A DNA stretch of 64,000 bases from Silvibacterium dinghuense (GTDB lineage: Bacteria > Acidobacteriota > Terriglobia > Terriglobales > Acidobacteriaceae): contig NZ_SDMK01000001.1 in assembly GCF_004123295.1 (NCBI RefSeq), positions 1,674,001-1,738,000 on the forward strand, given 5' to 3'. A program made the position numbers and the translations under genes. Under the pieces are notes generated by a model. It was not told the DNA's origin. It was given only the letters and a program-made list of their open reading frames with translations, and did not search any database. Shown here piece by piece: positions 1 through 64,000 of this stretch. Positions within the stretch are counted from its first letter, which is position 1, and each line of letters opens with the position of its first letter.

Positions 1-1136
1 AAACTCTGATGGCGGCGCTCGAAGAGCTCGACCACGCCTACGCCGAGGCCCAGGCCGATCCCGACTTCCATGCGCGCCTCGACGGGCTGTTGCGCGAATA
101 TGTCGGCCGTCCCACACCGCTTTACTACGCGGCGCGCCTCACCGAGTCGCTGGGCGGCGCGAAGATTTACCTCAAGCGTGAAGACCTGCTGCACACCGGC
201 GCACACAAGATCAACAACTCGCTTGGCCAGGGCCTGCTGGCACAGCGCATGGGCAAGCAGCGCATCATTGCCGAGACCGGCGCAGGCCAGCACGGCGTGG
301 CCACGGCCACCGTCTGCGCGCTGCTCGGACTCGAGTGCGTGGTCTACATGGGCGAGGAAGACATGCGCCGCCAGGAGTTGAACGTGCTGCGCATGCGCAT
401 GCTCGGCGCGGAAGTACGCGGCGTCAGCTCAGGCTCGAAGACGCTCAAGGACGCAATCAACGAAGCGATGCGCGACTGGGTCACGAACGTCCGCAACACC
501 TTCTATATCCTCGGATCGGCACTCGGATCGCATCCCTATCCGACCATGGTGCGCGACTTCCAGCGCGTCATCAGCAAGGAGATGCGCGCACAGATCCTCG
601 AGCGCGAGGGCAAGCTGCCGCACACCATCATCGCCTGCGTGGGCGGCGGGTCGAACGCCATCGGTGCATTTTACGAGTTCCTGCCCGATCCGAACGTCCG
701 CCTGATCGGTGTGGAAGCCGGCGGACGCGGCCCGAAGCTCGGCGATCACGCGGCGCGTTTCCAGGGAGGCGTTCCGGGCGTGCTGCAGGGCACCTATTCT
801 TACGTGCTGCAGGATGAAGACGGCCAGGTGCAGCTCACTCACTCGGTCTCAGCCGGACTCGACTACGCCTCGGTCGGCCCCGAGCACGCGATGCTGCATG
901 ATTCCGGCCGCGCCACCTACACTGCCGCCACCGACCAGGAGGCGCTCGACGCGACCGTCACCTTGGCCCGCACCGAGGGCATTCTGCCCGCGCTCGAGAG
1001 CGCGCACGCCGTGGCCGAATGCCTCAAGGTTGCGCCGACACTCTCCCGCCATGACATACTGGTAGTCAACCTTTCCGGCCGCGGCGACAAGGACATGGGT
1101 ATCCTCGCCAAAGAGCTGAATCTTAAGGGAGCGTAA
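1..1136 (+). CDS. trpB: Tryptophan synthase beta subunit, 5' truncated by window
   Basis: This is the PLP enzyme that joins indole and serine to make tryptophan, the last step of the pathway. The reading frame is open from base 3, and the first residues (T-L-M-A-A-L) match the usual internal ETLM..L context, so the true start lies upstream and only about 20 residues are missing. The PLP lysine motif [13 protein letters not shown], the phosphate loop GGGSNA and the C-terminal SGRGDKD are present. trpA follows after 8 bases, which indicates cotranscription and assembly of the alpha2beta2 complex. Confidence 0.97.
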
Positions 1137-1144
1137 GCAGTTCG

Positions 1145-1951
1145 ATGGCTATCCGTTTTGCCGGCAAGCCGGGTCTGGTTGCATACCTGACCATCGGCGA
1201 TCCCGATCTCGAAACCTCGCATGCGATTGCCTTGGCGGCGATTGACGCGGGTGCGGATGTGCTCGAACTGGGTGTTCCCTTCAGCGATCCCCTGGCCGAT
1301 GGCCCGGTGATCCAGCGCGCTGCCGAGCGCGCCCTCAAGACCGAAAACGGCCGCAAGGCCACCAACCTGGCCGACGTACTCGCACTGGCTGCCGACCTGC
1401 GCCGCGAGCGCCCCGAAGCCGGGCTCATCATCTTCTCCTACTTCAATCCCATCGTCCGCTACGGCCTGGAGCGCTTCTGCGCCGCCGCCGAAGCCGCCGG
1501 TGTGGACGGCGTGCTGGTGACGGACATGATTGTCGAGGAAGCCGCCGAGTATCTCACCGTTCTCGAACGCCACAACCTGGCGCCGATCTTCCTCGCCGCA
1601 CCCACCAGCCCCGACGAACGGCTGAAGAAGATTGCCGAAGTTTCGAAAGGCTTTATCTACGCCATCTCTCGCGTAGGCATCACCGGCACGCAATCCACCA
1701 TGACGAATGACGCCACCGAACTGGTGACGCGTCTCCGTCGATGGAGCAAGCTGCCCGTCGCCGTGGGCTTCGGTGTCTCCAATGCAGAGCATTTTGCTGC
1801 CGTGGGAGAGTTTGCCGACGCCGCCGTGATCGGCAGCGCGATCGTCCAGATCATCGAAAAGTCCGAGCCTGCCGAGGCTCCCAGCTCGATTGCCCGATTT
1901 ATCAAGGGTCTGCGTACAGGCGTGCATGCGCCCGTACTTCAGGCCCGTTAA
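1145..1951 (+). CDS. trpA: Tryptophan synthase alpha subunit
   Basis: This subunit cleaves indole-3-glycerol phosphate and channels indole to TrpB. Its 268 residues are the normal family length for a TIM barrel. The early acidic catalytic residue sits in VLELGVPFSDPLADGPVIQ, the second in GVDGVLVTDM, and the phosphate-binding end is VAVGFGVSNAEHF...AVIGSAIV. The start lies 8 bases after the trpB stop. The next gene begins about 75 bases later on the same strand, so trpBA appears to continue into the shared aromatic amino acid operon. Confidence 0.97.
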   Translation: MAIRFAGKPGLVAYLTIGDPDLETSHAIALAAIDAGADVLELGVPFSDPLADGPVIQRAAERALKTENGRKATNLADVLALAADLRRERPEAGLIIFSYFNPIVRYGLERFCAAAEAAGVDGVLVTDMIVEEAAEYLTVLERHNLAPIFLAAPTSPDERLKKIAEVSKGFIYAISRVGITGTQSTMTNDATELVTRLRRWSKLPVAVGFGVSNAEHFAAVGEFADAAVIGSAIVQIIEKSEPAEAPSSIARFIKGLRTGVHAPVLQAR

Positions 1952-2025
1952 ATCCCCTCACTCGTACAAGGCAATCGGGTTTTGGCAGAGGGCACGCCAT
2001 CGTGCGCGCCGCAGAAGGAGAAGGC

Positions 2026-2337
2026 ATGGACATCGAAGACTGGCGGAAGAAAATCGACGTGCTCGACCGGCAGATCGTGGAGCTGTTGAACGAACGCGCC
2101 ACTGCGGCGCAGGCGATCGGCAAGCTCAAGAAATCCACCTCATTGCCGGTGTACGAGCCCAATCGGGAGCGCGCAGTGTTCGACAGTGTGCGGGCGGCGA
2201 ATCAAGGCCCGCTGCCGGATATCGAACTGGTGCATATCTACGAACGGATCATCGACGTGATGCGTGCGCTCCAGAAGAATGAACTTGCCTCCCAGAGCAG
2301 TGTGGCTCAGGAGAGAGCTCCGGAAGAAGCGCGCTAA
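2026..2337 (+). CDS. Chorismate mutase, AroQ class
   Basis: This small all-helical enzyme of 103 residues converts chorismate to prephenate, the entry to phenylalanine and tyrosine synthesis. The AroQ signature is clear: an N-terminal R-x-x-ID-x-LD-x-x-IVELL-x-ER helix, the IGKLKK lysine, PVYEPNRER and a final helix IYERIIDVMRALQ. The start at 2026 was chosen because AGAAGGAG lies just upstream; longer in-frame or shadow starts lack a ribosome site. It stands between trpA and a DAHP synthase, so the mutase is free-standing here and not fused to its neighbour. Confidence 0.93.
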   Translation: MDIEDWRKKIDVLDRQIVELLNERATAAQAIGKLKKSTSLPVYEPNRERAVFDSVRAANQGPLPDIELVHIYERIIDVMRALQKNELASQSSVAQERAPEEAR

Positions 2338-2391
2338 GCGCGCCACCGGAAGAACCGCGCGGCGCGGCCGCGCAGGACAGGATAAAGAACC

Positions 2392-3447
2392 ATGATCGTA
2401 GCCATGCAGCCCAATGCGACAGAAGAACAAATCCAGGATGTTGTCGCGCGCATGATGGAAATCGGCTTCAACGTCCACAAGACCACCGGCACGGTGCAAA
2501 CCATCCTCGCCGGCGTAGGTACACCGGGCCAGTTCGACCACAAGGATTTCGAGCTCTTCCCGGGCGTAGCCGAAGCCGTGCGCATCTCTTCGCCTTACAA
2601 ACTCGCAGGCCGCGGCTTCCGCCCCGAGGGCACCGTCATCACCTTCCCCAACGGCGTGAAGGTCGGCGGTGAAGAAGTCGTAGCCATGGCCGGACCATGC
2701 TCCGTCGAGAGCCGCGAACAGATCTTCCTCGCAGCCGAGCAGGTAAAGGCCGCGGGCGCGAAGTTTCTGCGCGGAGGCGCATACAAGCCCCGCAGCTCGC
2801 CGTACAGCTTCCAGGGCATGGGCGTGGAAGGCCTGAAGCTGCTGCGCGAAGTGGGCGACAAGACCGGCCTGCTCGTCATCACCGAGGTGATGGAGATTTC
2901 GCAGATCGAGGTCATGCTGCCCTATATCGACTGCTTCCAGGTGGGCGCGCGCAACATGCAGAACTTCAACCTGCTGCGCGAGCTGGGCAAGGTCCGCAAG
3001 CCGGTGCTGCTCAAGCGCGGCATCGCCGCCACCATCGAAGAGCTGCTGCTCTCGGCCGAGTACATCCTGGCCGGCGGCAACTATGATGTGATGCTTTGCG
3101 AGCGCGGCATCCGCACCTACGAGACCTACACGCGCAACACGATGGACATCTCGGCGATCCCGGTCATTCATCACCTCTCGCACCTGCCCATCATTGCCGA
3201 TCCCTCGCACGGCACCGGCAAGCGCGCGATGGTGCCGGCGATGGCGCGGGCCTCGGTCGCTGCGGGCGCGGACGGCCTCATCATCGAGGTGCACCCGAAT
3301 CCCGACAAAGCTGTCTCCGACGGCGCGCAGACGCTCTTCCCCGAGCAGTTCGCAAAGCTGATGGACGAGTTGCGCATCATTGCTCCGGCCGTGGGACGGA
3401 CGGTGACGGCTGCTCCGGTGGTAGCACCCGAACCCGCAGCCGTTTAA
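2392..3447 (+). CDS. aroF: 3-deoxy-7-phosphoheptulonate synthase with N-terminal regulatory domain
   Basis: This enzyme catalyses the first committed step of the shikimate pathway, from phosphoenolpyruvate and erythrose 4-phosphate. Residues 1 to about 70 form the small ferredoxin-like regulatory domain known from Thermotoga-type enzymes. The catalytic barrel follows, with [32 protein letters not shown] and the late [11 protein letters not shown] motif. Its 351 residues fit the two-domain form. In this family the N-terminal domain gives feedback inhibition by tyrosine or phenylalanine, which fits the neighbouring chorismate mutase and prephenate dehydrogenase genes. Confidence 0.95.
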
Positions 3448-3466
3448 AGCTCGGGAGGAGAGTAAC

Positions 3467-3500
3467 GTATCAGGGCACGACTGAAGTCGTGCCCTGATAC
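3467..3500 (+). terminator. Perfect 15-bp hairpin after the DAHP synthase gene
   Basis: Left arm GTATCAGGGCACGAC (3467-3481), loop TGAA, and an exact complementary right arm to 3500. It starts about 20 bases after the stop codon. There is no U-run, so it may be a repeat palindrome or a folded 3' end and not a classic intrinsic terminator. Confidence 0.6.
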
Positions 3501-3530
3501 AAAGCCTGAACGCTTCCCAATCTCTACGCA

Positions 3531-3640
3531 CTGTCACCCCGACCGAAGCGAAGCGCAGTGGAGGGGCTTGCGGTTCTCTCTCAACAAGCTTGGACAAGGG
3601 TGCCCCATCCAAGCTCCGCTTGGGGGTCACGAACCCACCT
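3531..3640 (+). repeat. Dispersed intergenic repeat cluster
   Basis: Two repeat types occur in tandem: a CTGTCACCCCGACCGAAGCG segment (3531 onward) of a kind I recall from acidobacterial intergenic regions, and GGGTGCCCCATCCAAGCTCC (from 3598). The GGGTGCCCCA core recurs at 4559 and 16680 on this strand and at 13561-13594 on the other strand. Confidence 0.55.
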
Positions 3641-3665
3641 CCAGCAAATGCTTTAGGCTAGAACC

Positions 3666-4547
3666 ATGCCTATCGAGCGCATCGCCATTCTCGGAACGGG
3701 ACTCATAGGAGCCTCGGCGGGACTGGCGCTGCGCTCGCATGGTTTTGCGGGCACCATCACCGGCTGGGACCCGTCTGCATTAGAGACCCGGATCGCGCTT
3801 GAGACCGGTGCGATCCACTGCGCGGCGGACCCAGCGATCGAAGCCGCCCTCGACGTAGCCAGGTCCAGCGACGTGATTCTGCTCAGCGGCCCGGTCTTCA
3901 CCATTCTTGAGTGGCTCGACCGCCTCGCGCCTGAGCTTACTCCCGCACAACTGGTCACCGACGTCGGCTCGGTGAAGGGCGCCATCTGCGCGCGTGCAAC
4001 AGGCAAGTACAACATGCTCGAGATGGCAGGCTTTCTCCCCGGACACCCCATGGCGGGCAAGGAAGTAGGCGGCGCGGCCAATGCCGACGGCGCACTCTTT
4101 GAGAACGCAGCGTGGCTCTTTACCGAGACCAAAGATACGCAAGGCATGAGCCCTGCCGCACGCACTCTCGCCAATGATTGGCGTGCGTGGACAGCGCGCT
4201 TTGGCAGCCGCGTCCTCGACCTCGCGCCGGAACGGCACGACGAGGTCTGCGCCTGGGTCAGCCACCTGCCGCAGTACCTGGCGACGGCGCTCTCGGCACT
4301 GCTCGAAGACGAGTTCCCCTCGAAGGAAGAGATTCAGGCCATCGGAGGCCGCGCCCTGCGCGAGATGACACGCCTCGGGTCAAGCCCATTCTCCATGTGG
4401 CGCGACATCGCGCACACGAATACGGAGGCCGTGGCCGCAAGCATCCTGGCGCTCGAGCAACGGCTGCAACACCTGCGCGAGAACCTCAAGACTCCGGAAC
4501 TGCGCGAGGAGTTTGTGAAGGCGAATTTGTTTCGGAACGGGTTGTAG
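3666..4547 (+). CDS. tyrA: Prephenate dehydrogenase
   Basis: This NAD-dependent enzyme makes 4-hydroxyphenylpyruvate for tyrosine. The N-terminal Rossmann fold shows AILGTGLIGASAGLAL. The catalytic region has TDVGSVKGAI and PGHPMAGKE, which holds the conserved histidine. The helical C-terminal half (DEVCAWVSHLPQYLATALS) is the dimerisation domain. Its 293 residues are the usual length without an ACT or mutase fusion. It is separated from the DAHP synthase gene by 218 bases of repeats and a hairpin, so it may be transcribed apart from the trp/aro genes. Confidence 0.95.
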   Translation: MPIERIAILGTGLIGASAGLALRSHGFAGTITGWDPSALETRIALETGAIHCAADPAIEAALDVARSSDVILLSGPVFTILEWLDRLAPELTPAQLVTDVGSVKGAICARATGKYNMLEMAGFLPGHPMAGKEVGGAANADGALFENAAWLFTETKDTQGMSPAARTLANDWRAWTARFGSRVLDLAPERHDEVCAWVSHLPQYLATALSALLEDEFPSKEEIQAIGGRALREMTRLGSSPFSMWRDIAHTNTEAVAASILALEQRLQHLRENLKTPELREEFVKANLFRNGL

Positions 4548-4558
4548 AAAAGAACCCG

Positions 4559-4590
4559 GGTGCCCCATGTCTCGCTTCTGAGACATGGGC
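4559..4590 (+). repeat. GGGTGCCCCA repeat copy with hairpin
   Basis: GGGTGCCCCA begins at 4559. The segment 4564-4589 folds into a 10-bp stem (CCCATGTCTC/GAGACATGGG, loop GCTTCT). It lies just after the tyrA stop and may double as its transcription end. Confidence 0.5.
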
Positions 4591-4845
4591 ATGCGAAAGC
4601 TCTATACCCTACACCCTCACTCACACCCTTCGCTCTCCAGAACAGCAGCAGTGCAACAGACGCCACGCCGTTGAGCAGCGTGCTGTGCGCGAGGCCTAGA
4701 CGGATGATTTCGTTCTCCGCGATCCAGTTGCCGATGGCGGCGCCTACGGTGCGCGCGACTAAGACCACCGTCCAGTAGAGCGCGATGGCCGTGGTCGCGC
4801 GGCATCCGAAGACGAAGAGCACCACCAGCAGAGGAAGCGGTTTCC
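4585..4845 (-). pseudogene. Remnant of a multi-pass membrane protein (COG4705-like)
   Basis: The minus strand reads through about 80 residues of convincing membrane protein: LYWTVVLVARTVGAAIGNWIAEN, then RLGLAHSTLLNGVASVALLLFW. This pattern of aromatic-W, V-L-x-x-R-x-x-GA-x-x-G and a second segment after LGL is typical of the tandem-repeat COG4705 family. There is no start codon or upstream half, and the first bases of the lactamase gene lie immediately beyond its upstream edge. I infer a deletion that left only the 3' end of the gene. The family assignment is from memory of the pattern. Confidence 0.45.
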
Positions 4846-4862
4846 CCGTAAGATCAGAAGCG

Positions 4863-5747
4863 ATGCGCCGCCTGACACTCCTGTTTCTTCTCGTCCTATG
4901 CTCTTTCGCCCATGCGGAGATCGACCCGTCATGGACGACACCGATCACTCCATTCCGCATTGCAGACAATCTCTATTACGTAGGCAGCCGCGATCTTGCC
5001 AGCTATCTGGTCGTGACATCGCAGGGAAACATCCTCATCAACGCCAATCTCGCCACATCGCCAGTGCAGATACGCGCGAGCGTGGAGAAGCTGGGCTTTC
5101 GCTGGAGAGATACAAAGATCCTGCTCAACAGCCAGGCACATTCCGATCACATGGCCGGAGCCGCCAAGGTGATTCGCGAGACTGGCGCAAAGAATATGGT
5201 GATGGACGGCGATGCAGACGTGGTCGAGAGCGGTGCGCGGACAGACTTCCTCGCTGCCTCACCTTCTATCGTGAAATATGCGCCCGTGCATGTGGACCGC
5301 ATCCTGCACGACGGCGACACGGTCACGCTCGGCGGAGTCATACTGACCGCACATAAGACGGCGGGACACACACGCGGCTGCACTACGTGGACCATGCGCT
5401 CTCATCTCCCGCGCGAGCCGCAGGGGACAGTACGCAACATCGTCATCATCGGAGGAACCAGCTTCTGGTCCGAATATCACTTCGTGGATACGCCAGCTCA
5501 CCATGCGAGCTATCCCGGCATTGCTCAGGATTTTCAGCACACATTCGCCACTCTGCATGCATTGCAGTGTGACGTGTTTCTCGGCGCGCATGGACAGTAC
5601 TTTGACATGCTCACCAAGCTCAAGCGCTATCCGCAGGAGGGTCCTCGGGTCTTCATCGATCCGGCCGGCTACCAGGCATTTGTCACCGAGGCGCAGCAGT
5701 ACTTCGAGCAGGAGTTAGCCAAGGAAGAAGCTGAGTCCAAACACTGA
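4863..5747 (+). CDS. Subclass B3-like metallo-beta-lactamase, Gln variant
   Basis: This is a predicted secreted zinc hydrolase, probably a beta-lactamase. The start at 4863 is preferred over an upstream in-frame codon because it gives a clean signal peptide (RRLTLLFLLVLCSFAHA). The metal motif reads LNSQAHSDHMAG at residues 88-99. B3 enzymes normally have HxHxDH, but here the first ligand is Gln91 with His93, Asp95 and His96 kept. The later zinc ligands are in TAGHTRGCTTW and LGAHGQYF. A Gln at this place is known in GOB-type B3 enzymes, so the protein may still be active. Neighbours give no resistance-cassette context. Confidence 0.85.
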   Translation: MRRLTLLFLLVLCSFAHAEIDPSWTTPITPFRIADNLYYVGSRDLASYLVVTSQGNILINANLATSPVQIRASVEKLGFRWRDTKILLNSQAHSDHMAGAAKVIRETGAKNMVMDGDADVVESGARTDFLAASPSIVKYAPVHVDRILHDGDTVTLGGVILTAHKTAGHTRGCTTWTMRSHLPREPQGTVRNIVIIGGTSFWSEYHFVDTPAHHASYPGIAQDFQHTFATLHALQCDVFLGAHGQYFDMLTKLKRYPQEGPRVFIDPAGYQAFVTEAQQYFEQELAKEEAESKH

Positions 5748-5763
5748 CACGCTCTGAACCATA

Positions 5764-5796
5764 GCCCACACGGGTAGAGAACAAGCCCGTGTGGGC
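5764..5796. terminator. Hairpin between convergent genes
   Basis: An 11-bp perfect stem GCCCACACGGG/CCCGTGTGGGC with an 11-base loop lies between the converging lactamase and ferritin-VIT1 genes. It is suited to act on both strands, although no long U-run follows. Confidence 0.6.
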
Positions 5797-5808
5797 CCCT
5801 CTGTGAAG

Positions 5809-7044
5809 CTAAGCTCCGATGTGCCCCAGCCCGATACCGATCACATATGTGACCACGCCTTCCACCGCGCCGACCAGCGTCATCTCAAATCCGCTCGCCC
5901 ACCAGCTGCGTACCGTGATCAGGGACTTGGCTGCTCCGACCGCGAAGTGCGCCAGCAGCGACACGACAGCCGAAACGATAATCGCCTCATAGCCGCGCAT
6001 AAAGAAGAATGGAATGATGGGCACAAAGGCTCCCACCGCCGTCGAGATAGCGCCGCTCACGGCCGAGGTCGCCGGGTTCGGCAGTGCATCCTCGGTGGAA
6101 TTCAGCCGCTCGGCAGAAAGCGCGCGCAGGAACTGCTTCTTATCTCGGGCAATGTGGTCGACGACACGATCGGCGTCGTCTTCCGGCAAGCCCTTGACCT
6201 GGTAATAAAGCGAGAGCAGCTCACGCGACTCGGGCGCGTTCATCTCGATGGTTTCGCGCTCCCGCTCAACCTCTGCCTCGTAGATTTCGCGCTCGCTCTT
6301 CGCGGCAAGATACGCGCCGGAACCCATGGAAAGCGCGCTGGCAATCATGCCGGCGATACCGGCCAGCAGCACATAATGGCTGTTGCCCACCGTGGCGCCG
6401 GAGACGCCGGAGACGATGCCGAAGATAGCGCCGAGCCCGTCGTTCACCCCGTAGATGGCGTCTCCTATCCAGCCTGCAGCCTGGCGCCCTGAGCCCGAGC
6501 GCCTGGCCAGCAGTTCGCTGAGCAGCGCCTGCGGGCTGGCTGCGGCAGCTTCGGCCTGCCTGCGCGGGTAGTGCTCGCGGACGAGCGTGCCGAGCTCGAT
6601 ATAGTGCTCGCGTTCTTCGTCGATAACCCGGCGGAGAATGGCAAGGCTGGGTTCATCTTCCAGCTCCTTGAGCTGCTGGCCGTAGTGCGCAATGGCGCGG
6701 CTCTCATCGATCTCGAGGCGCCGCAGCGCCATGCGCTTGCCGCCCAGGCGATTCGCCAGCGAGTCCGCATCGCCATTTGGTTTGCCTTTGTATCGCGGCG
6801 CATCGCCTCCGAGCTCAGCGATACGGCCTGCCCATGCTGCGGCGTGCTCGGCCTCGGACTCCGCCATGTGCTCCAGGGTGCGCTTGCGAATCGGGTCCGC
6901 ATCCTCACGTGCGAGCGCGAGGTAGGTATGATGCCCGGTCATCTCGGTCTGCCAGTTGGACTCGAGAGCCGCCAGCAGTTTGCGCACTCGAGGAGTGCGG
7001 ACTTTCATTTCGGGGCTGGCGGGCGCGTCGTACGGAGCGGACAT
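5809..7044 (-). CDS. Ferritin-like/VIT1 fusion, membrane-bound iron transporter (MbfA-like)
   Basis: The N-terminal ferritin-like (rubrerythrin-type) domain covers about residues 10-150 and carries paired carboxylate/histidine motifs TEMTGHHTYLALA, AESEAEHAAAW and DEEREHYIELG. The C-terminal half is a VIT1/CCC1 transporter with YGVNDGLGAIFGIVSGVSGA, MGSGAYLAAKSEREI and three closing membrane spans. In rhizobia such fusions (MbfA) export iron and protect against iron and peroxide stress. The ATG at 7044 lies 4 bases after the stop of the upstream gene, so the two are likely translationally coupled. A DtxR-type regulator sits about 4.5 kb upstream on the same strand. Confidence 0.88.
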   Translation of the reverse strand: MSAPYDAPASPEMKVRTPRVRKLLAALESNWQTEMTGHHTYLALAREDADPIRKRTLEHMAESEAEHAAAWAGRIAELGGDAPRYKGKPNGDADSLANRLGGKRMALRRLEIDESRAIAHYGQQLKELEDEPSLAILRRVIDEEREHYIELGTLVREHYPRRQAEAAAASPQALLSELLARRSGSGRQAAGWIGDAIYGVNDGLGAIFGIVSGVSGATVGNSHYVLLAGIAGMIASALSMGSGAYLAAKSEREIYEAEVERERETIEMNAPESRELLSLYYQVKGLPEDDADRVVDHIARDKKQFLRALSAERLNSTEDALPNPATSAVSGAISTAVGAFVPIIPFFFMRGYEAIIVSAVVSLLAHFAVGAAKSLITVRSWWASGFEMTLVGAVEGVVTYVIGIGLGHIGA

Positions 7045-7048
7045 AATC

Positions 7049-7588
7049 TTAAGGGACATCTCCAATGCGGTAAGGAAAGCTGAAACGGCCAATCTGCATC
7101 ACGGAACGGTCTGCCGGCAGCCAGATTCGAAACGATTCTACCCGAGTGATGGCGGGATTCAAGCCGGCAGCGACCGTGCCCACAGGACGGCCAGTAGCAG
7201 CTTCATAAAACTTCACCTCCAGGCCATCTTCGATATGCTGCCAGCCAACGACATAAGAGCCGGGATCGAGCGCGAAATTTCCCACGCGCAGCGCTACCTG
7301 GGTAAGGAAGAAATGCGAGTATTTGCCATCCGCCGAATAGCCGGCCGTGATGAGCACGACACCGGCGACGAAATGCCCGCGGCCATCCGTAATGCCGGAG
7401 GCGGTGCGCATCTCTGTCTCGATGCGCTCCTGTTGAACAGGCGCTCGCGCGGGAAGCAACGATTTCAGCTCGTCATCGGTGGCAGCGCGCCAGCGCGCCT
7501 CCGCGCCTAGAAGGCTGGGAGAGATCGCCTGGGCAGCCAGCGCGAGAGCGAAGAGCGACAGGATGCGGCGGCGGGAGAGTGCAACCAT
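7049..7588 (-). CDS. Secreted protein of unknown function
   Basis: About 179 residues. The start at 7588 has GGAG seven bases upstream. A twin-arginine-like or Sec signal (ALSRRRILSLFALALAAQAISPSLLGA) leads, followed by one soluble beta-rich domain with no cysteine pairs or catalytic motif that I recognise. It ends 4 bases before the ferritin-VIT1 start and follows a response regulator by 14 bases, so it belongs to the same minus-strand transcription unit. I do not recognise the family. Confidence 0.7.
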   Translation of the reverse strand: MVALSRRRILSLFALALAAQAISPSLLGAEARWRAATDDELKSLLPARAPVQQERIETEMRTASGITDGRGHFVAGVVLITAGYSADGKYSHFFLTQVALRVGNFALDPGSYVVGWQHIEDGLEVKFYEAATGRPVGTVAAGLNPAITRVESFRIWLPADRSVMQIGRFSFPYRIGDVP

Positions 7589-7602
7589 GGCGAGCTCCGG
7601 AA

Positions 7603-8229
7603 TCAATCGAGGTGCACGATGCCGCGCTGCAGCGCGGTGGTAGCGGCATGCGTGCGGTCGGCGACGCCGAGCTTGCCGAGGATGCTGTTGACGTGAGTCT
7701 TCACGGTCGCCTCGGAGATGAAAAGATCGGAGGCGATCTCCTTATTACTGCGCCCGGCGACGATGCGCTGGAGAACTTCGAGTTCGCGAGTCGTGAGGCC
7801 CGGTCCTCCCATACGCTCGGCCAGCTTCTCCGCCACCTGCGCAGGAATACGCGAGCGCCCGGCATGCACGGCTCGAATCGCCTCGGTAAGCTCGTCGAGG
7901 TCCATGCCCTTGAGCAGGTAGCCACGCGCTCCAGCCTGAAGAGCGCGGTAGATGTCCTCGTCACCATCGAAGGTGGTGAGCACGATGATGCGCGCAGTGG
8001 GAGTCGTCTCGCGAATGCGGACAATAGCATCCGCGCCACTGAGATTCGGCAGACGCAGATCCATCAGCGTCACGTCCGGCTTGTGCTGGCGCCATGCATC
8101 AATGGCCTCAAGACCATCGGAGGCCTCTGCAATAACGCTGAAATCACTTACCGTGTTCAGCAATGCGACCAGCCCCTGACGCACGATCTTGTGGTCATCG
8201 ACGACCAGGATGCGAATTGTTTCAACCAT
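7603..8229 (-). CDS. NarL/FixJ-type response regulator
   Basis: A two-domain DNA-binding regulator. The receiver (residues 1-120) has the acidic pair VVDDH, phospho-acceptor Asp in VTLMDLRLP, Thr in IVLTTFD and the lysine in YLLKG. The LuxR-type helix-turn-helix (about 145-205) reads LTTRELEVLQRIVAGRSNKEIASDLFISEATVKTHV. The start at 8229 has GGAGAA upstream. The gene overlaps the end of the propeller kinase by 8 bases, which identifies that kinase as its partner. Confidence 0.93.
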   Translation of the reverse strand: MVETIRILVVDDHKIVRQGLVALLNTVSDFSVIAEASDGLEAIDAWRQHKPDVTLMDLRLPNLSGADAIVRIRETTPTARIIVLTTFDGDEDIYRALQAGARGYLLKGMDLDELTEAIRAVHAGRSRIPAQVAEKLAERMGGPGLTTRELEVLQRIVAGRSNKEIASDLFISEATVKTHVNSILGKLGVADRTHAATTALQRGIVHLD

Positions 8230-11200
8230 GATTCTCCTTCTCGACTTCCCTGCCCGGGATGCCTTCCCGGCCTGAAGATCCGCGCAATGGCAGCTCGACA
8301 CGGATCGTGGTCCCTCGGCCGGGATAACTTTCCACAACGGCGCGGCCGCCGATCTTCTGCGCGCGCTCACGGATGCCGGTGAGGCCGTAGTGGCCATCCC
8401 GGAGCGAGGGCGCATTGCCATCGAAGCCCTGCCCATTGTCTTCAATCGTGAGCGCTGCCTGCCGCTCAGCATAGCGCAGAGTGACTTCCACCTTCGCCGC
8501 CTGCGCGTGCCGCACCACATTCGTCACTGCTTCCTGCGCGATGCGCAGCAACTCATCTTCGATAGGCACGGCAAGGGGACGGTACTGACCGACAACCTCG
8601 ACCTGCGTCTCGAGGCCGCTCGCTTCCGCGACCTTCTGCACGGCGCGGACAAGCCGGCTGGCGAAGTCGCTGCCGGTCTCCGAGCGCAGCTCCCAGATGG
8701 CACGGCGTGCGTCTTCGAGACCGGAGCGGACAAGCTCCTGTGCCTGGGCAAGATGCTGCGTAGCGGCTTCGGGCGCGATAGTAAACAGACGGCCGGCAAC
8801 CTGCAACTGCATGTTGACCCCGACGAGACCCTGCGCAAGCGTGTCATGGATTTCGCGGGCAATGCGATTACGCTCAGCGAGAACCACCTGAAAGCGGGAT
8901 TCGATCCTGCGCAGACGAGCAAGATAGATGCCGTAACCTGCAAGCGCGGCAGTGAGAACAAGCAGCAGATAAAACCAGAAGGTCTGGTAGAAATAAGGCC
9001 GCATGCGCAGCGCAAGCACGGCAGCAGAAGCGCCGGGAACGCCGTCGTTGTTCCAGGCACGCACCTCGAAGTGATAGCGTCCAGGCGGAAGGTTGGTGTA
9101 ATAGGCGACGCGGCGCGAGCCGGCGTCGATCCAGGTGCGATCGAAGCCGGTGAGGCGATAAGCAAAGCGCACCTTCTGCGGCGCAACAAAAGAGAGCGCA
9201 GCATAGGCGATCTCGACGCGGCGCTTGCCGGCAGGAATCGTAACCATTCCGGTTGCATTTTGCGGAACATCGTCGATGCTGACCTGCTCAATCGCAACCA
9301 GCGGAGGAACGATATTGCGGGCAAGATGCGCGGGATCGACCGTGGCTACGCCCTTGGGGGTTGCAAACCAGAGCGTGCCGTCCGGCATGCGCCACGCAGC
9401 GGGATGGCCTCCGCTGTTTGCCTCGCGCACACGCAGGCCATCGGCCACGCCATAAGATTCGATTGCAATCGGTGCAGGCTTCGCACTCTCGAGTGCCCCG
9501 GCCAATGCGTCGCGCTGCACGCGGAAGATACCCTGGCTGGAGCTGATCCAGAGGCCGCCAGAGGCGTCTTCAAGGATTCCGGCAATATCGTCAGGAAACA
9601 CAGCGGAGTGCGGGAGCGACAAGACACGATTCCGCGCGGCATAGAAACGGCCCGCATGGAGAAGATCGAGGCCACCGCCTTCGGTGCCGATCCAGAGATC
9701 GCCACGGGCGTCGGCAGAGAGCGCGGTGATGACGCGACTGGAAAGACCATCCTGCTGGATGTAGTTACGGAAGTTGCCATGCGCAAAGCGGGTAAGACCG
9801 CCGAGGGTTGCGATCCACAGCACGCCTTCGCGATCTTCCGTCATCGATCCGACCAGGTCGCTGCCGAGACCGTCGAGGCTGGTCCATGTCGTAAACGTAC
9901 CGTCTTTCCAGCGCGAAAGGCCGCGGCGCGTACCAATCCAGCCGGTGCCCTCGCGATCGAAGTAAATGGAGCGCACAAAATCGTCGGCCAGGCCGTCGGC
10001 AGAGGTAAAAACGCGGACATGGCCGTGGTCGATGCGATTTAGGCCATCCGGTGTGCCCAACCACAGAGCTCCATCAGGCGCGGTGGCGACGGAAAGAATG
10101 ATGTTGCTCGAGAGCCCCTGCGCGGTGGTAAGCGCAGTGAAGCGGGCACGACCCTGCGGATCGACATGCCGCTGGTTGAGACCGCCGCCATCGGTGCCAA
10201 GCCACAGGGTGCCGGCCTGATCGCCCGCAATGGCGCGGATGCGGTCGCTGGAGAGACCACTGGAGGTGTCCCAGGTCGTGAAAGCGCGGTCGCGCAGAAC
10301 AGCCAGACCGGCGGACTCGCTGCCCAGCCACAGGGTGCCCTCACGATCTTCAAGGAAGGCAAGCAGGGAGCTGCCGGAAATACCTTCGCGCGTCGGCGGC
10401 GCCTCGATGCGGCCGCCATAGCAGCGGGCAAGACCGGCGCTGGTAGCGACCCACAGCGCGCCTTCGCGATCGGAGAAGAGCCGCTCGACACGCGCCGCGG
10501 GCAGACCCTCGCCAGTAGACCAGCGGGTGAGCATGCGCCCGTCATACATGGCAAGGCCGTTATCCGTCCCAAGCCATGCATGGCCCTGCGCGTCCAAAAC
10601 GATGGCGTGCACACTGCCGAGTGACTGCACGGCTTCAAGGACGCGGCAGCCAGCGGGTGCACAGATCTCGACACCCGTGGCGGAAGCAGCCCAGGCCTGC
10701 CCGTGGCGATCGACGGCGAGTGCATGGATGGCGCTGGCGGGACCGACGGAGCGGAAGTGAATCGAGCCTGGGGCGGCATAGGCAAGGCCCTGCATGGTCG
10801 CCAGCCAGGCAGCGCCATCCGGCCCTGCGGCCAGCGTAGCGTCCTCATCCAGCGGAGGGACGCCATCGGCCTGGGCAAAGCCGTGACCATCCGCAAAACC
10901 ATGGCCGTCATAGACTTCAAGCCCTGCCGAGGTGAGCAGCCAGATGCGTCCGAAAGCATCTCCCTCCACACGCCAGATGGCGGAACGAGCCGGCACCGGA
11001 GCGACCACTTCGGAAGCGATCTGAGCGGAGCTTTCAAAGCGGCCATCGCGATAGCGCGCGACGCCCTCTGAGGTGCCGATCCAGAGCCAGCCATTGCGGT
11101 CCAGATACAGGCTGTCAATGAGATCGCTGCCGAGAGCCGGCGTGTCCTGCTTCGTGTAGACGCGGAACTGGGTAGCGTCGAAGCGGACGAGACCGGCTTC

Positions 11201-11413
11201 GGTTGCGATCCAGAGGTAGCCGTCGCGATCCTGCGCGATAGCGTGAACAGTGTTCTGCGGCAGGCCGCTGTCCGTCTGCCAGGACTGATAGCCATAATGG
11301 CGCGGCGGCAGATGAGGATCGAGAGCGAGGGCTCGCCATGGGAGCAGGGTGGCTGCCAGAAGCAGGCACAGCGGCAGAATCGTACGTTGGATTGCAGCTG
11401 TAAAAGAGCCCAT
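8222..11413 (-). CDS. Large sensor histidine kinase with beta-propeller (Reg_prop) input domain
   Basis: About 1063 residues. A signal peptide and a long periplasmic region of repeated Reg_prop blades (patterns such as GLPQNTVHAIAQDRDGYLWIATEAGL and DREGTGWIGTRRGLSRW) form two seven-bladed propellers. A Y_Y_Y domain (near residue 720), one membrane span (FWFYLLLVLTAALAGYGIYLA), a HisKA_3 dimerisation helix with the phospho-His in REIHDTLAQGLV, and a HATPase domain (DNGQGFDG, GHYGLTGIRERA) follow. Such kinases usually sense extracellular glycans in gut and soil bacteria. I chose the ATG at 11413 because it directly precedes the signal peptide; a GTG eight codons upstream is possible. Confidence 0.92.
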   Translation of the reverse strand: MGSFTAAIQRTILPLCLLLAATLLPWRALALDPHLPPRHYGYQSWQTDSGLPQNTVHAIAQDRDGYLWIATEAGLVRFDATQFRVYTKQDTPALGSDLIDSLYLDRNGWLWIGTSEGVARYRDGRFESSAQIASEVVAPVPARSAIWRVEGDAFGRIWLLTSAGLEVYDGHGFADGHGFAQADGVPPLDEDATLAAGPDGAAWLATMQGLAYAAPGSIHFRSVGPASAIHALAVDRHGQAWAASATGVEICAPAGCRVLEAVQSLGSVHAIVLDAQGHAWLGTDNGLAMYDGRMLTRWSTGEGLPAARVERLFSDREGALWVATSAGLARCYGGRIEAPPTREGISGSSLLAFLEDREGTLWLGSESAGLAVLRDRAFTTWDTSSGLSSDRIRAIAGDQAGTLWLGTDGGGLNQRHVDPQGRARFTALTTAQGLSSNIILSVATAPDGALWLGTPDGLNRIDHGHVRVFTSADGLADDFVRSIYFDREGTGWIGTRRGLSRWKDGTFTTWTSLDGLGSDLVGSMTEDREGVLWIATLGGLTRFAHGNFRNYIQQDGLSSRVITALSADARGDLWIGTEGGGLDLLHAGRFYAARNRVLSLPHSAVFPDDIAGILEDASGGLWISSSQGIFRVQRDALAGALESAKPAPIAIESYGVADGLRVREANSGGHPAAWRMPDGTLWFATPKGVATVDPAHLARNIVPPLVAIEQVSIDDVPQNATGMVTIPAGKRRVEIAYAALSFVAPQKVRFAYRLTGFDRTWIDAGSRRVAYYTNLPPGRYHFEVRAWNNDGVPGASAAVLALRMRPYFYQTFWFYLLLVLTAALAGYGIYLARLRRIESRFQVVLAERNRIAREIHDTLAQGLVGVNMQLQVAGRLFTIAPEAATQHLAQAQELVRSGLEDARRAIWELRSETGSDFASRLVRAVQKVAEASGLETQVEVVGQYRPLAVPIEDELLRIAQEAVTNVVRHAQAAKVEVTLRYAERQAALTIEDNGQGFDGNAPSLRDGHYGLTGIRERAQKIGGRAVVESYPGRGTTIRVELPLRGSSGREGIPGREVEKENHG

Positions 11414-11517
11414 CACCGTCTCGTGGGAATGGTACACATCGAGTGGCGGAGAACAGAATCCATCGAAAGGTGGAAGAACGCGAGTCAGGGCAGTTTTGTA
11501 GCCGGAAAGCCAGCCAG

Positions 11518-12186
11518 TCAGCGGGAGGTCCCGGGCCTGACCCAGATCTTTTCTGCGGCGGGGGCTCCAAGGGTGAAACTGCCGGCCGGTGTCTCGATGG
11601 CGAGGGTCTGATCGTAATTTTTGCGCAGCACGCGCACCGGACCACCGGGGGCGATGCCGGTTTCATGCAGGAAGCGCAGCAGACGCGGATCGCGTTCGTA
11701 GAGGCTGGCCACCGTATAAGTGCCCCCCTCGGAGCTTTCGGCGAGCGTGGTGAGACCGCGGCGCGAGCGGCGAGCGGGGCTTTCGGGCAACACGGCGTTG
11801 CCATGCGGGCAGGTGCCCGTGTCGCCGAGCTTTTCCAGCAGGCGAGCTTCAAAAGCAGACGAGACAGCGTGCTCGAGACGCTCGGCCTCATCGTGGACCT
11901 CATACCAGGGCATACCGAAGATTTCGGCAAGCATGCGCTCGATCAGGTGATGGCGCAGCAGGGTGCGGTGCGCGGCTTCCCGGCCGCTCGGAGTCAGGCG
12001 GATCACACCGTCCTTCCGCACCTCCACAAAGCCGTCCCGCTTGAGACGGCGCAGTGCCATCGAAACAGCGGCCGGCGAGACGCTCAGCCAATGCGCAAGG
12101 GTGGCGGAAATCACGGTCTCGCCCTCGCTCTCCGCTTCGAGTACGGCCTTGAGGTAATCCTCTTTGGAGACGCTGATCTCTGTCAT
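11518..12186 (-). CDS. DtxR/MntR-family metal-dependent repressor
   Basis: A metal-sensing transcription factor of about 222 residues. The N-terminal winged helix shows EDYLKAVLEAE...SVSPAAVSMALRRLKRDGFVEV. The metal-binding dimerisation region carries the family's HHLIERMLAEIFGMPWYEVHDEAERLEHAVS. A C-terminal SH3-like (FeoA) domain ends with PAGSFTLGAPAAEKIWV. The start at 12186 (AAGGA upstream) is preferred to a TTG 14 codons earlier. It is most likely iron or manganese responsive. The nearby ferritin-VIT1 gene is a plausible target, which is inference only. Confidence 0.9.
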   Translation of the reverse strand: MTEISVSKEDYLKAVLEAESEGETVISATLAHWLSVSPAAVSMALRRLKRDGFVEVRKDGVIRLTPSGREAAHRTLLRHHLIERMLAEIFGMPWYEVHDEAERLEHAVSSAFEARLLEKLGDTGTCPHGNAVLPESPARRSRRGLTTLAESSEGGTYTVASLYERDPRLLRFLHETGIAPGGPVRVLRKNYDQTLAIETPAGSFTLGAPAAEKIWVRPGTSR

Positions 12187-12289
12187 GTCCTTCGTCGTGC
12201 CATTCACCTTCTGCAACGCTTCCTTCAACGACTCTTAAGGATCGCTGCTTGGGCCGCGGGATGTAAAGCGCGCGCCAGGGTGTATCGAC

Positions 12290-13471
12290 CTAAGGCACGA
12301 GGAGCGGCAGACCGGCAATGCACAGCGCCGCCTGGCAGAGAATGAGGGCGACCGTGATCCAGCGCCATGCAACGGCCGCGCGGCGTGGCCGTTCCAGCTC
12401 GAGCACGTCAGCAAAGACACCGCCGACAAAGGTCAGCACAAAGGGCAGCGCCCAGAGTGAGGTGAGCGTGGGCACGCCGGTCGTCGTGATACAGAGCAGC
12501 AGCACCGCTACAGCCAGAGGCGTGGAATTGCCGAAGTAGCGGGAGCGGCGCATGGCTGCCCACAGGCCGAGCGCAGCGGCAGCGGCCAGAGTGATCCCGG
12601 CATCGGTCATCGGGCGGAAAAGCACGCGGACAGAGTCGAGCGATGGACGGAGGGCAGCCACATTGCTGCGGAAGACGTAGCTGAATGCCTCAGGCCGGAA
12701 GCCATAGAAGGCGAAGAGGATCGCCAGCGCGCCAAGCACCCAGACGATCAGCAGCGTGGGCAGATAGGCGCGTTTGCCCTCTGCGAGATAAGCCATGAAG
12801 ACAATGGAGAGCAGCAACGCGATCAAAAAAGCCGAGAGATGCGCAGCGGCTGTGATGCCGAAGATCACGGTGAGCAGCACGATGCGCGGGCGCCATTTCT
12901 TTCGCGGGCCCTGCATGGCATGCGAAACGCCGATGGCCGTGTAGACGGCGGCAAAAAGGCCGTAAGCGGCCCAGAGCTCATTGTTAGGCGCCACGGCGGA
13001 GGCAATCACCGGAGGCGAGAAGCAGTAGAGCGAAAGCGCGATGTAACCACCCACATTGCCGAAAAGCCTCCGGGTAACCCACCAGAGGCATCCGCCCAGG
13101 GCAAGCGCCGCGGCAATAAAGGGCAGGCGCAGCAGCAGGCCAATCCACTCGACCTCGTGGCGCATCTCCCAGGTAGAAGTGGTAGCCGCCTGACCGGCAA
13201 AGATGCGCTGGATGGTAAGCGGCAGCCCGGCGGCGCGATAAGCGAGGGTGCCGTCATGAATGTTGCCGCAGGTGGTAAAGTAGCCGGCCAGCGGCGAGGG
13301 TTTCTCCCACATCTCGCGGCCGCAGCGGGCGAAACGGTAGTCCTGCTCGGAAAGCGTGCACCGGTTAGCCACCCACAGACACTGGCCCAGCAGCAGCGCC
13401 AGCAGCACAGCTGCAATCTGTTGCGGACGATTGAATCGGAACTTGCGCAGTCGATGGCTGGAATGAGGCAT
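12290..13471 (-). CDS. Multi-pass membrane protein, glycosyltransferase-39-like
   Basis: 393 residues with about ten hydrophobic spans and a long first extracytoplasmic loop after the first span (TLSEQDYRFARCGREMWEKP). That layout resembles the lipid-linked sugar transferases of the PMT/ArnT superfamily, where the first loop holds an acidic catalytic residue; here Glu or Asp in SEQDY could serve. No sequence motif proves the activity. It is encoded on the same strand as the regulator genes but about 100 bases upstream of the DtxR gene. Confidence 0.65.
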   Translation of the reverse strand: MPHSSHRLRKFRFNRPQQIAAVLLALLLGQCLWVANRCTLSEQDYRFARCGREMWEKPSPLAGYFTTCGNIHDGTLAYRAAGLPLTIQRIFAGQAATTSTWEMRHEVEWIGLLLRLPFIAAALALGGCLWWVTRRLFGNVGGYIALSLYCFSPPVIASAVAPNNELWAAYGLFAAVYTAIGVSHAMQGPRKKWRPRIVLLTVIFGITAAAHLSAFLIALLLSIVFMAYLAEGKRAYLPTLLIVWVLGALAILFAFYGFRPEAFSYVFRSNVAALRPSLDSVRVLFRPMTDAGITLAAAAALGLWAAMRRSRYFGNSTPLAVAVLLLCITTTGVPTLTSLWALPFVLTFVGGVFADVLELERPRRAAVAWRWITVALILCQAALCIAGLPLLVP

Positions 13472-13887
13472 CAGGCGTTCTTGGCCAGTGTAAACGGGAC
13501 TGGCCGTCCGGACCTTTTGGCTTCGGCCCCGATCTCGTTAGTCGCGATCCGGCGGCTTGTCTTCCCACCCAGGCGGGGCTTGGCTGGGGCACCCGTCGGG
13601 CTGGTAACCGGCTTAATTTAAAAAAATCTGGGGATCTTAAATAAGCTGGGATTTTAGACACAACTCTTAAATAAGCAGGAATTCCTTCCGCCTTTATGGC
13701 CGCCATCAGTAACGGTCTCGGAACCCCACCGCCAAACCGCTGAATCCATTGGCCAAACCCGCATTGCTGCGAACTAAGTAAAGCAGTATCATAGATTTAG
13801 GTCAGTTTCCTCCGGGTGTTCCCGCTTCCCCTGCTCGCCGCTGCTCGCGAGCCATCCGCAAGTCCCGCAGTGTGACCTCTTTCATCT
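13472..13887. promoter_or_regulatory. Intergenic region upstream of gyrA with repeats
   Basis: This 416-base divergent region holds a minus-strand copy of the GGGTGCCCCA repeat (13561-13594), an A/T-rich patch near 13615, and two identical 12-mers TCTTAAATAAGC at 13635-13646 and 13665-13676. The 12-mers are exactly 30 bases apart, about three helical turns. They are candidate regulator sites for gyrA or the membrane protein gene. No coding region is seen. Confidence 0.4.
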
Positions 13888-16542
13888 ATGGCAGACGATC
13901 AGAACCCCCAGCTTCCTCTTGGCAATGGCGACGGCACAGGCGGCCCCACCGGCGCAGCGAATCTTGTTCCCATCAACATTGAAGAGGAGATGCGGCGCTC
14001 GTATCTCGACTATTCGATGTCGGTCATCATCGGCCGCGCGCTGCCCGACGTGCGCGACGGACTGAAGCCGGTACACCGCCGCGTGCTCTACACGATGCAC
14101 GAGATGGGCCTGCAACATAACAAGAAGTACACCAAGTGCGCCAAGGTCGTCGGGCAGACCATGGGTGTGTACCATCCGCACGGCGACTCGGCCATCTACG
14201 ACACCCTCGTTCGCCTGGCTCAGCCCTTCAGCCTGCGCTATCCGCTCATCGACGGCCAGGGAAACTTCGGCTCGATCGACGGCGACCCGCCGGCCGCCAT
14301 GCGTTACACCGAGTGCCGCCTGCTCAGGATTGCGGGCGAAATGGTCGCCGACATCGAGATGGAGACCGTCGACTTCACGCCGAACTACGACGAGTCGACG
14401 CTCGAGCCGACCGTGCTTCCTGCGCGCATCCCGAACCTGATCGTCAACGGGTCAAGCGGCATTGCCGTGGGCATGGCGACCAACATTCCGCCCCACAACC
14501 TCACCGAGGTCGTGAACGCGGCCATCGAGATGGTGAACAACCCGCACGCCGGGTTGCTCGACGTGCTCAAGCACGTGCAGGGTCCGGACTTCCCGACCGG
14601 CGGCTTCATCTATGGACGCGGCGGCATCGTCAACGCCTACAAGACCGGCCGCGGCCGCTTCCTGATGCGCGCCAAGGCAGCCATCGAGAACATCAACAAC
14701 AATCGCCAGGCGATCATCGTCAGCGAGATCCCCTACCAGGTGAACAAGGCGAGGCTCATCGAGCGCATTGCTTCGCTGGTGAACGAAAAGACGATCGACG
14801 ACATCAGTGACGTACGCGACGAGAGCGACCGCGACGGCATGCGCATCGTCATCGAGCTGAAGCGCGGTGCCGAAGCGCAGATCGTGCTCAATCAGCTCTA
14901 CAAGCACACGCAGATGCAGGAAGGCTTCTCGATGATCTTCCTGGCCGTGGTCAACGGCCAGCCGAAGGAACTCGCGCTGCCCGATGCGATCCGTCACTTC
15001 ATCGATCACCGCATCGACGTGGTGCGCCGCCGCACGGCCTACCAGCTGCGCAAGGCGCGCGAGCGCGAGCACATTCTGCTCGGCTACCAGATCGCGCTCG
15101 ATCACCTCGACAACGTCATCAAGATCATCCGTGGATCGTCGTCCCGCGCCGACGCCCGCGAGAATCTCTTCCAGTTCTTCTCCGGACGCACCATCACCGT
15201 GCGCGACCAGGCACTGGCCGGCGTTACGCTCGATCCGGCGAAGTATGCCATCGATCCGGCCACGCTGATCAACCCGACGCTCACGCTGAGCTATCGCCAG
15301 ATCGACGCGATTCTCGAACTGCAGCTCTATCGCCTGACCCAGCTCTCGATCGACGAGCTGCTCAAAGAACTGGCCGAGGTTCGCGACCGCATCGCTGAGT
15401 ATGAGTCCATCCTCGCGTCCGAGAAGAAGCTGCGCTCGGTCATCGTGAAGGAACTCGAGCAGGTGAAGAAGGAATACGGCGACGAGCGCCGCACCCAGAT
15501 CCTCGACGAGACGGCCGAGCTCCAGCTCGAAGACCTCATCGCCGACGAGCAGGTCGCAGTCACCGTCTCGCACTCCGGCTACCTGAAGCGCACGCCCATC
15601 TCGACCTATCGCCAGCAGCGCCGTGGCGGACAGGGCCGCCTGGGCATGAAGACCCGCGAGGAAGATTTCGTCTCGCAGCTCATCATCGACTCGACGCACG
15701 CCTACCTGCTCTGCTTCACCAACACGGGCCGTGTCTACTGGCTCAAGGTGTACGAGATTCCCGATGTAGGCGCAGCCGGCAAGGGCAAGTCCATTGCCAG
15801 CCTGCTCAACCTGCAGCCGGGTGAGACCGTGCGCACCATCCTGCCGGTGCGCAACCTCGAAGAAGAGGGCAAGTTCATCTTCTTCGCGACGCGCGAGGGC
15901 ACGGTGAAGAAGACCCCGCTCAAGGACTTCTCGAACGTCATGGCGCGCGGCATCATCGCCATCGGCATCGAGGGCGAGGACGAGCTGATCGGCGCACGCA
16001 TCACCGACGGCAACCAGGTTGTCTTCCTCGCCACGCATGACGGCATGGCAATCCGCTTCGACGAGAACGATGTCCGCTCCATGGGCCGTCCGGCCCGCGG
16101 CGTGCGCGGTATCGACCTCGGCAAGAAGGATTACCTCGTTGGCATCGCTGCGACTCCGAAGGAACGCGTCAAGGACGAAGCCGGCGTCGCGTGCGCCTGC
16201 CTCATCCTGACCGTGACCGAACAGGGCTTCGGCAAGCGGACGGACGTGGACGAGTACCGCCTCCAGACCCGCGGCGGCAAGGGCGTCATCAACCTGAAGA
16301 CGACCTCGCGCAACGGCAAGGTGACGGGCATCCATCTCGTCGACGACACCTCGGAGTTGATGATCATCAGCCAGTACGGCAAGATCATCCGCATCGACAC
16401 CAAGACCGTACGCGCAGCAGGCCGCTCGACGCAGGGTGTCAAGCTGCTGAACCTCGAGGAAGAAGACAAGGTCGCAGCAGCCGTCGTCATCCCGCCGGAA
16501 GAGGCGAAGGAAGAGCTGGAAAACGGGACGTTACTGCAGTAG
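13888..16542 (+). CDS. gyrA: DNA gyrase subunit A
   Basis: This is the cleavage and religation subunit of the topoisomerase that introduces negative supercoils. Its 884 residues are normal length. The winged-helix region reads [14 protein letters not shown], with Ser and Asp at the positions where quinolone resistance changes usually occur, so it looks wild type. The catalytic tyrosine is in AAMRYTE. The C-terminal pinwheel carries the GyrA box QRRGGQG, which separates it from ParC. It stands alone, with gyrB not adjacent. Confidence 0.97.
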
Positions 16543-16583
16543 CTACTAGCCTCTAGCTCTTAGCTTCTAGCGAAAGAGAAAAA

Positions 16584-16632
16584 GGCCAAGAACAACGGGG
16601 TGCTCTTCGCGAGCACCCCGTTGTTCTTGGCC
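16584..16632 (-). terminator. Long bidirectional terminator hairpin
   Basis: A perfect 22-bp stem (16584-16605 and 16611-16632) with a 5-base loop lies between convergent gyrA and the Yip1 gene. On the minus strand the stem is followed by CTTTTTCTCTTT, which makes it a strong intrinsic terminator for the Yip1 gene. It can also end gyrA transcription. Short TAGCT/CTAGC repeats precede it. Confidence 0.75.
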
Positions 16633-16679
16633 GATCTGGAAGAATCTCCGTCGAAGGCGATTCACGCAGGCGAGGATGA

Positions 16680-16714
16680 GGGTGCCCCACATCTCGATAG
16701 AGAATCGACGTGGC
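16680..16714 (+). repeat. GGGTGCCCCA repeat copy
   Basis: GGGTGCCCCACATCTCGATA begins at 16680 just beyond the terminator. It shares its first ten bases with the copies at 3598 and 4559. Confidence 0.45.
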
Positions 16715-16728
16715 CTGGACGGCCAGTC

Positions 16729-17481
16729 CTAGCTGCGCACAGCGGCCATGCCTACACCGACCAGAACAAAAATTGCCCACCATCCCACCACAGCCACAGC
16801 AGCCTTGCCCCTCGAAATCTTCGCAACGATAGAAACGCCGATGGTGGCCAGCACCAGAGACCAGATCTCGAAGAGATCGATATGCGTGCCAAGCGCCGTG
16901 AGAGCCTTCGGCGCCTCCTGGCTGAGGTAGAAACCGATATTCGTGCCGACCGGATTCTGAAGCTGAAAGGAATCCGGCGCGAGTCCCGCAAAGAGCGCAA
17001 CCATCGCCAGGATGAACTTGATATTCATCACCAGCGACGCATACATATTGACCGCATAGATCTGGCCGTACTTGGCTGTGCCACCCAGGATGAAGTTGGC
17101 AGTAATCCAGACCAGCAGCGAGGTAACGGCCGTGATGATGAGAACCGGAATCACATACACATAGGAAATGACACCGGTGATCTTCGCCCCGACAGCTTTC
17201 TGTGTAGCCGCCTGATCCGGCGTGAGCTGCGCAAGACGCTCCTCGGCCTTCGGACTCTGATGAATGGTATTTTCGTAGACCTTGTCCCAGCCGACCTTCT
17301 GCTGTACCGCAAAGGAGAAGCCCACCGCGACCAGAAGCATGATGATCACCGGTCCAAGAAATGCCGAACTGCGCAGGATGTCCGTGAAGGTCTTCGAAGG
17401 CGCGGTGAAGGTATCCACCACGCGCTCCACTTCACTGAGTTTTGGAATATCGGGTTGGGGAACGAAAGCTGCGTCGGCCAT
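16729..17481 (-). CDS. Yip1-domain membrane protein
   Basis: About 250 residues with five hydrophobic spans. The opening pattern ERVVDTFTAPSKTFTDILR followed by a first span (FLGPVIIMLLVAVGFSFAV) and later ITANFILGGTAKYGQIYAVNMYASLVM is typical of the bacterial YIP1 family, whose role is unclear. GGAG lies just before the ATG at 17481. It lies about 80 bases downstream of the HAAS protein gene on the same strand, so it may share its transcript. Confidence 0.8.
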   Translation of the reverse strand: MADAAFVPQPDIPKLSEVERVVDTFTAPSKTFTDILRSSAFLGPVIIMLLVAVGFSFAVQQKVGWDKVYENTIHQSPKAEERLAQLTPDQAATQKAVGAKITGVISYVYVIPVLIITAVTSLLVWITANFILGGTAKYGQIYAVNMYASLVMNIKFILAMVALFAGLAPDSFQLQNPVGTNIGFYLSQEAPKALTALGTHIDLFEIWSLVLATIGVSIVAKISRGKAAVAVVGWWAIFVLVGVGMAAVRS

Positions 17482-17559
17482 ACTCTCTCCGGGTTCTGCG
17501 CCCCACAAGGCGCACTCAGGTTTTGGCCGGATTGTATCCCGGCCGTTGATGGAACCGAA

Positions 17560-18582
17560 TCAAATTCGGCGGGCAGGCAGCGGCGCAGGCGAGCCGGGAT
17601 GACGAGACTCCCCTGCCAGAGCGCGCACCGCCTGCCACGCATAGGCCAGCAGAGAGATCAGCAGCCCGATCCCCGTAAACACAACGGCAAGGTGAGCCAC
17701 CATGTTTCCCAGGGCAGCATAGTCGGCAGCGTGGGGATCGCCGGCCAGCAGGTAAACCGGCGCATGGAGCAGACGGGTGATGATCCACAGGCCGAAGGCA
17801 CTGGTAACCACACCCGCGGTTGGCCGCAACCAGGCAATTTGCGGCCACGCAAGGGTGAGGGCGTTCTCCGCGATGCCCAGCCCAACCGATACCAGCAGAA
17901 GAGGATAGACCTCAGCCCATATCGGAGCCGCATGGAGAACCGCAGCCGCCGGTCCGATCAGCAGGAACGGATAGCCGGGCAGCGCCAGAAGCCAGAACAG
18001 ACCGAGAATTCCGAAGATAAAGCCAGCGACGGCCTGGCGACGGCGCTTGCCGACTGACGGCTGACGCACCGCCGGCAGCCGGCGTGGCTCCCAGTCCCTC
18101 TGCATCACCGCGGTCATCGCATAGCGGTCGACCAGCGCAAAGACCAGGGTGATCACCGCGAACTGCGTCAGGGCTATTGTCCACAGGCTGCCCATTGCGC
18201 TCCAGGCATGGGAGGCAATAGGAGTACCGCCGTGCATGCGCTCGTAGACAAATATCCCGATTGCAATGAGCGCCCAGGGCAACAGGTAAAAGATCGCAAC
18301 AATTCTGAGGACAAAGCGATAGATCGGATACAGCAGCGGCCCGATCAGGCTTTGCTGCGGGCCGAAGCCACCGGCCACGAAGACAGGACGGCCGCGCTGC
18401 TTGAGCAGAGCCGCCATCTCCGCATCATCGAGCGGTCGCCGCAGCTCCGACTCACGATCCTCGATCTGCGCCTCCAGGTCAGCCCGCAGCTCGGCGAGAA
18501 TATCGTCCTTCTCAGAGCGCGGCAGCCAGAAACCGACAGCCTGCAGGTAGCGATGCACCAAACTCTCGTGGGATATCTTCAT
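17560..18582 (-). CDS. HAAS-domain membrane protein paired with PadR
   Basis: 340 residues. The first 70 residues (HRYLQAVGFWLPRSEKDDILAELRADLEAQIEDRESELRRPLDDAEMAALLKQRGRPVFVA) match the HAAS/permease-prefix type domain seen in proteins encoded beside PadR regulators. About six or seven membrane spans follow and no enzyme motif is visible. The start codon overlaps the padR stop (ATGA), so the pair is translationally coupled. In such pairs the repressor controls a membrane or envelope-stress function; the exact role here is unknown. Confidence 0.8.
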   Translation of the reverse strand: MKISHESLVHRYLQAVGFWLPRSEKDDILAELRADLEAQIEDRESELRRPLDDAEMAALLKQRGRPVFVAGGFGPQQSLIGPLLYPIYRFVLRIVAIFYLLPWALIAIGIFVYERMHGGTPIASHAWSAMGSLWTIALTQFAVITLVFALVDRYAMTAVMQRDWEPRRLPAVRQPSVGKRRRQAVAGFIFGILGLFWLLALPGYPFLLIGPAAAVLHAAPIWAEVYPLLLVSVGLGIAENALTLAWPQIAWLRPTAGVVTSAFGLWIITRLLHAPVYLLAGDPHAADYAALGNMVAHLAVVFTGIGLLISLLAYAWQAVRALAGESRHPGSPAPLPARRI

Positions 18583-18968
18583 GCTTCCTCCATGTGCGCC
18601 ATGGTTTCCCTGCTCTCTCCCGCCGCCGGACTCTCTTCTGATCTGCGAATGATCCGGTCGAGCGCAGACCGGAGCGTCTCGTGCTCCTGGAGCAGTTGGG
18701 AGAAGAGCAGCTCTCCCTGGCGGGACAGCTGGTAAAAGCGCTTGTTGCGCTTCTCCTCCTCACGCCAGTGGCTCTCAAGCAGTCCCTGTGTCTCGAGCCG
18801 TCGCAGCAGCGGATACAGCGTGTTCTCGTCAATTGCAAGGCCCTGGTCCGCAAGCGACTTGCGCAGCGCGTACCCATAATGCTCCTGGCGCAGCTGGGCG
18901 AGGACGGCCAGCGTGAGGCTGCCGCGGCGGAGCTCGAGGCGGAGATTTTCAAAAATTTCGGTTTCCAT
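18579..18968 (-). CDS. PadR-family transcriptional regulator
   Basis: About 129 residues. The winged helix shows the PadR pattern SLTLAVLAQLRQEHYGYALRKSLADQGLAIDENTLYPLLRRLETQGLLESHWREEEKRNKRFYQLSRQG. The start at 18968 is preferred because a GTG three codons upstream lies inside the perfect operator-like palindrome at 18975-19001. The C-terminal helix is for dimerisation. The gene overlaps the HAAS membrane protein gene by 4 bases. Confidence 0.92.
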   Translation of the reverse strand: METEIFENLRLELRRGSLTLAVLAQLRQEHYGYALRKSLADQGLAIDENTLYPLLRRLETQGLLESHWREEEKRNKRFYQLSRQGELLFSQLLQEHETLRSALDRIIRRSEESPAAGESRETMAHMEEA

Positions 18969-18974
18969 GTTCGC

Positions 18975-19001
18975 CACACACTGTGTGATGCACAGTGTGT
19001 G
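18975..19001 (-). promoter_or_regulatory. Probable PadR operator
   Basis: Perfect inverted repeat CACACACTGTG, 5 bases, CACAGTGTGTG. It lies 6 bases upstream of the padR ATG, where binding would block initiation, so it is a strong candidate for autoregulation. Confidence 0.65.
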
Positions 19002-19056
19002 ACATAAGAATCCCTCGACTCTAGGCTATAGTCAAGGGATTTCTCAAAAATGCCGG

Positions 19057-19797
19057 CTAGCGCCCTGGGCCCTCAGCCTCGGCGGCATCGCCATCTTCGA
19101 CCAAAACCGCCGAGAGACCCACCAGATCGAAGCTGGATGGCTGGCCTCCATTGGGGGTGAAGGCCACACGCAGCGGCTCACGCTGCCAGGCGGCCGGCGC
19201 GCAGGCAGGAGTAGCATGGTGCTCCGGATCCCAGGGGCCGAGCTTCTTCGCCAGCAAGGGTCGGCGCGCGGCGATCTGAGAGACGACCGCATAAAGCTGA
19301 TGGCCGCCCGTGTTCAGGCCACAATACGCAGCATAATCGCGAAACCAGACCACCTCTGAAACAGCGGGATCATAGTCAGCGAGATGAAGAGCGGTGATCC
19401 TGCCCGAGACACGATCGATCAACAGCCATGGTCCTTTCTGCCAGACCCAATGACTGCTCTTTCCGCCACCTTTGTCATCCGGAAGAGCGTCATTGAGCTG
19501 GAGCGCGCGGCGAACGACAAAGCTGCGATCGGTGATGTCATGGGCCGGGCCGGTGGTCCACTCCTTGAGCTTTCCATCGACGACGAGCGGACGGATCGTC
19601 AGATTCTTCTCGTCTCCGGTAGCCCCGGCCGGATCACCCTCAAGCGAGTACGGCACTTTTTTCGCCCCGCCAAGCGCAACAACATGCACCTTCGCAGCAG
19701 CTACAGCAGAACGCGCAGGCAGGAACAGAGCCAGCAGCAATGCGAATAGAAGCGAAGCTCGAAGGATGGTCAGCACGGCGCAAGGATAGCCCCGCAT
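19057..19797 (-). CDS. Secreted protein of unknown function
   Basis: About 246 residues from the ATG at 19797, which opens a good signal peptide (TILRASLLFALLLALFLPARSAVAAA). The mature part includes KVHVVALGGAKKVPYS and KLKEWTTGPAHDITDRSFVVRRALQLND, suggesting one globular domain exported across the inner membrane. I recognise no family. An in-frame ATG at 19839 would add 14 residues but weakens the signal peptide. The gene ends about 60 bases from the PadR promoter and diverges from ssrA. Confidence 0.65.
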   Translation of the reverse strand: MRGYPCAVLTILRASLLFALLLALFLPARSAVAAAKVHVVALGGAKKVPYSLEGDPAGATGDEKNLTIRPLVVDGKLKEWTTGPAHDITDRSFVVRRALQLNDALPDDKGGGKSSHWVWQKGPWLLIDRVSGRITALHLADYDPAVSEVVWFRDYAAYCGLNTGGHQLYAVVSQIAARRPLLAKKLGPWDPEHHATPACAPAAWQREPLRVAFTPNGGQPSSFDLVGLSAVLVEDGDAAEAEGPGR

Positions 19798-19957
19798 CGC
19801 CGCCGGCAACACATCACCGAGGTAATTCCAATACGACATATCTCTGCTTGGAGGACAGAAGGCCACAGCCCCGGCTGCGGATACGCAGGAGGACGAAACA
19901 ACGTAGAATAGAGAAAGCTGGTAGAGACCCCGGGTATTGGGGACTTCCCACTCACGT

Positions 19958-20310
19958 GGGGGCGTCACGGTTTCGACGGGATCGTCAGCGGTAAAGAGGC
20001 ATGCCGGGGTGTGTGCACCCGTAATCGCTCACAAAAACACAAGTGCCGAACCACAATTCGCACTCGCAGCTTAATTAATTAAGTTGCCGTCCTCCGCGGC
20101 TTTGCCTGCGGGCTTCGAGAGGACGTCGCACAGCAGGCTGGCTTCTATCGTTGGGTACGGGCGATAGAGGCGAGATCCACGGACTAGCAATGCGCGCATC
20201 TTGTCCGTTCTGAGCGCGCAAAGCGAAACCTTCGGAACAGGACTGAGCATGGAGCCTCTCTTTGCTGACTACGATTTCGGACGCGGGTTCGACTCCCGCC
20301 GCCTCCACCA
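19958..20310 (+). ncRNA. ssrA: tmRNA
   Basis: tmRNA rescues stalled ribosomes by acting first as a tRNA, then as a message. The 5' end GGGGGCG pairs with 3' GCCTCC-ACCA. GGTTTCGACGGGAT near the 5' end and GGGTTCGACTCCC near the 3' end are the diagnostic tRNA-like parts. The tag frame starts with GCT at 20027 and encodes AHKNTSAEPQFALAA before TAA at 20072, ending in the usual protease signal ALAA. An island has inserted exactly at the 3' end, and the tRNA end is left intact. Confidence 0.95.
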
Positions 20311-20311
20311 G
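20290..20311 (+). repeat. Left attachment repeat (attL) at the ssrA 3' end
   Basis: 22 bases beginning CGACTCCCGC and ending CTCCACCAG recur exactly at 44873-44894. They overlap the T-arm and acceptor end of the tmRNA, a classic target of tyrosine integrases. Confidence 0.9.
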
Positions 20312-20379
20312 TACTAAGTTGTTCATAATGAATAACCTAACAGCTTTGGGTGCAGATGAGCTGTTCTTCGGGGAGCAAA

Positions 20380-20419
20380 TTTGTACGTGATTTGTACGTA
20401 GTTTGTACGCAATTTGTAC
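20380..20419 (+). promoter_or_regulatory. Left integrase arm-type sites, four phased TTTGTAC boxes
   Basis: TTTGTAC starts at 20380, 20391, 20402 and 20413, exactly 11 bases apart, about one helical turn. Three boxes with the same spacing and direction occur at the right end (44758-44786). Their place between attL and the integrase start suggests arm-type binding sites and possibly autoregulation of the integrase promoter. Confidence 0.7.
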
Positions 20420-20497
20420 CCTCTACCAACTGCCTCCCCATAGCTTTTGACCCAATTCGCTATTCGAGCAACACTCCGGCTGAAATGAGAGTCTCGA

Positions 20498-21949
20498 ATG
20501 GCCCTGTCTGTCTTCACGCGCCACTCCTCCGGCTGCAAGTTGAAACGAGACCGGCTCTGCCGGCGCTGCAGCTGCCCTAAGTGGGTGGGTGGCCAGATCA
20601 ATGGAGAGTACTTCCGCCAGAGCGCATCCTCGCGGGTATGGGAGGAGGCCGAGCGCTTCTGCGAAAGACTGCAAGCAGCACTCGAAAAGGGATTGCCTCC
20701 CTTTGGTCCTCCGTCTACTCCCGAAGCATCTCTGCAGCCACACGAGGAAACTGCATCCCGGCCTCTTACCCCCGAGCTGCCACCAGCAGAACCGGAATCT
20801 CAATCGACGCCACCTGTTTCCCTCGCGCCTGCGATTCCTTCGTCCCTGGTCCTAGTGACTGCGCCGGTACGGGCGTCGATTCCTGAAGTGATCCCCCCGT
20901 CCATTGCAAACGGCAAGCCCAGAGTCTTGATCGACAAGGCTGTCGACGCGTACATGACAGACGCTCGCAGCCGCGGTCTTGCGCCGGACACCATTAATAA
21001 GCTCGAGAACATCTTCCGCAAGCAGCTGCTTCTCTGGTGCAAGACGGAGGGGTTGCTCTATCTCGACCAGTTGGATCTCGACGCACTGCTTTCGTTCCGG
21101 AGCACCTGGACAGAAGGAGCTCTCGTCCGGGTGAAGAAACAGGAGCGCGTGATCGGGTTCTTCTGGGCCTGCTTCCGTCGCAACTTCATTCAACAGAATC
21201 CCGCTCTTGGCCTCAGCAAGATTCGAACCCATCAGATTCCCACCGACTACTTTCCGCGCGACGAATTCGCGAAGATCATCGCTGCGACTTATGTCTATGG
21301 CGATGCTCGCGGTGGGTTCATACCGATCGAAAACACACGGGTTCGTCTCCGCACCCTGACCCTGCTCATGCGATGGAGTGGCCTCCGCATCCGCGATGCG
21401 GTCATTCTCGAACGACATCGATTGCATGGCGACAATCTACTTCTCTACCAGGCGAAGACCGGTCAGCCTGTCTATGTTCCGCTTCCGCCTGATGTAGCCG
21501 AGGCGCTTCGAGCCATCCCGGAGGGCCCCAAGCCTAATCCGCGCTACTTCTTCTGGAGCGGGAACGGGCTCCCCAAGAGCGCTGTTGCGGACTGGCAACG
21601 AAGCTACCGCCGTCTCTTTGAGATTGCGAACATCAGGAAATTAGATGGCGAAAAGAAGCGCTGCCATCCTCATATGTTTCGCGATACCTTTGCGGTTGAG
21701 ATGCTGCTGGCCGGTGTTCCCCTAGATCAGGTCTCAATCTTGCTCGGTCACTCTTCGGTGAAGATCACAGAAAAACACTACGCACCCTTCGTAAAAGCCA
21801 GGCAGCTTCAACTCCAGGCAAGTGTGCGCGCCGCTTGGAGTGTCGGTGACTCATCACCCGGAGGGGTAGACACCGCTATGCGCGTATCAACTTCAGGACC
21901 GATCGAATCGTTCACACACGAATTACAGACGGAGCTGAATCGGTCGTGA
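20498..21949 (+). CDS. Tyrosine integrase of the ssrA island
   Basis: 483 residues. A short Cys/His-rich N-terminus (RHSSGCKLKRDRLCRRCSCPKWVGG) is followed by a Pro-rich linker, a SAM-like core-binding domain (IDKAVDAYMTDARSRGLAPDTINKLENIFRK) and the catalytic domain. The catalytic set is visible: Arg in RWSGLRIRDAV, HPHMFRDTFAVEML (H-x-x-R), LGHSSVKITEKHY (His and the nucleophilic Tyr). It lies 187 bases inside the ssrA attachment site and reads away from it, as expected for the enzyme that inserted the island. A cysteine-rich head of this kind may form a small zinc arm-binding domain. Confidence 0.93.
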   Translation: MALSVFTRHSSGCKLKRDRLCRRCSCPKWVGGQINGEYFRQSASSRVWEEAERFCERLQAALEKGLPPFGPPSTPEASLQPHEETASRPLTPELPPAEPESQSTPPVSLAPAIPSSLVLVTAPVRASIPEVIPPSIANGKPRVLIDKAVDAYMTDARSRGLAPDTINKLENIFRKQLLLWCKTEGLLYLDQLDLDALLSFRSTWTEGALVRVKKQERVIGFFWACFRRNFIQQNPALGLSKIRTHQIPTDYFPRDEFAKIIAATYVYGDARGGFIPIENTRVRLRTLTLLMRWSGLRIRDAVILERHRLHGDNLLLYQAKTGQPVYVPLPPDVAEALRAIPEGPKPNPRYFFWSGNGLPKSAVADWQRSYRRLFEIANIRKLDGEKKRCHPHMFRDTFAVEMLLAGVPLDQVSILLGHSSVKITEKHYAPFVKARQLQLQASVRAAWSVGDSSPGGVDTAMRVSTSGPIESFTHELQTELNRS

Positions 21950-22119
21950 ATTGGCTCAGATCGCTATCGTCAAAGGGATCATGCCCTCGCGAGCGTTCGT
22001 TATTTTGTTTCTCTTACGCCGATCGAGGATGAGTGAATGCGCCCTCAAAAGAGCCAAGCCGGAACGCGATCCGGCGCGGCAAAGTCGCGCGAAGAAAATG
22101 TGCGTCTCGACATCGCCGG

Positions 22120-22350
22120 TTATCCTTCGTTAAGCCGATCTCGTGCATCTGGCTCTGATGGGGGAACGGCCGAGAGGATATCTTTGAAATCGGCAGCAGA
22201 ACCGCGCGCAGCCCGGGCTTTGAGACGCAACCAGTAGTGAACGCCGTCCAGAACAAGGGATGCGGCCATGCGATCCACTGAGACGTTGTCCGCGTCGGCG
22301 AGGGCGGCTACCTGCTGGTAGATATCATCTGGAAGTTGGATGTTCTTCAT
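22120..22350 (-). CDS. Small antitoxin-like protein
   Basis: 76 residues. The start KNIQLPDDIYQQVAALADADNVSVDRMAASLVLDGV resembles ribbon-helix-helix antitoxins that accompany PIN toxins. Its ATG overlaps (ATGA) the stop of the truncated PIN gene immediately upstream, so toxin and antitoxin once formed an operon. With the toxin broken, the antitoxin may be a relic or may still counter related toxins. The family is inferred from context and pattern. Confidence 0.6.
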   Translation of the reverse strand: MKNIQLPDDIYQQVAALADADNVSVDRMAASLVLDGVHYWLRLKARAARGSAADFKDILSAVPPSEPDARDRLNEG

Positions 22351-22535
22351 GACAGCTTCCCCACCATCATAAGGAACTCTTTCAAATCGACATAGCGAAT
22401 TTCAAAGCGCTTGCTTTCCGCAGGTTCGTGCTTGTTGAAGGTGATGACGTAATCACTATAGCTGCTGATTGCCGTTTCCAGTGCAAGATCGTCGTCCGGG
22501 CCGGAGGCAAGCGAACGATAGAGGAAGTACAGACT
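22347..22535 (-). pseudogene. Truncated PIN-domain toxin (VapC-like) C-terminus
   Basis: The frame ending at 22347 reads LYFLYRSLASGPDDDLALETAISSYSDYVITFNKHE...RYVDLKEFL. PDDD-x-ALE, YVITFNK and a late VDLKEFL are the C-terminal half of PIN ribonucleases, with the two catalytic acids in PDDDLALE. A stop codon occurs about 12 codons upstream and the N-terminal half with its first Asp is missing. It is therefore inactive. Its stop overlaps the antitoxin start. Confidence 0.6.
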
Positions 22536-22842
22536 ATCCCACCTGAACTATGAAGCAAATGTGTCCAGGACTCTATGGGTTGTCGGTGCAATAAACTGTC
22601 ATCGCAAATTCATGTGCCACAATGTCATTTATCTTCCGAACTTCGAACACCGCGATTCCCGAGGAGAGAGGAACAAGAGGTCGATGATGCGTTTCTCCAG
22701 CAAGAACCGCTGTTCATAGTCACGCGACGCCCCTTCCCGCTCCTCGAGTAAATGTCCAGCTTCGGAGGTAACTGATTTGACCGAGTTGTTGCTTCGTTCT
22801 AGATGTTGATTGCTCGCGACTCTCATCAGGGAGCACTGGTTT

Positions 22843-23112
22843 ATGGAACTGCAACAAGGTTTTGCCGTCGACGCCGGTGAAGTGTCACAGAGGCCGGTCG
22901 GGATGCAGGCCATCGAAAGACACTACACAGTTGCTCAGTTGTCGAAACTCTGGCTGTTCAGCGAAAGCACAATAAGACGGCTGTTTATCAAAGAACCTGG
23001 TGTGATCAAGATCAGCCACCAGCCGACCAGAAAGCGGAGAGGCTATACCTCCATGAGGATTCCCGAGCGAATCGCGCAGCGTGTTCATAGACGTATGCAG
23101 GGTCTCCCGTAG
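22843..23112 (+). CDS. Small helix-turn-helix protein, excisionase-like
   Basis: 89 residues. The helix-turn-helix reads HYTVAQLSKLWLFSESTIRRLFIKEPGVIKI, followed by a basic tail (TRKRRGYTSMRIPERIAQRVHRRM). Proteins of this pattern are common near integrases in Acidobacteriota and may act as regulators or recombination directionality factors. GGAG lies 9 bases before the ATG. A shorter form from an internal ATG at about 22903 would start at the HTH. No direct evidence ties it to excision. Confidence 0.65.
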   Translation: MELQQGFAVDAGEVSQRPVGMQAIERHYTVAQLSKLWLFSESTIRRLFIKEPGVIKISHQPTRKRRGYTSMRIPERIAQRVHRRMQGLP

Positions 23113-23388
23113 TCAACCAGAGTTCCTTAAACAGTTGATTTGACCCTAGCTGGTGGGCACGTAGTAGATCGCGCAACTTCAACGCTATAAGGGCGTCACA
23201 GCCGGTTCGCTCAGGATTCCCTGCTTTGATTCGCTCTACGCCGGCCTCAGCGGCTGCAACGAATTGCCTGATCTCTCATAAAAGCGGTGCATTTGACCGA
23301 GTTTGCGAATTGCCACACTCTGATACCGCGTTTTGGGGAAGGTTGAGCTGCCTTCATCTCCCCGCAAACGCCAAAGGAGGCATAGTCG

Positions 23389-24084
23389 ATGCATATTGCT
23401 GCGGACCAAAGCATTGCCGGATATCCAGCAAAGAGAGTGCGCGATTTTTTACGCACAAGACAGTCAGGAACAATTTTCAACGAGGTAGCTCTGACCGAAT
23501 TCGCATTGAAGCCAAAGGCTGCCCGCGACCTTCTAAAAGCACTCGTGGTTATAGGGTTTATCAAGGAGTACGGCAGACATGATGGAGATTTGTATTTTGA
23601 ACTGACCTGCCATGGACAGAATTTTGCTAATGCTCCCGCTTCAAAACCAATTCATCGAAAAACCGCGGAACGCGTTCTGGCAGAGTTCATGCAGCGAATG
23701 GAACGGGTGAATGCCACCTCCGAATATCTTTACCGAGTCGATACCGCCATTTTGTTCGGAAGTATGTTGTCTGATGTTGAACGCTTGGGTGATGTGGATG
23801 TCGCAGTCAACTTAGAACCGAAGGTCAGTGAGGAAGTCGCATTTGAGGAATGGCAGATGGAACGCAGACGTGCCGCTCAAATAGGCGGAAGATCTTTCTC
23901 TTCGTATGTTGCATGGCTTTATTGGCCCAGAGAAGAAGTTTACAAACAGATCAAAGCAAGGTCTCTCAGCTTGAGCTTATATGAGTTGTCGAATGTCAAG
24001 CATCTACCCAACCTCTCATACCGAATATTGCTAGGCGACACTGAGCAACTTGCCGCGTTGATACCCACTGGGCGAGTTGTCTAA
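23389..24084 (+). CDS. Nucleotidyltransferase-fold protein with winged-helix N-terminus
   Basis: 231 residues with a strong ribosome site (AAAGGAGG). Residues 10-75 look like a winged helix (EVALTEFALKPKAARDLLKALVVIGFIKEYGRHDGDLYFELT). Residues 112-135 hold the minimal nucleotidyltransferase motif AILFGSMLSDVERLGDVDVAVNL, with GS and D-x-D in place. Such proteins can be MNT-type antitoxins or stand-alone nucleotidyltransferases. No HEPN partner is adjacent, so the role is open. Confidence 0.7.
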   Translation: MHIAADQSIAGYPAKRVRDFLRTRQSGTIFNEVALTEFALKPKAARDLLKALVVIGFIKEYGRHDGDLYFELTCHGQNFANAPASKPIHRKTAERVLAEFMQRMERVNATSEYLYRVDTAILFGSMLSDVERLGDVDVAVNLEPKVSEEVAFEEWQMERRRAAQIGGRSFSSYVAWLYWPREEVYKQIKARSLSLSLYELSNVKHLPNLSYRILLGDTEQLAALIPTGRVV

Positions 24085-24210
24085 ATAAAACTTGACAAGG
24101 AGAGAAGTCAGATGCAGGATGGTGGCGTGGACATATCGGCGGACCTGCTAAGCGGCAGATAAGGGCCAACGCAAAGACCTCAAATTGGCGTGCGGTACTC
24201 AAGTGATAAA

Positions 24211-24232
24211 GAAGAGGTCTGCAAAACCTTAT
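24211..24232 (+). other. tRNA-Cys-like anticodon-arm fragment, possible old att site
   Basis: The 17 bases GAGGT-CTGCAAA-ACCTT fold as a 5-bp stem with a 7-base loop carrying the GCA anticodon, just as in tRNA-Cys. No other tRNA arm can be built around it. It lies about 120 bases beyond the 3' end of the second integrase gene. Anticodon loops are common crossover sites, so this may mark an earlier insertion. A chance match is possible. Confidence 0.35.
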
Positions 24233-24349
24233 GCATCAGCTCAGTTCCACCCCCAACCGCCAAATCTTCTCAACAACTTAGCGAACATTCCCAAATCGGG
24301 TGGTACCTGCATTGGTACCCCATAAGGTGAATCTCTATGGAAACTTTCC

Positions 24350-25510
24350 TCATATCTCTACCGGATTCCCCGAAGAAAGTCCTCCCACTAAACGTGTACT
24401 GAGTGTAGCCGCAGCCATCTCTGCCGACTCCTCGAGGACATGGACATAGTGGTCGAGGAGAACATTGGGACGAGAATGCCCTAAACGCTCCTGCACGGCT
24501 TTGATGGGGACGCCCAGGGCAATCATCTGAGTTGCTCCCCAATGTCGTATCAACCGCCAAGTGATGTGCGGTAGCCCGAGTTCTTTTGCAACAGGTTGAA
24601 TGCATCTGCCCAAGACATCTTCGTGCCGAATAGGCCCCGTGTCGTGCGAGTTTGGAAACACCCAATCGCCGTCCTTAGCCTTCATCCTGAATTTGAGATT
24701 AAGCAGGCGCTGAACATCCGCCTCCGTTAGACGAAGCGGTCGATTCGCGCGATGGTATTTTGGCGTGTGCAATTTCCCTCGATTCACAGCACGCACTACC
24801 CACAGCATTCTCTGCTCGACATCCAGATCCTTCCACTTGAATGCCAGTTCATTCGGACGAACGGAGCTCACCGCGACCAACCATACTGCCGTGCTGATCG
24901 GTTCGTGCAGTCGTTCAATCAATAAATTTAGCTCTGCAAGAGATGGAAACTCCTTACGTTCACGGATCGACTCTGGAGGAAGTTCGGTTCCTTGCGCCGG
25001 GTTCGATGACATGTATCCATACTTTATTGCTGCAACGAAGATGGAGCTCAATCCCCACTTCAGGTTTTTGATTGTTTGGACAGCTTTGCCTTCAATTGTC
25101 TTTCCGTTGAGAAATGCTTGTACTGTTTCGCTCGAAATATCCGCCAGCCTCGTTGCACCAAAGACAGGAAGATAGTGAACACGAATATTCGTTTCATAGC
25201 CACGCATTGTTGTTTGCTTCTTATTTGCTAGCTTTAATGAGCGATATTTTTCGATGAACTCACGAAAAGTGATCCGCATCTTCGGAATTCGAGCGCGATC
25301 ATTGATTGGCTTGAGAATTACGGCTAGTTTTTGCTGGGCCTCTCTTTTCGTAGGAACATCTTCCAAATACCCGAGGTTCACAGAGCGTCGTTTCCGCTCT
25401 ATCTTGCCCGGCTCAGTAACGACATCGTCCCAATAGCGTGCCTGCCAATATGCTGGACCACGATCCTTACGCAAACGGATATGGCCCGCTTGAAATTTCG
25501 TTCTACTCAA
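24350..25510 (-). CDS. Second tyrosine recombinase
   Basis: 386 residues with a TTG start. The order is an N-terminal arm-binding part (GHIRLRKDRGPAYWQARYWDD), a core-binding domain (MRITFREFIEKYRSLKLANKKQTTMRGYETNIRVHYLPVFG) and a catalytic domain with Arg in SVRPNELAFKW and LGHSRPNVLLDHYVH (His, Tyr). The usual H-x-L-R-H box reads RLIRHWGATQM, so the first His is replaced by Arg; activity is uncertain though some family members vary here. It points to a second element inside the ssrA island. Confidence 0.88.
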   Translation of the reverse strand: MSRTKFQAGHIRLRKDRGPAYWQARYWDDVVTEPGKIERKRRSVNLGYLEDVPTKREAQQKLAVILKPINDRARIPKMRITFREFIEKYRSLKLANKKQTTMRGYETNIRVHYLPVFGATRLADISSETVQAFLNGKTIEGKAVQTIKNLKWGLSSIFVAAIKYGYMSSNPAQGTELPPESIRERKEFPSLAELNLLIERLHEPISTAVWLVAVSSVRPNELAFKWKDLDVEQRMLWVVRAVNRGKLHTPKYHRANRPLRLTEADVQRLLNLKFRMKAKDGDWVFPNSHDTGPIRHEDVLGRCIQPVAKELGLPHITWRLIRHWGATQMIALGVPIKAVQERLGHSRPNVLLDHYVHVLEESAEMAAATLSTRLVGGLSSGNPVEI

Positions 25511-26053
25511 TGTTTGAAATGGACCTTTCTCAGTGTCTTAAAACACTTTGTGTGTGGAGGGAAGCTTGTGATATGGCCGAAATCTCCAAGAACCTTGGCG
25601 AAATACCTGTTTTCAGAGGTACTGATTCCTGCCTATGACATAGCTGCAGTGTTAAGAAGTAGTGGGGCAGGGCCTAGCATAGGTCTGACCTGCTCGCACA
25701 ACTAAGCTGGAAGAAAGTGAAAATCTTGGGTCAAGTATCTGCGGTTTTGGTTTGCGAAGGGAGCAGGGCTATAACCCTGCTCTCTACACACTTGAGAAGT
25801 GGCACAGCAGTGAGACCGAACACTCGCGCCCGTAAGTCAAAGTAGATGTGGGGTTCCCAGTATCTCAGATGTATCCTGATCTAGCTTAATGGATTACGCA
25901 AGGGACCGGCGCACAAAGCGAATCGTCCAGGCCGACAAGGTTCTGTGGACAGAGCGAAACCGCGCTTACGAATGCCCGGTCTGCAAAGCCGCGGTTCATC
26001 TTCGCCGGTGACATTCCATGCCGACGCGCCAATTTATATCCCAGCTGCCAAGA
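25511..26053. other. Gene-poor stretch with a hairpin and one gene fragment
   Basis: This is A/T-richer sequence upstream of the second integrase. It contains an 8-bp hairpin GAGCAGGG/CCCTGCTC at 25761-25782 and the CoiA-like fragment listed separately. No complete gene is seen. Confidence 0.4.
25889..26011 (+). pseudogene. N-terminal fragment of a CoiA-like protein
   Basis: The short frame encodes DYARDRRTKRIVQADKVLWTERNRAYECPVCKAAVHLRR and stops. The ending CPVCKAAVHLR resembles the zinc-knuckle that opens competence-protein CoiA-like nucleases (CP.C...V..R). The nuclease domain is absent. It is probably debris from a lost gene. Confidence 0.35.
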
Positions 26054-26812
26054 CTAGGATTCCAGCAGCGCCCGTAACTTGTAAGCGTATCTCCGGCTCG
26101 ACGTGACCACTGTTCCTCCAGCCAGTACGATGTCGTAAACCCCATCGAACATCGGACGAATCTCGCTAATGCAGGCACCGTTCACCATCGCTGATTTCTT
26201 CACGCGAATAAAGTGGTGTGGCGCCAGTTTCTCCTCCAGGCGAGTCAGGGTTTCCCGCAACAGGTGACTGTCGTTGGCAGTGTGTATACAGACATAATTT
26301 CCTGTAGCTTCGATCCACGAAACGTTGGAAACAGGAACAAAGAAAATCCGCCTTTTGTCCTTAACCACAAAGCGTTCCAACGGGCGGAGGCTACGGAGGG
26401 ATTGGAGCAGTGGTTCAAGGTTTCGATTAGTTTCCTTACGCTGTTCGAAGACCTGGCGTGCGTGAACCAGTGCCTTGGCAAAACGCTCCTTATCGTAGGG
26501 TTTCAAAAGATAGTCCACTGCGTGCACTTCGAATGCGCGAATGGCGTGCGCATCGTGGGCCGTAATAAATACATATACGGGAGCGGGGCCGTTCTCTGGA
26601 TCTACATTCTCGATAACTCCAAAGCCATCCAGATCAGGCATCTGCACATCGAGAAAAACGATGTCGGGATGAAGCTCATTGATCCGCTCCGCCGCGCTGA
26701 TTCCGTTTGCCGCCTCGCCTACAACTTCAATACCGTCGTGTTCGGCCAGATAGCGGCGGATACCGCGCCGGGCGATCGGTTCGTCATCGACGATGAGGAC
26801 TCGCGTCTTCAA
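26054..26812 (-). CDS. LytTR-family response regulator
   Basis: 252 residues. The receiver (1-120) has VDDEPIARRGIR, phospho-Asp in VFLDVQMPDLDG and Lys in DYLLKPYDKERF. The LytTR DNA-binding domain (about 150-250) reads RFVVKDKRRIFFVPVSNVSWIEATGNYVCIHT...HFIRVKKSAMVNGACISEIRPMFDGVYDIVL. It overlaps the upstream sensor kinase gene by 4 bases, so the two form one unit. Targets are unknown. The divergent DinB-like gene about 1.3 kb upstream is one candidate. Confidence 0.92.
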   Translation of the reverse strand: MKTRVLIVDDEPIARRGIRRYLAEHDGIEVVGEAANGISAAERINELHPDIVFLDVQMPDLDGFGVIENVDPENGPAPVYVFITAHDAHAIRAFEVHAVDYLLKPYDKERFAKALVHARQVFEQRKETNRNLEPLLQSLRSLRPLERFVVKDKRRIFFVPVSNVSWIEATGNYVCIHTANDSHLLRETLTRLEEKLAPHHFIRVKKSAMVNGACISEIRPMFDGVYDIVLAGGTVVTSSRRYAYKLRALLES

Positions 26813-27984
26813 TGTGAATTCCTCAGTGGAATAGTGATGATGGCCTCACAGCCTCGACCGTCGCCCCCGGTAAGTTCCAGCGACGCCTCGTCCCCATAGA
26901 GCTGTTTCAAGCGTGACCGGACATTGGTGAGTCCGACGCCGAAGCGCAGGAGCGATCCCGGTGCCGGACCGGGGCCATCATCGCGGACGCAGAGCCTAAC
27001 TCTGCCGTTGTGGAGTTTGGCGGCGATCTCCAGCCGGCCTGCAGTGGAATCGACGCTGATGCCGTGCTTGATGGCATTTTCAACCAGCGGCTGCAGCGCC
27101 AGGCTTGGTACATAGACTCCGAGAAGGTCAGGTGGTATATCCATGTGAACCTTCAAGCGATCATGAAAGCGTGTCTGTTCGATCTCCAGATATTTGCCGA
27201 CGAATTCGAGCTCGCTCTGCAGGGTGATTTCGTTCTCCCGCTGTGCGAGGGCCATGCGCAGCAAATCGCCGAGGCTGACCAGCAGATGGCCCGCAGCATC
27301 GACGTCTTCCTGCATCAGAATTCCAATGGTGTGAAGGCTGTTGAACAAAAAGTGCGGATGCAGCTGGCTCTTGAGATTCTCAAGTTCTGCGTGGGAGAGC
27401 TGCGTCTCCAGTTGCGCCGCTATCGTCTGGCGCTCCATGGCAACCTGGTAAAAGTGCATCGACTGGTACAAGCCCACCACTAACCAGTATGTGAGTAAGC
27501 CGGTAAAGCTCATGAAGAGAACACCGACTCCGAACGGAGAAAGAAAGTGGAGCACGTCAGTGCCAGTGATGTGAAAAACAAACCGGAGAAGTCCAAGGCT
27601 CAGAAAGTATTGGGTGACAGATGCCACGGGAGCCATTGTGAGCGACGTGATTGTGTGGATCGCTATGTGAAGTACGACCCTCGGCCCCGTCAACGGGAAT
27701 CGTTTCGCAAGACCCATCACAAGCGGTGTGTACGCCGCCCATACATACCACCAGACAAGCTCGAGCGCGCCCTCGATCACCCAGTTGACGTGCGCACCCT
27801 GTACCTTCTCCACCACGATCCCTTGCGCGGCAAACAACAGTCCTACCATCGTCCATGCGCACAGGATCAAAATCCATTTCTTGCGGACCGTACCTGATGT
27901 GGTGTGCGGCAATGGGTGTGTCAGCCCTCTGGCACGGAGTATAGCTGAAACTCCGACGGAGACATGACCGAGGGCAGGAACCAT
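26809..27984 (-). CDS. LytS/AlgZ-type sensor histidine kinase
   Basis: 391 residues. Four membrane spans in the first 190 residues form the sensor. The His_kinase region follows with ELENLKSQLHPHFLFNSLHTIGILM, whose first His of HPHF is the phospho-acceptor, and a HATPase with LVENAIKHGI, RDDGPGP and FGVGLTNVRSRLKQLYG. Its stop overlaps the LytTR regulator start (ATGA). The first 30 residues before the first span are weakly conserved in type, so a GTG start nearer the span is possible. Confidence 0.9.
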   Translation of the reverse strand: MVPALGHVSVGVSAILRARGLTHPLPHTTSGTVRKKWILILCAWTMVGLLFAAQGIVVEKVQGAHVNWVIEGALELVWWYVWAAYTPLVMGLAKRFPLTGPRVVLHIAIHTITSLTMAPVASVTQYFLSLGLLRFVFHITGTDVLHFLSPFGVGVLFMSFTGLLTYWLVVGLYQSMHFYQVAMERQTIAAQLETQLSHAELENLKSQLHPHFLFNSLHTIGILMQEDVDAAGHLLVSLGDLLRMALAQRENEITLQSELEFVGKYLEIEQTRFHDRLKVHMDIPPDLLGVYVPSLALQPLVENAIKHGISVDSTAGRLEIAAKLHNGRVRLCVRDDGPGPAPGSLLRFGVGLTNVRSRLKQLYGDEASLELTGGDGRGCEAIITIPLRNSH

Positions 27985-28130
27985 CGAGAGTGCCAGAGTG
28001 CCCTTTTAAGGCCAATTCCGCCGCTTGTCTTATTGCGGACACCGCTTGTCACTTTTCCTGCAAGAACTGATTCTTCGCGCCCTATTGTCCAGTGAGCAGG
28101 ACCATTCAGGTTGACGTAAAGGAGTTCCCC

Positions 28131-28649
28131 ATGAAGAAGATTCTTACTCAGTTTGGAGCATGCGCGCTTGCAGTCGCTCTGGTGGCGCCATGGGCGCAGG
28201 CGCAGACAGCAAAATTCCAGTCCGCTTTCGGAGAAGATGCCGGAACGCTCTCCAAAAAATTCACCGGACTCGCGCGCGTGATGGCAGGCAAGTATGACTG
28301 GAAACCCGGCCAGGGCGTTCGCTCCGTCAGCGACGTGTTCAACTTCATCGTTACGGAGAACGGTATGCTCGCCGGCGTGCTCTCGGGCACACCGAATACG
28401 GGGGGACAGCGCGCACCCATCACCGATCCGGGGAAATTGCAGGAAGCTTTGAAGACTTCATACGCCAGTCTACAAAAAGCGATCACGACACTTTCCGACA
28501 GCGACCTGCAGACACACGTAAAGCTGTTCGGAGAAGACATGACGAAGCAGGACGCGGTGATGTTGATTCTCGAAGATCAGCACGAGCATCTGGGGCAGTC
28601 AATTGCCTACGCGCGCACCAACGGTGTGGTTCCGCCCTGGTCGAAGTAG
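28131..28649 (+). CDS. Secreted DinB-like protein
   Basis: 172 residues from ATG 28131, with AAGGAG upstream. A signal peptide (KKILTQFGACALAVALVAPWAQA) is followed by a DinB/YfiT-like four-helix bundle (SAFGEDAGTLSKKFTGLARVM...GVRSVSDVFNFIVTENG...LILEDQHEHLGQSIAYAR). The distal DQHEHLGQ histidines of the metal site are kept. The first one, normally in a H-x-x-H context of the second helix, is not evident. DinB proteins are metal-binding and often thiol related; an exported form is unusual. The next gene lies 54 bases downstream and is also exported. Confidence 0.75.
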   Translation: MKKILTQFGACALAVALVAPWAQAQTAKFQSAFGEDAGTLSKKFTGLARVMAGKYDWKPGQGVRSVSDVFNFIVTENGMLAGVLSGTPNTGGQRAPITDPGKLQEALKTSYASLQKAITTLSDSDLQTHVKLFGEDMTKQDAVMLILEDQHEHLGQSIAYARTNGVVPPWSK

Positions 28650-28703
28650 GAGCGCCGCGCGCCATGCGCATCGGTTGACTTAATAAAACAAGGAGATGAT
28701 CCC

Positions 28704-29327
28704 ATGATTCGTAGCTGCGATCTTGTATTGAGTTGTTTTCTTATGGGACTGACGCTCAACGTGAGTGCACAGCAGTCTGCTCCGGCCGCATCTGCGCCGC
28801 CTCCGCCCGTCGGGACACTCGCAGGGCATCCAGACTGGCCTGCGGCAAAGAACCCCGGCGACGTGGACACCGTGGACCACCTCCTCGCAACGCTCTATGA
28901 CGTGGTCTCCGGCCCAGCCGGACAACGCGACTGGGACCGCTTCCGCGCATTGTTTTTGCCCGACGGGCGGATTGTCTCACTTGTTCCGGAATCTGCGGCC
29001 ATGAAAGATAGACCGGCGCGCAAGGGCGATGCGATTTTCCTAACCCCCGACATGTTCGCGCAGCAGAACGATTCCTACTTCAAGACGAACGGTTTCTTCG
29101 AGCGCAGCATCGCGAACCGCGTTGAGGAGTTTGGCAATCTTATCGAGGTGTGGAGCACATCCGAAATCCGGGACGCGAAGGACGACGTCCAGCCATCCTC
29201 GCGAGGCATCGATTCGTTCCAGATTGTGCATGCTCACGGACGCTTCTGGATCGCCAGCCTTCTCTTTGATCATGAGCGACCAGGGCTGACGCTGCCCGCG
29301 AAGTACCTGAAAACGCCCGGGCAATAA
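28704..29327 (+). CDS. Secreted SnoaL/NTF2-like protein
   Basis: 207 residues. The signal peptide (IRSCDLVLSCFLMGLTLNVSAQ) and a Pro/Ala-rich spacer come first. An NTF2-like cone fold follows, recognised from VDHLLATLYDVVSGPAGQRDWDRFRALFLPDGRIV and the late strands RGIDSFQIVHAHGRFWIASLLFDHE. AAGGAGATGATCCC precedes the ATG. The catalytic role is unknown; members include isomerases and binding proteins. It is probably cotranscribed with the DinB-like gene. Confidence 0.75.
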   Translation: MIRSCDLVLSCFLMGLTLNVSAQQSAPAASAPPPPVGTLAGHPDWPAAKNPGDVDTVDHLLATLYDVVSGPAGQRDWDRFRALFLPDGRIVSLVPESAAMKDRPARKGDAIFLTPDMFAQQNDSYFKTNGFFERSIANRVEEFGNLIEVWSTSEIRDAKDDVQPSSRGIDSFQIVHAHGRFWIASLLFDHERPGLTLPAKYLKTPGQ

Positions 29328-29602
29328 CGAGAGCGCTTACCAGAGTCCCAACAGCCACCTCTGCCTGTACCGAAGTCAGCTTTCCAGACGCTCATTCTTG
29401 GCGGATCTCCGCCAAAATCTCGGGCAGCTATGACGGGGAGGCGAGCTTCAAGGAAAGAGGCGTGGAGTATCGCGACGCAGGACGGACCGATTGCTGCGAA
29501 GGTGAGTGCAGCCGCACGACGAAAGACAGTGATCCAACGCTTCGGGATGAATTCCAATATTGCGAGATGTAAGTAAAGCCGCTGCGATGCCAGGCTTCGA
29601 CC

Positions 29603-29980
29603 TCAGCTCTTGTGGACGACCTCGAACGAGTATCCGTCCGGATCGAATACATCGGCGGCGTAGTATCCCGGATAATATTCGACTCGTGCCCGCGGAGAGA
29701 TATTGTCCTTAGCGCCCGCGGAGATCGCAGCCTTATAGAACTCATCGACCTTTTCATTGCTTTCGGCCATGAAGCCCCAGTGAATGGAGGCCGGAGCGGG
29801 TTTTCCCTGCTGGAGCCAGAAGAACGCCTGCTTTCCATCACCAAATCCCCAGAGATCAGGATGACCGTCTTCGCCCTTGTAGGGCAGGAAGAACCTGATC
29901 TTGAGAGGCTTTAAGGCCGCCTCATAGAACGCCAGCGAACGTTCGACATTGCCGACAGTCAGAATCATAAAACCGAGCAT
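29603..29980 (-). CDS. VOC-family (glyoxalase-like) protein
   Basis: 125 residues with two beta-alpha-beta-beta-beta modules: MLGFMILTVGNVERSLAFYEAALKPL and FMAESNEKVDEFYKAAISAGAK...YYPGYYAADVFDPDGYSFEVVHKS. The usual metal ligands at HV...E are only partly kept (E in FEVV). The gene starts 11 bases after the azoreductase stop with AAGGAGAAGACC upstream. The pair suggests detoxification of quinones, aldehydes or other electrophiles. Confidence 0.85.
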   Translation of the reverse strand: MLGFMILTVGNVERSLAFYEAALKPLKIRFFLPYKGEDGHPDLWGFGDGKQAFFWLQQGKPAPASIHWGFMAESNEKVDEFYKAAISAGAKDNISPRARVEYYPGYYAADVFDPDGYSFEVVHKS

Positions 29981-29991
29981 GGTCTTCTCCT

Positions 29992-30600
29992 TCAGATCAC
30001 GAGTGCTTCTACGGCCTTTTCGCCGTTGGATACAGCATGGATTGCAAGGGGCGGTATGTTCATGCCCTCAGCCCTTACGGTTTGTACATCTTCGATCCCA
30101 ATGAAGCCAAGAATCTGCCGCAGATACGGCTCGACCGTGTCCCACGGCTTCCAATCTCCCTCACTAAACACTCCGCCGGACGCAAGCACCAGGATTGCCT
30201 TCTTGCCTTTCGCAAGCCCCTCTACACCCGTACCTGCGTAGTTGAACGTCTTGCCAGCACGCACAACGTGGTCGATCCACGCCTTCAGCGATGACGGAAT
30301 TCCGAAGTTCCACATGGGGCTGGCAATCACCAAAATGTCCGACGCCATCAGCTCGTCGATAAGCTGGTCGGAACGATATGCGTCTTTCTTAAGCGCTTCC
30401 GCCTCCGCCGGGTCCTTCGTGGAAATTGCCTTCAGCGTCGGCAGATCCAGGTGGGGAAGCTTGTCCTTCACAAGATCTCGGATGACAACCTTCGCCTCCG
30501 AGTACTGCACTTCAAGCCGTTCTCTCACCTTGCGTGTCAGTTGGCGGCTCGCCGACTCAGCTCCCCGAGGGCTCGATTCGACAATCAAAATCTGGTTCAC
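29992..30600 (-). CDS. azoR: FMN-dependent NADH-azoreductase
   Basis: 202 residues of a flavodoxin-like quinone reductase that reduces quinones and azo dyes with NADH. The N-terminal FMN phosphate loop is SSPRGAESASRQLT. The isoalloxazine loop reads ASPMWNFGIPSSLKAWIDHVVRAGKTFNY, and ASGGVFSEGDWKPWD is also typical of AzoR. The gene diverges from an HxlR regulator, a common pairing in which the regulator senses quinones or aldehydes. Confidence 0.92.
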   Translation of the reverse strand: MNQILIVESSPRGAESASRQLTRKVRERLEVQYSEAKVVIRDLVKDKLPHLDLPTLKAISTKDPAEAEALKKDAYRSDQLIDELMASDILVIASPMWNFGIPSSLKAWIDHVVRAGKTFNYAGTGVEGLAKGKKAILVLASGGVFSEGDWKPWDTVEPYLRQILGFIGIEDVQTVRAEGMNIPPLAIHAVSNGEKAVEALVI

Positions 30601-30654
30601 AATGTTCCTCCGATTCCTATACTTACCTTTCGTGTGCTTATTCTATTTAGGAGG

Positions 30655-30672
30655 CTTATTATCAACAATAAG
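30655..30672. promoter_or_regulatory. Inverted repeat in the azoR-hxlR divergent promoter
   Basis: CTTATT-ATCAAC-AATAAG lies about 35 bases upstream of the HxlR start and 55 bases upstream of azoR. It is a plausible operator for the HxlR regulator, short and so of modest weight. Confidence 0.4.
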
Positions 30673-30707
30673 GCACTTTGAGCTACGCAGCGTACATGGA
30701 GGTAAGC

Positions 30708-31106
30708 ATGAAAAAAGGCATATCCAAAAAGCCGCTGGATTCGGCCTCAGTCTGCGGCCACGAAGACCCCGCTGCGGTCCGTGAACTCCTGACCAAGGTG
30801 GGGGATAAATGGAGCATTTTTTTGATCCTCTCTTTAGCGCAGTTGCCGGGTGGGCGCGCTCGCTTTTCCGAGCTCGAAAAAGCGATTCCCGGTATCTCAC
30901 AAAGAATGTTGACTGTGACAGTGCGAAGTTTGGAGAGAGACGGATTGCTCACCCGAGAGTTGTTTGCCGAGGTCCCTCTTCGCGTGGAGTACGAACTGAC
31001 TGCTCTCGGGCGAAGCCTGCTTCCCCCTATGTGGGGCCTGGTGGACTGGGTCAAAGAGAACTGGCAACAAGTAAAAGAATCGCGGACAGAATTTGATGCA
31101 AGGTAG
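30708..31106 (+). CDS. HxlR-family transcriptional regulator
   Basis: 132 residues. The winged helix shows the family pattern VRELLTKVGDKWSIFLILSLAQLPGGRARFSELEKAIPGISQRMLTVTVRSLERDGLLTRELFAEVPLRVEYELTALGRSLLPPMWGLVDW. A Cys (SVCGHE) near the N-terminus lies where several HxlR proteins carry a redox-sensing cysteine. The start at 30708 has GGAGGT upstream. The gene is divergent from azoR-VOC, which it probably controls. Confidence 0.9.
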   Translation: MKKGISKKPLDSASVCGHEDPAAVRELLTKVGDKWSIFLILSLAQLPGGRARFSELEKAIPGISQRMLTVTVRSLERDGLLTRELFAEVPLRVEYELTALGRSLLPPMWGLVDWVKENWQQVKESRTEFDAR

Positions 31107-31150
31107 TCGGTGCGACCATCAGATGGATTCGCAAACAGCACGGCCTCTGT

Positions 31151-31336
31151 TCAATGAACTCGCGCCGCTCGATGACCAAAGCCGTCTTGCGCACGATCAA
31201 ATGGCGTATTCCAGTTGGGCGGTGGTGGTTCGAGCGCAGCAGGAATAGGGTGAGTTCCGCGGCAATCGAAGGTGCGCTGAAGAGCTTTTGCTGCTAGGAA
31301 GACGTCGAGCGTTCTCGACTGAATCAACAAAACCAT
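31151..31336 (-). pseudogene. C-terminal remnant of an AbiEii-like nucleotidyltransferase
   Basis: The minus strand reads DVFLAAKALQRTFDCRGTHPIPAALEPPPPNWNTPFDRAQDG. The A-x-x-x-TF-x-x-RGT-x-x-P...W-x-x-PF pattern resembles the C-terminal tail of AbiEii/AbiGii toxins. No catalytic part is present. It lies downstream of the ABC-3C operon and about 4 kb from the intact AbiE pair, and may be a relic of another copy. Confidence 0.4.
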
Positions 31337-31420
31337 ATCAACAAGGTCCCGGAACCTGCTGTTCGCCGTTCCAGCGCGAGGCAGCGTGTATCGGGTCCGA
31401 TTCAGAGAATTTCTGCGGAA

Positions 31421-33406
31421 TTACACTTGCTTCTGAGGAGTATCTGTCCACTCGCCAGGAACTAGCGCCTTTCCACGCCATTCTTCGGTCAGTTGAACGC
31501 CTGGTATATTTCCCCAGACATCATCGTCAGCATGATCAAGGACGATGATCTGAAGTCTGCCCGTTGCGAGTAGAACTTCTTCACTCAGGAGCTCAAAAAC
31601 TTTTCGGACTGCTACTATATCTTGATCTCTCCACGGCACATCGGTTGCAGCTTCGTTGGGCCGTGCTGCGGTTTTCGGAAAATATACTTGGCTCGGTTGG
31701 TCATAGATGAGGATAGCTGGGACGGGGTGATGCGGCTCACTCAGAAAAAATCTCTGCAATGCAAGTGTCATCGCCATGTGGTACGCGAGCCAGTTTGCTC
31801 CGCTTCCAATCTCCCAAAGGTAATCGTCTCGATTGCCGCGAACTACCTTAACCGTTAATTCGTCCACAATCAGTTTGACTGGTGCGTCAGGCCATTCGGC
31901 ATCAAGTTTAGATACACAGCGACTTGCGATGGTCTCAACCTGATCCAGAGCGTTGCGCAGCTTTCGTCGAATTTCAGAATCCGAGACAATCGCTTGTAGC
32001 GTGGCGATCTGTGAACGAAGCGTCGCGATCTCCTCTCTGACACCCGAGGACTGATCTGCTTTGTCATAAAGTTGCAGGGCTTGATCCAGACGTCCGAGAA
32101 ACCTCTCGGTTCTGTCGAATTTGTTTCTGATCTCCTGTGCCTCTTGCGAGCTGTGCTCCAGGATACTCGCCTCTTGACGGATTGCACTGAGTCGCTCCAA
32201 AACAGTTTCCGTTGCGGCGCGCTGCCTAATCACCTCTTTGTCGAGAGTATCGGAAAAATTGGGATGAGATCGCAGCCGAACCTCTAAGGCATCGAGAGCA
32301 TTGCAGAGGGTTTCAAGACGTTCGGGGCCGGCAGATTCCAGAGAAGCAATAGGGTCGAGCTCGGCTTGTTGATTTTCCGCAGTCAATTTACGCAGCCAAT
32401 CCGCAATCCCGAGTCGATCACGCTGCATTCTGATGGCTCCGCCGTATGCTTCGCTACTTTCCAGAAGACGTCTAAGCTCATTCAGCCGGTTCCTGTGCTC
32501 CGACAGACTGAGAGCGACAACCGATTCTTCGCTTCGTAGAAGTTCAAGGCGGTTAAGTGCTACGTCTATTCCCGCAAGGGTCGGATTCGCCATAACCTCG
32601 GTGCCGGAGGTTATATTTCGAAGCAAATCCAAAATGGTGTTCCAATCCTCGGAGATCAATTGGTCGGACGGAAGAAGCCCCAGTTCGATCGCCTGCCGGA
32701 CCCAGCTTTGCGCTTCTAGGCGCCAAGCCGAAGACGCGTTCACCAGATCTCGCAGTTCAGATTCTTTCCTGCGCAGGTTTCGGTTCAGGCGGTCAAGCTC
32801 AAATCGCGCCTGAAGGATTTCAGCCGTGACGGCACCGAGAACATAGGGGAAGATTGTCTTCAGCTTTTCCTTGTGTTCGGTCAAGTCCGTTTTGAAGAAG
32901 AAGACATCGGGATTCGCCACGATATTCTGCGGCTGAAAGGTGAAGGCCATTAGGTCCCGAAAGCTAGGTCGAGACTTGAACCCTACGTCTGGACCCGGTT
33001 CAAAATCGAGAGATGTCAAACCCGAAAGACGATTCAGCATCGCCTTGACCACGTCCACATTGGTCGATTTCCCATCAATAATGGCGGGAACATCAACGGT
33101 GGGTGCTTCCAGTAAAAACATATCTCCCGTATTTTGCTGATCACCGGGCTCTCGACGTGCCAAAAGCTTTTGGCCCTCAAGAGTATCGATGACGATTCCA
33201 AACCAACTACAATTCTCACGAATCACGCCAACGGGAATTGAGCATTTATCGGAGCCCAGGCAATAGTCGATGATTGGGACCACGGCGGATTTACCAGTCT
33301 TGGAAGCGCCGCTAATCACATTCACGACACCAGGTTGAAATTCGACAACGCGCGGAGCAGCATTGTTTCGCGACCAAAGAATCAATTTGCGCAGCTGGAA
33401 GTACAT
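31421..33406 (-). CDS. ABC-3C system SMC-like ATPase (DUF3732)
   Basis: 661 residues from ATG 33406, which overlaps the upstream stop as TGATG. The N-terminus has YFQLRKLILWSRNNAAPRVVEFQPGVVNVISGASKTGKSAVV with Walker A at residues 33-40. A long coiled-coil region (about 200-480) follows. The C-terminal half carries a Walker B-like AILIYDQPSQVYFP, then RLQIIVLDHADDDVWGNIPGVQLTEEWRGKALVP, typical of DUF3732. Such ATPases are the motor part of three-component ABC systems, predicted antiviral conflict modules. It is encoded last in the operon. Confidence 0.85.
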   Translation of the reverse strand: MYFQLRKLILWSRNNAAPRVVEFQPGVVNVISGASKTGKSAVVPIIDYCLGSDKCSIPVGVIRENCSWFGIVIDTLEGQKLLARREPGDQQNTGDMFLLEAPTVDVPAIIDGKSTNVDVVKAMLNRLSGLTSLDFEPGPDVGFKSRPSFRDLMAFTFQPQNIVANPDVFFFKTDLTEHKEKLKTIFPYVLGAVTAEILQARFELDRLNRNLRRKESELRDLVNASSAWRLEAQSWVRQAIELGLLPSDQLISEDWNTILDLLRNITSGTEVMANPTLAGIDVALNRLELLRSEESVVALSLSEHRNRLNELRRLLESSEAYGGAIRMQRDRLGIADWLRKLTAENQQAELDPIASLESAGPERLETLCNALDALEVRLRSHPNFSDTLDKEVIRQRAATETVLERLSAIRQEASILEHSSQEAQEIRNKFDRTERFLGRLDQALQLYDKADQSSGVREEIATLRSQIATLQAIVSDSEIRRKLRNALDQVETIASRCVSKLDAEWPDAPVKLIVDELTVKVVRGNRDDYLWEIGSGANWLAYHMAMTLALQRFFLSEPHHPVPAILIYDQPSQVYFPKTAARPNEAATDVPWRDQDIVAVRKVFELLSEEVLLATGRLQIIVLDHADDDVWGNIPGVQLTEEWRGKALVPGEWTDTPQKQV

Positions 33407-33900
33407 CAGAACTCCACTCGTAAGGTCGTAGCGATTTGGTTGAGACCGGTCTTGGAAAACCAATAGCCAATCTTCTCGGCACTGTTCGGTAAGTTCTTCA
33501 GGCGCTCTGGCAGCACCGTTTTGGCGACCGCACCGAGCAGCGTATTCGCTCTCACAGTTGCTTCTACATAGTTGACAGTTAACAACCCTCCGCGAATCCC
33601 CAGTTCAAGCGAATCCCACGTCAGTTTGCGGAGAATCAACGCTCTTTCATGCACAGCAAGAAGATTTTCCCGTTCTTCGCCGAGTTTTGCGGCGAAGAGG
33701 GTCAAGCCTGATGCCTTTCGAGTTGACTCGATCACCTCGCTTGTCTGGCGGTGCATCAACAGAGGCAGGATCAAGAAAAGTAACGGCATCGGAGCGGGGC
33801 GACTGTCATCCGCCTGAAAACCTAATCCAAACTTCCAAAGTGCGAACGCACCTAGAGCGGGATTTTGGATAATTTCTGATTCATTCAACTCAACACTCAT
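33406..33900 (-). CDS. ABC-3C system middle component
   Basis: 164 residues. It reads NESEIIQNPALGAFALWKFGLGFQ...MPLLFLILPLLMHRQTSEVIESTRKASGLTLFAAKLGEERENLLAVHERALILRKLTWDSLELGIRGGLLTVN. The NPAlgA-x-x-LW opening, the PLLFLILPLLLH core and the S-x-GL-x-x-FA pattern are those of the small middle subunits of ABC-3C systems. It overlaps both neighbours by 1-4 bases, so subunit output is coupled. Function is inferred from gene order. Confidence 0.78.
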   Translation of the reverse strand: MSVELNESEIIQNPALGAFALWKFGLGFQADDSRPAPMPLLFLILPLLMHRQTSEVIESTRKASGLTLFAAKLGEERENLLAVHERALILRKLTWDSLELGIRGGLLTVNYVEATVRANTLLGAVAKTVLPERLKNLPNSAEKIGYWFSKTGLNQIATTLRVEF

Positions 33901-35081
33901 TGGCCACCATCCTTCAAGAGTTCGACATAATCAGGGTGCCAACCAATCGTCTTCACATCTGCCAACGCGTTGAGACATCCATGAACAAAGTGACCAGGGA
34001 CCGCCTGCCCATCGAGCGGAGGCTGCATTTGGGCAGATTGACGGTAGACAATGCGACCTCTGACGAGTGCATCCTTATCACTATGGACATCAGAAACCTC
34101 TCCCTTTACTAGTCCATGCCGACGCACCAATTCCGCATCCCATTCTTCAAGGCTTCTTTGGAATAGGACGCCAGCTTCCGCCCATGAGGATTTATCGGCA
34201 GCAGCTCTCAAAAAATCGCTGACTGCTCGGACGCGCTCGTCGGAATTGACCTGAATGATATCCAGTTGCCTTACGAACGTGGGATGTGTTGCCAAAAGCG
34301 TCGAAACGGCTCCGTCAGACGGAGCCGACGTTAGAGGTGCAAGAAACCCCGGCAGATTGTTTCTCTGAACGAAATTGCGGAACTCCATTTTAAATTCGTC
34401 GCCGTCAAGCAAGGCAGGCTTGCCACTTCGGATCAAACGATCAGCTATTTCTTTTGCTCTTCCGATAGCGAACTGGCATAACGGATCAACGAGATTAGTA
34501 GCCACAGTGGGAGTTAGGAGGGCACGAATTGGATCAACGGGGTCATTGTCGCAACTCACAACCTTAAATCGAGAGATCACTGCGAATCTTGCTTCCGGCG
34601 TTGCTCCCAGGAATGTTTGGAGATGAGATGCACAAGTTGGCAGCTTCCTAAGCTTTTTCAAAGTGGATTTAATTTCGGAGGTTATGCTTTCGATTTGAAT
34701 TCCCGTCATCGCATCACTGAGCGCAGCCGCTCGCGCGCCGGTCTTCACGGGAGTGACGTACAACCTGTACTGCGTGGAAACAGAAAAAGCACTGCTCGAA
34801 GATACACTTGAGAGCCAATTATCGAGACATTTCCAAAAATCAACTGCCCAATCGGAGAGCGGATTCTGCGAAAGAGCGCTCTTTGCTTGCTCTAAAAGAG
34901 CAGATCCGTCAACGTAATGAATCGCAACGTCATCTAGATATTCGAGCGATACTTTGGCCTTGGCTGGGCAAGTGAGAAGGTGATAGCACAGGCGCACTGG
35001 CTGAATAGCAAACCCGAGATACTGCCCGGGCGCCGTATGTTTGGGCCGTTTTAGAACAACCGCGTCAGACAGTATCGTCAT
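33897..35081 (-). CDS. ABC-3C system effector: putative nuclease with ABC-3C C-terminal domain
   Basis: 394 residues, first gene of the operon. The N-terminal 70 residues (GQYLGFAIQPVRLCYHLLTC...VSLEYLDDVAIHYVDGSALLEQAKSAL) carry a restriction-nuclease-like pattern: Glu47, Asp50/51, then Q65-x-K67. It resembles the DUF4297/Cap4 type. The rest matches the C-terminal domain expected for ABC-3C effectors, with ADRLIRSGKPALLDGDEF, YRQSAQMQPPLDGQ and the ending PGHFVHGCLNALADVKTIGWHPDYVELL. The most likely role is a DNA-cutting effector released when the ATPase senses invasion. The nuclease call rests on motif reading alone. Confidence 0.7.
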   Translation of the reverse strand: MTILSDAVVLKRPKHTAPGQYLGFAIQPVRLCYHLLTCPAKAKVSLEYLDDVAIHYVDGSALLEQAKSALSQNPLSDWAVDFWKCLDNWLSSVSSSSAFSVSTQYRLYVTPVKTGARAAALSDAMTGIQIESITSEIKSTLKKLRKLPTCASHLQTFLGATPEARFAVISRFKVVSCDNDPVDPIRALLTPTVATNLVDPLCQFAIGRAKEIADRLIRSGKPALLDGDEFKMEFRNFVQRNNLPGFLAPLTSAPSDGAVSTLLATHPTFVRQLDIIQVNSDERVRAVSDFLRAAADKSSWAEAGVLFQRSLEEWDAELVRRHGLVKGEVSDVHSDKDALVRGRIVYRQSAQMQPPLDGQAVPGHFVHGCLNALADVKTIGWHPDYVELLKDGGQ

Positions 35082-35392
35082 TAAAGATGTTTCTGGAACT
35101 CGACAAACTACAGAAGTAATTGATCGGTCTGATTTTACCTCAATTGCTCAAAGGGTCTGTCGCCGTCCGCGCCCTAATGCTGGCGGATACCGGCTCAAGA
35201 GGAGCCCGCCGTAAACGAACCCCATCTGCAGAAGGCTGGAGGCTGTCCCCCAGCGGGGTAGAAGGGGCGCTCCGCCACGCTCCAGAGGCCGTTCTGCTCG
35301 CAATCCCACCAATAACTAAACAGCTATCTACTGGACTACTTTATTTCGCCATCTTGGCCTGGTTTTGCTCCGCCCTTGACGCAGTCGATCTC
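35082..35392. other. Intergenic region between ABC-3C and AbiE operons
   Basis: This 311-base stretch upstream of the ABC-3C operon must hold its promoter. I see no convincing gene or palindrome in it. Confidence 0.3.
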
Positions 35393-36799
35393 CTAATACT
35401 TGGTGCGAACGTAGGTCCCATACCGTCCATAACATGGCGATCCAGAGCGATTTTTGTGTGCGTTCAAGGTTCCATCCATTTTCTTTTTGTTAAAGGTTTT
35501 GCCACACACCGTACACCGGAAAACATAGGTCGGTCCCTGACTCCTACTCGTCGCAGCCAATGTTCGGACTATCCGGGGTATCCTAGACATCGCCATCGAA
35601 GGCGCCACATTGAGCGGCCCTGTTGACGTCAGCTCGACAGCATAGCGTGGGCTAAATACCTGCAAGGTCACGGCTGCTCCCTGCATCCGATCTACACGAT
35701 AGGAGCGGTGTTCGCCCGAGTCACTGCGAATCGCGTGCAGCACGAAATAGCCCTCCACGGTTTGGCGCAATGAGTACGGCTCAATACGCCGCACACGTCC
35801 GTCGTAAGTAAGATCAACGCACAGATAGTTGGCGGCGGCAAAGCGGATGACCTCCAGAGTTGAGCGAGACGGGAAAGGAACTCCCATCGGTAGTACGCGG
35901 GTGCGTACGACAACTTCGTTCGCGCCGGGAGAGATGATGGCGCGCAGCGGGACTGGCGCACTGCTTGTCAGCCACGAAAATATCTCTGGCAGCGCGTTCC
36001 AGAAGTCATCGATCGGAGGAAGAACGGGAAGCTGGTGCGAGAGCATGTCCGACCACATGGCATCGAGCGCTTGCCGATGCGGCATGAGGGACGCGAAGGT
36101 CGGGACAGGGATCGTTTTATACGCGCATTTCTGGCGAAGCACGTCCAGCAGCACAGTCGCCGTAGGCCGGCTGTCGGTGTGCCGGTAGAGGTTCACGACA
36201 TCGTAGAGATCGCGTGGCCGCGTTCGCTCTCCGAGCGCGCGGATTTTCTCGCCGAACGCCTCCTCGTAAGCGTAGCAATTCGCCCAGATTTCGCCTTCTG
36301 GCTTATCGCCGTAAGGATGAAATACCTCGCGCCGCACGGAAGGTAGTACCACCTTTTCATCCGCCGTCAGATCGAGCTTAATCTTGGGCCAGCCGCCCGA
36401 TGTCGGCGAGACCGGTCCACGATACGCGATCTTGCCCTGGCAGTTCGGTTGGCCGCGCGGATTGTCGTAGATGTCGAATTCAATTTGGTCAAAGGGAAGG
36501 CTCAATCCCGATTCCTCCGCGACCCAGGCGACAACCTCCTCAAACACGCCTTTCAGGAATTCTTCGTCGAGATGACTTGCATCACGCAGTGTAAAATCCA
36601 GATCCTCAGAGAATCGATAGGTCTCGAAATAGCACTTCTTCAGGCAGGTCCCGCCCTTGAAGACCCAGCTTTCTGCGAGCTCTTCATGGGCGTTGATGCC
36701 TGCGAGTATCCAGCCCAGGACATAATCCTTCTCGACAACGCTGGGCAATCGGAGCGAAAACGAAGATGTGGCTTCGAGGATTTCACGCTTGTCGATCAT
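35393..36799 (-). CDS. AbiEii-type nucleotidyltransferase toxin fused to WYL and zinc-finger domains
   Basis: 468 residues, about 150 longer than usual AbiEii. Residues 1-285 are the toxin: KGGTCLKKCYF (48-58), RFSEDLDF (62-69) and ERTRPRDLYDVVNLY (191-205) are the nucleotidyltransferase motifs. Residues about 310-378 form a WYL-like domain (LTYDGRVRRIEPYSLRQTVEGYFVLHA...HRSYRVDRM). Residues 427-456 give a C2HC zinc finger (C429, C432, H448, C456). The start overlaps the antitoxin stop (ATGA). AbiEii toxins transfer nucleotides to inhibit growth; the extra domains may sense a ligand or bind nucleic acid. Confidence 0.85.
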   Translation of the reverse strand: MIDKREILEATSSFSLRLPSVVEKDYVLGWILAGINAHEELAESWVFKGGTCLKKCYFETYRFSEDLDFTLRDASHLDEEFLKGVFEEVVAWVAEESGLSLPFDQIEFDIYDNPRGQPNCQGKIAYRGPVSPTSGGWPKIKLDLTADEKVVLPSVRREVFHPYGDKPEGEIWANCYAYEEAFGEKIRALGERTRPRDLYDVVNLYRHTDSRPTATVLLDVLRQKCAYKTIPVPTFASLMPHRQALDAMWSDMLSHQLPVLPPIDDFWNALPEIFSWLTSSAPVPLRAIISPGANEVVVRTRVLPMGVPFPSRSTLEVIRFAAANYLCVDLTYDGRVRRIEPYSLRQTVEGYFVLHAIRSDSGEHRSYRVDRMQGAAVTLQVFSPRYAVELTSTGPLNVAPSMAMSRIPRIVRTLAATSRSQGPTYVFRCTVCGKTFNKKKMDGTLNAHKNRSGSPCYGRYGTYVRTKY

Positions 36800-37602
36800 G
36801 GAGTCTGAGCTTTCCAGGTCTCTGGCACCCAAAGGTGCCAAGCCGTAATGAGCTTTGCAGCGCGCAGCGATGTGTCGAGCCGGGCGTTACCATGCGTGAG
36901 CCGGGCGCGGCATTCTTCGGCGAGCTTCTTGTCATCGAGCTGAGTGTCGGCAAGGAATCCAAGACGCTTGAACACGGCGCCGTTGCCGAATTGCTCTGCG
37001 TAACGAATGAGCAGCTCCCGATCCGCTGTCTTTCCTCGTAAATAGGCGCTCAGGCAATCCACCACATGGTCGATGCCGCCCCCTACTTCCGGCACCGCGA
37101 TCATATCGATCAAGGTTCGCGCTGGATCAGAGATGGTGATCTTGATGGCGCCGCGCCACAGGGTCTTCAGACCAAATAGGCGTTTGGGGGGGATATGGTG
37201 CAGCAGGAATGTGGTGCCCTGCGCTGTCACCTGCTTCCGGGTGACACGGCGTGTGGTGCAGACGAAGGTTTCATTGAAGAGCTGTTCTGTAAGCTCCCAA
37301 TGATGGGCTGCTGTCCAACCACCGATGTAACATTGACCGAAGAGCGTGGGAACCAGTACCCAAGGATCGGCGACCACCTGTTCACTACTGGCCAGATCAA
37401 GGGGGACGGGAACATAGAGCCCATGTCCAATTCTTCGCAGCCACCCCTGTCCTTGCCAGCGCGATAAGAGCTTGGCAGCCTCGCGTCGCTCCATCCCGAG
37501 TGTCTTGGACGCAATATCAACAGACACAACTTCCCTGGCGGCGCGAAGCACTGAGGCAAGCCGCGCGCGAGAGGCAGGCAATGTAGTTGCGTCCCGTTTC
37601 AT
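36796..37602 (-). CDS. AbiEi-type antitoxin/transcriptional regulator
   Basis: 268 residues. The N-terminal winged helix reads ARLASVLRAAREVVSVDIASKTLGMERREAAKLLSRWQGQGWLRRIGHGLYVPVPLD. The C-terminal antitoxin domain shows FGQCYIGGWTAAHHWELTEQ, VTAQGTTFLLHHIPPKRLFGLKTLWRGAIKITISDPARTLIDM. AbiEi proteins neutralise the AbiEii toxin without direct complex formation (type IV system) and repress their own promoter. A long perfect inverted repeat lies just upstream. The order antitoxin-toxin and the 4-base overlap are standard. Confidence 0.88.
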   Translation of the reverse strand: MKRDATTLPASRARLASVLRAAREVVSVDIASKTLGMERREAAKLLSRWQGQGWLRRIGHGLYVPVPLDLASSEQVVADPWVLVPTLFGQCYIGGWTAAHHWELTEQLFNETFVCTTRRVTRKQVTAQGTTFLLHHIPPKRLFGLKTLWRGAIKITISDPARTLIDMIAVPEVGGGIDHVVDCLSAYLRGKTADRELLIRYAEQFGNGAVFKRLGFLADTQLDDKKLAEECRARLTHGNARLDTSLRAAKLITAWHLWVPETWKAQTP

Positions 37603-37617
37603 GGCTATATTATGACA

Positions 37618-37648
37618 CGCAAAGTTCGCATTTTTCGGGAACTTTGCG
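37618..37648 (-). promoter_or_regulatory. Candidate AbiEi operator
   Basis: 10-bp perfect arms CGCAAAGTTC and GAACTTTGCG are separated by 11 bases, so arm centres are 21 bases or two helical turns apart. The repeat begins 16 bases upstream of the antitoxin ATG and overlaps an AATATA -10-like box. AbiEi binds paired inverted repeats at its own promoter. Confidence 0.65.
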
Positions 37649-38243
37649 CGGAGTAATAGAGTTTGCTGGACTGCCGTCTTCTGAACTTTGGGATCGATGC
37701 AACTACTGGAAAAGTCTGCATGGAGGCACGCTATCTAGGGGATATTTGTCACGGTTAGGGCCGGTTGATACAAAATGCCGGTTTGTGACTACCTGAAGAC
37801 GTAAATCCAAAGGTCATGGCCTCTTGCGAGGGCTAGAGACGAGGGAACAAACCGGGGAACGTTAAGAAGGCCCGCCTGTATCTTGCTGATTCTAAGGAGA
37901 GGCTAGGGATCATCTACGCCGCTATAGTTCTTTTTAGAATCAGTTATTTAGCCTTCTCGTAACCCAAAGGTCGTAGGTTCAAATCCTACCCTGACAATCA
38001 TTCAACGTCTCTGTAATCAGTCGACACCTGCAACCATCATGTGCGCCTCCGCGGTTACTGTTAGATCCCAAAGCACGTTTTCGCGGGTAATCGAAGCCCT
38101 CTCACGCACGGAACCGCCGCGGGCGATGAATGTCGCCTGAAATTACAGACACGTAGCGAACCGATAATCGGCCCGAGCTTCTGCGGTTCGATTCGACTTT
38201 GATCACGAGGTGAGGTCGTGACTCGAAGAGGTTGAGACCCAAA
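37649..38243. other. Gene-free stretch with a tRNA fragment and a small hairpin
   Basis: About 600 bases without a believable gene. It contains the tRNA-Thr-like fragment at 37954-37998 and TCACGA-GGTGAGG-TCGTGA at about 38202-38220 near the 3' end of the sensor kinase gene. Confidence 0.4.
37954..37998 (+). other. 3' half of a tRNA-Thr(CGT)-like gene, probable att remnant
   Basis: TTCTCGTAACCCAAAGGTC holds a CGT anticodon loop and the 3' anticodon strand. A perfect T-arm follows (GTAGG-TTCAAAT-CCTAC), then a 3' acceptor strand CCTGACA. The bases upstream cannot form the matching 5' strands or a D-arm. This is what an integrase that recombines in the anticodon loop leaves behind, so a second element once ended here. 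Confidence 0.6.
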
Positions 38244-39584
38244 CTATGGTTCAGCAGGCAGTTGAATTTCAACGATCAGCCCACCTTCAGGCGATCTTTG
38301 CGCTGAGATTCTTCCGCCATTCGCCAGGACAGCTTGCCTCGCGATGGCGAGGCCGAGGCCGGATCCTCCACCGATAGTACCTGGTTCTGAACCAGACAAC
38401 GTCAGGAACGGTTCAAAGATAGTTTCCTCTTGCCCCGGCGCGATGCCGGGGCCGTCATCGCGAATAGCGATGACACCGAAATGCGCCGTCCCCATCTGGA
38501 AGCGTGTGACCTGGATCGAGACGTGCTGCCGCGCGAAACGAAGCGCGTTGCGGAGTACATTCTCGATGGCTCTGTGGAGGAGAATGGGGTATCCACGAAC
38601 CCTGAAGCTCTCGATACTGTTGATCGTGACGGTCTTCTGAAGCTGATGAGACTCGAACATTGCGTTCTCATGCGCTTCTTCGACAACAGCTCGTACATCG
38701 AAAACCGAAGGTTCCTTATTAACCTCGTTTCCGCTTTCAAGGCGGGCAAGCAGTAACATCTCGCGTACCAGGCTATTGAGGCGATCGGACTCCTGGCTAA
38801 TGCGGTCATGCTCCTGTTCGAGATCGTGACCACCCTTGCGTCGAGCCAATGCAAGCGCTATATTCAGCCGGGTAAGTGGAGACCCAAGCTCGTGAGAAGC
38901 GTGAGAGAGAAAGTCCTTGTAGCCGGACACCAGGGACTCTATCCTTTCCGCCATCCCATTGAACGTGCGCGCCAAATCTCCCAATTCATCTTTGCGCGTC
39001 GCAAGAGCCGAGTGGATTCTTACCTTCAGATCACCGCCTCCGAACTTTTCGGCCGCAGCATTCAGTCCAGTGAGGGGGCGCACTACATAGGCTGCTACGA
39101 ACAGCGAGAGGAAGCCCGCGATGAAAATAGGTGACAGGAAGCCGAGGTGCCGGAACGGGAAGAGGGGTTGCGTGGCCGGGACGGTTGCCAGATAGATATA
39201 ACCGTGCCCCGAATCCGTGCTCACACGGAACGCAACGGTCGTGCTGTCCGGCGAAATATTTACAACGAGTCCGTCGCCTTGTTCGACGCGGTGCTTCATG
39301 TGTATTTCAGAGGGCGATAGGACACGGCCAGCAAGGTCAGCAGTCGTGCCATCTCCGGTGGCAATGAGTCGCCCGTTAGGACACGGAAGATCGTGTTCCT
39401 GCAATGAGGATTGGCCGTTCCCAGAGTTTTGCAGAACCGCTTGCTTCGCGCATATCTCTAACGCATGCGTCGGAATGAACCGCTCTCTAAGTGGCGCTAA
39501 GACAGATCGCCATGATATTACCACCACTGCAAGCAGCGACATAACAGCCCACGTAATCAGCATGGTCCGCAGGAATAGCTTCAT
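38244..39584 (-). CDS. CpxA/EnvZ-type sensor histidine kinase
   Basis: 446 residues. Two membrane spans (near 8-25 and 150-168) frame a periplasmic sensor. A HAMP domain (VVRPLTGLNAAAEKFGGGDLKVRI), a HisKA helix with SHASHELGSPLTRLNIALALAR, and a HATPase with NVLRNALRF, RDDGPGI and GGGSGLGLAIA follow. The H-box wording resembles CpxA. Overlap by 4 bases with the regulator gene confirms the pair. The divergent envelope-protein genes nearby would fit an envelope-stress role. Confidence 0.92.
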   Translation of the reverse strand: MKLFLRTMLITWAVMSLLAVVVISWRSVLAPLRERFIPTHALEICAKQAVLQNSGNGQSSLQEHDLPCPNGRLIATGDGTTADLAGRVLSPSEIHMKHRVEQGDGLVVNISPDSTTVAFRVSTDSGHGYIYLATVPATQPLFPFRHLGFLSPIFIAGFLSLFVAAYVVRPLTGLNAAAEKFGGGDLKVRIHSALATRKDELGDLARTFNGMAERIESLVSGYKDFLSHASHELGSPLTRLNIALALARRKGGHDLEQEHDRISQESDRLNSLVREMLLLARLESGNEVNKEPSVFDVRAVVEEAHENAMFESHQLQKTVTINSIESFRVRGYPILLHRAIENVLRNALRFARQHVSIQVTRFQMGTAHFGVIAIRDDGPGIAPGQEETIFEPFLTLSGSEPGTIGGGSGLGLAIARQAVLANGGRISAQRSPEGGLIVEIQLPAEP

Positions 39585-40333
39585 GAAGTGCCGCTCCCGC
39601 TTTCATAAAGCACATAGCAATAGCCTACGTTGCGGACAGACTTAATACGTTCCGCACCGTCTGCATGCGTCCCGAGCTTTCGACGAAGGTTGTTGACGAG
39701 ATTGTCGATGCTTCGGTCAAAGCTCGTCGGTTCTCGTCCGAAGATGCGTGGGATCAATTCTTCCCGTGAGAGAGGTTCTCCGGGGCTAAGCAACAACAAG
39801 CGGAGAAGGCTGTATTCAGCCCCGGTCAAATCGAGCTTCTGATTTGCCAGGGTGACCGAGCGTTCTGCTTCGTTCAAGATCAGATCTCCCGCAGTCATCT
39901 GACCATCTGTGTCCCTGGGGTGGACCCGACGCAGTATCGACTTGATGCGGGCCACCAACTCTTCGGGCTGGAAGGGCTTGGCAAGGTAGTCGTCGGCTCC
40001 GCCTTCCAGGCCGCGCACCCGATCTGCTCCGGCATCGCGCGTGGTGAGCATGAGAACCGGGATATTCGTCGTCTGTCGAAGGCGTTTGAGCACCTCGAAG
40101 CCGTCAATGCCTGGCATCATGACATCGAGAATGATGAGAAAAAAGTGTTGTTGACGCGACCGAAGAATGCCTTCTTCCCCACTAAGCGCAGAGGAGATGG
40201 AGAAGCCGGCGGCAGTGCAGTATTCCGCAAGCAGAGCGGCCAGGGAGCGATCATCGTCGATCAGCAGCAACGGTATTAGTTGACCCGAATCGGGCAGAGC
40301 AGCGAGACGTGTCATTCTCATATTTTCGTTCAT
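39581..40333 (-). CDS. OmpR/CpxR-type response regulator
   Basis: 250 residues. The receiver has LLIDDDRSLAALLAEYC, phospho-Asp in LIILDVMMPGIDG, Thr in LMLTTRD and Lys in YLAKPF. The OmpR winged helix (about 150-245) reads LTGAEYSLLRLLLLSPGEPLSREELIPRIFGREPTSFDRSIDNLVNNLRRKLG...IKSVRNVGYCYV, close to the CpxR type. It is encoded first in the pair. The candidate TGTCGAGAA boxes at about 42.0 kb could be its targets, which is inference only. Confidence 0.92.
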   Translation of the reverse strand: MNENMRMTRLAALPDSGQLIPLLLIDDDRSLAALLAEYCTAAGFSISSALSGEEGILRSRQQHFFLIILDVMMPGIDGFEVLKRLRQTTNIPVLMLTTRDAGADRVRGLEGGADDYLAKPFQPEELVARIKSILRRVHPRDTDGQMTAGDLILNEAERSVTLANQKLDLTGAEYSLLRLLLLSPGEPLSREELIPRIFGREPTSFDRSIDNLVNNLRRKLGTHADGAERIKSVRNVGYCYVLYESGSGTS

Positions 40334-40610
40334 TTTGAATCCAAGTGATGTTGAGAACTGTCGTGAAACTTGTAATCGTAAGTCCGTTCGTTCATTCCCT
40401 CATGGTCGTCCAGCTAAAGCATTGGGGAGTGCTTACAGTTCATGAGCTTTGGAGGATGGTGCGGACTTCTCAGGTGTTCGGTGGAGGCGACGTAGATACT
40501 CCAATAAGAGCGCGAGGAGAGCAACCATCGCCACCGCAACAGCAGATAATCGCCGCGAAGCTAAAGAGCTAACGCTTGCCTGCCGCGGGTGCGGTGAATC
40601 AAAGACTCTG

Positions 40611-41606
40611 CTATGGCGCATTGGACTTGCTCGTCACTTTGTTGAATAGAAACTCTTGCGCCAGAGCATTGGCAACGCGAGCGGCTGTCGTGATGGCCGC
40701 ACCAGTGAAGACCAGACTCGCCCCACGATTTGAGCTTGGATAATAGAGATTTTGCAGAGCGCCAGAACTGAGATCTCCTCCGATGCTCGAATAATTGAAC
40801 TGCCAGCGGCCGTTGTCTCCCTTGGCGACAAAAGGAGCGGATATGGCATGAAGTGCGCGCGATTTTTTTGATCCGGTTCCTTGGTAGAAATATCGCGGAT
40901 CTTGGTGAAGGAGAGACGGAAGAATGGCGCCTCCGATGAGTATGTCCGTAGCCCCATTTGTGTAAACAGCACCGAAGCGTTGTCCATAGCCCTTTACTCC
41001 TTCCTGATAGTTCGGCGTGTCCGCCGCCTGATAGAGTCCCGCGAGGAAAGCCGCGCCTCCAATCGTCCCAGCGTCTGTAATGGTCTTGAACGCCAGGTGA
41101 AATTTCAACTTCGCCGAGAGCGGCTGTGTGTTCTGTCCGTATGCGATATAGAAGTTCGGTATCACTCCGAGCAGGCGCTGCTTTTCTTCTGCATGGACCT
41201 GCTGTATTGCGAGCACGTCGGAGGGAATTACAGTCACCGAGGTTTCCACTTCGGCGAGGGAGAGTTTTATGTCCGCGACCTCGTACATCTGTCCTGGTGA
41301 CAGCGTGATGGCCAGCGACACCCAATCTTTGAACCCTTCTGCATGAACCCTAATGTGGAGGGTGACAGTGGAAGGCACGTCGGCCAGAGTGAACGCGCCA
41401 TCATCATTCGCAACGACGGAGTGCGATCCAGGTACATTCGGGTCATCGATGGTGACGACAGCTCCAGGAATAATGCCGCCATTGACATCCTCCACGGTTC
41501 CGTTAATTGTTCCCGACTGCGGTTGTGGCGCCGAGGCCAGTTGCGCTGTGACCGCTCCTGGTATAGAGCACAAGATAAACAAGCAGCAGATGTAGCAACG
41601 AAGCAT
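40611..41606 (-). CDS. Exported carboxypeptidase-regulatory-like domain protein
   Basis: 331 residues from ATG 41606 (AAAGGA upstream). A signal peptide (LRCYICCLFILCSIPGAVTAQ) precedes a CarboxypepD_reg-like domain (SGTINGTVEDVNGGIIPGAVVTIDDPNVPGSHSVVANDDGAFTLADVPSTVTLHIRVHAEGF). A C-terminal domain of about 190 residues has LSAKLKFHLAFKTITDAGTIGGAAFLAGLYQA...LPSLLHQDPRYFYQG. The C-terminal part looks homologous to the divergent gene at 42210. An outer-membrane or periplasmic location is likely. Function is unknown. Confidence 0.75.
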   Translation of the reverse strand: MLRCYICCLFILCSIPGAVTAQLASAPQPQSGTINGTVEDVNGGIIPGAVVTIDDPNVPGSHSVVANDDGAFTLADVPSTVTLHIRVHAEGFKDWVSLAITLSPGQMYEVADIKLSLAEVETSVTVIPSDVLAIQQVHAEEKQRLLGVIPNFYIAYGQNTQPLSAKLKFHLAFKTITDAGTIGGAAFLAGLYQAADTPNYQEGVKGYGQRFGAVYTNGATDILIGGAILPSLLHQDPRYFYQGTGSKKSRALHAISAPFVAKGDNGRWQFNYSSIGGDLSSGALQNLYYPSSNRGASLVFTGAAITTAARVANALAQEFLFNKVTSKSNAP

Positions 41607-42209
41607 GACAATCCTTTGAGAAACGAAAATCCAAGAATGTGGATGAATCCAGAAACGCGATAAGCAATGCACGAAGCCGGAAATTGCCGTATCAAGCCAT
41701 CCGGCTTGCCAATGCACTACACCCAGACGCCAAACAGGCAATCACCAGTGCCGTGTCGGGCATGACTGCCCAGGCTATTGGCAAGATGCGTTGAAGGATC
41801 ATCGACGTACATGTGAGCGTGATGTGCAGGCTTGCAACGTGCGCTCCCCTACGAGAGCCGCATGCGCTCTGCGGCGAACGGGGTAGAAAAGAAAGTTCGG
41901 CTGTGCGCTGTACGAGAATCACCGTGCGGTTACTAGACATCATGGCTCCGTTTCTAGTAGACGGCAGCCCTGCTGCAAAGGTGCGTCGCTCGACGCTTCT
42001 CGACATAACAGGAGCGGATGACAGACATCGAAGGGGAGATTTGTCGAGAAGTGTCGAGAAGCGGTGTTCTCGACATAACGAACGCCTTCTTGTCGGCTCT
42101 AATTGATTACAGCTATTCCATTAGCCCGGTGCATCGACACGTCGGGGGAATGTGTTGGTGTTAGGGACGGGAGTTCCCAATAACAAATAAGTGAAAACCC
42201 AAGGAGATC
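41607..42209. promoter_or_regulatory. Divergent intergenic region with TGTCGAGAA boxes
   Basis: About 600 bases between the two divergent envelope genes. A cluster of four TGTCGAGAA-type boxes lies between 41996 and 42076: TTCTCGACATAAC at 41997-42009 and 42067-42079, and two head-to-tail TGTCGAGAAG at 42042-42051 and 42052-42061. The arrangement is inverted, direct, direct, inverted. It looks like a regulator-binding array. The remaining sequence has no gene that I can support. Confidence 0.5.
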
Positions 42210-43091
42210 ATGAAGAACTGCGCCACTAGGAAATGTCTGTATCGAGTTGTCGTCATAGTTGCGGTCGCTTTAGCTCAGCGTGGCATCACAGAAGCCCAAG
42301 CCATGCCAATTCAGAGCACGGTATCCGATGGCTCATCGGCTGCGGACAATAACCTGATCGCGACGGAAATGCCTTCGTCGTCCATTCCCGCTGATGCACT
42401 CCCAGACGCGCCTATGTCTCAGGACCAGAGCTCCGGGCAGAATCAACAAGCACCTCAGCGCGACCAGACGCAGACGCACATCAATTTGATTCCTCTTTTG
42501 CCGCCGAAACTCGTCGCCGGCACGACACTCACAGCTCACGATAAGTGGGAAATTTATTACCACAAGACGTATTCCCCAGCGGCGGTGATTTATCCGCTCT
42601 TCGGCGCCGGCATCAAGATGGCAAATCCGAAAAAGGGCTACCCCGAAGAGTGGCAAGACGGGATGGGAGCCTTTGGACGGAACTATGGCAACATGATCGC
42701 CCAGCGTACAGCGAGGAGTACAGCGGACTTCAGCACCCAGATGTTATTCCACGAAGATCCGCGATACCAGCGATCCGACAGCAAGAATCCACTGTTGCGC
42801 GTAGGCCATGCTTTGGTATGGACGTTCGTCGATAAGTCCGATTCAGGCAATCGGACATTCGCACTCAGCACCTTCACGAGCTCGGCGGCTGGCGGCTTTG
42901 TCGGAATGGCTTATCTGCCCGACGGCTACAACGACGTTACTCATGCGGAGCAGCGCATGGCGATGGAGATCAGCGGTCGCGCAATTTCAAACGTCCTCAC
43001 GGAGTTTGAACCTATTTGGGGACCGTGGGCCGCGAAATTGCGAATTCCGAAAATACTGCCCGATTGGTGGGTTCCTCAATCCAAGCCGTAG
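42210..43091 (+). CDS. Exported envelope protein, apparent paralogue of the 40611 gene product
   Basis: 293 residues with AAGGAGATC before the ATG. A signal peptide and a Ser/Gln/Pro-rich spacer lead into a domain with LTAHDKWEIYYHKTYSPAAVIYPLFGAGIKMANPKKGYPEEWQDGMGAFGRNYGNMIAQRTARSTADFSTQMLFHEDPRYQRS. The layout and words such as F-H-E/Q-DPRY, G-x-GA-x-G-x-x-Y and the closing run of small residues match the C-terminal domain of the divergent protein, so the two probably arose by duplication. It is an uncharacterised acidobacterial envelope family. Confidence 0.72.
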   Translation: MKNCATRKCLYRVVVIVAVALAQRGITEAQAMPIQSTVSDGSSAADNNLIATEMPSSSIPADALPDAPMSQDQSSGQNQQAPQRDQTQTHINLIPLLPPKLVAGTTLTAHDKWEIYYHKTYSPAAVIYPLFGAGIKMANPKKGYPEEWQDGMGAFGRNYGNMIAQRTARSTADFSTQMLFHEDPRYQRSDSKNPLLRVGHALVWTFVDKSDSGNRTFALSTFTSSAAGGFVGMAYLPDGYNDVTHAEQRMAMEISGRAISNVLTEFEPIWGPWAAKLRIPKILPDWWVPQSKP

Positions 43092-43264
43092 CAAAATGGG
43101 CCGCGCAACCGCAGAGCATTTGTGGGGCGATAACCGTGCTGACTAAAGTTACCTGACCTCATCAGAATATCGTGCAGAACAATAGTCAGCATCACACATC
43201 CCAGCCAGTACGTATACATGGTCTATTGGAATGATCGTTACGGGCGGATCGAGGAGGCAGAAAG

Positions 43265-43759
43265 ATGATCGTGAATATCCTCACATCCATCCATGTAGTC
43301 TTCAGTCTCATTGCGATTGGGGCAGGGAGCAATGTTCTGTTCGGACTGCTTGCCGGAAAGCTGGCAGAAAAATGGACTGTTACCTTCTTTCGTTGCTCCC
43401 TGGCCGCAAGTGTAGCTGGGCTCCTGCTTTTCGCTGGTCATCTCTCCCTTACGCAGTGGCTCGCAATGATTTCTGTCTATATGTCAGGAGCGGCAGTTCT
43501 CGGGTGGCGCAAATTCCATCTGGCCGGCGTCTGGCGTTCAATCTGCGCCTTCAGTACCACGATTGTTCTCAGCCTCAACTTCCTCCTCTTGACCACACAG
43601 GCATTCGAGCATATTCCGGCATTGAAGGCACTGGCTCCAACATTATCGGAGCCGGCGTTTCTCTTTTCACAGTTGCTTGAAATGGCCTTTTTTGTGGCGC
43701 TTGGCATGGTCGCAGTCGGGAGGTTTCGTGATAACCAGGTCGCTTTGTTGGGACACTAG
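43265..43759 (+). CDS. Small integral membrane protein
   Basis: 164 residues with about five hydrophobic spans (IHVVFSLIAIGAGSNVLFGLLAG, SLAASVAGLLLFAGHLSL, WLAMISVYMSGAAVLGW, ICAFSTTIVLSLNFLLLTT, AFLFSQLLEMAFFVALGMVAVGRF). GGAGG precedes the ATG by 8 bases. No charged catalytic motif is visible and I do not recognise the family. The following gene begins 13 bases after its stop. Confidence 0.65.
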   Translation: MIVNILTSIHVVFSLIAIGAGSNVLFGLLAGKLAEKWTVTFFRCSLAASVAGLLLFAGHLSLTQWLAMISVYMSGAAVLGWRKFHLAGVWRSICAFSTTIVLSLNFLLLTTQAFEHIPALKALAPTLSEPAFLFSQLLEMAFFVALGMVAVGRFRDNQVALLGH

Positions 43760-43772
43760 GATCACGGACGTC

Positions 43773-44309
43773 ATGTGTGCATCCAAGGTCGTTGGGAAAA
43801 GACAGAGCGTGTATGCGACGAGAGAGGATTTCTGCAAATTGTTCATGGAAAGCACGAATAGTCTCTATCTGCTCTCCTTTCTGCTGACAGCCAATCAGGA
43901 GAAGGCGGAGCAATGTTTCGTGGCGGGCCTTGACGACTGCGTGGATGGGAACCCCGTTTTTCACGGTTGGGCTTATTCGTGGGCGCGCCGCATGATCGTC
44001 CGCAATGCAATTCAAATGGTAGTGCCTCGTTCTGCCCTAAAGAAGCCTGCCTTGGGCGCATCCGATTTATCAGTCCAACGTGAGCCACTGAAGAACTCGG
44101 CACTCGACGGTCATTTCGCGGGACTTCTCGCACTCGAAGATTTAGGGCGATTCATATACGTCTTGTCTGTTCTTGAAAGATACTCCGACATGGATTGCGC
44201 ACTCTTGTTGGATGTCTCCATACGAGAATTCAGGGAAGCGCGTAGGCGCGTGCTGAGCAGCGGATTGCAGACTTTGACAAAAGAAATGTCGAATAGGCAA
44301 CACAGGTGA
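43773..44309 (+). CDS. ECF sigma-factor-like protein
   Basis: 178 residues. The N-terminal half (TREDFCKLFMESTNSLYLLSFLLTANQEKAEQCFVAGLDDCVDG...WAYSWARRMIVRNAIQMV) follows the sigma-2 helix pattern. The end (LEDLGRFIYVLSVLERYSDMDCALLLDVSIREFREARRRVLSSGL) resembles sigma-4, with an acidic R-Y-S-x-x-D-x-A-x-L-L-x-x-S helix-turn-helix. Similar sigma-like proteins are common in Acidobacteriota. Whether it binds promoters is not shown. The start at 43773 has only a weak ribosome site. Confidence 0.6.
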   Translation: MCASKVVGKRQSVYATREDFCKLFMESTNSLYLLSFLLTANQEKAEQCFVAGLDDCVDGNPVFHGWAYSWARRMIVRNAIQMVVPRSALKKPALGASDLSVQREPLKNSALDGHFAGLLALEDLGRFIYVLSVLERYSDMDCALLLDVSIREFREARRRVLSSGLQTLTKEMSNRQHR

Positions 44310-44431
44310 CCGTCCGCGCGAAGAAAGATGGCAAGAAGAAGCCCCCCAAAAAGACCATCAATATCGCTCTCAGCCGAGATTCACTACGCAAGAAACCCGC
44401 TCACAATCTCCGAAAGAGCAAAAGTCTTTAA
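44306..44431 (+). CDS. Small, very basic protein overlapping the sigma-like gene
   Basis: 41 residues from a GTG that overlaps the sigma-like stop (GTGA). The sequence is rich in Lys and Arg (VRAKKDGKKKPPKKT, then SRDSLRKKPAHNLRKSKSL) with no fold that I can name. The exact 4-base overlap supports translation by coupling. The composition would suit nucleic-acid or membrane contact. It could also be a chance frame. Confidence 0.4.
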   Translation: MTVRAKKDGKKKPPKKTINIALSRDSLRKKPAHNLRKSKSL

Positions 44432-44757
44432 AAGTGATTTGGCTCGTATCTCATTTTGCCAGAGAGTATTAGCCATCCAGAACTAAGCCGCAACAAGCCG
44501 CTTAAATGGAATCACGAGTAAATTCGAGACGTTGCAGGCCCCCGCAATCATCCGAATTTATTGTTGATACTCTTCAGAAGGCCGCTTGTTGAAGGTAATC
44601 GCTCATAGGTGGAGATGACGTCAGCGTCTTGATTGTGTATAAAACTTCTAAGCCGCAAAGCGGACTCAATAGCGAGAGTTGAGTGCTGTGGAGGACAGAG
44701 CATACATGTAGCGCGATTTTCGGGAGGCAGTACATACCTTCCACGTTTTAGGCGCAA

Positions 44758-44786
44758 TTTGTACGTGATTTGTACCGAATTTGTAC
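44758..44786 (+). promoter_or_regulatory. Right integrase arm-type sites, three phased TTTGTAC boxes
   Basis: TTTGTAC starts at 44758, 44769 and 44780, again exactly 11 bases apart and in the same direction as the left set. They lie about 90 bases inside attR. Confidence 0.7.
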
Positions 44787-44872
44787 GGAAGATCTGCAAA
44801 TGGTGACAATCATGACAGATTTGAAAATCGTAGAATCAGTAAGTTACGTGTTTTGCCTTGGGAGAGCCTGAC

Positions 44873-44894
44873 CGACTCCCGCCGCCTCCACCAG
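44873..44894 (+). repeat. Right attachment repeat (attR)
   Basis: An exact 22-base copy of the tmRNA 3' end (20290-20311), flanked by unrelated sequence on both sides. It marks the far end of the island. Confidence 0.9.
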
Positions 44895-45039
44895 CCTTAC
44901 CATTGCCCTTAGCCCTCGAGCATAGACAGCCCGGGGTTGGGGGAGGTCAGGTAATCGATTTCATTTCCCTTCGCTGCCGCCTCGCCACCTCTCCTATAGT
45001 GCTGAATCATATAGCCTTACCAGCCACGCAACGAATTTC

Positions 45040-45097
45040 TTGACAAGGACTTCGAACGCCGGTTAAAACTCAGGCCGCAATAAATGTATACGTTTAC
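45040..45097 (+). promoter_or_regulatory. Promoter and LacI-like operator before the GH43-like gene
   Basis: TTGACA at 45040-45045 and TAAAAC at 45064-45069 (18 apart) make a promoter. About 17 bases on, GTATACGTTTAC (45086-45097) is a near-palindrome with a central CG, the hallmark of LacI-family operators. Its position over the early transcript suits repression. No LacI gene is in the window. Confidence 0.45.
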
Positions 45098-45263
45098 TTG
45101 CGATCTGCAGCATTGCCTGACCTGTGCGGAACACCTCACCACGCCATTTCAAAAAGAGGACTTCTGCGCGCATCGTGTGCCCGCTTGCGCGGCGAACTTC
45201 GATCCACCGCGAAATCCGGGTGTAAGACGACCCTATCTAACACACTTCATGGGAGATACGTGT

Positions 45264-47513
45264 ATGCTGCGCAGGATGAAACAGTGGCTTTCTCCGCACT
45301 CAGGCAAGAAAAGCGAATGCCGCGGGAATGCGGCTTCCATCACAAAACGATGCTTTGCTCCTCTACTGGCCATCGCATTCACGGCCCTGTTGGCCGTAAA
45401 TGCGATGGCTCAGACCGTCACGGTCACCAATGTGCCGGAAAACGGATATCAATATAACTACTTTCCCGGTAACTGCCCGTCCGGATATGACATTCCGAGC
45501 GGACAGTATCCTTCCACCAATCATCTGGAACGCGAGCATGTGATCTACAACAAATCCACGGGAGAATGGGTGCTCTATGCCCATTACGACAACAGCAGCT
45601 ATACGGTAGCCTCGGTGCTGGTGGCGACGAGCACGAATGAGTGCGGCCCCTACACCGTGCAGAGCGAGTTTCAGCCGCTGGGATTGCAGTCGCGCGATGA
45701 AACTGTTTTTGAGGATGACGATGGATCGGCCTATCTGATCTCCGCCTCGAACAAAGATGGTGGAGCAAACGACACGATGGCCGTCTTTAAGCTGACAAGC
45801 GACTACCTGAGTGTCGACCCGAGTGCTGGATATATCTGGCTATTTGAGGGGTTATATCGCGAAGCGCCAGCCGTCGCTAAGTCAAACGGGACTTATTTCC
45901 TGATTACTTCGCAGGCAGCAGGATGGTATCCGAGCCAGGGCGGATATGCAGCCAGCACAGCGATGATGTCAGGCTGGTCAGCCTTGCAGGATCTGGGAAA
46001 CACCTCCACGTATGGCGGACAGAGCGCCGACATCCTGACCATCAAGGGCACGCGGACAAATGCATACGTATTAGTGCTCGATCATCTCGGAGGAAACTCG
46101 CTCACGGATACGGGAAGCATGTGGCTGCCTCTGTTGCTCGACGGAAAAGCGCAGACGGCAACACTCAACTGGTACAGTTCATGGCAAGTCGATACGAAGA
46201 CCGGCATATTAACCTTGCCGAATAACGAGAATGTCGCGCGAAACCGGCCGGCATCAGCTATTTCGAGCCTGACCGCAAACCCGCCTTCTCTCGCGAATGA
46301 TGGAAAATACCAGACAGAATGGGTTGCCTCTACCGCAACATGGCCCGCATGGTGGATGACCGACCTGGGGTCGCCCAAGCCAATCCAGGAGGTCGATATC
46401 TCCTGGTTCATGTACAAGGGCTCCGAAGCTTATTACCAATACACGATTGATTACAGCAACGACGGAGTGAACTTTAAGAGCATCGACAAAACAGATAATC
46501 AGCTCTACGGATTCACCTCGGATGCAGTCAACATCACTGCGCGGTACGTGCGGATCACACTGCAGAATGCAGTACTTTGGAACAACCCGAATAACTGGTA
46601 CACACCGCAGCTATGGGAAGTATCCCTTCTGAAAGCGCCGCAGGGGAGGCAGATTCCCGTCAAGGTGCAGGCTTCCGCTTCCGCTTCGAGTATTTCTATC
46701 GATAGTCCGGTTACGATCAACGCGACTGTAACCACTCCCAGCGCCTGCGTGCCTCTCAGCGGCACGGTCGCACTCTCCGGCGGAGGGTACACCTCGCAGC
46801 CTCTGGCTCTCATTCCAGCAACAGCAACAACTTCAGAAAACGAGGATGACAGCCGCACCGATCACCCGGAAGATCGCGGCTCACACAATGGACAGTGCGA
46901 CCAGAGACTGACGGGAACAGCCTCTTTCACCGTTCCTTCAGGAGTCCTAGTCCCGGGAGAAGATGCAATGGTAGTGACTTATATGCCAGGACTACTCAGT
47001 TCCTGGGCATATAGAACCTCCACGGGTCAGACCCAAGTCAAGGTGAATGGCGGCGGACCAGACGGAGGATACATCATTCCGAATGGGACTTATACCTTCG
47101 TGAACCGCAACAGCGGTCTGTACATGGATGATCCGGATAGTTCAACCACCCTGGGCACCGGGATCGATCAGGCTACCGCAAGCAGCGGGACAAACCAGCA
47201 ATGGCAGGTGACGAATCTCGGCGATAACATCCTGAAAATTACCAATGTTGCCAGCGCACTCGTTGTGGACATGACAGGGTGGTCTGCATCCAATGGCGGC
47301 GTCGTAGATGAATGGAGCTGGAATGGAGGCGCGAATCAAGAGTGGAAAGTCATTTCCCTTGGAGGCGGCCTCTACGAATTGACGAACGTAAACAGCGGCC
47401 TTGCGCTTGAAGTTCCAGGCTCATCCGTGACAAGCGGCACGGTGCTCGACCAGTGGACATGGAACGGCGGAGCAAACCAGCAATGGATCATCCATAGCGT
47501 CCCGACGGAGTAA
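45264..47513 (+). CDS. Secreted GH43-like protein with discoidin and ricin-lectin domains
   Basis: 749 residues from ATG 45264 (GGAG upstream). After a long signal peptide ending LLAVNAMAQ comes a five-bladed propeller like family 43 hydrolases (HLEREHVIYNKSTGEWVLYAHYDN, SRDETVFEDDDGSAYLISA, LFEGLYREAPAVAKSNGTYFLITSQ). An F5/8 type C (CBM32-like) domain spans about 340-475. An Ig-like part follows, then a ricin-type lectin with three Q-x-W repeats (NQQWQV, NQEWKV, NQQWII). It likely trims a plant, fungal or exopolymer galactan, arabinan or related glycan. Longer in-frame starts upstream lack a signal peptide. Confidence 0.82.
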   Translation: MLRRMKQWLSPHSGKKSECRGNAASITKRCFAPLLAIAFTALLAVNAMAQTVTVTNVPENGYQYNYFPGNCPSGYDIPSGQYPSTNHLEREHVIYNKSTGEWVLYAHYDNSSYTVASVLVATSTNECGPYTVQSEFQPLGLQSRDETVFEDDDGSAYLISASNKDGGANDTMAVFKLTSDYLSVDPSAGYIWLFEGLYREAPAVAKSNGTYFLITSQAAGWYPSQGGYAASTAMMSGWSALQDLGNTSTYGGQSADILTIKGTRTNAYVLVLDHLGGNSLTDTGSMWLPLLLDGKAQTATLNWYSSWQVDTKTGILTLPNNENVARNRPASAISSLTANPPSLANDGKYQTEWVASTATWPAWWMTDLGSPKPIQEVDISWFMYKGSEAYYQYTIDYSNDGVNFKSIDKTDNQLYGFTSDAVNITARYVRITLQNAVLWNNPNNWYTPQLWEVSLLKAPQGRQIPVKVQASASASSISIDSPVTINATVTTPSACVPLSGTVALSGGGYTSQPLALIPATATTSENEDDSRTDHPEDRGSHNGQCDQRLTGTASFTVPSGVLVPGEDAMVVTYMPGLLSSWAYRTSTGQTQVKVNGGGPDGGYIIPNGTYTFVNRNSGLYMDDPDSSTTLGTGIDQATASSGTNQQWQVTNLGDNILKITNVASALVVDMTGWSASNGGVVDEWSWNGGANQEWKVISLGGGLYELTNVNSGLALEVPGSSVTSGTVLDQWTWNGGANQQWIIHSVPTE

Positions 47514-47529
47514 GGATAGAAAGGACTGC

Positions 47530-47574
47530 GACATGCTGCATTGCAGATAAAGTCCCTCCGCAATGCAGCATGTC
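47530..47574. terminator. Hairpin between convergent genes
   Basis: 15-bp perfect stem GACATGCTGCATTGC/GCAATGCAGCATGTC with a 15-base loop, between the converging GH43-like and sulfatase genes. It probably ends transcription on both strands although no U-run is present. Confidence 0.6.
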
Positions 47575-47609
47575 CTGGCCCGAAACTGGCAAGACAAAGC
47601 CTCTCCGCA

Positions 47610-49037
47610 TCAAGCCGGCCGCACTGGCTCATTCGGGGAGATACCATCTGGATCATTGACTACGGCACCCGGTGGCGCTGCAACGGCGCCCTGCAGCAAG
47701 GGATCTTTTGTCGCAAGCATCCAGTGGTGAAGACGTCCGCGCATTTCATCGAGTATCTGCACATACGCAGAATCACTCGCAAGATTGTCATGTTCGGTTG
47801 GGTCGAAAGTCAGATCGTAGAGGCTCTCCTGAGGCAGATGATGATTTGCCCATCCGGCTTTGAGCCACAGCGTCTTACTCAATCCGTCATCGCAATTCGG
47901 GAGAACCGGCGTGGTCTTGTTTCCAAACCGTCGAATATATTTCCAGCACTCTGTACGCACCGCGCGGACGGGTTCATAGGCCGCATGATAGTTCACCTCC
48001 GCAAATATTTCTTCGTGGACTGCAGTTGCGCTTCCAGCAAGCAACGGCATCAGCGACTTACCCTGCAGCCATGCCGGCGCGGCAATGTCCAGATACTCAC
48101 AGAGTGTGGGGAAGATATCGATCTGCGATACCATCGCATCCTGCACGCGGCCCCTGGATATCCCGGGTCCACGCAGAATGAGTGACACACCCCAGCCATC
48201 GTCCGTCAGATTGCACTTCATGCGCGGGAACGAAATGCCATGGTCCGTGGTGCTGATGATCAGTGTGTTCTCGAGCTGACCATTGCGCTCGAGGGCCTCA
48301 AACACCTGGCGAACACCCTCGTCGAGAATGCGGGCGCTGGCTCGATATCGGGCAAAATCTTCGCGTGTCTCAGGCGCATCGGGAATGGGACGCGGTGGCG
48401 CCTGAAAATCCGCACGATCCTCGGCAGTTGCATCCGGATACTCGCGGTGTGTCTCAAAAAAACCTACATCGAGAAAGAACGGCACACTGGGACGGCTGTC
48501 GAGAAAGGCTGCAGCTGCAGGCGCCACCACGGTCGCACTTGTGCCATGGTGATTCGCCTCGGTCATAGGCCGCGGCAGGATGCGATCATAACCAATCGTC
48601 TCCGGCGCCTTTGCCACATGTTGTATTCCTGCCAGCACAGTCTGGTAGCCAGCGGTATGCAGCGTATGCACGATGTGCTGGCGGTAGTCATGGAGCGAAA
48701 ACCCGCGATGTGCAAGGCCCAGCATCCCGCTGTTATGCGGATACAGTCCCGTCAGCAAACCTGCACGGCTCGGAGAACAAGTCGGCGCCACGCTGAAAGC
48801 GCGGCGGAAGAGCGTTCCCTCATCGGCCAATCTCTGGATATGCGGCGTCGGCACATCGTAGCCATAAGGTTTGAGATAGCGTCCCGTGTCATGAGAATGC
48901 AGATAGACGATATTGGGACGCGCAGCAGCAGGATCCGCTCCGATAGCGGGGATGTTGGATGCGATGCCTGCTGCAGCCGCTCCCTTGAGAAAGGTGCGGC
49001 GTGATACGTCAAATCTTTCCACACTCTGGTCAGTCAC
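47610..49037 (-). CDS. Sulfatase with Tat signal
   Basis: About 475 residues. The GTG at 49037 is preferred because AAAGGAG lies 8 bases upstream. The Tat signal SRRTFLKGAAAAG leads. The sulfatase core shows RPNIVYLHSHDTGRYLKPYGYDVPTP and the Cys-type activation motif CSPSRAGLLTGLYPHNSG, whose Cys must be oxidised to formylglycine. ISTTDHGISFPRMKCNLTDDGWGVSLILRGPG is the second metal region. It resembles heparan N-sulfatase-like family S1 members. The maturation enzyme is encoded about 4 kb upstream. Confidence 0.92.
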   Translation of the reverse strand: MTDQSVERFDVSRRTFLKGAAAAGIASNIPAIGADPAAARPNIVYLHSHDTGRYLKPYGYDVPTPHIQRLADEGTLFRRAFSVAPTCSPSRAGLLTGLYPHNSGMLGLAHRGFSLHDYRQHIVHTLHTAGYQTVLAGIQHVAKAPETIGYDRILPRPMTEANHHGTSATVVAPAAAAFLDSRPSVPFFLDVGFFETHREYPDATAEDRADFQAPPRPIPDAPETREDFARYRASARILDEGVRQVFEALERNGQLENTLIISTTDHGISFPRMKCNLTDDGWGVSLILRGPGISRGRVQDAMVSQIDIFPTLCEYLDIAAPAWLQGKSLMPLLAGSATAVHEEIFAEVNYHAAYEPVRAVRTECWKYIRRFGNKTTPVLPNCDDGLSKTLWLKAGWANHHLPQESLYDLTFDPTEHDNLASDSAYVQILDEMRGRLHHWMLATKDPLLQGAVAAPPGAVVNDPDGISPNEPVRPA

Positions 49038-49131
49038 AACAAACACTCCTTTGATTCACCACAAAGCACCTGGCTCACGGCGGAATGAACATATCCGCAG
49101 AGAGACCAGGCGCCTGTGATCCTATATCTGG

Positions 49132-52100
49132 CTAAAAGGTGTAGTGAGCAGCAAGCTGCAGTGTGCGTGAAGAGGTTGAGCCACCGGACAGGCTGGTAAT
49201 TGTGCCGAAACCGGTTGAGCCGAAGGTCGTATTCGGATTGCCGAGGTTCGCATGGTTGAGAGCGTTGAAGGCTTCCATGCGCAGCTCCAGCTTATGACCT
49301 TCGCGTACATCCACAGTTTTGAGCAGCGTCAGATCGGTATCCGCAAACCCAGGGCCGCGGCCGAAGGTTCGCGGCGCGTTGCCGAAGGTGTAGTTTGCAT
49401 TCTGCGTAAAGGCGCTGGTATCGAACCACTCGGCGATCTTCGCCGCCCTTGAGCGGCCCGAGCGGAGATCATTCGGGTTCCCCGTCAGGTTAGGACGCAC
49501 GCCATCCGAATAACTTCCGGTGTTATTGGTCGAATCAATCGGGCTTAATGCTGTGCCCGCATGAATTTCTTCCAGCCCACTGATACTCCAACCACCGATT
49601 ACCTGATTCACCAGATAGGAGTTAGAATGCAGCGGCTTACCCTGTCCAAATGGAAGCTCATAAAGTCCGCTGAAGATCAGGCGATTGCGGATATCACTGC
49701 CGGAAAGCCCCCAGCGTCCCTGCTGATCGTAGTAATTCGTGAAGCCGTTGTTCGGATAACCCGCAACCCCGAAGCGCGCACTCCCGTTATCGCGCATCTT
49801 CGACCAGGTGTAGTTTGCCTGATACTGGAATCCACTGCTGTAGCGCTTCTGCACTTCGATATTGCCCGCGTTGTATCCGGACTGTCCGTCATCGGGATAC
49901 AAGCTCTGCACATTGGTGAACTGCGGAAACGGCCGCAGCGTTTGCGCTTTGTATGCCGACGGATTCGCTGCCAGCAGGGCAAGATTCGCCGGAGTGATCT
50001 GATCGATGCTTTCAGCATACGGGCTGACCAGATGGTGCCCAAACGTTCCGGTGTAGCCGATATCGAGCAGCGTACTGCCCGGCAATTGGCGCTGCCAGTC
50101 CGCGTGTAGTTGGTAGAGGTACCCGGTCTTGTGGTCCTTTGTGATCCACTGCACGGTGGTGTTCGGAGTGCTGCCTACTGCGACGGCACCAAAGCTCGGC
50201 GTCAGCTGAGAAGCGGTCGGATAAGCTGCAAGCCCGGTGCCTTCGGTGCCATTGTCCTTAAGCAGGAAAGCGGGCGTGCCGGCAACCGAGTTCGGAGAGG
50301 TCAGAGAGATCGCATTTGAAAATCCGAGCGCCATCACAATCGGAGTGGCCTGATCATATTCACCCTCATAGAGAATGCCGGAGCCGACGCGAAATACTTC
50401 GTTCTCGCGCGGAGTCCAGGCCAAACCCAAGCGAGGGCCGAAGAGAGTGCGATCGAAGTTATTCGCATACCGGCTCTGACCATCGATGCCGGCGAAAGTA
50501 ATTACACCCGGTGTACCCGACACCGGATTGATGGCCGTTGGATTGAAAGAATTCTGACGATTGTTGCTCAGGTAACGCGGTGAGTCGATATCCCAGCGCA
50601 GACCATAGTTGAGAGTGAGCTTGTCGTTCACATGCCAGTCATCCTGCGCATAAAGACCCCAGCTCCAGGCAAGCGAATAGAGTAGTTCCGTTTCCTGGCG
50701 TGATGCGGAATTGACCCGGCCCAGCAGCAGGTTTGCGAGGCTGCCTGCCGCGTTGTTGCTGCTCGCGCCCGTAGAGGTGAAGTTGAAGAATCCACCAGCC
50801 GAAGGAGAATAGAGATCTCCGTCAGCTGACGTGCGGTAATCGATGCCGTACTTCGTCTGGTGTTTGCCAATCTGCCAGGAGAGATTATCCGCATACTCGT
50901 TGGCCAGAATGGGGGTCTGCAGGCGCTGCTGCTGCGATGCATTGCCGATGGTCGCGAAGCTTCCCAGGGTCACACCCGGGAAATATGCCGAGTTGATGCC
51001 CGGAAGGGCCAGGGCTGCTGCCGCCGCGGAATTGGTGCCATTGGTGAGAGCAAGCGCCTCGCGAAAAGAGAACGTCGCGCGCGCCTCGTTCAGCACATTC
51101 GGAGTGAAGATGTGATTCCACGTCGCAGACGGATTGTAGTAATAATCCAGTGAACTGCTGCCGTAAGGATCCGTTCCTGGCGTGGGATATACATTCGGCA
51201 CGCTTGAGTTGGATGGGTTGGCAAGAAAGCGCCCATACACAGAATCTCTGTCGGAAAATTTGTGATCGATGCGAAGAACGTAGATGTTGCTGACAGACTG
51301 CGTAGTGTCATTACCGGAGAAATTACTGGTGTTGAGCGCAGCACCTGTGACATTCGGCAATGGATAATACGAAGCCAGCTTTACTCCATAAGGATCGAGT
51401 TCGGATGGAGGAAGCACATTTTTCTGCCCGTTGTATTCAGCCTGCAATCCGGTATTCGGGTCGATCACCTCTGCTGCGACCTCTGAGAAGTTGCCTGCGC
51501 GCTCAAGTGCATCCGGCACGTTCAGCAGAAGTGCGCTGCTTGTAGTCTGCCGCCTGCCTTCATACGTGAAGAAGAAATACGTCTTACCTCTCCAGATAGG
51601 ACCACCTATGCTTCCGCCGAAGAACTTGTACTGGAGCGGAGGATTTGTGGTGGCAAAAACGGGAATCGCCTGAAAACCCTGGCTGCGGTAATAAAAATAT
51701 GCGCTGCCATGGAAGTTATTCGTACCCGATTTGGTTGTCATCTGAATGAAACCACCACCGGAACGGCCAAGCTCAGCCTTGTAGTCGGAGATGCTGAAAC
51801 TGAACTCCTGCAACGCATCAATCGGGAGGTTGAACATCTGCTCCGGCACGCCCTGCAGAAGATTCTGCGTGGTACCGCCATCCACCGTGTAATTCGCGTT
51901 ATCACCGCGGCCACCAGCGATAGTGAACTCCGTATTGGAGCCCGTGCCACTGCTCACCACCAGACCACTTAACCGCTGTAACTGCGAAGCTGTCCGATCC
52001 AGGAGCGGATAGTTCTTGATCGATGTATTCTCTACTTCGTCGGTAATGGAAGAGGTTGTGGACTGTAGCTGCGCAACGTCACTGTGTACCTCGATCTTCT

Positions 52101-52476
52101 CCACAACATGCCCGACATCCAGCGTAAAGCTCACAGCCGATGCCTGTCCCGTGAAGATTTCAACCCCTTCCTTCGTCTGAAGATTGAAGCCATCTTTCTC
52201 GACCGTGATGTTGTAGTGTCCCGGAAGAAGAACCGGGAAAGCATAAAAGCCTGAGTTATTCGTAAGCTTCGATTCCGACAAACCAGTCTCCGTGCGGGTG
52301 ACGGTTACCTTGGCCCCGGAAATTTGAGCCTTCTGCGCATCCTGCACAGAACCGGAAAGAGAGCCTTCATTCTGAGCGAAAACATTTGTCGCTCCCAGGG
52401 CGCTCAGAATGAACATGACTGCAATCAGGGCACGCGTAGATAGACCGGCACGCCCGCGTATGTGAAGAGCCTTCAC
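49132..52476 (-). CDS. Oar-like TonB-dependent outer-membrane receptor
   Basis: 1114 residues. The GTG start at 52476 has AAGGAGG five bases upstream. A signal peptide is followed by a carboxypeptidase-regulatory-like domain (GSLSGSVQDAQKAQISGAKVTVTRTETGLSESKLTNNSGFYAFPVLLPGHYNITVEKDGF), a plug (FTIAGGRGDNANYTVDGGTTQN) and a long beta-barrel ending in the aromatic HYTF expected for outer-membrane insertion. It probably imports sulfated oligosaccharides, judged only from the flanking sulfatases. It has a long 5' leader with a short cysteine-containing ORF and a terminator. Confidence 0.93.
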   Translation of the reverse strand: MKALHIRGRAGLSTRALIAVMFILSALGATNVFAQNEGSLSGSVQDAQKAQISGAKVTVTRTETGLSESKLTNNSGFYAFPVLLPGHYNITVEKDGFNLQTKEGVEIFTGQASAVSFTLDVGHVVEKIEVHSDVAQLQSTTSSITDEVENTSIKNYPLLDRTASQLQRLSGLVVSSGTGSNTEFTIAGGRGDNANYTVDGGTTQNLLQGVPEQMFNLPIDALQEFSFSISDYKAELGRSGGGFIQMTTKSGTNNFHGSAYFYYRSQGFQAIPVFATTNPPLQYKFFGGSIGGPIWRGKTYFFFTYEGRRQTTSSALLLNVPDALERAGNFSEVAAEVIDPNTGLQAEYNGQKNVLPPSELDPYGVKLASYYPLPNVTGAALNTSNFSGNDTTQSVSNIYVLRIDHKFSDRDSVYGRFLANPSNSSVPNVYPTPGTDPYGSSSLDYYYNPSATWNHIFTPNVLNEARATFSFREALALTNGTNSAAAAALALPGINSAYFPGVTLGSFATIGNASQQQRLQTPILANEYADNLSWQIGKHQTKYGIDYRTSADGDLYSPSAGGFFNFTSTGASSNNAAGSLANLLLGRVNSASRQETELLYSLAWSWGLYAQDDWHVNDKLTLNYGLRWDIDSPRYLSNNRQNSFNPTAINPVSGTPGVITFAGIDGQSRYANNFDRTLFGPRLGLAWTPRENEVFRVGSGILYEGEYDQATPIVMALGFSNAISLTSPNSVAGTPAFLLKDNGTEGTGLAAYPTASQLTPSFGAVAVGSTPNTTVQWITKDHKTGYLYQLHADWQRQLPGSTLLDIGYTGTFGHHLVSPYAESIDQITPANLALLAANPSAYKAQTLRPFPQFTNVQSLYPDDGQSGYNAGNIEVQKRYSSGFQYQANYTWSKMRDNGSARFGVAGYPNNGFTNYYDQQGRWGLSGSDIRNRLIFSGLYELPFGQGKPLHSNSYLVNQVIGGWSISGLEEIHAGTALSPIDSTNNTGSYSDGVRPNLTGNPNDLRSGRSRAAKIAEWFDTSAFTQNANYTFGNAPRTFGRGPGFADTDLTLLKTVDVREGHKLELRMEAFNALNHANLGNPNTTFGSTGFGTITSLSGGSTSSRTLQLAAHYTF

Positions 52477-52513
52477 ATCGCCTCCTTAAAATTTTCAGGT
52501 AAAAAATAAAAAG

Positions 52514-52533
52514 CCCACGACCGGCGTCGTGGG
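52514..52533 (-). terminator. Intrinsic terminator in the TonB receptor leader
   Basis: CCCACGAC-CGGC-GTCGTGGG, read on the minus strand, is followed by CTTTTTATTTTTT. It ends only about 37 bases before the GTG of the receptor and follows the leader ORF by 65 bases. This is an attenuator position; there is no upstream minus-strand gene for it to terminate. Confidence 0.7.
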
Positions 52534-52598
52534 GACTGCAGAAGAGATCAAAAAGATCCGCTTAACTGCCCATCATGCGTATCGCGCACCACTCCACC

Positions 52599-52706
52599 CT
52601 AATCTGCGAGAAACAGATCAGCGGGACAACAACCCAGGAGGATCGCGGGAAGCAGGTGCATAGATGCATCTAGCCACAGCGTCGAAAAAAAAGCAATAGG
52701 CTGCAT
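52599..52706 (-). CDS. Candidate cysteine-containing leader peptide of the TonB receptor
   Basis: 35 residues from an ATG with an extended AAGGAGAAGGAG ribosome site. It begins MQPIAFFSTLWLDASMHLLP and ends LLGCCPADLFLAD, with tandem TGT TGT codons 9 codons before the stop. It is followed after 65 bases by an intrinsic terminator and then the receptor start. The arrangement suggests ribosome-controlled attenuation, where cysteine shortage stalls the ribosome at CC. No family match is known to me. Confidence 0.55.
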   Translation of the reverse strand: MQPIAFFSTLWLDASMHLLPAILLGCCPADLFLAD

Positions 52707-52762
52707 CTTTCTCCTTCTCCTTTTCGTCGGGAACAAACCCACTGGGCATCGCACAAAGATGC

Positions 52763-52791
52763 TTGACAAGAAGTAATCCGGACCGCATCAT
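52763..52791 (+). promoter_or_regulatory. Promoter for the anSME leader ORF
   Basis: TTGACA (52763-52768), 17 bases, CATCAT (52786-52791). The ATG of the leader ORF begins at 52799, 7 bases after the -10 box, so the transcript would start at or next to the ATG. Confidence 0.5.
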
Positions 52792-52798
52792 CAACACG

Positions 52799-52897
52799 AT
52801 GCGCTTCGCCCATACATTCCGCGAGAGTTGTTGTTGCCCCGGAGCCTCCCGGCATCGGAATCTTTTTCGTGGAACACCCATGGCGACGCACACCTGA
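52799..52897 (+). CDS. Polycysteine leader peptide upstream of anSME, apparently leaderless
   Basis: 32 residues beginning MRFAHTFRESCCCPGAS and ending GTPMATHT, with three cysteine codons in a row (TGT TGT TGC). The ATG lies where transcription from the TTGACA/CATCAT promoter should begin, so it needs no ribosome site. A terminator-like hairpin lies 33 bases after the stop and the maturase gene starts 102 bases after the stop. This matches the polycysteine leaderless short ORFs known in mycobacteria, which attenuate sulfur genes when cysteine is plentiful. Confidence 0.65.
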   Translation: MRFAHTFRESCCCPGASRHRNLFRGTPMATHT

Positions 52898-52930
52898 CAG
52901 ACATCGCATCTCCTGGTTTGTGCAAGACGC

Positions 52931-52954
52931 GCCCACGAGTTAAGGTTCGTGGGC
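52931..52954 (+). terminator. Hairpin between the polycysteine ORF and anSME
   Basis: GCCCACGA-GTTAAGGT-TCGTGGGC, then ATTTCTCTT. It is an 8-bp GC-rich stem with a modest U-rich tail, 46 bases before the maturase ATG. It probably acts as an attenuator. Confidence 0.55.
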
Positions 52955-52999
52955 ATTTCTCTTGCAGCTTCTGCTGCATATCGCACACCAGGACTACCA

Positions 53000-54232
53000 A
53001 TGAACTCGTTTCATATCATGGCCAAGCCTCATGGCCCCATTTGCAATCTCGACTGCACCTATTGCTATTACCTGGAGAAGGAAAATCTTTATCCGCGCTC
53101 TGGCCGTGAGTTCCACATGGCGGACGATGTGCTGGAAAGTTACATTCGGCAATACATCGCAGCACACCCCTCTTCCCATGTGAGTTTCGCGTGGCAGGGC
53201 GGAGAGCCCACACTGCTTGGCGTTCCCTACTTCGAACGCGTTGTTGCTCTCCAGAAGCAATATGCAAACGGGAAGACCATCGAGAACGCGCTCCAGACCA
53301 ATGGCACGCTGCTCGATGATGTTTGGGGCGAGTTCCTGGCGAAGAATCACTTCCTCGTCGGACTCTCCATCGATGGCCCGGCACACCTGCACGATGCCTA
53401 TCGCGTCGACAAAGGCGGGAAGCCCAGCTTTGCGCGAGTGGTGCGCGGCCTGGACATACTCAAAAAGCACGGCGTCGCATTCAATACGCTCACCGTGGTG
53501 AATCGCAAGAATTCGTATCACGCGCTCGAAGTCTATCGATTCCTCAAGCAGATCGGCAGCCGCTATCTCCAGTTCATCCCTGTCGTAGAGCAGCTTGCAG
53601 AAGCGCCGGATCACAACGGACTGCGGCTGCTCAAGCCCTACTCACAGACAAAAACTCATGTCTCGGATTGGTCTGTCGAGTCGCTGCAGTTCGGCCGCTT
53701 CTTACAGGAGATCTTCGATGAATGGGTAGTCAATGACGTAGGCCACGTCTATGTGCAAGCGTTTGATGTGGCCCTCGAATCCTGGGCAGGACTGCCGCAG
53801 TCGTTGTGCGTCTTTTCTCCCACCTGCGGCAATGCGCTCGCTCTCGAACATAATGGCGATCTCTATTCCTGCGATCATTTTGTTTATCCCGAAAATCGCC
53901 TGGGGAACATCGCCGAGCAACCGCTGCTTCGCATCCTTAACTCGCCACAGCAGAGCCGGTTCGGCAAAGCCAAGGAGACGGGCCTTCCCTCCGACTGCCG
54001 CTCTTGCGATGTACGTTTTGCCTGTAACGGCGAGTGCCCGAAGCATCGTTTTTCCAGTACGAGCTCAGGCGAATACGGCCTGAATTATCTTTGCGCCGGC
54101 TATAAGCACTTCTTTCATCACATCGATCCCTATATGCGCTTCATGGCGAATGAGCTTCGCCAAAGAGGCGTATCGGCAAGAGTGATGGAGTGGGCCCGCC
54201 ACCAGCGCGAAGCCACGACCGTAACTGCTTAG
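53000..54232 (+). CDS. Anaerobic sulfatase-maturating enzyme (radical SAM/SPASM)
   Basis: 410 residues. The radical SAM cluster motif CNLDCTYCYY is near residue 18, after FHIMAKPHGPI. SAM-binding features FAWQGGEPTLLG and LSIDGPAHLHDAYR follow. The SPASM region binds two more clusters through C-x-x-C sets in FSPTCGNALALEHNGDLYSCDHFV, DCRSCDVRFACNGECPKHR and YLCAGYKHFF. It oxidises the Cys or Ser of C/S-x-P/A-S/T-R sulfatase motifs to formylglycine without oxygen. Both sulfatases here carry Cys-type motifs. The ATG at 53000 has AGGA upstream. Confidence 0.94.
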   Translation: MNSFHIMAKPHGPICNLDCTYCYYLEKENLYPRSGREFHMADDVLESYIRQYIAAHPSSHVSFAWQGGEPTLLGVPYFERVVALQKQYANGKTIENALQTNGTLLDDVWGEFLAKNHFLVGLSIDGPAHLHDAYRVDKGGKPSFARVVRGLDILKKHGVAFNTLTVVNRKNSYHALEVYRFLKQIGSRYLQFIPVVEQLAEAPDHNGLRLLKPYSQTKTHVSDWSVESLQFGRFLQEIFDEWVVNDVGHVYVQAFDVALESWAGLPQSLCVFSPTCGNALALEHNGDLYSCDHFVYPENRLGNIAEQPLLRILNSPQQSRFGKAKETGLPSDCRSCDVRFACNGECPKHRFSSTSSGEYGLNYLCAGYKHFFHHIDPYMRFMANELRQRGVSARVMEWARHQREATTVTA

Positions 54233-54340
54233 CCTGGATATCTTCTGCGCTTTCTCTTTTCATCCACGCGGGCAAGGTACATTCTCTCCGCGGCGGACGG
54301 ACTTTCCAAACCAGTATCTACCTCAGACAGGGAGTGATGT

Positions 54341-56719
54341 ATGAAGCGAAGAAAGAAACTGGGGCTGCTTCTTAGCAGCACCCTGGCTGCACAATCCTGG
54401 CACGCGGTATGGGCACGTGAAGATCAGGCTCCGAAGAATCATGTGCAGGATGCGACAGCCGGAGAAGCAGGACGCGAAGAGCATCCTGCACCGCAGGCAG
54501 GTTGGCCCGAGCCGCCACGAGCGCATTCAGGATCGCCGAATATTGTCCTGATCCTGGTCGACGATGTGGGATTCGGAACGACAACTGCCTTTGGCGGCCC
54601 TATTTCCACGCCGAACTTTGACCGCCTGGCAGCATCGGGCCTCAAGTACAACAACTTTCACGTCAACTCGCTCTGCTCTCCCACCCGCTCCGCCTTGCTG
54701 ACTGGCTACAACAACCACGAAGTAGGATTCGGAACCGTGGCCGAAGCGGCTACAGACTACCCAGGCTATAACTCCTTGCTGCCGGAAGATATTACCCCCG
54801 TTGCCGAGGTATTGAAGGAAAACGGCTACAGCACGGCCGCCGTGGGCAAGTGGCATAACACGCCTACATGGCAGGTAAGTCCGGCCGGGCCATTCGACCG
54901 CTGGCCGACGGGCCGCTGGGGCTTCGAGCATTTTTATGGCTTCCTCGCTGGCGCAGACAACCAGTACTACACCCGCATCTATCGCGATCAGACTCCCGTA
55001 GAGCCGAAAGCCACGCCGGAACAGGGCTACCACTTCACCACCGACATCACGAATGACGCCATCAAGTGGCTGCATCAGCATGATGCTGTCGCGCAAGACA
55101 AACCCTTCTTTCTCTATTACGCGACCGGCGCCACGCACACCCCGCATCAGGTCGCGCAGAAGTGGATTGATAAGTACAAAGGTAAGTTCGATCAGGGATG
55201 GGATGTGATTCGCCAGCAAAGCTTCGATCGCCAGAAAGCGCTTGGCGTCATCCCAGCAAATGCTGAGCTGACTCCACGCCCCGACACCCTGCCGGCCTGG
55301 GACTCACTCACTCCGCAGCAGAAGAAACTGCTCGCTCACGAGGCCGAGGTATACGCCGGATTCACCGAACAAACAGACTACGAGATCGGGCGCCTGCTCG
55401 ATGCAATTCGCGAAGAGGGACAGGCAGACAACACCATCGTCATCGAGATCTTCGGCGATAACGGAGCAAGCGCGGAAGGCGGACCGGATGGAACCGATGC
55501 GCAGGATGTGAACGGCAAGCCGCTCAGCATCGATGCGCGGCTCGACGCAGCAGGCGCATTAGGCAGCGAAGTCTACATGAATCACTTCGCCGCCGCCTGG
55601 GCATGGGCGCTGACTTCGCCCTTCCAGGGCACCAAGCAGGACGCCTCGCACCTGGGCGGCACCACGGATCCGCTGGTCATCTCCTGGCCTGGACACATCA
55701 GCGACAAGGGTGGCCTGCGCACACAGTTTGCGCACGTCAATGACATTGCACCGACGCTCTATCAACTCACCGGCATTACGCCTCCCGACACGCACGATGG
55801 CGTAAAGCAGCTGCCGCTTGAGGGCACCAGCCTCGCATACACGTTCGATCATCCGAACGAACCCTCTCATCATCATGTTCAATACTTCGCAACCAGCGGT
55901 AATCGCGGGATTTATAAGGATGGATGGTGGGCAGGCGATCTTTATCATGAGACATGGGAACGCAACGCTGCGCTCTTCTCCGGCAACAACAAGGAGCCGG
56001 ACACACATCCGTGGGAGCTCTATAACATCAACGAGGATTACAGTCAGGCTCATGACCTTGCAGCGACACATCCGGAAAAGCTCAAAGAACTGCAGGCACT
56101 CTTCCGGCAGGAAGCCGAGCGCAATCACGTTTATCCGCTTCTGCCCGGCATCGATCCATACCCAACCGGTCAGCTGAAAGGCCAGAAGGTCTTCACCTAT
56201 CGCGCCGGCGTAGACCGCATCGTGCCGCGTATCGCCCCCAACGTGGCAGGCCGCTCCTACACCATCACTGCGGACATCGACGTTCCTGCCAGCGGCGCAG
56301 AGGGTGTGATCTTCGCACAGGGCAGCCGGTACGGAGGACTTACGCTCTTCGTGAAAGACAATCGCGTCATCTACGAGATCAACGCGCATGGCAACCGCTC
56401 CGGACAAATTGTCTCCTCGGAGCCGCTTGCTCCTGGCAAGGCACATATCGTCGTCGATATCACGCCCAGGAAGAATCCGGAGGAGCCAAAGAAGAATCCG
56501 CCGGTCCGGCCTTTCTTCGCGCCGCCTCCCGCGCCAGGCACAGGCCAATTGTCTATTAACGGCAAGGCCGCAGGCCAGGGAGACTTCGCCAACGTCGTAG
56601 TGTCTTCGAATGAAACGCTCGATATCGGCAGCGATCTCGGCTCACCGGTCAGTCCCGACTACAAATCGCCGAACCGCTTTACCGGCAGCATCGACACGGT
56701 CACCGTCGAAATCCACTAA
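54341..56719 (+). CDS. Arylsulfatase
   Basis: 792 residues. A signal peptide (RRKKLGLLLSSTLAAQSWHAVWA) and spacer precede PNIVLILVDDVGFGTTTAFGGPISTPNFDRLAASGLKYNNFHVNSLCSPTRSALLTG, where DD binds calcium and the Cys of CSPTR becomes formylglycine. AVGKWH and EIFGDNGASAEGG are later active-site parts. The C-terminal 180 residues add a beta-rich domain (ADIDVPASGAEGVIFAQGSRYGGLTLFVKDNRVIYEIN) found in large arylsulfatases. It lies about 110 bases after the maturase on the same strand, so the two probably share a transcript. Confidence 0.93.
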   Translation: MKRRKKLGLLLSSTLAAQSWHAVWAREDQAPKNHVQDATAGEAGREEHPAPQAGWPEPPRAHSGSPNIVLILVDDVGFGTTTAFGGPISTPNFDRLAASGLKYNNFHVNSLCSPTRSALLTGYNNHEVGFGTVAEAATDYPGYNSLLPEDITPVAEVLKENGYSTAAVGKWHNTPTWQVSPAGPFDRWPTGRWGFEHFYGFLAGADNQYYTRIYRDQTPVEPKATPEQGYHFTTDITNDAIKWLHQHDAVAQDKPFFLYYATGATHTPHQVAQKWIDKYKGKFDQGWDVIRQQSFDRQKALGVIPANAELTPRPDTLPAWDSLTPQQKKLLAHEAEVYAGFTEQTDYEIGRLLDAIREEGQADNTIVIEIFGDNGASAEGGPDGTDAQDVNGKPLSIDARLDAAGALGSEVYMNHFAAAWAWALTSPFQGTKQDASHLGGTTDPLVISWPGHISDKGGLRTQFAHVNDIAPTLYQLTGITPPDTHDGVKQLPLEGTSLAYTFDHPNEPSHHHVQYFATSGNRGIYKDGWWAGDLYHETWERNAALFSGNNKEPDTHPWELYNINEDYSQAHDLAATHPEKLKELQALFRQEAERNHVYPLLPGIDPYPTGQLKGQKVFTYRAGVDRIVPRIAPNVAGRSYTITADIDVPASGAEGVIFAQGSRYGGLTLFVKDNRVIYEINAHGNRSGQIVSSEPLAPGKAHIVVDITPRKNPEEPKKNPPVRPFFAPPPAPGTGQLSINGKAAGQGDFANVVVSSNETLDIGSDLGSPVSPDYKSPNRFTGSIDTVTVEIH

Positions 56720-56734
56720 ACCGCGCCTCCAAAC

Positions 56735-56774
56735 AAAAGAGCCATATCGCGATGCCTTGCGATATGGCTCTTTT
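56735..56774. terminator. Bidirectional intrinsic terminator
   Basis: 16-bp stem AAAAGAGCCATATCGC/GCGATATGGCTCTTTT with an 8-base loop. The A-run before and U-run after it serve both the arylsulfatase and the convergent cysteine desulfurase operon. Confidence 0.85.
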
Positions 56775-56827
56775 TCTATCTCGACTTCACGCCGCGATAT
56801 GAAATATCACGCGCAATACTCTCTGCA

Positions 56828-58780
56828 TCAGTGAAGCTGCCGAAGCGCCGCGGCCAGCTTCTCTACCTCTTCATGCGTGTTATAGAGAGCCAGTGAAGCA
56901 CGCACCGTGCTTTCATGACCAAAGCGGCGGAGAATCGGCTGCGCACAATGATGCCCGGATCGCACAGCGATGCCGCAGCTGTTGAGATAGCTGCCAATCT
57001 CTTCCGTCTTATGCCCATCGATCACAAAGGAAAGCACGCCAGCCTTCTCCTTCGCTGTACCTACGATGCGCAGCTTCGGAATGCGTAACAACTCTTCGGT
57101 CGCATGCTGTAACAGCTCATGCTCATGCCGTGCGATGTTATACATCCCTACGCGATCAAGATAGTCGATGGCAGCGCCCAAGCCCACGGCATCGGCAATG
57201 TTGCCCGTACCTGCCTCAAAGCGCTGCGGAGGTCCATGATAGATCGTCTTCTCGAAGGTCACGTCCTGGATCATGTTGCCACCGCCCTGCCATGGCGGCA
57301 TTGCAGCGAGCACCTCCGGCTTGCCATAGAGCACTCCGATGCCGGTAGGCGCAAAAACTTTATGCCCGGAGAAGACAAAGAAGTCCGGATCGAGTTCCTG
57401 CACATCCACGCGCATGTGCGATACCGACTGCGCGCCGTCGAGCAGCACCTTCGCTCCGTAGCGATGCGCCATTTCGATCATCTTTTCCGCAGGAGTGATG
57501 GTCCCCAGAGCATTCGAGACGTGCGTGATCGAGACCAGCCGTGTTCTTGCATTCAACAGCTTCTCGTACTCGTCCAGCAGAATCTGGCCGCTGTCATCGA
57601 CCGGGGCCACACGCAGCCGCGCCCCCGTTTCTGCGCAGACCATCTGCCACGGAACGATGTTCGCATGGTGCTCCAGCCAGGTAATAACGACTTCATCGTC
57701 TTTACCCAGGTTGCGCCTGCCCCATGCCTGCGCCACCAGGTTGATCGCCTCTGTCGTACCGCGGACGAAGACGATTTCATTGATCGATGGCGCATTCACA
57801 AAGCGGCGAACCTTTTCACGCGCCGCTTCATACGCATCGGTCGCGCGAGCGGCCAGCTCATGAGCCGCGCGATGCACATTCGAGTTCTCGTGCTGATAGA
57901 AGCAGCTCAGCCTGTCGATCACGCTCTGAGGCTTTTGTGTCGTCGCCGCATTGTCGAGCCACACCAGCGGGCGCCCGTTCACTTTCTCCTGCAAGATCGG
58001 GAAATCGCGACGGACAGCTTCCACATCGAAAAAATGCGGCGTCAGAGCAAAGCTTCCTGCCGGCTCATACGTATGGCCCGTAGATACCGGCTCAGCATTG
58101 GTAGAATCGAGCGGACGCTGCCCATCGAACACGCCTGCCTGCGCCTGCTCGGCAAGCAACGCCAGATCGGGAGCAGGTAGAAACTCATCGCGCAGTTCCA
58201 GCCCGAAGACGGCCTGCGGCAACCACTCTCCCGCTGCATCCTGCGGAGCAGCAGCGAAGGATGAGCCATCCGCAAACAACGGCCGAGCTTCCGCAAGAAA
58301 TGAGAACGCCGAACCCGCCGGCGCGGTGCCAGGCAGCGGTGCGGCGTCAGGATAAGGAGCCTGCCCCGAAGCCTGGGGAGCAGCAAAAATCGGCCGCGCC
58401 TCTTGCAGGAAAGAAAAACCCGGCGCATCGAGGAATGAAGGAGCACCTCCAAGAACCCCGGGCACAGCGGGAGACGGTGCCTGGTACGGAGCCGTCAGCG
58501 GCGCAATGCCGGGCGCGTCCGCGCTGGCCGGCAGAGTCGGCAACTGCGGGTCCGAAGGCAGCGAGATAGCCGAAGGAATGGCCGGAGCGCCTGCTCCGGC
58601 ATCGGCTGCATCGCCTGTCCGCTCCGCGCCTTCATTCGGCAGCGCGCGGAAGAACTCGTTGGCCAGCCGGGCCAGCGTTGCGGCATCGGGCAGGCCAACG
58701 GGAAGCTCCGGCTCGAACGAGGACGCGAAGGCAGCAGCCGCATCATCCTGCGTTAACGGGATTCGCTCATTTGTACTCAT
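56828..58780 (-). CDS. SufS-type cysteine desulfurase, encapsulin cargo with long N-terminal extension
   Basis: 650 residues, about 240 more than SufS. Residues 250-650 are the enzyme: FFDVEAVRRDFPILQEKVNGRPLVWLDNAATTQKP, the PLP lysine in FVFSGHKVFAPTGIGVLYG and the catalytic Cys in AVRSGHHCAQPILRRFG. It releases sulfur from cysteine. Residues 1-249 are Ala/Pro-rich and probably disordered, with LARLANEFFRALP (37-48) and two copies of FSFL-x-EARP-x-FA (122-133 and 159-170). Such extensions load the enzyme into family 2A encapsulins. The gene overlaps the shell gene by 14 bases. Confidence 0.93.
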   Translation of the reverse strand: MSTNERIPLTQDDAAAAFASSFEPELPVGLPDAATLARLANEFFRALPNEGAERTGDAADAGAGAPAIPSAISLPSDPQLPTLPASADAPGIAPLTAPYQAPSPAVPGVLGGAPSFLDAPGFSFLQEARPIFAAPQASGQAPYPDAAPLPGTAPAGSAFSFLAEARPLFADGSSFAAAPQDAAGEWLPQAVFGLELRDEFLPAPDLALLAEQAQAGVFDGQRPLDSTNAEPVSTGHTYEPAGSFALTPHFFDVEAVRRDFPILQEKVNGRPLVWLDNAATTQKPQSVIDRLSCFYQHENSNVHRAAHELAARATDAYEAAREKVRRFVNAPSINEIVFVRGTTEAINLVAQAWGRRNLGKDDEVVITWLEHHANIVPWQMVCAETGARLRVAPVDDSGQILLDEYEKLLNARTRLVSITHVSNALGTITPAEKMIEMAHRYGAKVLLDGAQSVSHMRVDVQELDPDFFVFSGHKVFAPTGIGVLYGKPEVLAAMPPWQGGGNMIQDVTFEKTIYHGPPQRFEAGTGNIADAVGLGAAIDYLDRVGMYNIARHEHELLQHATEELLRIPKLRIVGTAKEKAGVLSFVIDGHKTEEIGSYLNSCGIAVRSGHHCAQPILRRFGHESTVRASLALYNTHEEVEKLAAALRQLH

Positions 58781-59687
58781 GGTAGTTCCCTACCTCGACG
58801 TTCTCGAGCGCCGCAATCGCGTCATCGGCCAGCACCGAGGCCGCGCAGTAGAGAGAGATCAGGTAGGAAGCGAGGCCGCGATTATCGATCCCCGTATAGC
58901 GCACGGACAATCCCGGCGTCTGTTCGCCGGGCAGCCCTGGCTGGAAAAGCCCGATTACGCCATTCTTCCGCTCACCCGAGCGGACAAGCAGAATCTGCGT
59001 TTTATTAGTGCGGGAAGAGATACGAATCTTGTCCGTAGGAATCAGCGGTACACCACGCCAGGTAAGAAACGGGCTGCCGAAAAGCGTGACGGTCGGCGGA
59101 GGTACGCCGCGGCGCGTGCATTCGCGGCCGAATGCGGCAACAGCCCGCGGATGCGCAAGGAAGAAAGATGGCTCCTTCCACACCTTCGTCAGCAGCTCAT
59201 CAAGATCATCGGGGGTCGGCGGACCCTTGCGGGTTGCGATCTTCTGCGCATCGACGACGTTATGCAGCAGGCCGTAATCGGCATTGTTGAGCAGCTCGTT
59301 TTCCTGCCGCTCCTTGACGCTCTCGATAGTGACACGGAGCTGTTCGCGGATCTGGTCGTACGGCTTGTTGAAGAGATCGCTGACACGCGTCTGCACATTC
59401 ACCAGCGCATTGATGCTGCTCAGCCGATACTCGCGCGGAGTCTCTTCATACTCGGCATAGGTCTCCGGAATGTCCGACTCGTCCGCATGCCCGCACAGCA
59501 CTTCGATAGGCTTGTCGTCGACCACGCGGTTGCGCCGGAAGACGCCGGCCTCAAGTGGCTTCCAATCCAGGAGCCGGACCAGCCAGCGAGGCGTGGCTGG
59601 GCTGTAAACCGGCGCGGTCTTGGTGATGTTGGCTAACTGATAGGCTGCTTGTTCGCCTAAAGAGGTGCGGATCGGAGTATCGGCCAC
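58767..59687 (-). CDS. Family 2A encapsulin shell protein (SrpI-like)
   Basis: 306 residues with a GTG start that has AGGAG seven bases upstream. It is close to the SrpI type: LANITKTAPVYSPATPRWLVRLLDWKPLEAGVFRRNRVV, FNKPYDQIREQLRVTIESVKERQENELLNNADYGLL, PTPDDLDELLTKVWKEPSFFLAHPRAVAAFGRECTRRGVPPPTV and the ending ENVEVGNYHEYK. This HK97-fold protein builds a nanocompartment that holds the cysteine desulfurase and stores sulfur in known family members. The operon order is rhodanese, shell, cargo. Confidence 0.95.
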   Translation of the reverse strand: MADTPIRTSLGEQAAYQLANITKTAPVYSPATPRWLVRLLDWKPLEAGVFRRNRVVDDKPIEVLCGHADESDIPETYAEYEETPREYRLSSINALVNVQTRVSDLFNKPYDQIREQLRVTIESVKERQENELLNNADYGLLHNVVDAQKIATRKGPPTPDDLDELLTKVWKEPSFFLAHPRAVAAFGRECTRRGVPPPTVTLFGSPFLTWRGVPLIPTDKIRISSRTNKTQILLVRSGERKNGVIGLFQPGLPGEQTPGLSVRYTGIDNRGLASYLISLYCAASVLADDAIAALENVEVGNYHEYK

Positions 59688-59802
59688 CGGAAGCTCCTTG
59701 CGGAAGGGTTCAACACTGCGGGCAAATTATAGCGGACACGGGCCTGTGGCCGTATGTCACCGAAGAACAGCCGTACAAAAGAAGCAGAGAGAACGGAGAA
59801 GA

Positions 59803-60123
59803 CTAATACTTCCGCACGCTGCGATCTACCCGGTCAGACCACGCATGGAGTCCGCCGCGCAGATTCACAACATGCTCAAAGCCATGCCGCTGCAGATATT
59901 CCACCGCCTTGACCCCGCGCGGCCCGTGCTTGCACACGGCCACAATCTCATCCGCGCCTTCCAGCTCATCCAACCGCTTCGGCAGCTCGGCCAGCGGGAT
60001 GAGATGACCACCGATATTCGAGATTTCATACTCATATTCATCGCGCACATCCAGCAGAAATACCGGCGCGCCGGCATCGAGACGCTGCTTCAACTCTTCC
60101 GCCTGAATTTCAGGAACACTCAT
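59803..60123 (-). CDS. Single-domain rhodanese-like protein
   Basis: 106 residues from ATG 60123. It reads ISAEELKQRL-like VPEIQAEELKQRLDAGAPVFLLDVRDEYEYEISNIGGHLIPLAELPKRLDELEGADEIVAVCKHGPRGVKAVEYLQRHGFEHVVNLRGGLHAWSDRVD. The active loop is CKHGPRG, with the sulfur-carrying Cys. Rhodaneses move sulfane sulfur, so it could pass sulfur to or from the encapsulated desulfurase. It is the first structural gene of the encapsulin operon, about 115 bases upstream of the shell gene. Confidence 0.93.
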   Translation of the reverse strand: MSVPEIQAEELKQRLDAGAPVFLLDVRDEYEYEISNIGGHLIPLAELPKRLDELEGADEIVAVCKHGPRGVKAVEYLQRHGFEHVVNLRGGLHAWSDRVDRSVRKY

Positions 60124-60161
60124 GGAAATCCAACCCTCCGTCTTGTTCGCAAAAAGCAAAA

Positions 60162-60192
60162 AACCCATCGCCAGGTCCTCTGGCGATGGGTT
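60162..60192 (-). terminator. Intrinsic terminator in the encapsulin operon leader
   Basis: 13-bp stem AACCCATCGCCAG/CTGGCGATGGGTT with a 5-base loop, followed on the minus strand by TTTTGCTTTTTG. It lies 38 bases before the rhodanese ATG and 33 bases after the leader ORF, so it should act as an attenuator. Confidence 0.75.
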
Positions 60193-60225
60193 CTCGAAAA
60201 GAAGTGCTGAGCTTAAAAAATCGCT

Positions 60226-60309
60226 TCAGCGGCTATTTCCGGCCAGAAGACACAGATGCGGGCGCACCATACAGCGCGCACAACACATCGTCTGGCCAGC
60301 AAACGTCAT
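60226..60309 (-). CDS. Cysteine-rich leader peptide of the encapsulin operon
   Basis: 27 residues beginning MTFAGQTMCCARCMVRPHLC and ending LLAGNSR. Four cysteines occur, three within the codons TGT TGT GCG CGC TGT. TTGCAA and TACCGT (rather weak) stand upstream, with the ATG 6 bases after the -10 box, so it could be leaderless. A GGCCAGA/TCTGGCC pair folds across the ORF, and an intrinsic terminator follows after 33 bases. Together these suggest control of a cysteine-consuming operon by cysteine supply. Confidence 0.55.
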   Translation of the reverse strand: MTFAGQTMCCARCMVRPHLCLLAGNSR

Positions 60310-60390
60310 ACTTCTACGGTAGCACGAAGAGGCGGGATCGTTGCAAGTGCATGCATCCCGGCGAAATCGCAAGAAAATGCGATACACAGC

Positions 60391-60421
60391 TTGACATTCC
60401 GCCAGCGTTGCGAAACATAAT
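60391..60421 (+). promoter_or_regulatory. Promoter for the polycysteine ORF before the DUF1549 gene
   Basis: TTGACA (60391-60396) and CATAAT (60416-60421), 19 apart, or 18 if the -10 is read as ACATAA. The ORF ATG starts at 60429, 7 bases after the -10, the same layout as at 52.8 kb. Confidence 0.5.
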
Positions 60422-60428
60422 GGCTCCG

Positions 60429-60509
60429 ATGCAATCTCAGGCGCACATCCCATCCCGCATCCTCTCCGGATTCGTCCCGGCGCCGGCGCTCGCCCGTTGT
60501 TGTTGCTAA
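60429..60509 (+). CDS. Polycysteine leader peptide (ends RCCC), apparently leaderless
   Basis: 26 residues beginning MQSQAHIPSRILSG and ending APALARCCC, with CGT TGT TGT TGC TAA as the last codons. The ATG sits at the expected transcription start of the TTGACA/CATAAT promoter. The ORF is followed by a hairpin that masks the ribosome site of the DUF1549 gene 120 bases on. Three terminal cysteine codons make this the clearest cysteine-sensing leader in the window. Confidence 0.68.
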   Translation: MQSQAHIPSRILSGFVPAPALARCCC

Positions 60510-60576
60510 GTCAACCCGCATCCTCCTTTCCCACTTAGCGCTTTTTCTGATTGCAGCCGTCGTGCATCTGAGATCT

Positions 60577-60599
60577 CTGCCGCTTGCTCTCTGCGGCAG
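60577..60599 (+). promoter_or_regulatory. Hairpin masking the ribosome site of the DUF1549 gene
   Basis: CTGCCGC-TTGCTCTCT-GCGGCAG, directly followed by GAAGCA. The 3' arm overlaps the GGCAGGAAG ribosome site, so opening the hairpin would be needed for translation. No U-run follows, which suggests translational, not transcriptional, control. Confidence 0.5.
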
Positions 60600-60629
60600 G
60601 AAGCAGTGCACGCGCCGCGGAACCCGAGC

Positions 60630-63600
60630 ATGCCCGACTTCCTGCGCCGATATTCCTGGTCGTTTCTGTCCCCCCTGCCCGCCCTGCTTAGCGCCGTGAT
60701 GGCTGCTGGCTCCCCCGCCTTCATGCACGCCCAGGCATCCTCCACAAGCGAGGACGCTCACCAGGCCTTCTACAAGGAAAAGATCCAGCCGATCCTCTCT
60801 TCACACTGCTACGACTGCCACTCTGCCGATGCAGGCGCGGCAGCTGGTCTTCGCGTGGATGACCGCGCAGCACTGCTCAAGGGAGGCAAAAGCGGCCCGG
60901 CGATCGTTCCTGGCAAACCGGAGGAGAGCCTGCTGCTCGAGCGCGTGCTCACCACGGACGTGAAGCAGCGCATGCCGAAAGGTGACGACCCGCTTCCGGC
61001 AAAAGAAATCGAGCAGCTGAAGGCCTGGATTGCCGACGGAGCCGCGTGGTCTGAGGCGACGCCCTCATCCACATCCGCGCCTGAGCCATCCACTCCGCCG
61101 GCGAAAGAGATTAAAGCCTCGCTGACGCGCGTTCCCTATCCTCGTCCAGCAACGCCCGCACAGCTTGCGTTCTTCGAAAAGAAGGTTCGCCCTATCCTGG
61201 TGAACCGCTGCTATAACTGCCACTCCGCGGCCTTCAAAGAAGCCGGTGGCCTGCGCGTCGACGTGGGCATCAGCATCTTTGCCGGCGGCAAGGACGGTGC
61301 GGTCATTATCCCCGGGCATCCGGAGGAGAGCCTGCTGATCCAGCGCGTCAAGTCTTCCGACCCGAAGAAGCGCATGCCCCAGGAGAGCAACGAAGCACTG
61401 CCTGCCGACGAAATCGCCACGCTTGAAGCCTGGATCAAAGACGGCGCCGCATGGCCGGACGAGACCGAGAAGCTGCCGCCGACTCCGGAACGCCTGCGCC
61501 GCATCTATCCGCAACTGCGCGCGGAATGGTGGTCCTGGCAGCCGCTGGCGCATCCGGTCGCGCCGGTCATCGCAGGGGACACATGGTCATCGGGCAACAT
61601 CGATCGCTTCATCCTTGCAAATCTTCAGGCAAAGAAGCTTGCGCCCGTCCCGGATGCTGATCCTGCCGTTCTTCTGCGCCGCGTAAGCTACGACCTCACT
61701 GGTCTGCCGCCGACTCCGGCAGAAATTCGCGCTTTCCAGAAAGACCACTCCCCGCAGGCCTATGCTGCGCTCGTCGACCGCCTGCTTGCGTCACCGCAAT
61801 TCGGCGAACGCTGGGGCCGCAACTGGCTCGATGTTGCACGTTATGCCGAGTCCTCCGGCCCTTCGCGCAACATGCCATACCCCAATGCCTGGCGTTATCG
61901 CGATTACGTCATCGATGCTTACAATCGCGACGTTCCCTTCAACCGCTTTCTCACCGAACAGATTGCCGGCGATCTTCTGCCTGCAGCAACGCCTGCGGAT
62001 CATGATCGCCTGCTCATTGCAACCGGCTATCTCGCGCTTGGCCCCAAGGATGTGAATCAGCGCTTCAAAGCCCGCTTCAAGATGGACATCGTCGATGACC
62101 AGATCGACACCGTAACACGCTCCACCATGGCGCTGACCGTCTCCTGCGCGCGCTGCCACGATCACAAGTTCGATCCTATCCCCACCACGGACTACTATGC
62201 GCTTGCCGGCATCTTCACCAGCACGGAAGACGATGCCGGGCTCACCAGCAAGATGGGCGGCAGCAGCCTCGAATACTACGATCCGAAGCATCTCGGCTAT
62301 CTCAGCGACGCTGCCCATGCACCGGTCATTGCCAGCGATATACGCGATAAAGCAAAAGCCGAGCGCGATGCCGCGAAAAAGCAGCTGGACGAAGCTCAGG
62401 CTGCGATCGATAAAGAGAAGAAAGAAGGCACGCACGCCACGCCAACTCCCGAGCAGAAGCAGAGGCTGGCCGATCTGCAAAGAAACTTCGTACGCCTGAG
62501 AGAGAACTATGCATTGCTGGGCGACCTGGGAGAGTTAGGTTACGGCATCCACAGCGTGCGCGACGGAGAAGTCGCAGATACTTCGGTGCGCATTCGTGGC
62601 GTCGAAGAACGTCACGGCCCTACCGTTCCGCGCGGCTTCCTCACCGTCCTTCCAATTCCTGGAACAACACAGATTCCCGCTGGCCACAGCGGCCGTCTCG
62701 AGCTGGCAGAGTGGATCACGAATCCAGCCAATCCCCTCACCACGCGCGTTTATGTAAACCGTGCATGGGAGCATCTGTTCGGCACCGGTCTTGTCAGCAC
62801 GGTCGATAACTTCGGATCTTCCGGAGACAAGCCTGCGAACCCCGCGCTGCTGGACTATCTCTCCCAGGATTTCATGGCCAATGGATGGTCGACGAAAAAG
62901 CTCGTGCGCGAGATCGTTCTAAGCCATGCCTACCGTCTTGGATCGGCGGTCCCACCTGGCTATCAGGATGTCGACCCGGCAGATCGTTTTATCTGGCGCC
63001 ATAACCCCCGCAGGCTCGAGACAGAAGAGATTCGCGACAGCATCCTCGCCTCGGCCGGAGATCTCAATCTCGCTCATCCCTCGGGATCATCCTCGATGGC
63101 ACTGCGCATGATCGAGATTCGCGACGATGGCCCGGTGGTCAGCTCGGTGCTCGATGCTGCCGATCGCAACCGCTATCGCAGCGTCTATCTTCCCCTGTTG
63201 CGCGACGAAACACCGCGCACCCTTTCTGCCTTTGATCCCGTCTCCCAGACGCTCGTATCAGGCAAACGCGAGGTCACGACCGTCCCAAGCCAGGCACTCT
63301 TCATGCTCAACTCACCCTTCGTACGGGAGCAGTCCCTTCTCCTCGCAGAGGAACTTCTACGCGCGCACGGCAGCGATGCAAAGCGAATCCGTATCGCATA
63401 CCAGCGCGTGTTGAGCACAAGTCCATCTGAGGAGGATGTCCGCAGGGTACAAGACTTCCTTGCCGCATATGAGCGGAACGCCGCTCCTGCGATCGGCAGA
63501 CAAACAGTGCAGGCGCACCTGCAAACAGTGGCAGGATCATCGGCTCCACACTCGCTGACCGAAGGTATCGTCCGTGAAGACGGACTCACACAGGACGACG

Positions 63601-63728
63601 CAATCGATAACGAGCAGGCAGATACTGCAAAACCGGATACTGCAAAGCCCGGCTCCGCAAAAGAAGCGGCATGGGCCGCATTCATTCAGGCCCTTTATGG
63701 ATCGGCAGCATTCCAGTTTGTGCGTTAA
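60630..63728 (+). CDS. Di-haem cytochrome-DUF1549-DUF1553 protein (PSD1 type)
   Basis: About 1032 residues. After a signal peptide (SPLPALLSAVMAAGSPAFMHAQ) come two cytochrome c-like domains with haem motifs CYDCH and CYNCH, each followed by PGKPEESLLLERV or PGHPEESLLIQRV. DUF1549 starts around NIDRFILANLQAKKLAPVPDADPAVLLRRVSYDLTGLPPTP and includes SCARCHDHKFDPI. DUF1553 is at ELAEWITNPANPLTTRVYVNRAWEHLFGTGLVSTVDNFG. Such proteins, common in Planctomycetota and Acidobacteriota, pair with DUF1501 proteins. Their substrate is unknown. A GTG at 60606 is an alternative start. Confidence 0.9.
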   Translation: MPDFLRRYSWSFLSPLPALLSAVMAAGSPAFMHAQASSTSEDAHQAFYKEKIQPILSSHCYDCHSADAGAAAGLRVDDRAALLKGGKSGPAIVPGKPEESLLLERVLTTDVKQRMPKGDDPLPAKEIEQLKAWIADGAAWSEATPSSTSAPEPSTPPAKEIKASLTRVPYPRPATPAQLAFFEKKVRPILVNRCYNCHSAAFKEAGGLRVDVGISIFAGGKDGAVIIPGHPEESLLIQRVKSSDPKKRMPQESNEALPADEIATLEAWIKDGAAWPDETEKLPPTPERLRRIYPQLRAEWWSWQPLAHPVAPVIAGDTWSSGNIDRFILANLQAKKLAPVPDADPAVLLRRVSYDLTGLPPTPAEIRAFQKDHSPQAYAALVDRLLASPQFGERWGRNWLDVARYAESSGPSRNMPYPNAWRYRDYVIDAYNRDVPFNRFLTEQIAGDLLPAATPADHDRLLIATGYLALGPKDVNQRFKARFKMDIVDDQIDTVTRSTMALTVSCARCHDHKFDPIPTTDYYALAGIFTSTEDDAGLTSKMGGSSLEYYDPKHLGYLSDAAHAPVIASDIRDKAKAERDAAKKQLDEAQAAIDKEKKEGTHATPTPEQKQRLADLQRNFVRLRENYALLGDLGELGYGIHSVRDGEVADTSVRIRGVEERHGPTVPRGFLTVLPIPGTTQIPAGHSGRLELAEWITNPANPLTTRVYVNRAWEHLFGTGLVSTVDNFGSSGDKPANPALLDYLSQDFMANGWSTKKLVREIVLSHAYRLGSAVPPGYQDVDPADRFIWRHNPRRLETEEIRDSILASAGDLNLAHPSGSSSMALRMIEIRDDGPVVSSVLDAADRNRYRSVYLPLLRDETPRTLSAFDPVSQTLVSGKREVTTVPSQALFMLNSPFVREQSLLLAEELLRAHGSDAKRIRIAYQRVLSTSPSEEDVRRVQDFLAAYERNAAPAIGRQTVQAHLQTVAGSSAPHSLTEGIVREDGLTQDDAIDNEQADTAKPDTAKPGSAKEAAWAAFIQALYGSAAFQFVR

Positions 63729-63745
63729 CCCCGGCAGATTTATAC

Positions 63746-63780
63746 CTTTTCCGCGCACTCGCCCACGATGCGCGGAAAAG
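63746..63780 (+). terminator. Hairpin between the DUF1549 and DUF1501 genes
   Basis: 12-bp stem CTTTTCCGCGCA/TGCGCGGAAAAG with an 11-base loop. It may partly end transcription or protect the upstream message. Confidence 0.5.
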
Positions 63781-63848
63781 CAGCATAGAGCATAGAGCCT
63801 GTTAGGTTCTACACGTCGATCGAATTCATAGCGGAGGCAGGACTCACC

Positions 63849-64000
63849 ATGCACTCGAATTTTTCCTATCCATCCCGCAGAGGTTTTCTGCGCATGTCCG
63901 GCGCGGGCTTCGGCCACCTTGCGCTAACCGGCCTGCTGGGTTCATTGGCGAAGACCGCCGCCGCAGCCGACCTCAACACGAATAACCCGCTCGCGCCCAA
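63849..64000 (+). CDS. DUF1501-family protein, N-terminus only
   Basis: The frame opens at ATG 63849 (GGAGG upstream) and runs off the window. The visible 50 residues have a Tat signal: YPSRRGFLRMSGAGFGHLALTGLLGSLAKTAAAA. DUF1501 proteins start this way and regularly follow DUF1549/DUF1553 genes. They are periplasmic, sulfatase-fold-like proteins of unknown action. Confidence 0.8.
   Translation, partial: MHSNFSYPSRRGFLRMSGAGFGHLALTGLLGSLAKTAAAADLNTNNPLAP

Follow-up and report, generated by a model that had tools for sequence, protein, structure and literature searches.

Cysteine-codon leaders on sulfur genes of Silvibacterium dinghuense and other Acidobacteriota: a probable transcription attenuator ahead of a sulfatase maturase gene

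Upstream of the gene for an anaerobic sulfatase maturase (anSME) in Silvibacterium dinghuense lies a short open reading frame (ORF) with three consecutive cysteine codons, which raises the question of whether this ORF is a regulatory leader and how it would act. We consider it very probably a cysteine-responsive, ribosome-mediated transcription attenuator, and on our best reading it is one of a family placed on sulfur genes in Acidobacteriota. The computed basis consists of conservation of the Cys run, a bias toward TGT codons, covariation between regions 3 and 4, complementarity between regions 2 and 3, and gene context. A first-pass annotation of this DNA had proposed a cysteine attenuator at this ORF; Cys-rich frames ahead of the closest anSME relatives found and of receptor homologues support that idea, and the system is larger than was described there, taking in both sides of a divergent locus as well as cys genes.

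The anSME leader and its surroundings

Features were located in the window, meaning the whole 64,000-nucleotide stretch of DNA that was analyzed. Those of the leader and the genes behind it are:

52763..52791, plus strand: promoter TTGACA-17 nt-CATCAT, from which transcription is predicted to start at 52799 or an adjacent base
52799..52897, plus strand: leader ORF of 32 codons, MRFAHTFRESCCCPGASRHRNLFRGTPMATHT, with counterparts in L082-L086 and L163
52817..52827, plus strand: region 1, TTCCGCGAGAG, complementary to region 2 (joint z 4.9 over 14 loci; fold of this leader)
52829..52837, plus strand: putative regulatory codons TGT TGT TGC (Cys-Cys-Cys), aligned with the leaders of relatives
52864..52874, plus strand: region 2, TTTTCGTGGAA (complementarity tests; fold of this leader)
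52931..52939, plus strand: region 3, GCCCACGAG, 5' arm of the predicted terminator (hairpin finder, complementarity tests)
52946..52964, plus strand: region 4, TTCGTGGGC, then T-rich ATTTCTCTTG (3:4 helix covaries over 14 loci)
53000..54232, plus strand: anSME, a radical SAM/SPASM protein (profile match)
54341..56719, plus strand: sulfatase (PF00884), 108 nt 3' of anSME (profile match)

TTGACA occupies 52763-52768 and CATCAT 52786-52791, with 7 nt (52792-52798) separating the latter from the ATG at 52799; the stop codon of the ORF ends at 52897. The hairpin GCCCACGAG-TTAAGG-TTCGTGGGC spans 52931-52954 and is followed directly by ATTTCTCTTG, a weak T tract. The first-pass annotation had placed a 32-codon frame with CCC 7 bases past a TTGACA/CATCAT promoter, and these coordinates were confirmed exactly; the terminator-like hairpin and the anSME gene that it put 3' of the ORF lie at 52931-52954 and from 53000. 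A short ORF rich in codons for the pathway's amino acid, as in an attenuator, is therefore found between promoter and gene. The maturase scores 510.6 bits against TIGR03942 (cut-off 349.45) and 488.6 against PRK13745 (cut-off 484), and it probably shares one operon with the sulfatase at 54341..56719.

The sulfur locus has two sides. Divergent from the plus-strand pair of anSME and sulfatase, the minus strand encodes a TonB-type receptor and a second sulfatase, and a further leader was found there:

52599..52706, minus strand: divergent leader ORF, MQPIAFFSTLWLDASMHLLPAILLGCCPADLFLAD, with a Shine-Dalgarno-like AAGGAGAAGGAG and Cys codons at 52626-52631 (ORF list, homologue comparison)
52514..52533, minus strand: predicted terminator CCCACGACGCCGGTCGTGGG then CTTTTTATTTTTT, ahead of the TonB-type gene (hairpin finder)
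49132..52476, minus strand: TonB-type outer-membrane receptor (PF25183 beta barrel, CarboxypepD_reg), behind the divergent leader (profile match)
47610..49046, minus strand: second sulfatase (PF00884), 3' of the receptor on the same strand (profile match)

We take the receptor to be of the TonB/Oar type. The Cys-containing part of its leader reads ..LLGCCPADLFLAD; no good promoter was found for this ORF, and the terminator behind it is strong. Adjoining the sulfatase locus at 56828-60168 (minus) are a family 2A encapsulin and a cysteine-desulfurase cargo, both above cut-off, together with a rhodanese-like gene that scores below cut-offs; no Cys-run leader was seen by eye upstream of the rhodanese and encapsulin genes. 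A tmRNA gene (tag AEPQFALAA) lies at 19958-20310 (plus) of the window.

Could the leader be a chance ORF, a CCC frame that merely happens to have an ordinary promoter on one side and a hairpin unrelated to it on the other? Counts from this locus alone are at chance level (1 promoter-like site found versus 1.7 expected, and 4 terminator-like sites versus 3.3 expected). TGYTGYTGYCC occurs 58 times in the genome and its reversed control 25 times; among the 30 of these 58 places that were opened, no second leader of the same kind was seen by eye in short frames. Note that this motif demands Cys-Cys-Cys-Pro and so misses most of the leaders found later. With single-sequence counts at chance, the leader is convincing because of the comparison with relatives, which already refutes the chance reading; conservation, controls and codon bias, all given below, leave it a very small probability.

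Leaders in related loci and on other sulfur genes

Of the best 80 anSME loci listed, the scan covered 43 (L082-L124) and left out L125-L161. The first-pass annotation had staked its proposal on the frame and the Cys run being kept in relatives. All five of the closest relatives among those listed (L082-L086, 75-78% identity) do have a short Cys-rich ORF 5' of anSME: MLHRRAFRCCCCPVAS.., MTPFYSFRACCCRSVSC, MMRRTQFRLCGCRPVCC, MKAIFQFRGCCRPVSR and MINRRTFRACCCPADS.., respectively. The six ORFs, that of the window included, lie 207 to 87 nt before anSME, and a PF00884 sulfatase is found 3' of anSME in each of these loci. The leaders of L084 (the same locus as L003, genome G088) and L085 have at most two adjacent Cys, and across the six aligned leaders little of the peptide is conserved except FR and the Cys run. 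A seventh leader of this type, MTKKLQFRSCCCRPVSL, was found in genome G098 (L163) using an RNA model. TTGACA is exact, with a 17-nt spacer, in all seven. A hairpin precedes the gene in five (the window, L082, L085, L086 and L163), that of L085 having a poor T tract and that of L163 being judged by eye; the hairpin finder returned none in L083 or L084, and a degraded hairpin is visible by eye in L083.

The RNA model (R1, terminator plus sequence) was run over 120 family genomes. It matched the two leaders of the window, G088, the new locus in G098 and 11 other places. At four of the latter (L165, L166, L167 and L171) no Cys-run leader was seen, and the remaining seven, judged from the table only, were rejected as short matches to the terminator end. 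In L163 (G098:C1:684087-684230, minus) the Cys leader and a terminator-like hairpin precede an anSME frame that is broken near its start, with a PF00884 sulfatase next; here the first gene seems to have decayed while its switch persisted.

A strict criterion (ATG, 10-45 codons, at least 3 Cys in 6 codons) was used for counts with chance estimates. Among anSME homologues of 71% identity or less (L087-L124, 38 loci, one too short to count) it gave a leader in 1 of 37, with 0.72 expected, and absence from the other 36 counts against the attenuator reading. The locus could not be compared within the genus because an anSME match at 1e-60 was found in none of the three genomes sampled and a close receptor orthologue in none of eight genomes besides that of the window.

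Receptor homologues were taken at 1e-180 from 300 family genomes, giving 16 places. Using a loose criterion (any common start codon, without a chance estimate), a short ORF with Cys-Cys lies within ∼300 nt upstream in 15 of them, the exception being L071; the strict criterion gave leaders in nine of the 16, with 0.40 expected. As a control, paralogues of the receptor in the same genome were scanned (80 matches, some of them pieces of one gene; 30 loci opened, including that of the window), and strict leaders were found in 2 of 29 (L188 and L177; 0.40 expected). The leader may also serve as an annotation handle, marking the few sulfur-uptake receptors among many TonB-type genes. A sulfatase lies downstream of L177 on the same strand. 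The receptor at L188 (C1:2161404-2164520 of the same genome, minus) is divergent from cysDN and has its own leader, MSFFRTFLTCCRRGCC, mirroring the two-sided layout of the window.

In the S. dinghuense genome, the PF01507 gene (PAPS-reductase family) encodes CysD, with CysN next; both score above cut-off. The leader of cysD reads MRFAPAATVFVMHACCCACCPRTAVCSVNA; frames such as MRFTIEASAISMQRACCCVCCVCPGRALCI precede PAPS-reductase-family genes of relatives. These leaders strengthen the sulfur/cysteine logic offered on first pass, in which sulfatases free sulfate that feeds cysteine synthesis. Strict leaders were found in 11 of 14 related PAPS-reductase-family loci (0.27 expected), the 14 being what remained of 25 after exclusion of two partial matches and of nine loci that represent a second family member in the same cluster. 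In a phylum sample of 29 new loci, opened from 49 matches listed and including some that are not the first gene of an operon, the corresponding count was 10 (0.38 expected). Six of these ten leaders lie outside the family of the window, and among the six, plain runs of at least 3 Cys occur in L235, L254 and L256 only. For sulfatases, six PF00884 matches were found in the S. dinghuense genome at 1e-20, and a Cys leader is present in the stretches of four, namely both sulfatases of the window, L263, and L258, which lies behind receptor L177. None was seen at L260 or L261/L191, and these two likewise count against the attenuator reading.

Codon usage sets the leaders apart from nearby genes. Cys codons in 37 leaders are TGT 139 : TGC 38 (79% TGT) versus 11 : 89 (11% TGT) in 17 genes close by; in non-coding DNA on the flanks, TGT triplets number 109 and TGC triplets 183. 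Since related leaders are not independent, p-values from these counts are too small.

A short Cys-rich ORF adjoining a radical SAM/SPASM gene might also encode a RiPP precursor processed by that enzyme, and related peptide maturases in NCBIfam do match it, below their cut-offs. The enzyme is, however, above the anSME equivalog cut-offs, and the partner of the ORF is not a dedicated peptide maturase but an anSME with a PF00884 sulfatase behind it, both here and in L082-L086. Like ORFs also precede TonB-type receptors and cysD-type genes, and the conserved part of the peptide (FR and the Cys run, in six anSME leaders) also pairs as RNA. We therefore regard a RiPP precursor as highly improbable.

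Alternative pairing in the leader RNA

Pairing was analyzed in 14 loci with both a leader and a hairpin. A segment that starts 20-34 nt past the last Cys codon complements the 5' arm of the terminator (joint z 7.4, 0 of 2000 shuffles); this 2:3 pairing had been spotted by eye before the formal test. In the window, TTCGTGG (52866-52872) is the part of region 2 that pairs with region 3. The stretch just 5' of the Cys run complements much the same segment (1:2, joint z 4.9). Most single-locus complementarity tests do not reach significance. In a set of 22 loci that includes cys leaders, duplex energies of each segment with its own arm sum to -267.4 versus -217.3 (sd 10.1) for permuted arms, with 0 of 20,000 permutations reaching this value; this contrast lies partly between gene groups, and within groups the own arm of several loci, the window included, pairs no better than the arms of other loci. 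The 3:4 helix covaries over the 14 loci, both partners having changed in 4 of its pairs (0 of 500 shuffles). On one fixed alignment, 1:2 and 2:3 give more pairing in register than when slid, and covariation of these two helices is not above shuffles. Region 2 starts at or after the stop codon in four loci (a083, a085, a163 and the receptor leader of the window) and inside the ORF in the other 18 of 22.

When folded as free RNA, the anSME leader of the window forms 1:2 and 3:4. When region 1 is masked by a ribosome and region 4 is not yet made, 2:3 forms instead, so that complementarity and folding both give an antiterminator that excludes the terminator. Once region 4 is present in the stalled state, folding slightly favors the terminator (-31.9, versus -29.4 for the antiterminator), and the switch must therefore be kinetic.

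What we infer from these data is the operon structure, the start site of transcription, ribosome stalling and termination, and induction of the genes under cysteine starvation. RNA polymerase would start at ∼52799, and a ribosome would begin at the 5'-terminal AUG and translate the leader. If Cys-tRNA is scarce, the ribosome would stall on TGT TGT TGC and cover region 1, so that regions 2 (52864-52874) and 3 (52931-52939) could pair ahead of the synthesis of region 4; no terminator would form, and anSME plus the sulfatase would be transcribed. If cysteine is ample, the ribosome would move on and leave, 1:2 and 3:4 would form, and transcription would stop before anSME. The second Cys leader would exert like control over the divergent receptor and sulfatase genes, and further Cys leaders on sulfate-assimilation genes would make scavenging and assimilation obey one signal. 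If this reading is true, sulfatase activation is tied directly to cysteine supply.

The switch might instead act on translation: stalling would expose the ribosome-binding site of the gene behind the leader, and the hairpin would be no terminator. Mycobacterial polycysteine ORFs are described in this way in the available text of PMC9031893 and PMC13236596. The T tract behind the anSME leader of the window is weak, and a clear terminator is absent in L084, in receptor leaders L075-L080 and L059 (terminator finder) and in several cys leaders, e.g. L211-L213 and L237-L243 (by eye). On the other hand, an intrinsic terminator is predicted between leader ORF and gene in the window, and hairpins with T-rich tails are found in 10 of 17 receptor loci scanned (L067 by eye only) and, by eye, in six cys leaders of the window's genus (the tail of L210 lies beyond the stretch printed). 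Moreover, the 3:4 helix covaries, and the segment past the Cys run is complementary to the 5' arm of that helix. Translational attenuation thus appears unlikely to us, and transcription attenuation is the reading carried forward.

Start sites and known systems

Promoter spacing was measured in a hand-picked set of 45 leaders, which includes the near-copies L067/L068 and two ORFs of L073. At the best promoter-like site, 19 of 45 have a gap of 6-8 nt between -10 and ATG (7 nt in the window), by group 1 of 7 anSME, 8 of 19 receptor and 10 of 19 cys leaders, although for many of them the site agrees with no more than 7-8 of 12 bases. A TTGACA box (at least 5 of 6) begins 34-38 nt 5' of the ATG in 12 of 45, versus a shuffled mean of 0.89 and a maximum of 5 in 1000. 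A strict promoter test has little power because only nine of the 45 reach at least 9/12, two of these having a gap of 5-10 nt (0.14 in shuffles). A Shine-Dalgarno-like word precedes the ATG in only one (c_L205) of the 19 leaders with a gap of 6-8 nt. The leaderless start proposed on first pass therefore agrees with spacing at the anSME leader of the window and at many cys and TonB-type leaders but is not kept in the other six anSME leaders, where the gaps are 17, 44, 49, 58, 71 and 71 nt. Judged by spacing, which is what predicts these start sites, a 5'-terminal AUG would be a common trait of the family, dispensable in view of those six gaps, and the Cys run the constant one.

Polycysteine leaderless ORFs in mycobacteria sense cysteine through ribosome speed, according to papers that cite Canestrari et al. 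(2020, doi 10.1111/mmi.14498); passages of PMC9031893 and PMC13236596 describe translation attenuation, and PMC9094748 is a further paper citing this system. Both groups have short ORFs, leaderless in mycobacteria, with consecutive Cys codons ahead of sulfur or cysteine-related genes. The acidobacterial leaders differ in belonging to another phylum, in having terminator/antiterminator anatomy, in extending to anSME, sulfatase and TonB-type receptor genes, and in not all being leaderless. Of the mycobacterial parallel drawn on first pass, the putative cysteine-codon sensor is supported, whereas the switch appears transcriptional here and is described as translational there.

Attenuators of the trp/his/leu type have a run of end-product codons, regions 1-4 and a terminator before the first gene. 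The acidobacterial leaders share all of these and differ in sensing cysteine, in the 5'-terminal AUG that is likely in many, and in a region 2 that starts inside the ORF (18 of 22 loci). They would thus combine the sensor of mycobacterial polycysteine leaders with the switch of enteric amino-acid attenuators, a likeness of function. In other bacteria, sulfur genes are controlled in cis by riboswitches (S-box, SAM); here, no Rfam family was found at gathering score in window positions 45000-60000, and nine leader-bearing loci gave two tRNAs only.

No paper on Cys-codon attenuators in Acidobacteriota was found in the literature searched (top-ranked results, with subscription journals mostly outside scope). 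A passage of a 2010 survey (PMC2965389) states that hardly any attenuator predicted in Acidobacteria could be associated with a function. Leaders with Cys runs are now placed far from mycobacteria, and many of them show spacing of the leaderless type and a terminator/antiterminator anatomy. For a soil phylum that is common but poorly studied, they offer a regulatory logic of sulfur acquisition that can be tested. Tentatively, and as a generalization that may well prove too broad, the sulfur economy of Acidobacteriota could be largely run by cysteine-codon attenuators, many with a 5'-terminal AUG. Charged Cys-tRNA would then set assimilation and organosulfate scavenging (TonB-type receptors, sulfatases, anSME) jointly, in place of the protein regulators and riboswitches of other bacteria, and leaders would arise or be rebuilt repeatedly on new sulfur operons.

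Two further loci are recorded. At L263 (C4:403125-404174 of the S. dinghuense genome, minus), a sulfatase has the leader MSCCRKSCCCRASRRAGSRGVSFSASL, with 36 nt from TTGACG to ATG and, behind the ORF, a GC-rich terminator-like hairpin (by eye) of different sequence. At L165 (G021:C42:12097-12229, plus), TTGACA-N17-CAGAAT is followed by a proline-rich leader ORF, MILKPSIPSPLPCMPPVSLRLWDWSERP, and then a terminator-like hairpin ahead of the pyrroline-5-carboxylate reductase gene proC (TIGR00112, above cut-off), making this leader a candidate proline attenuator.
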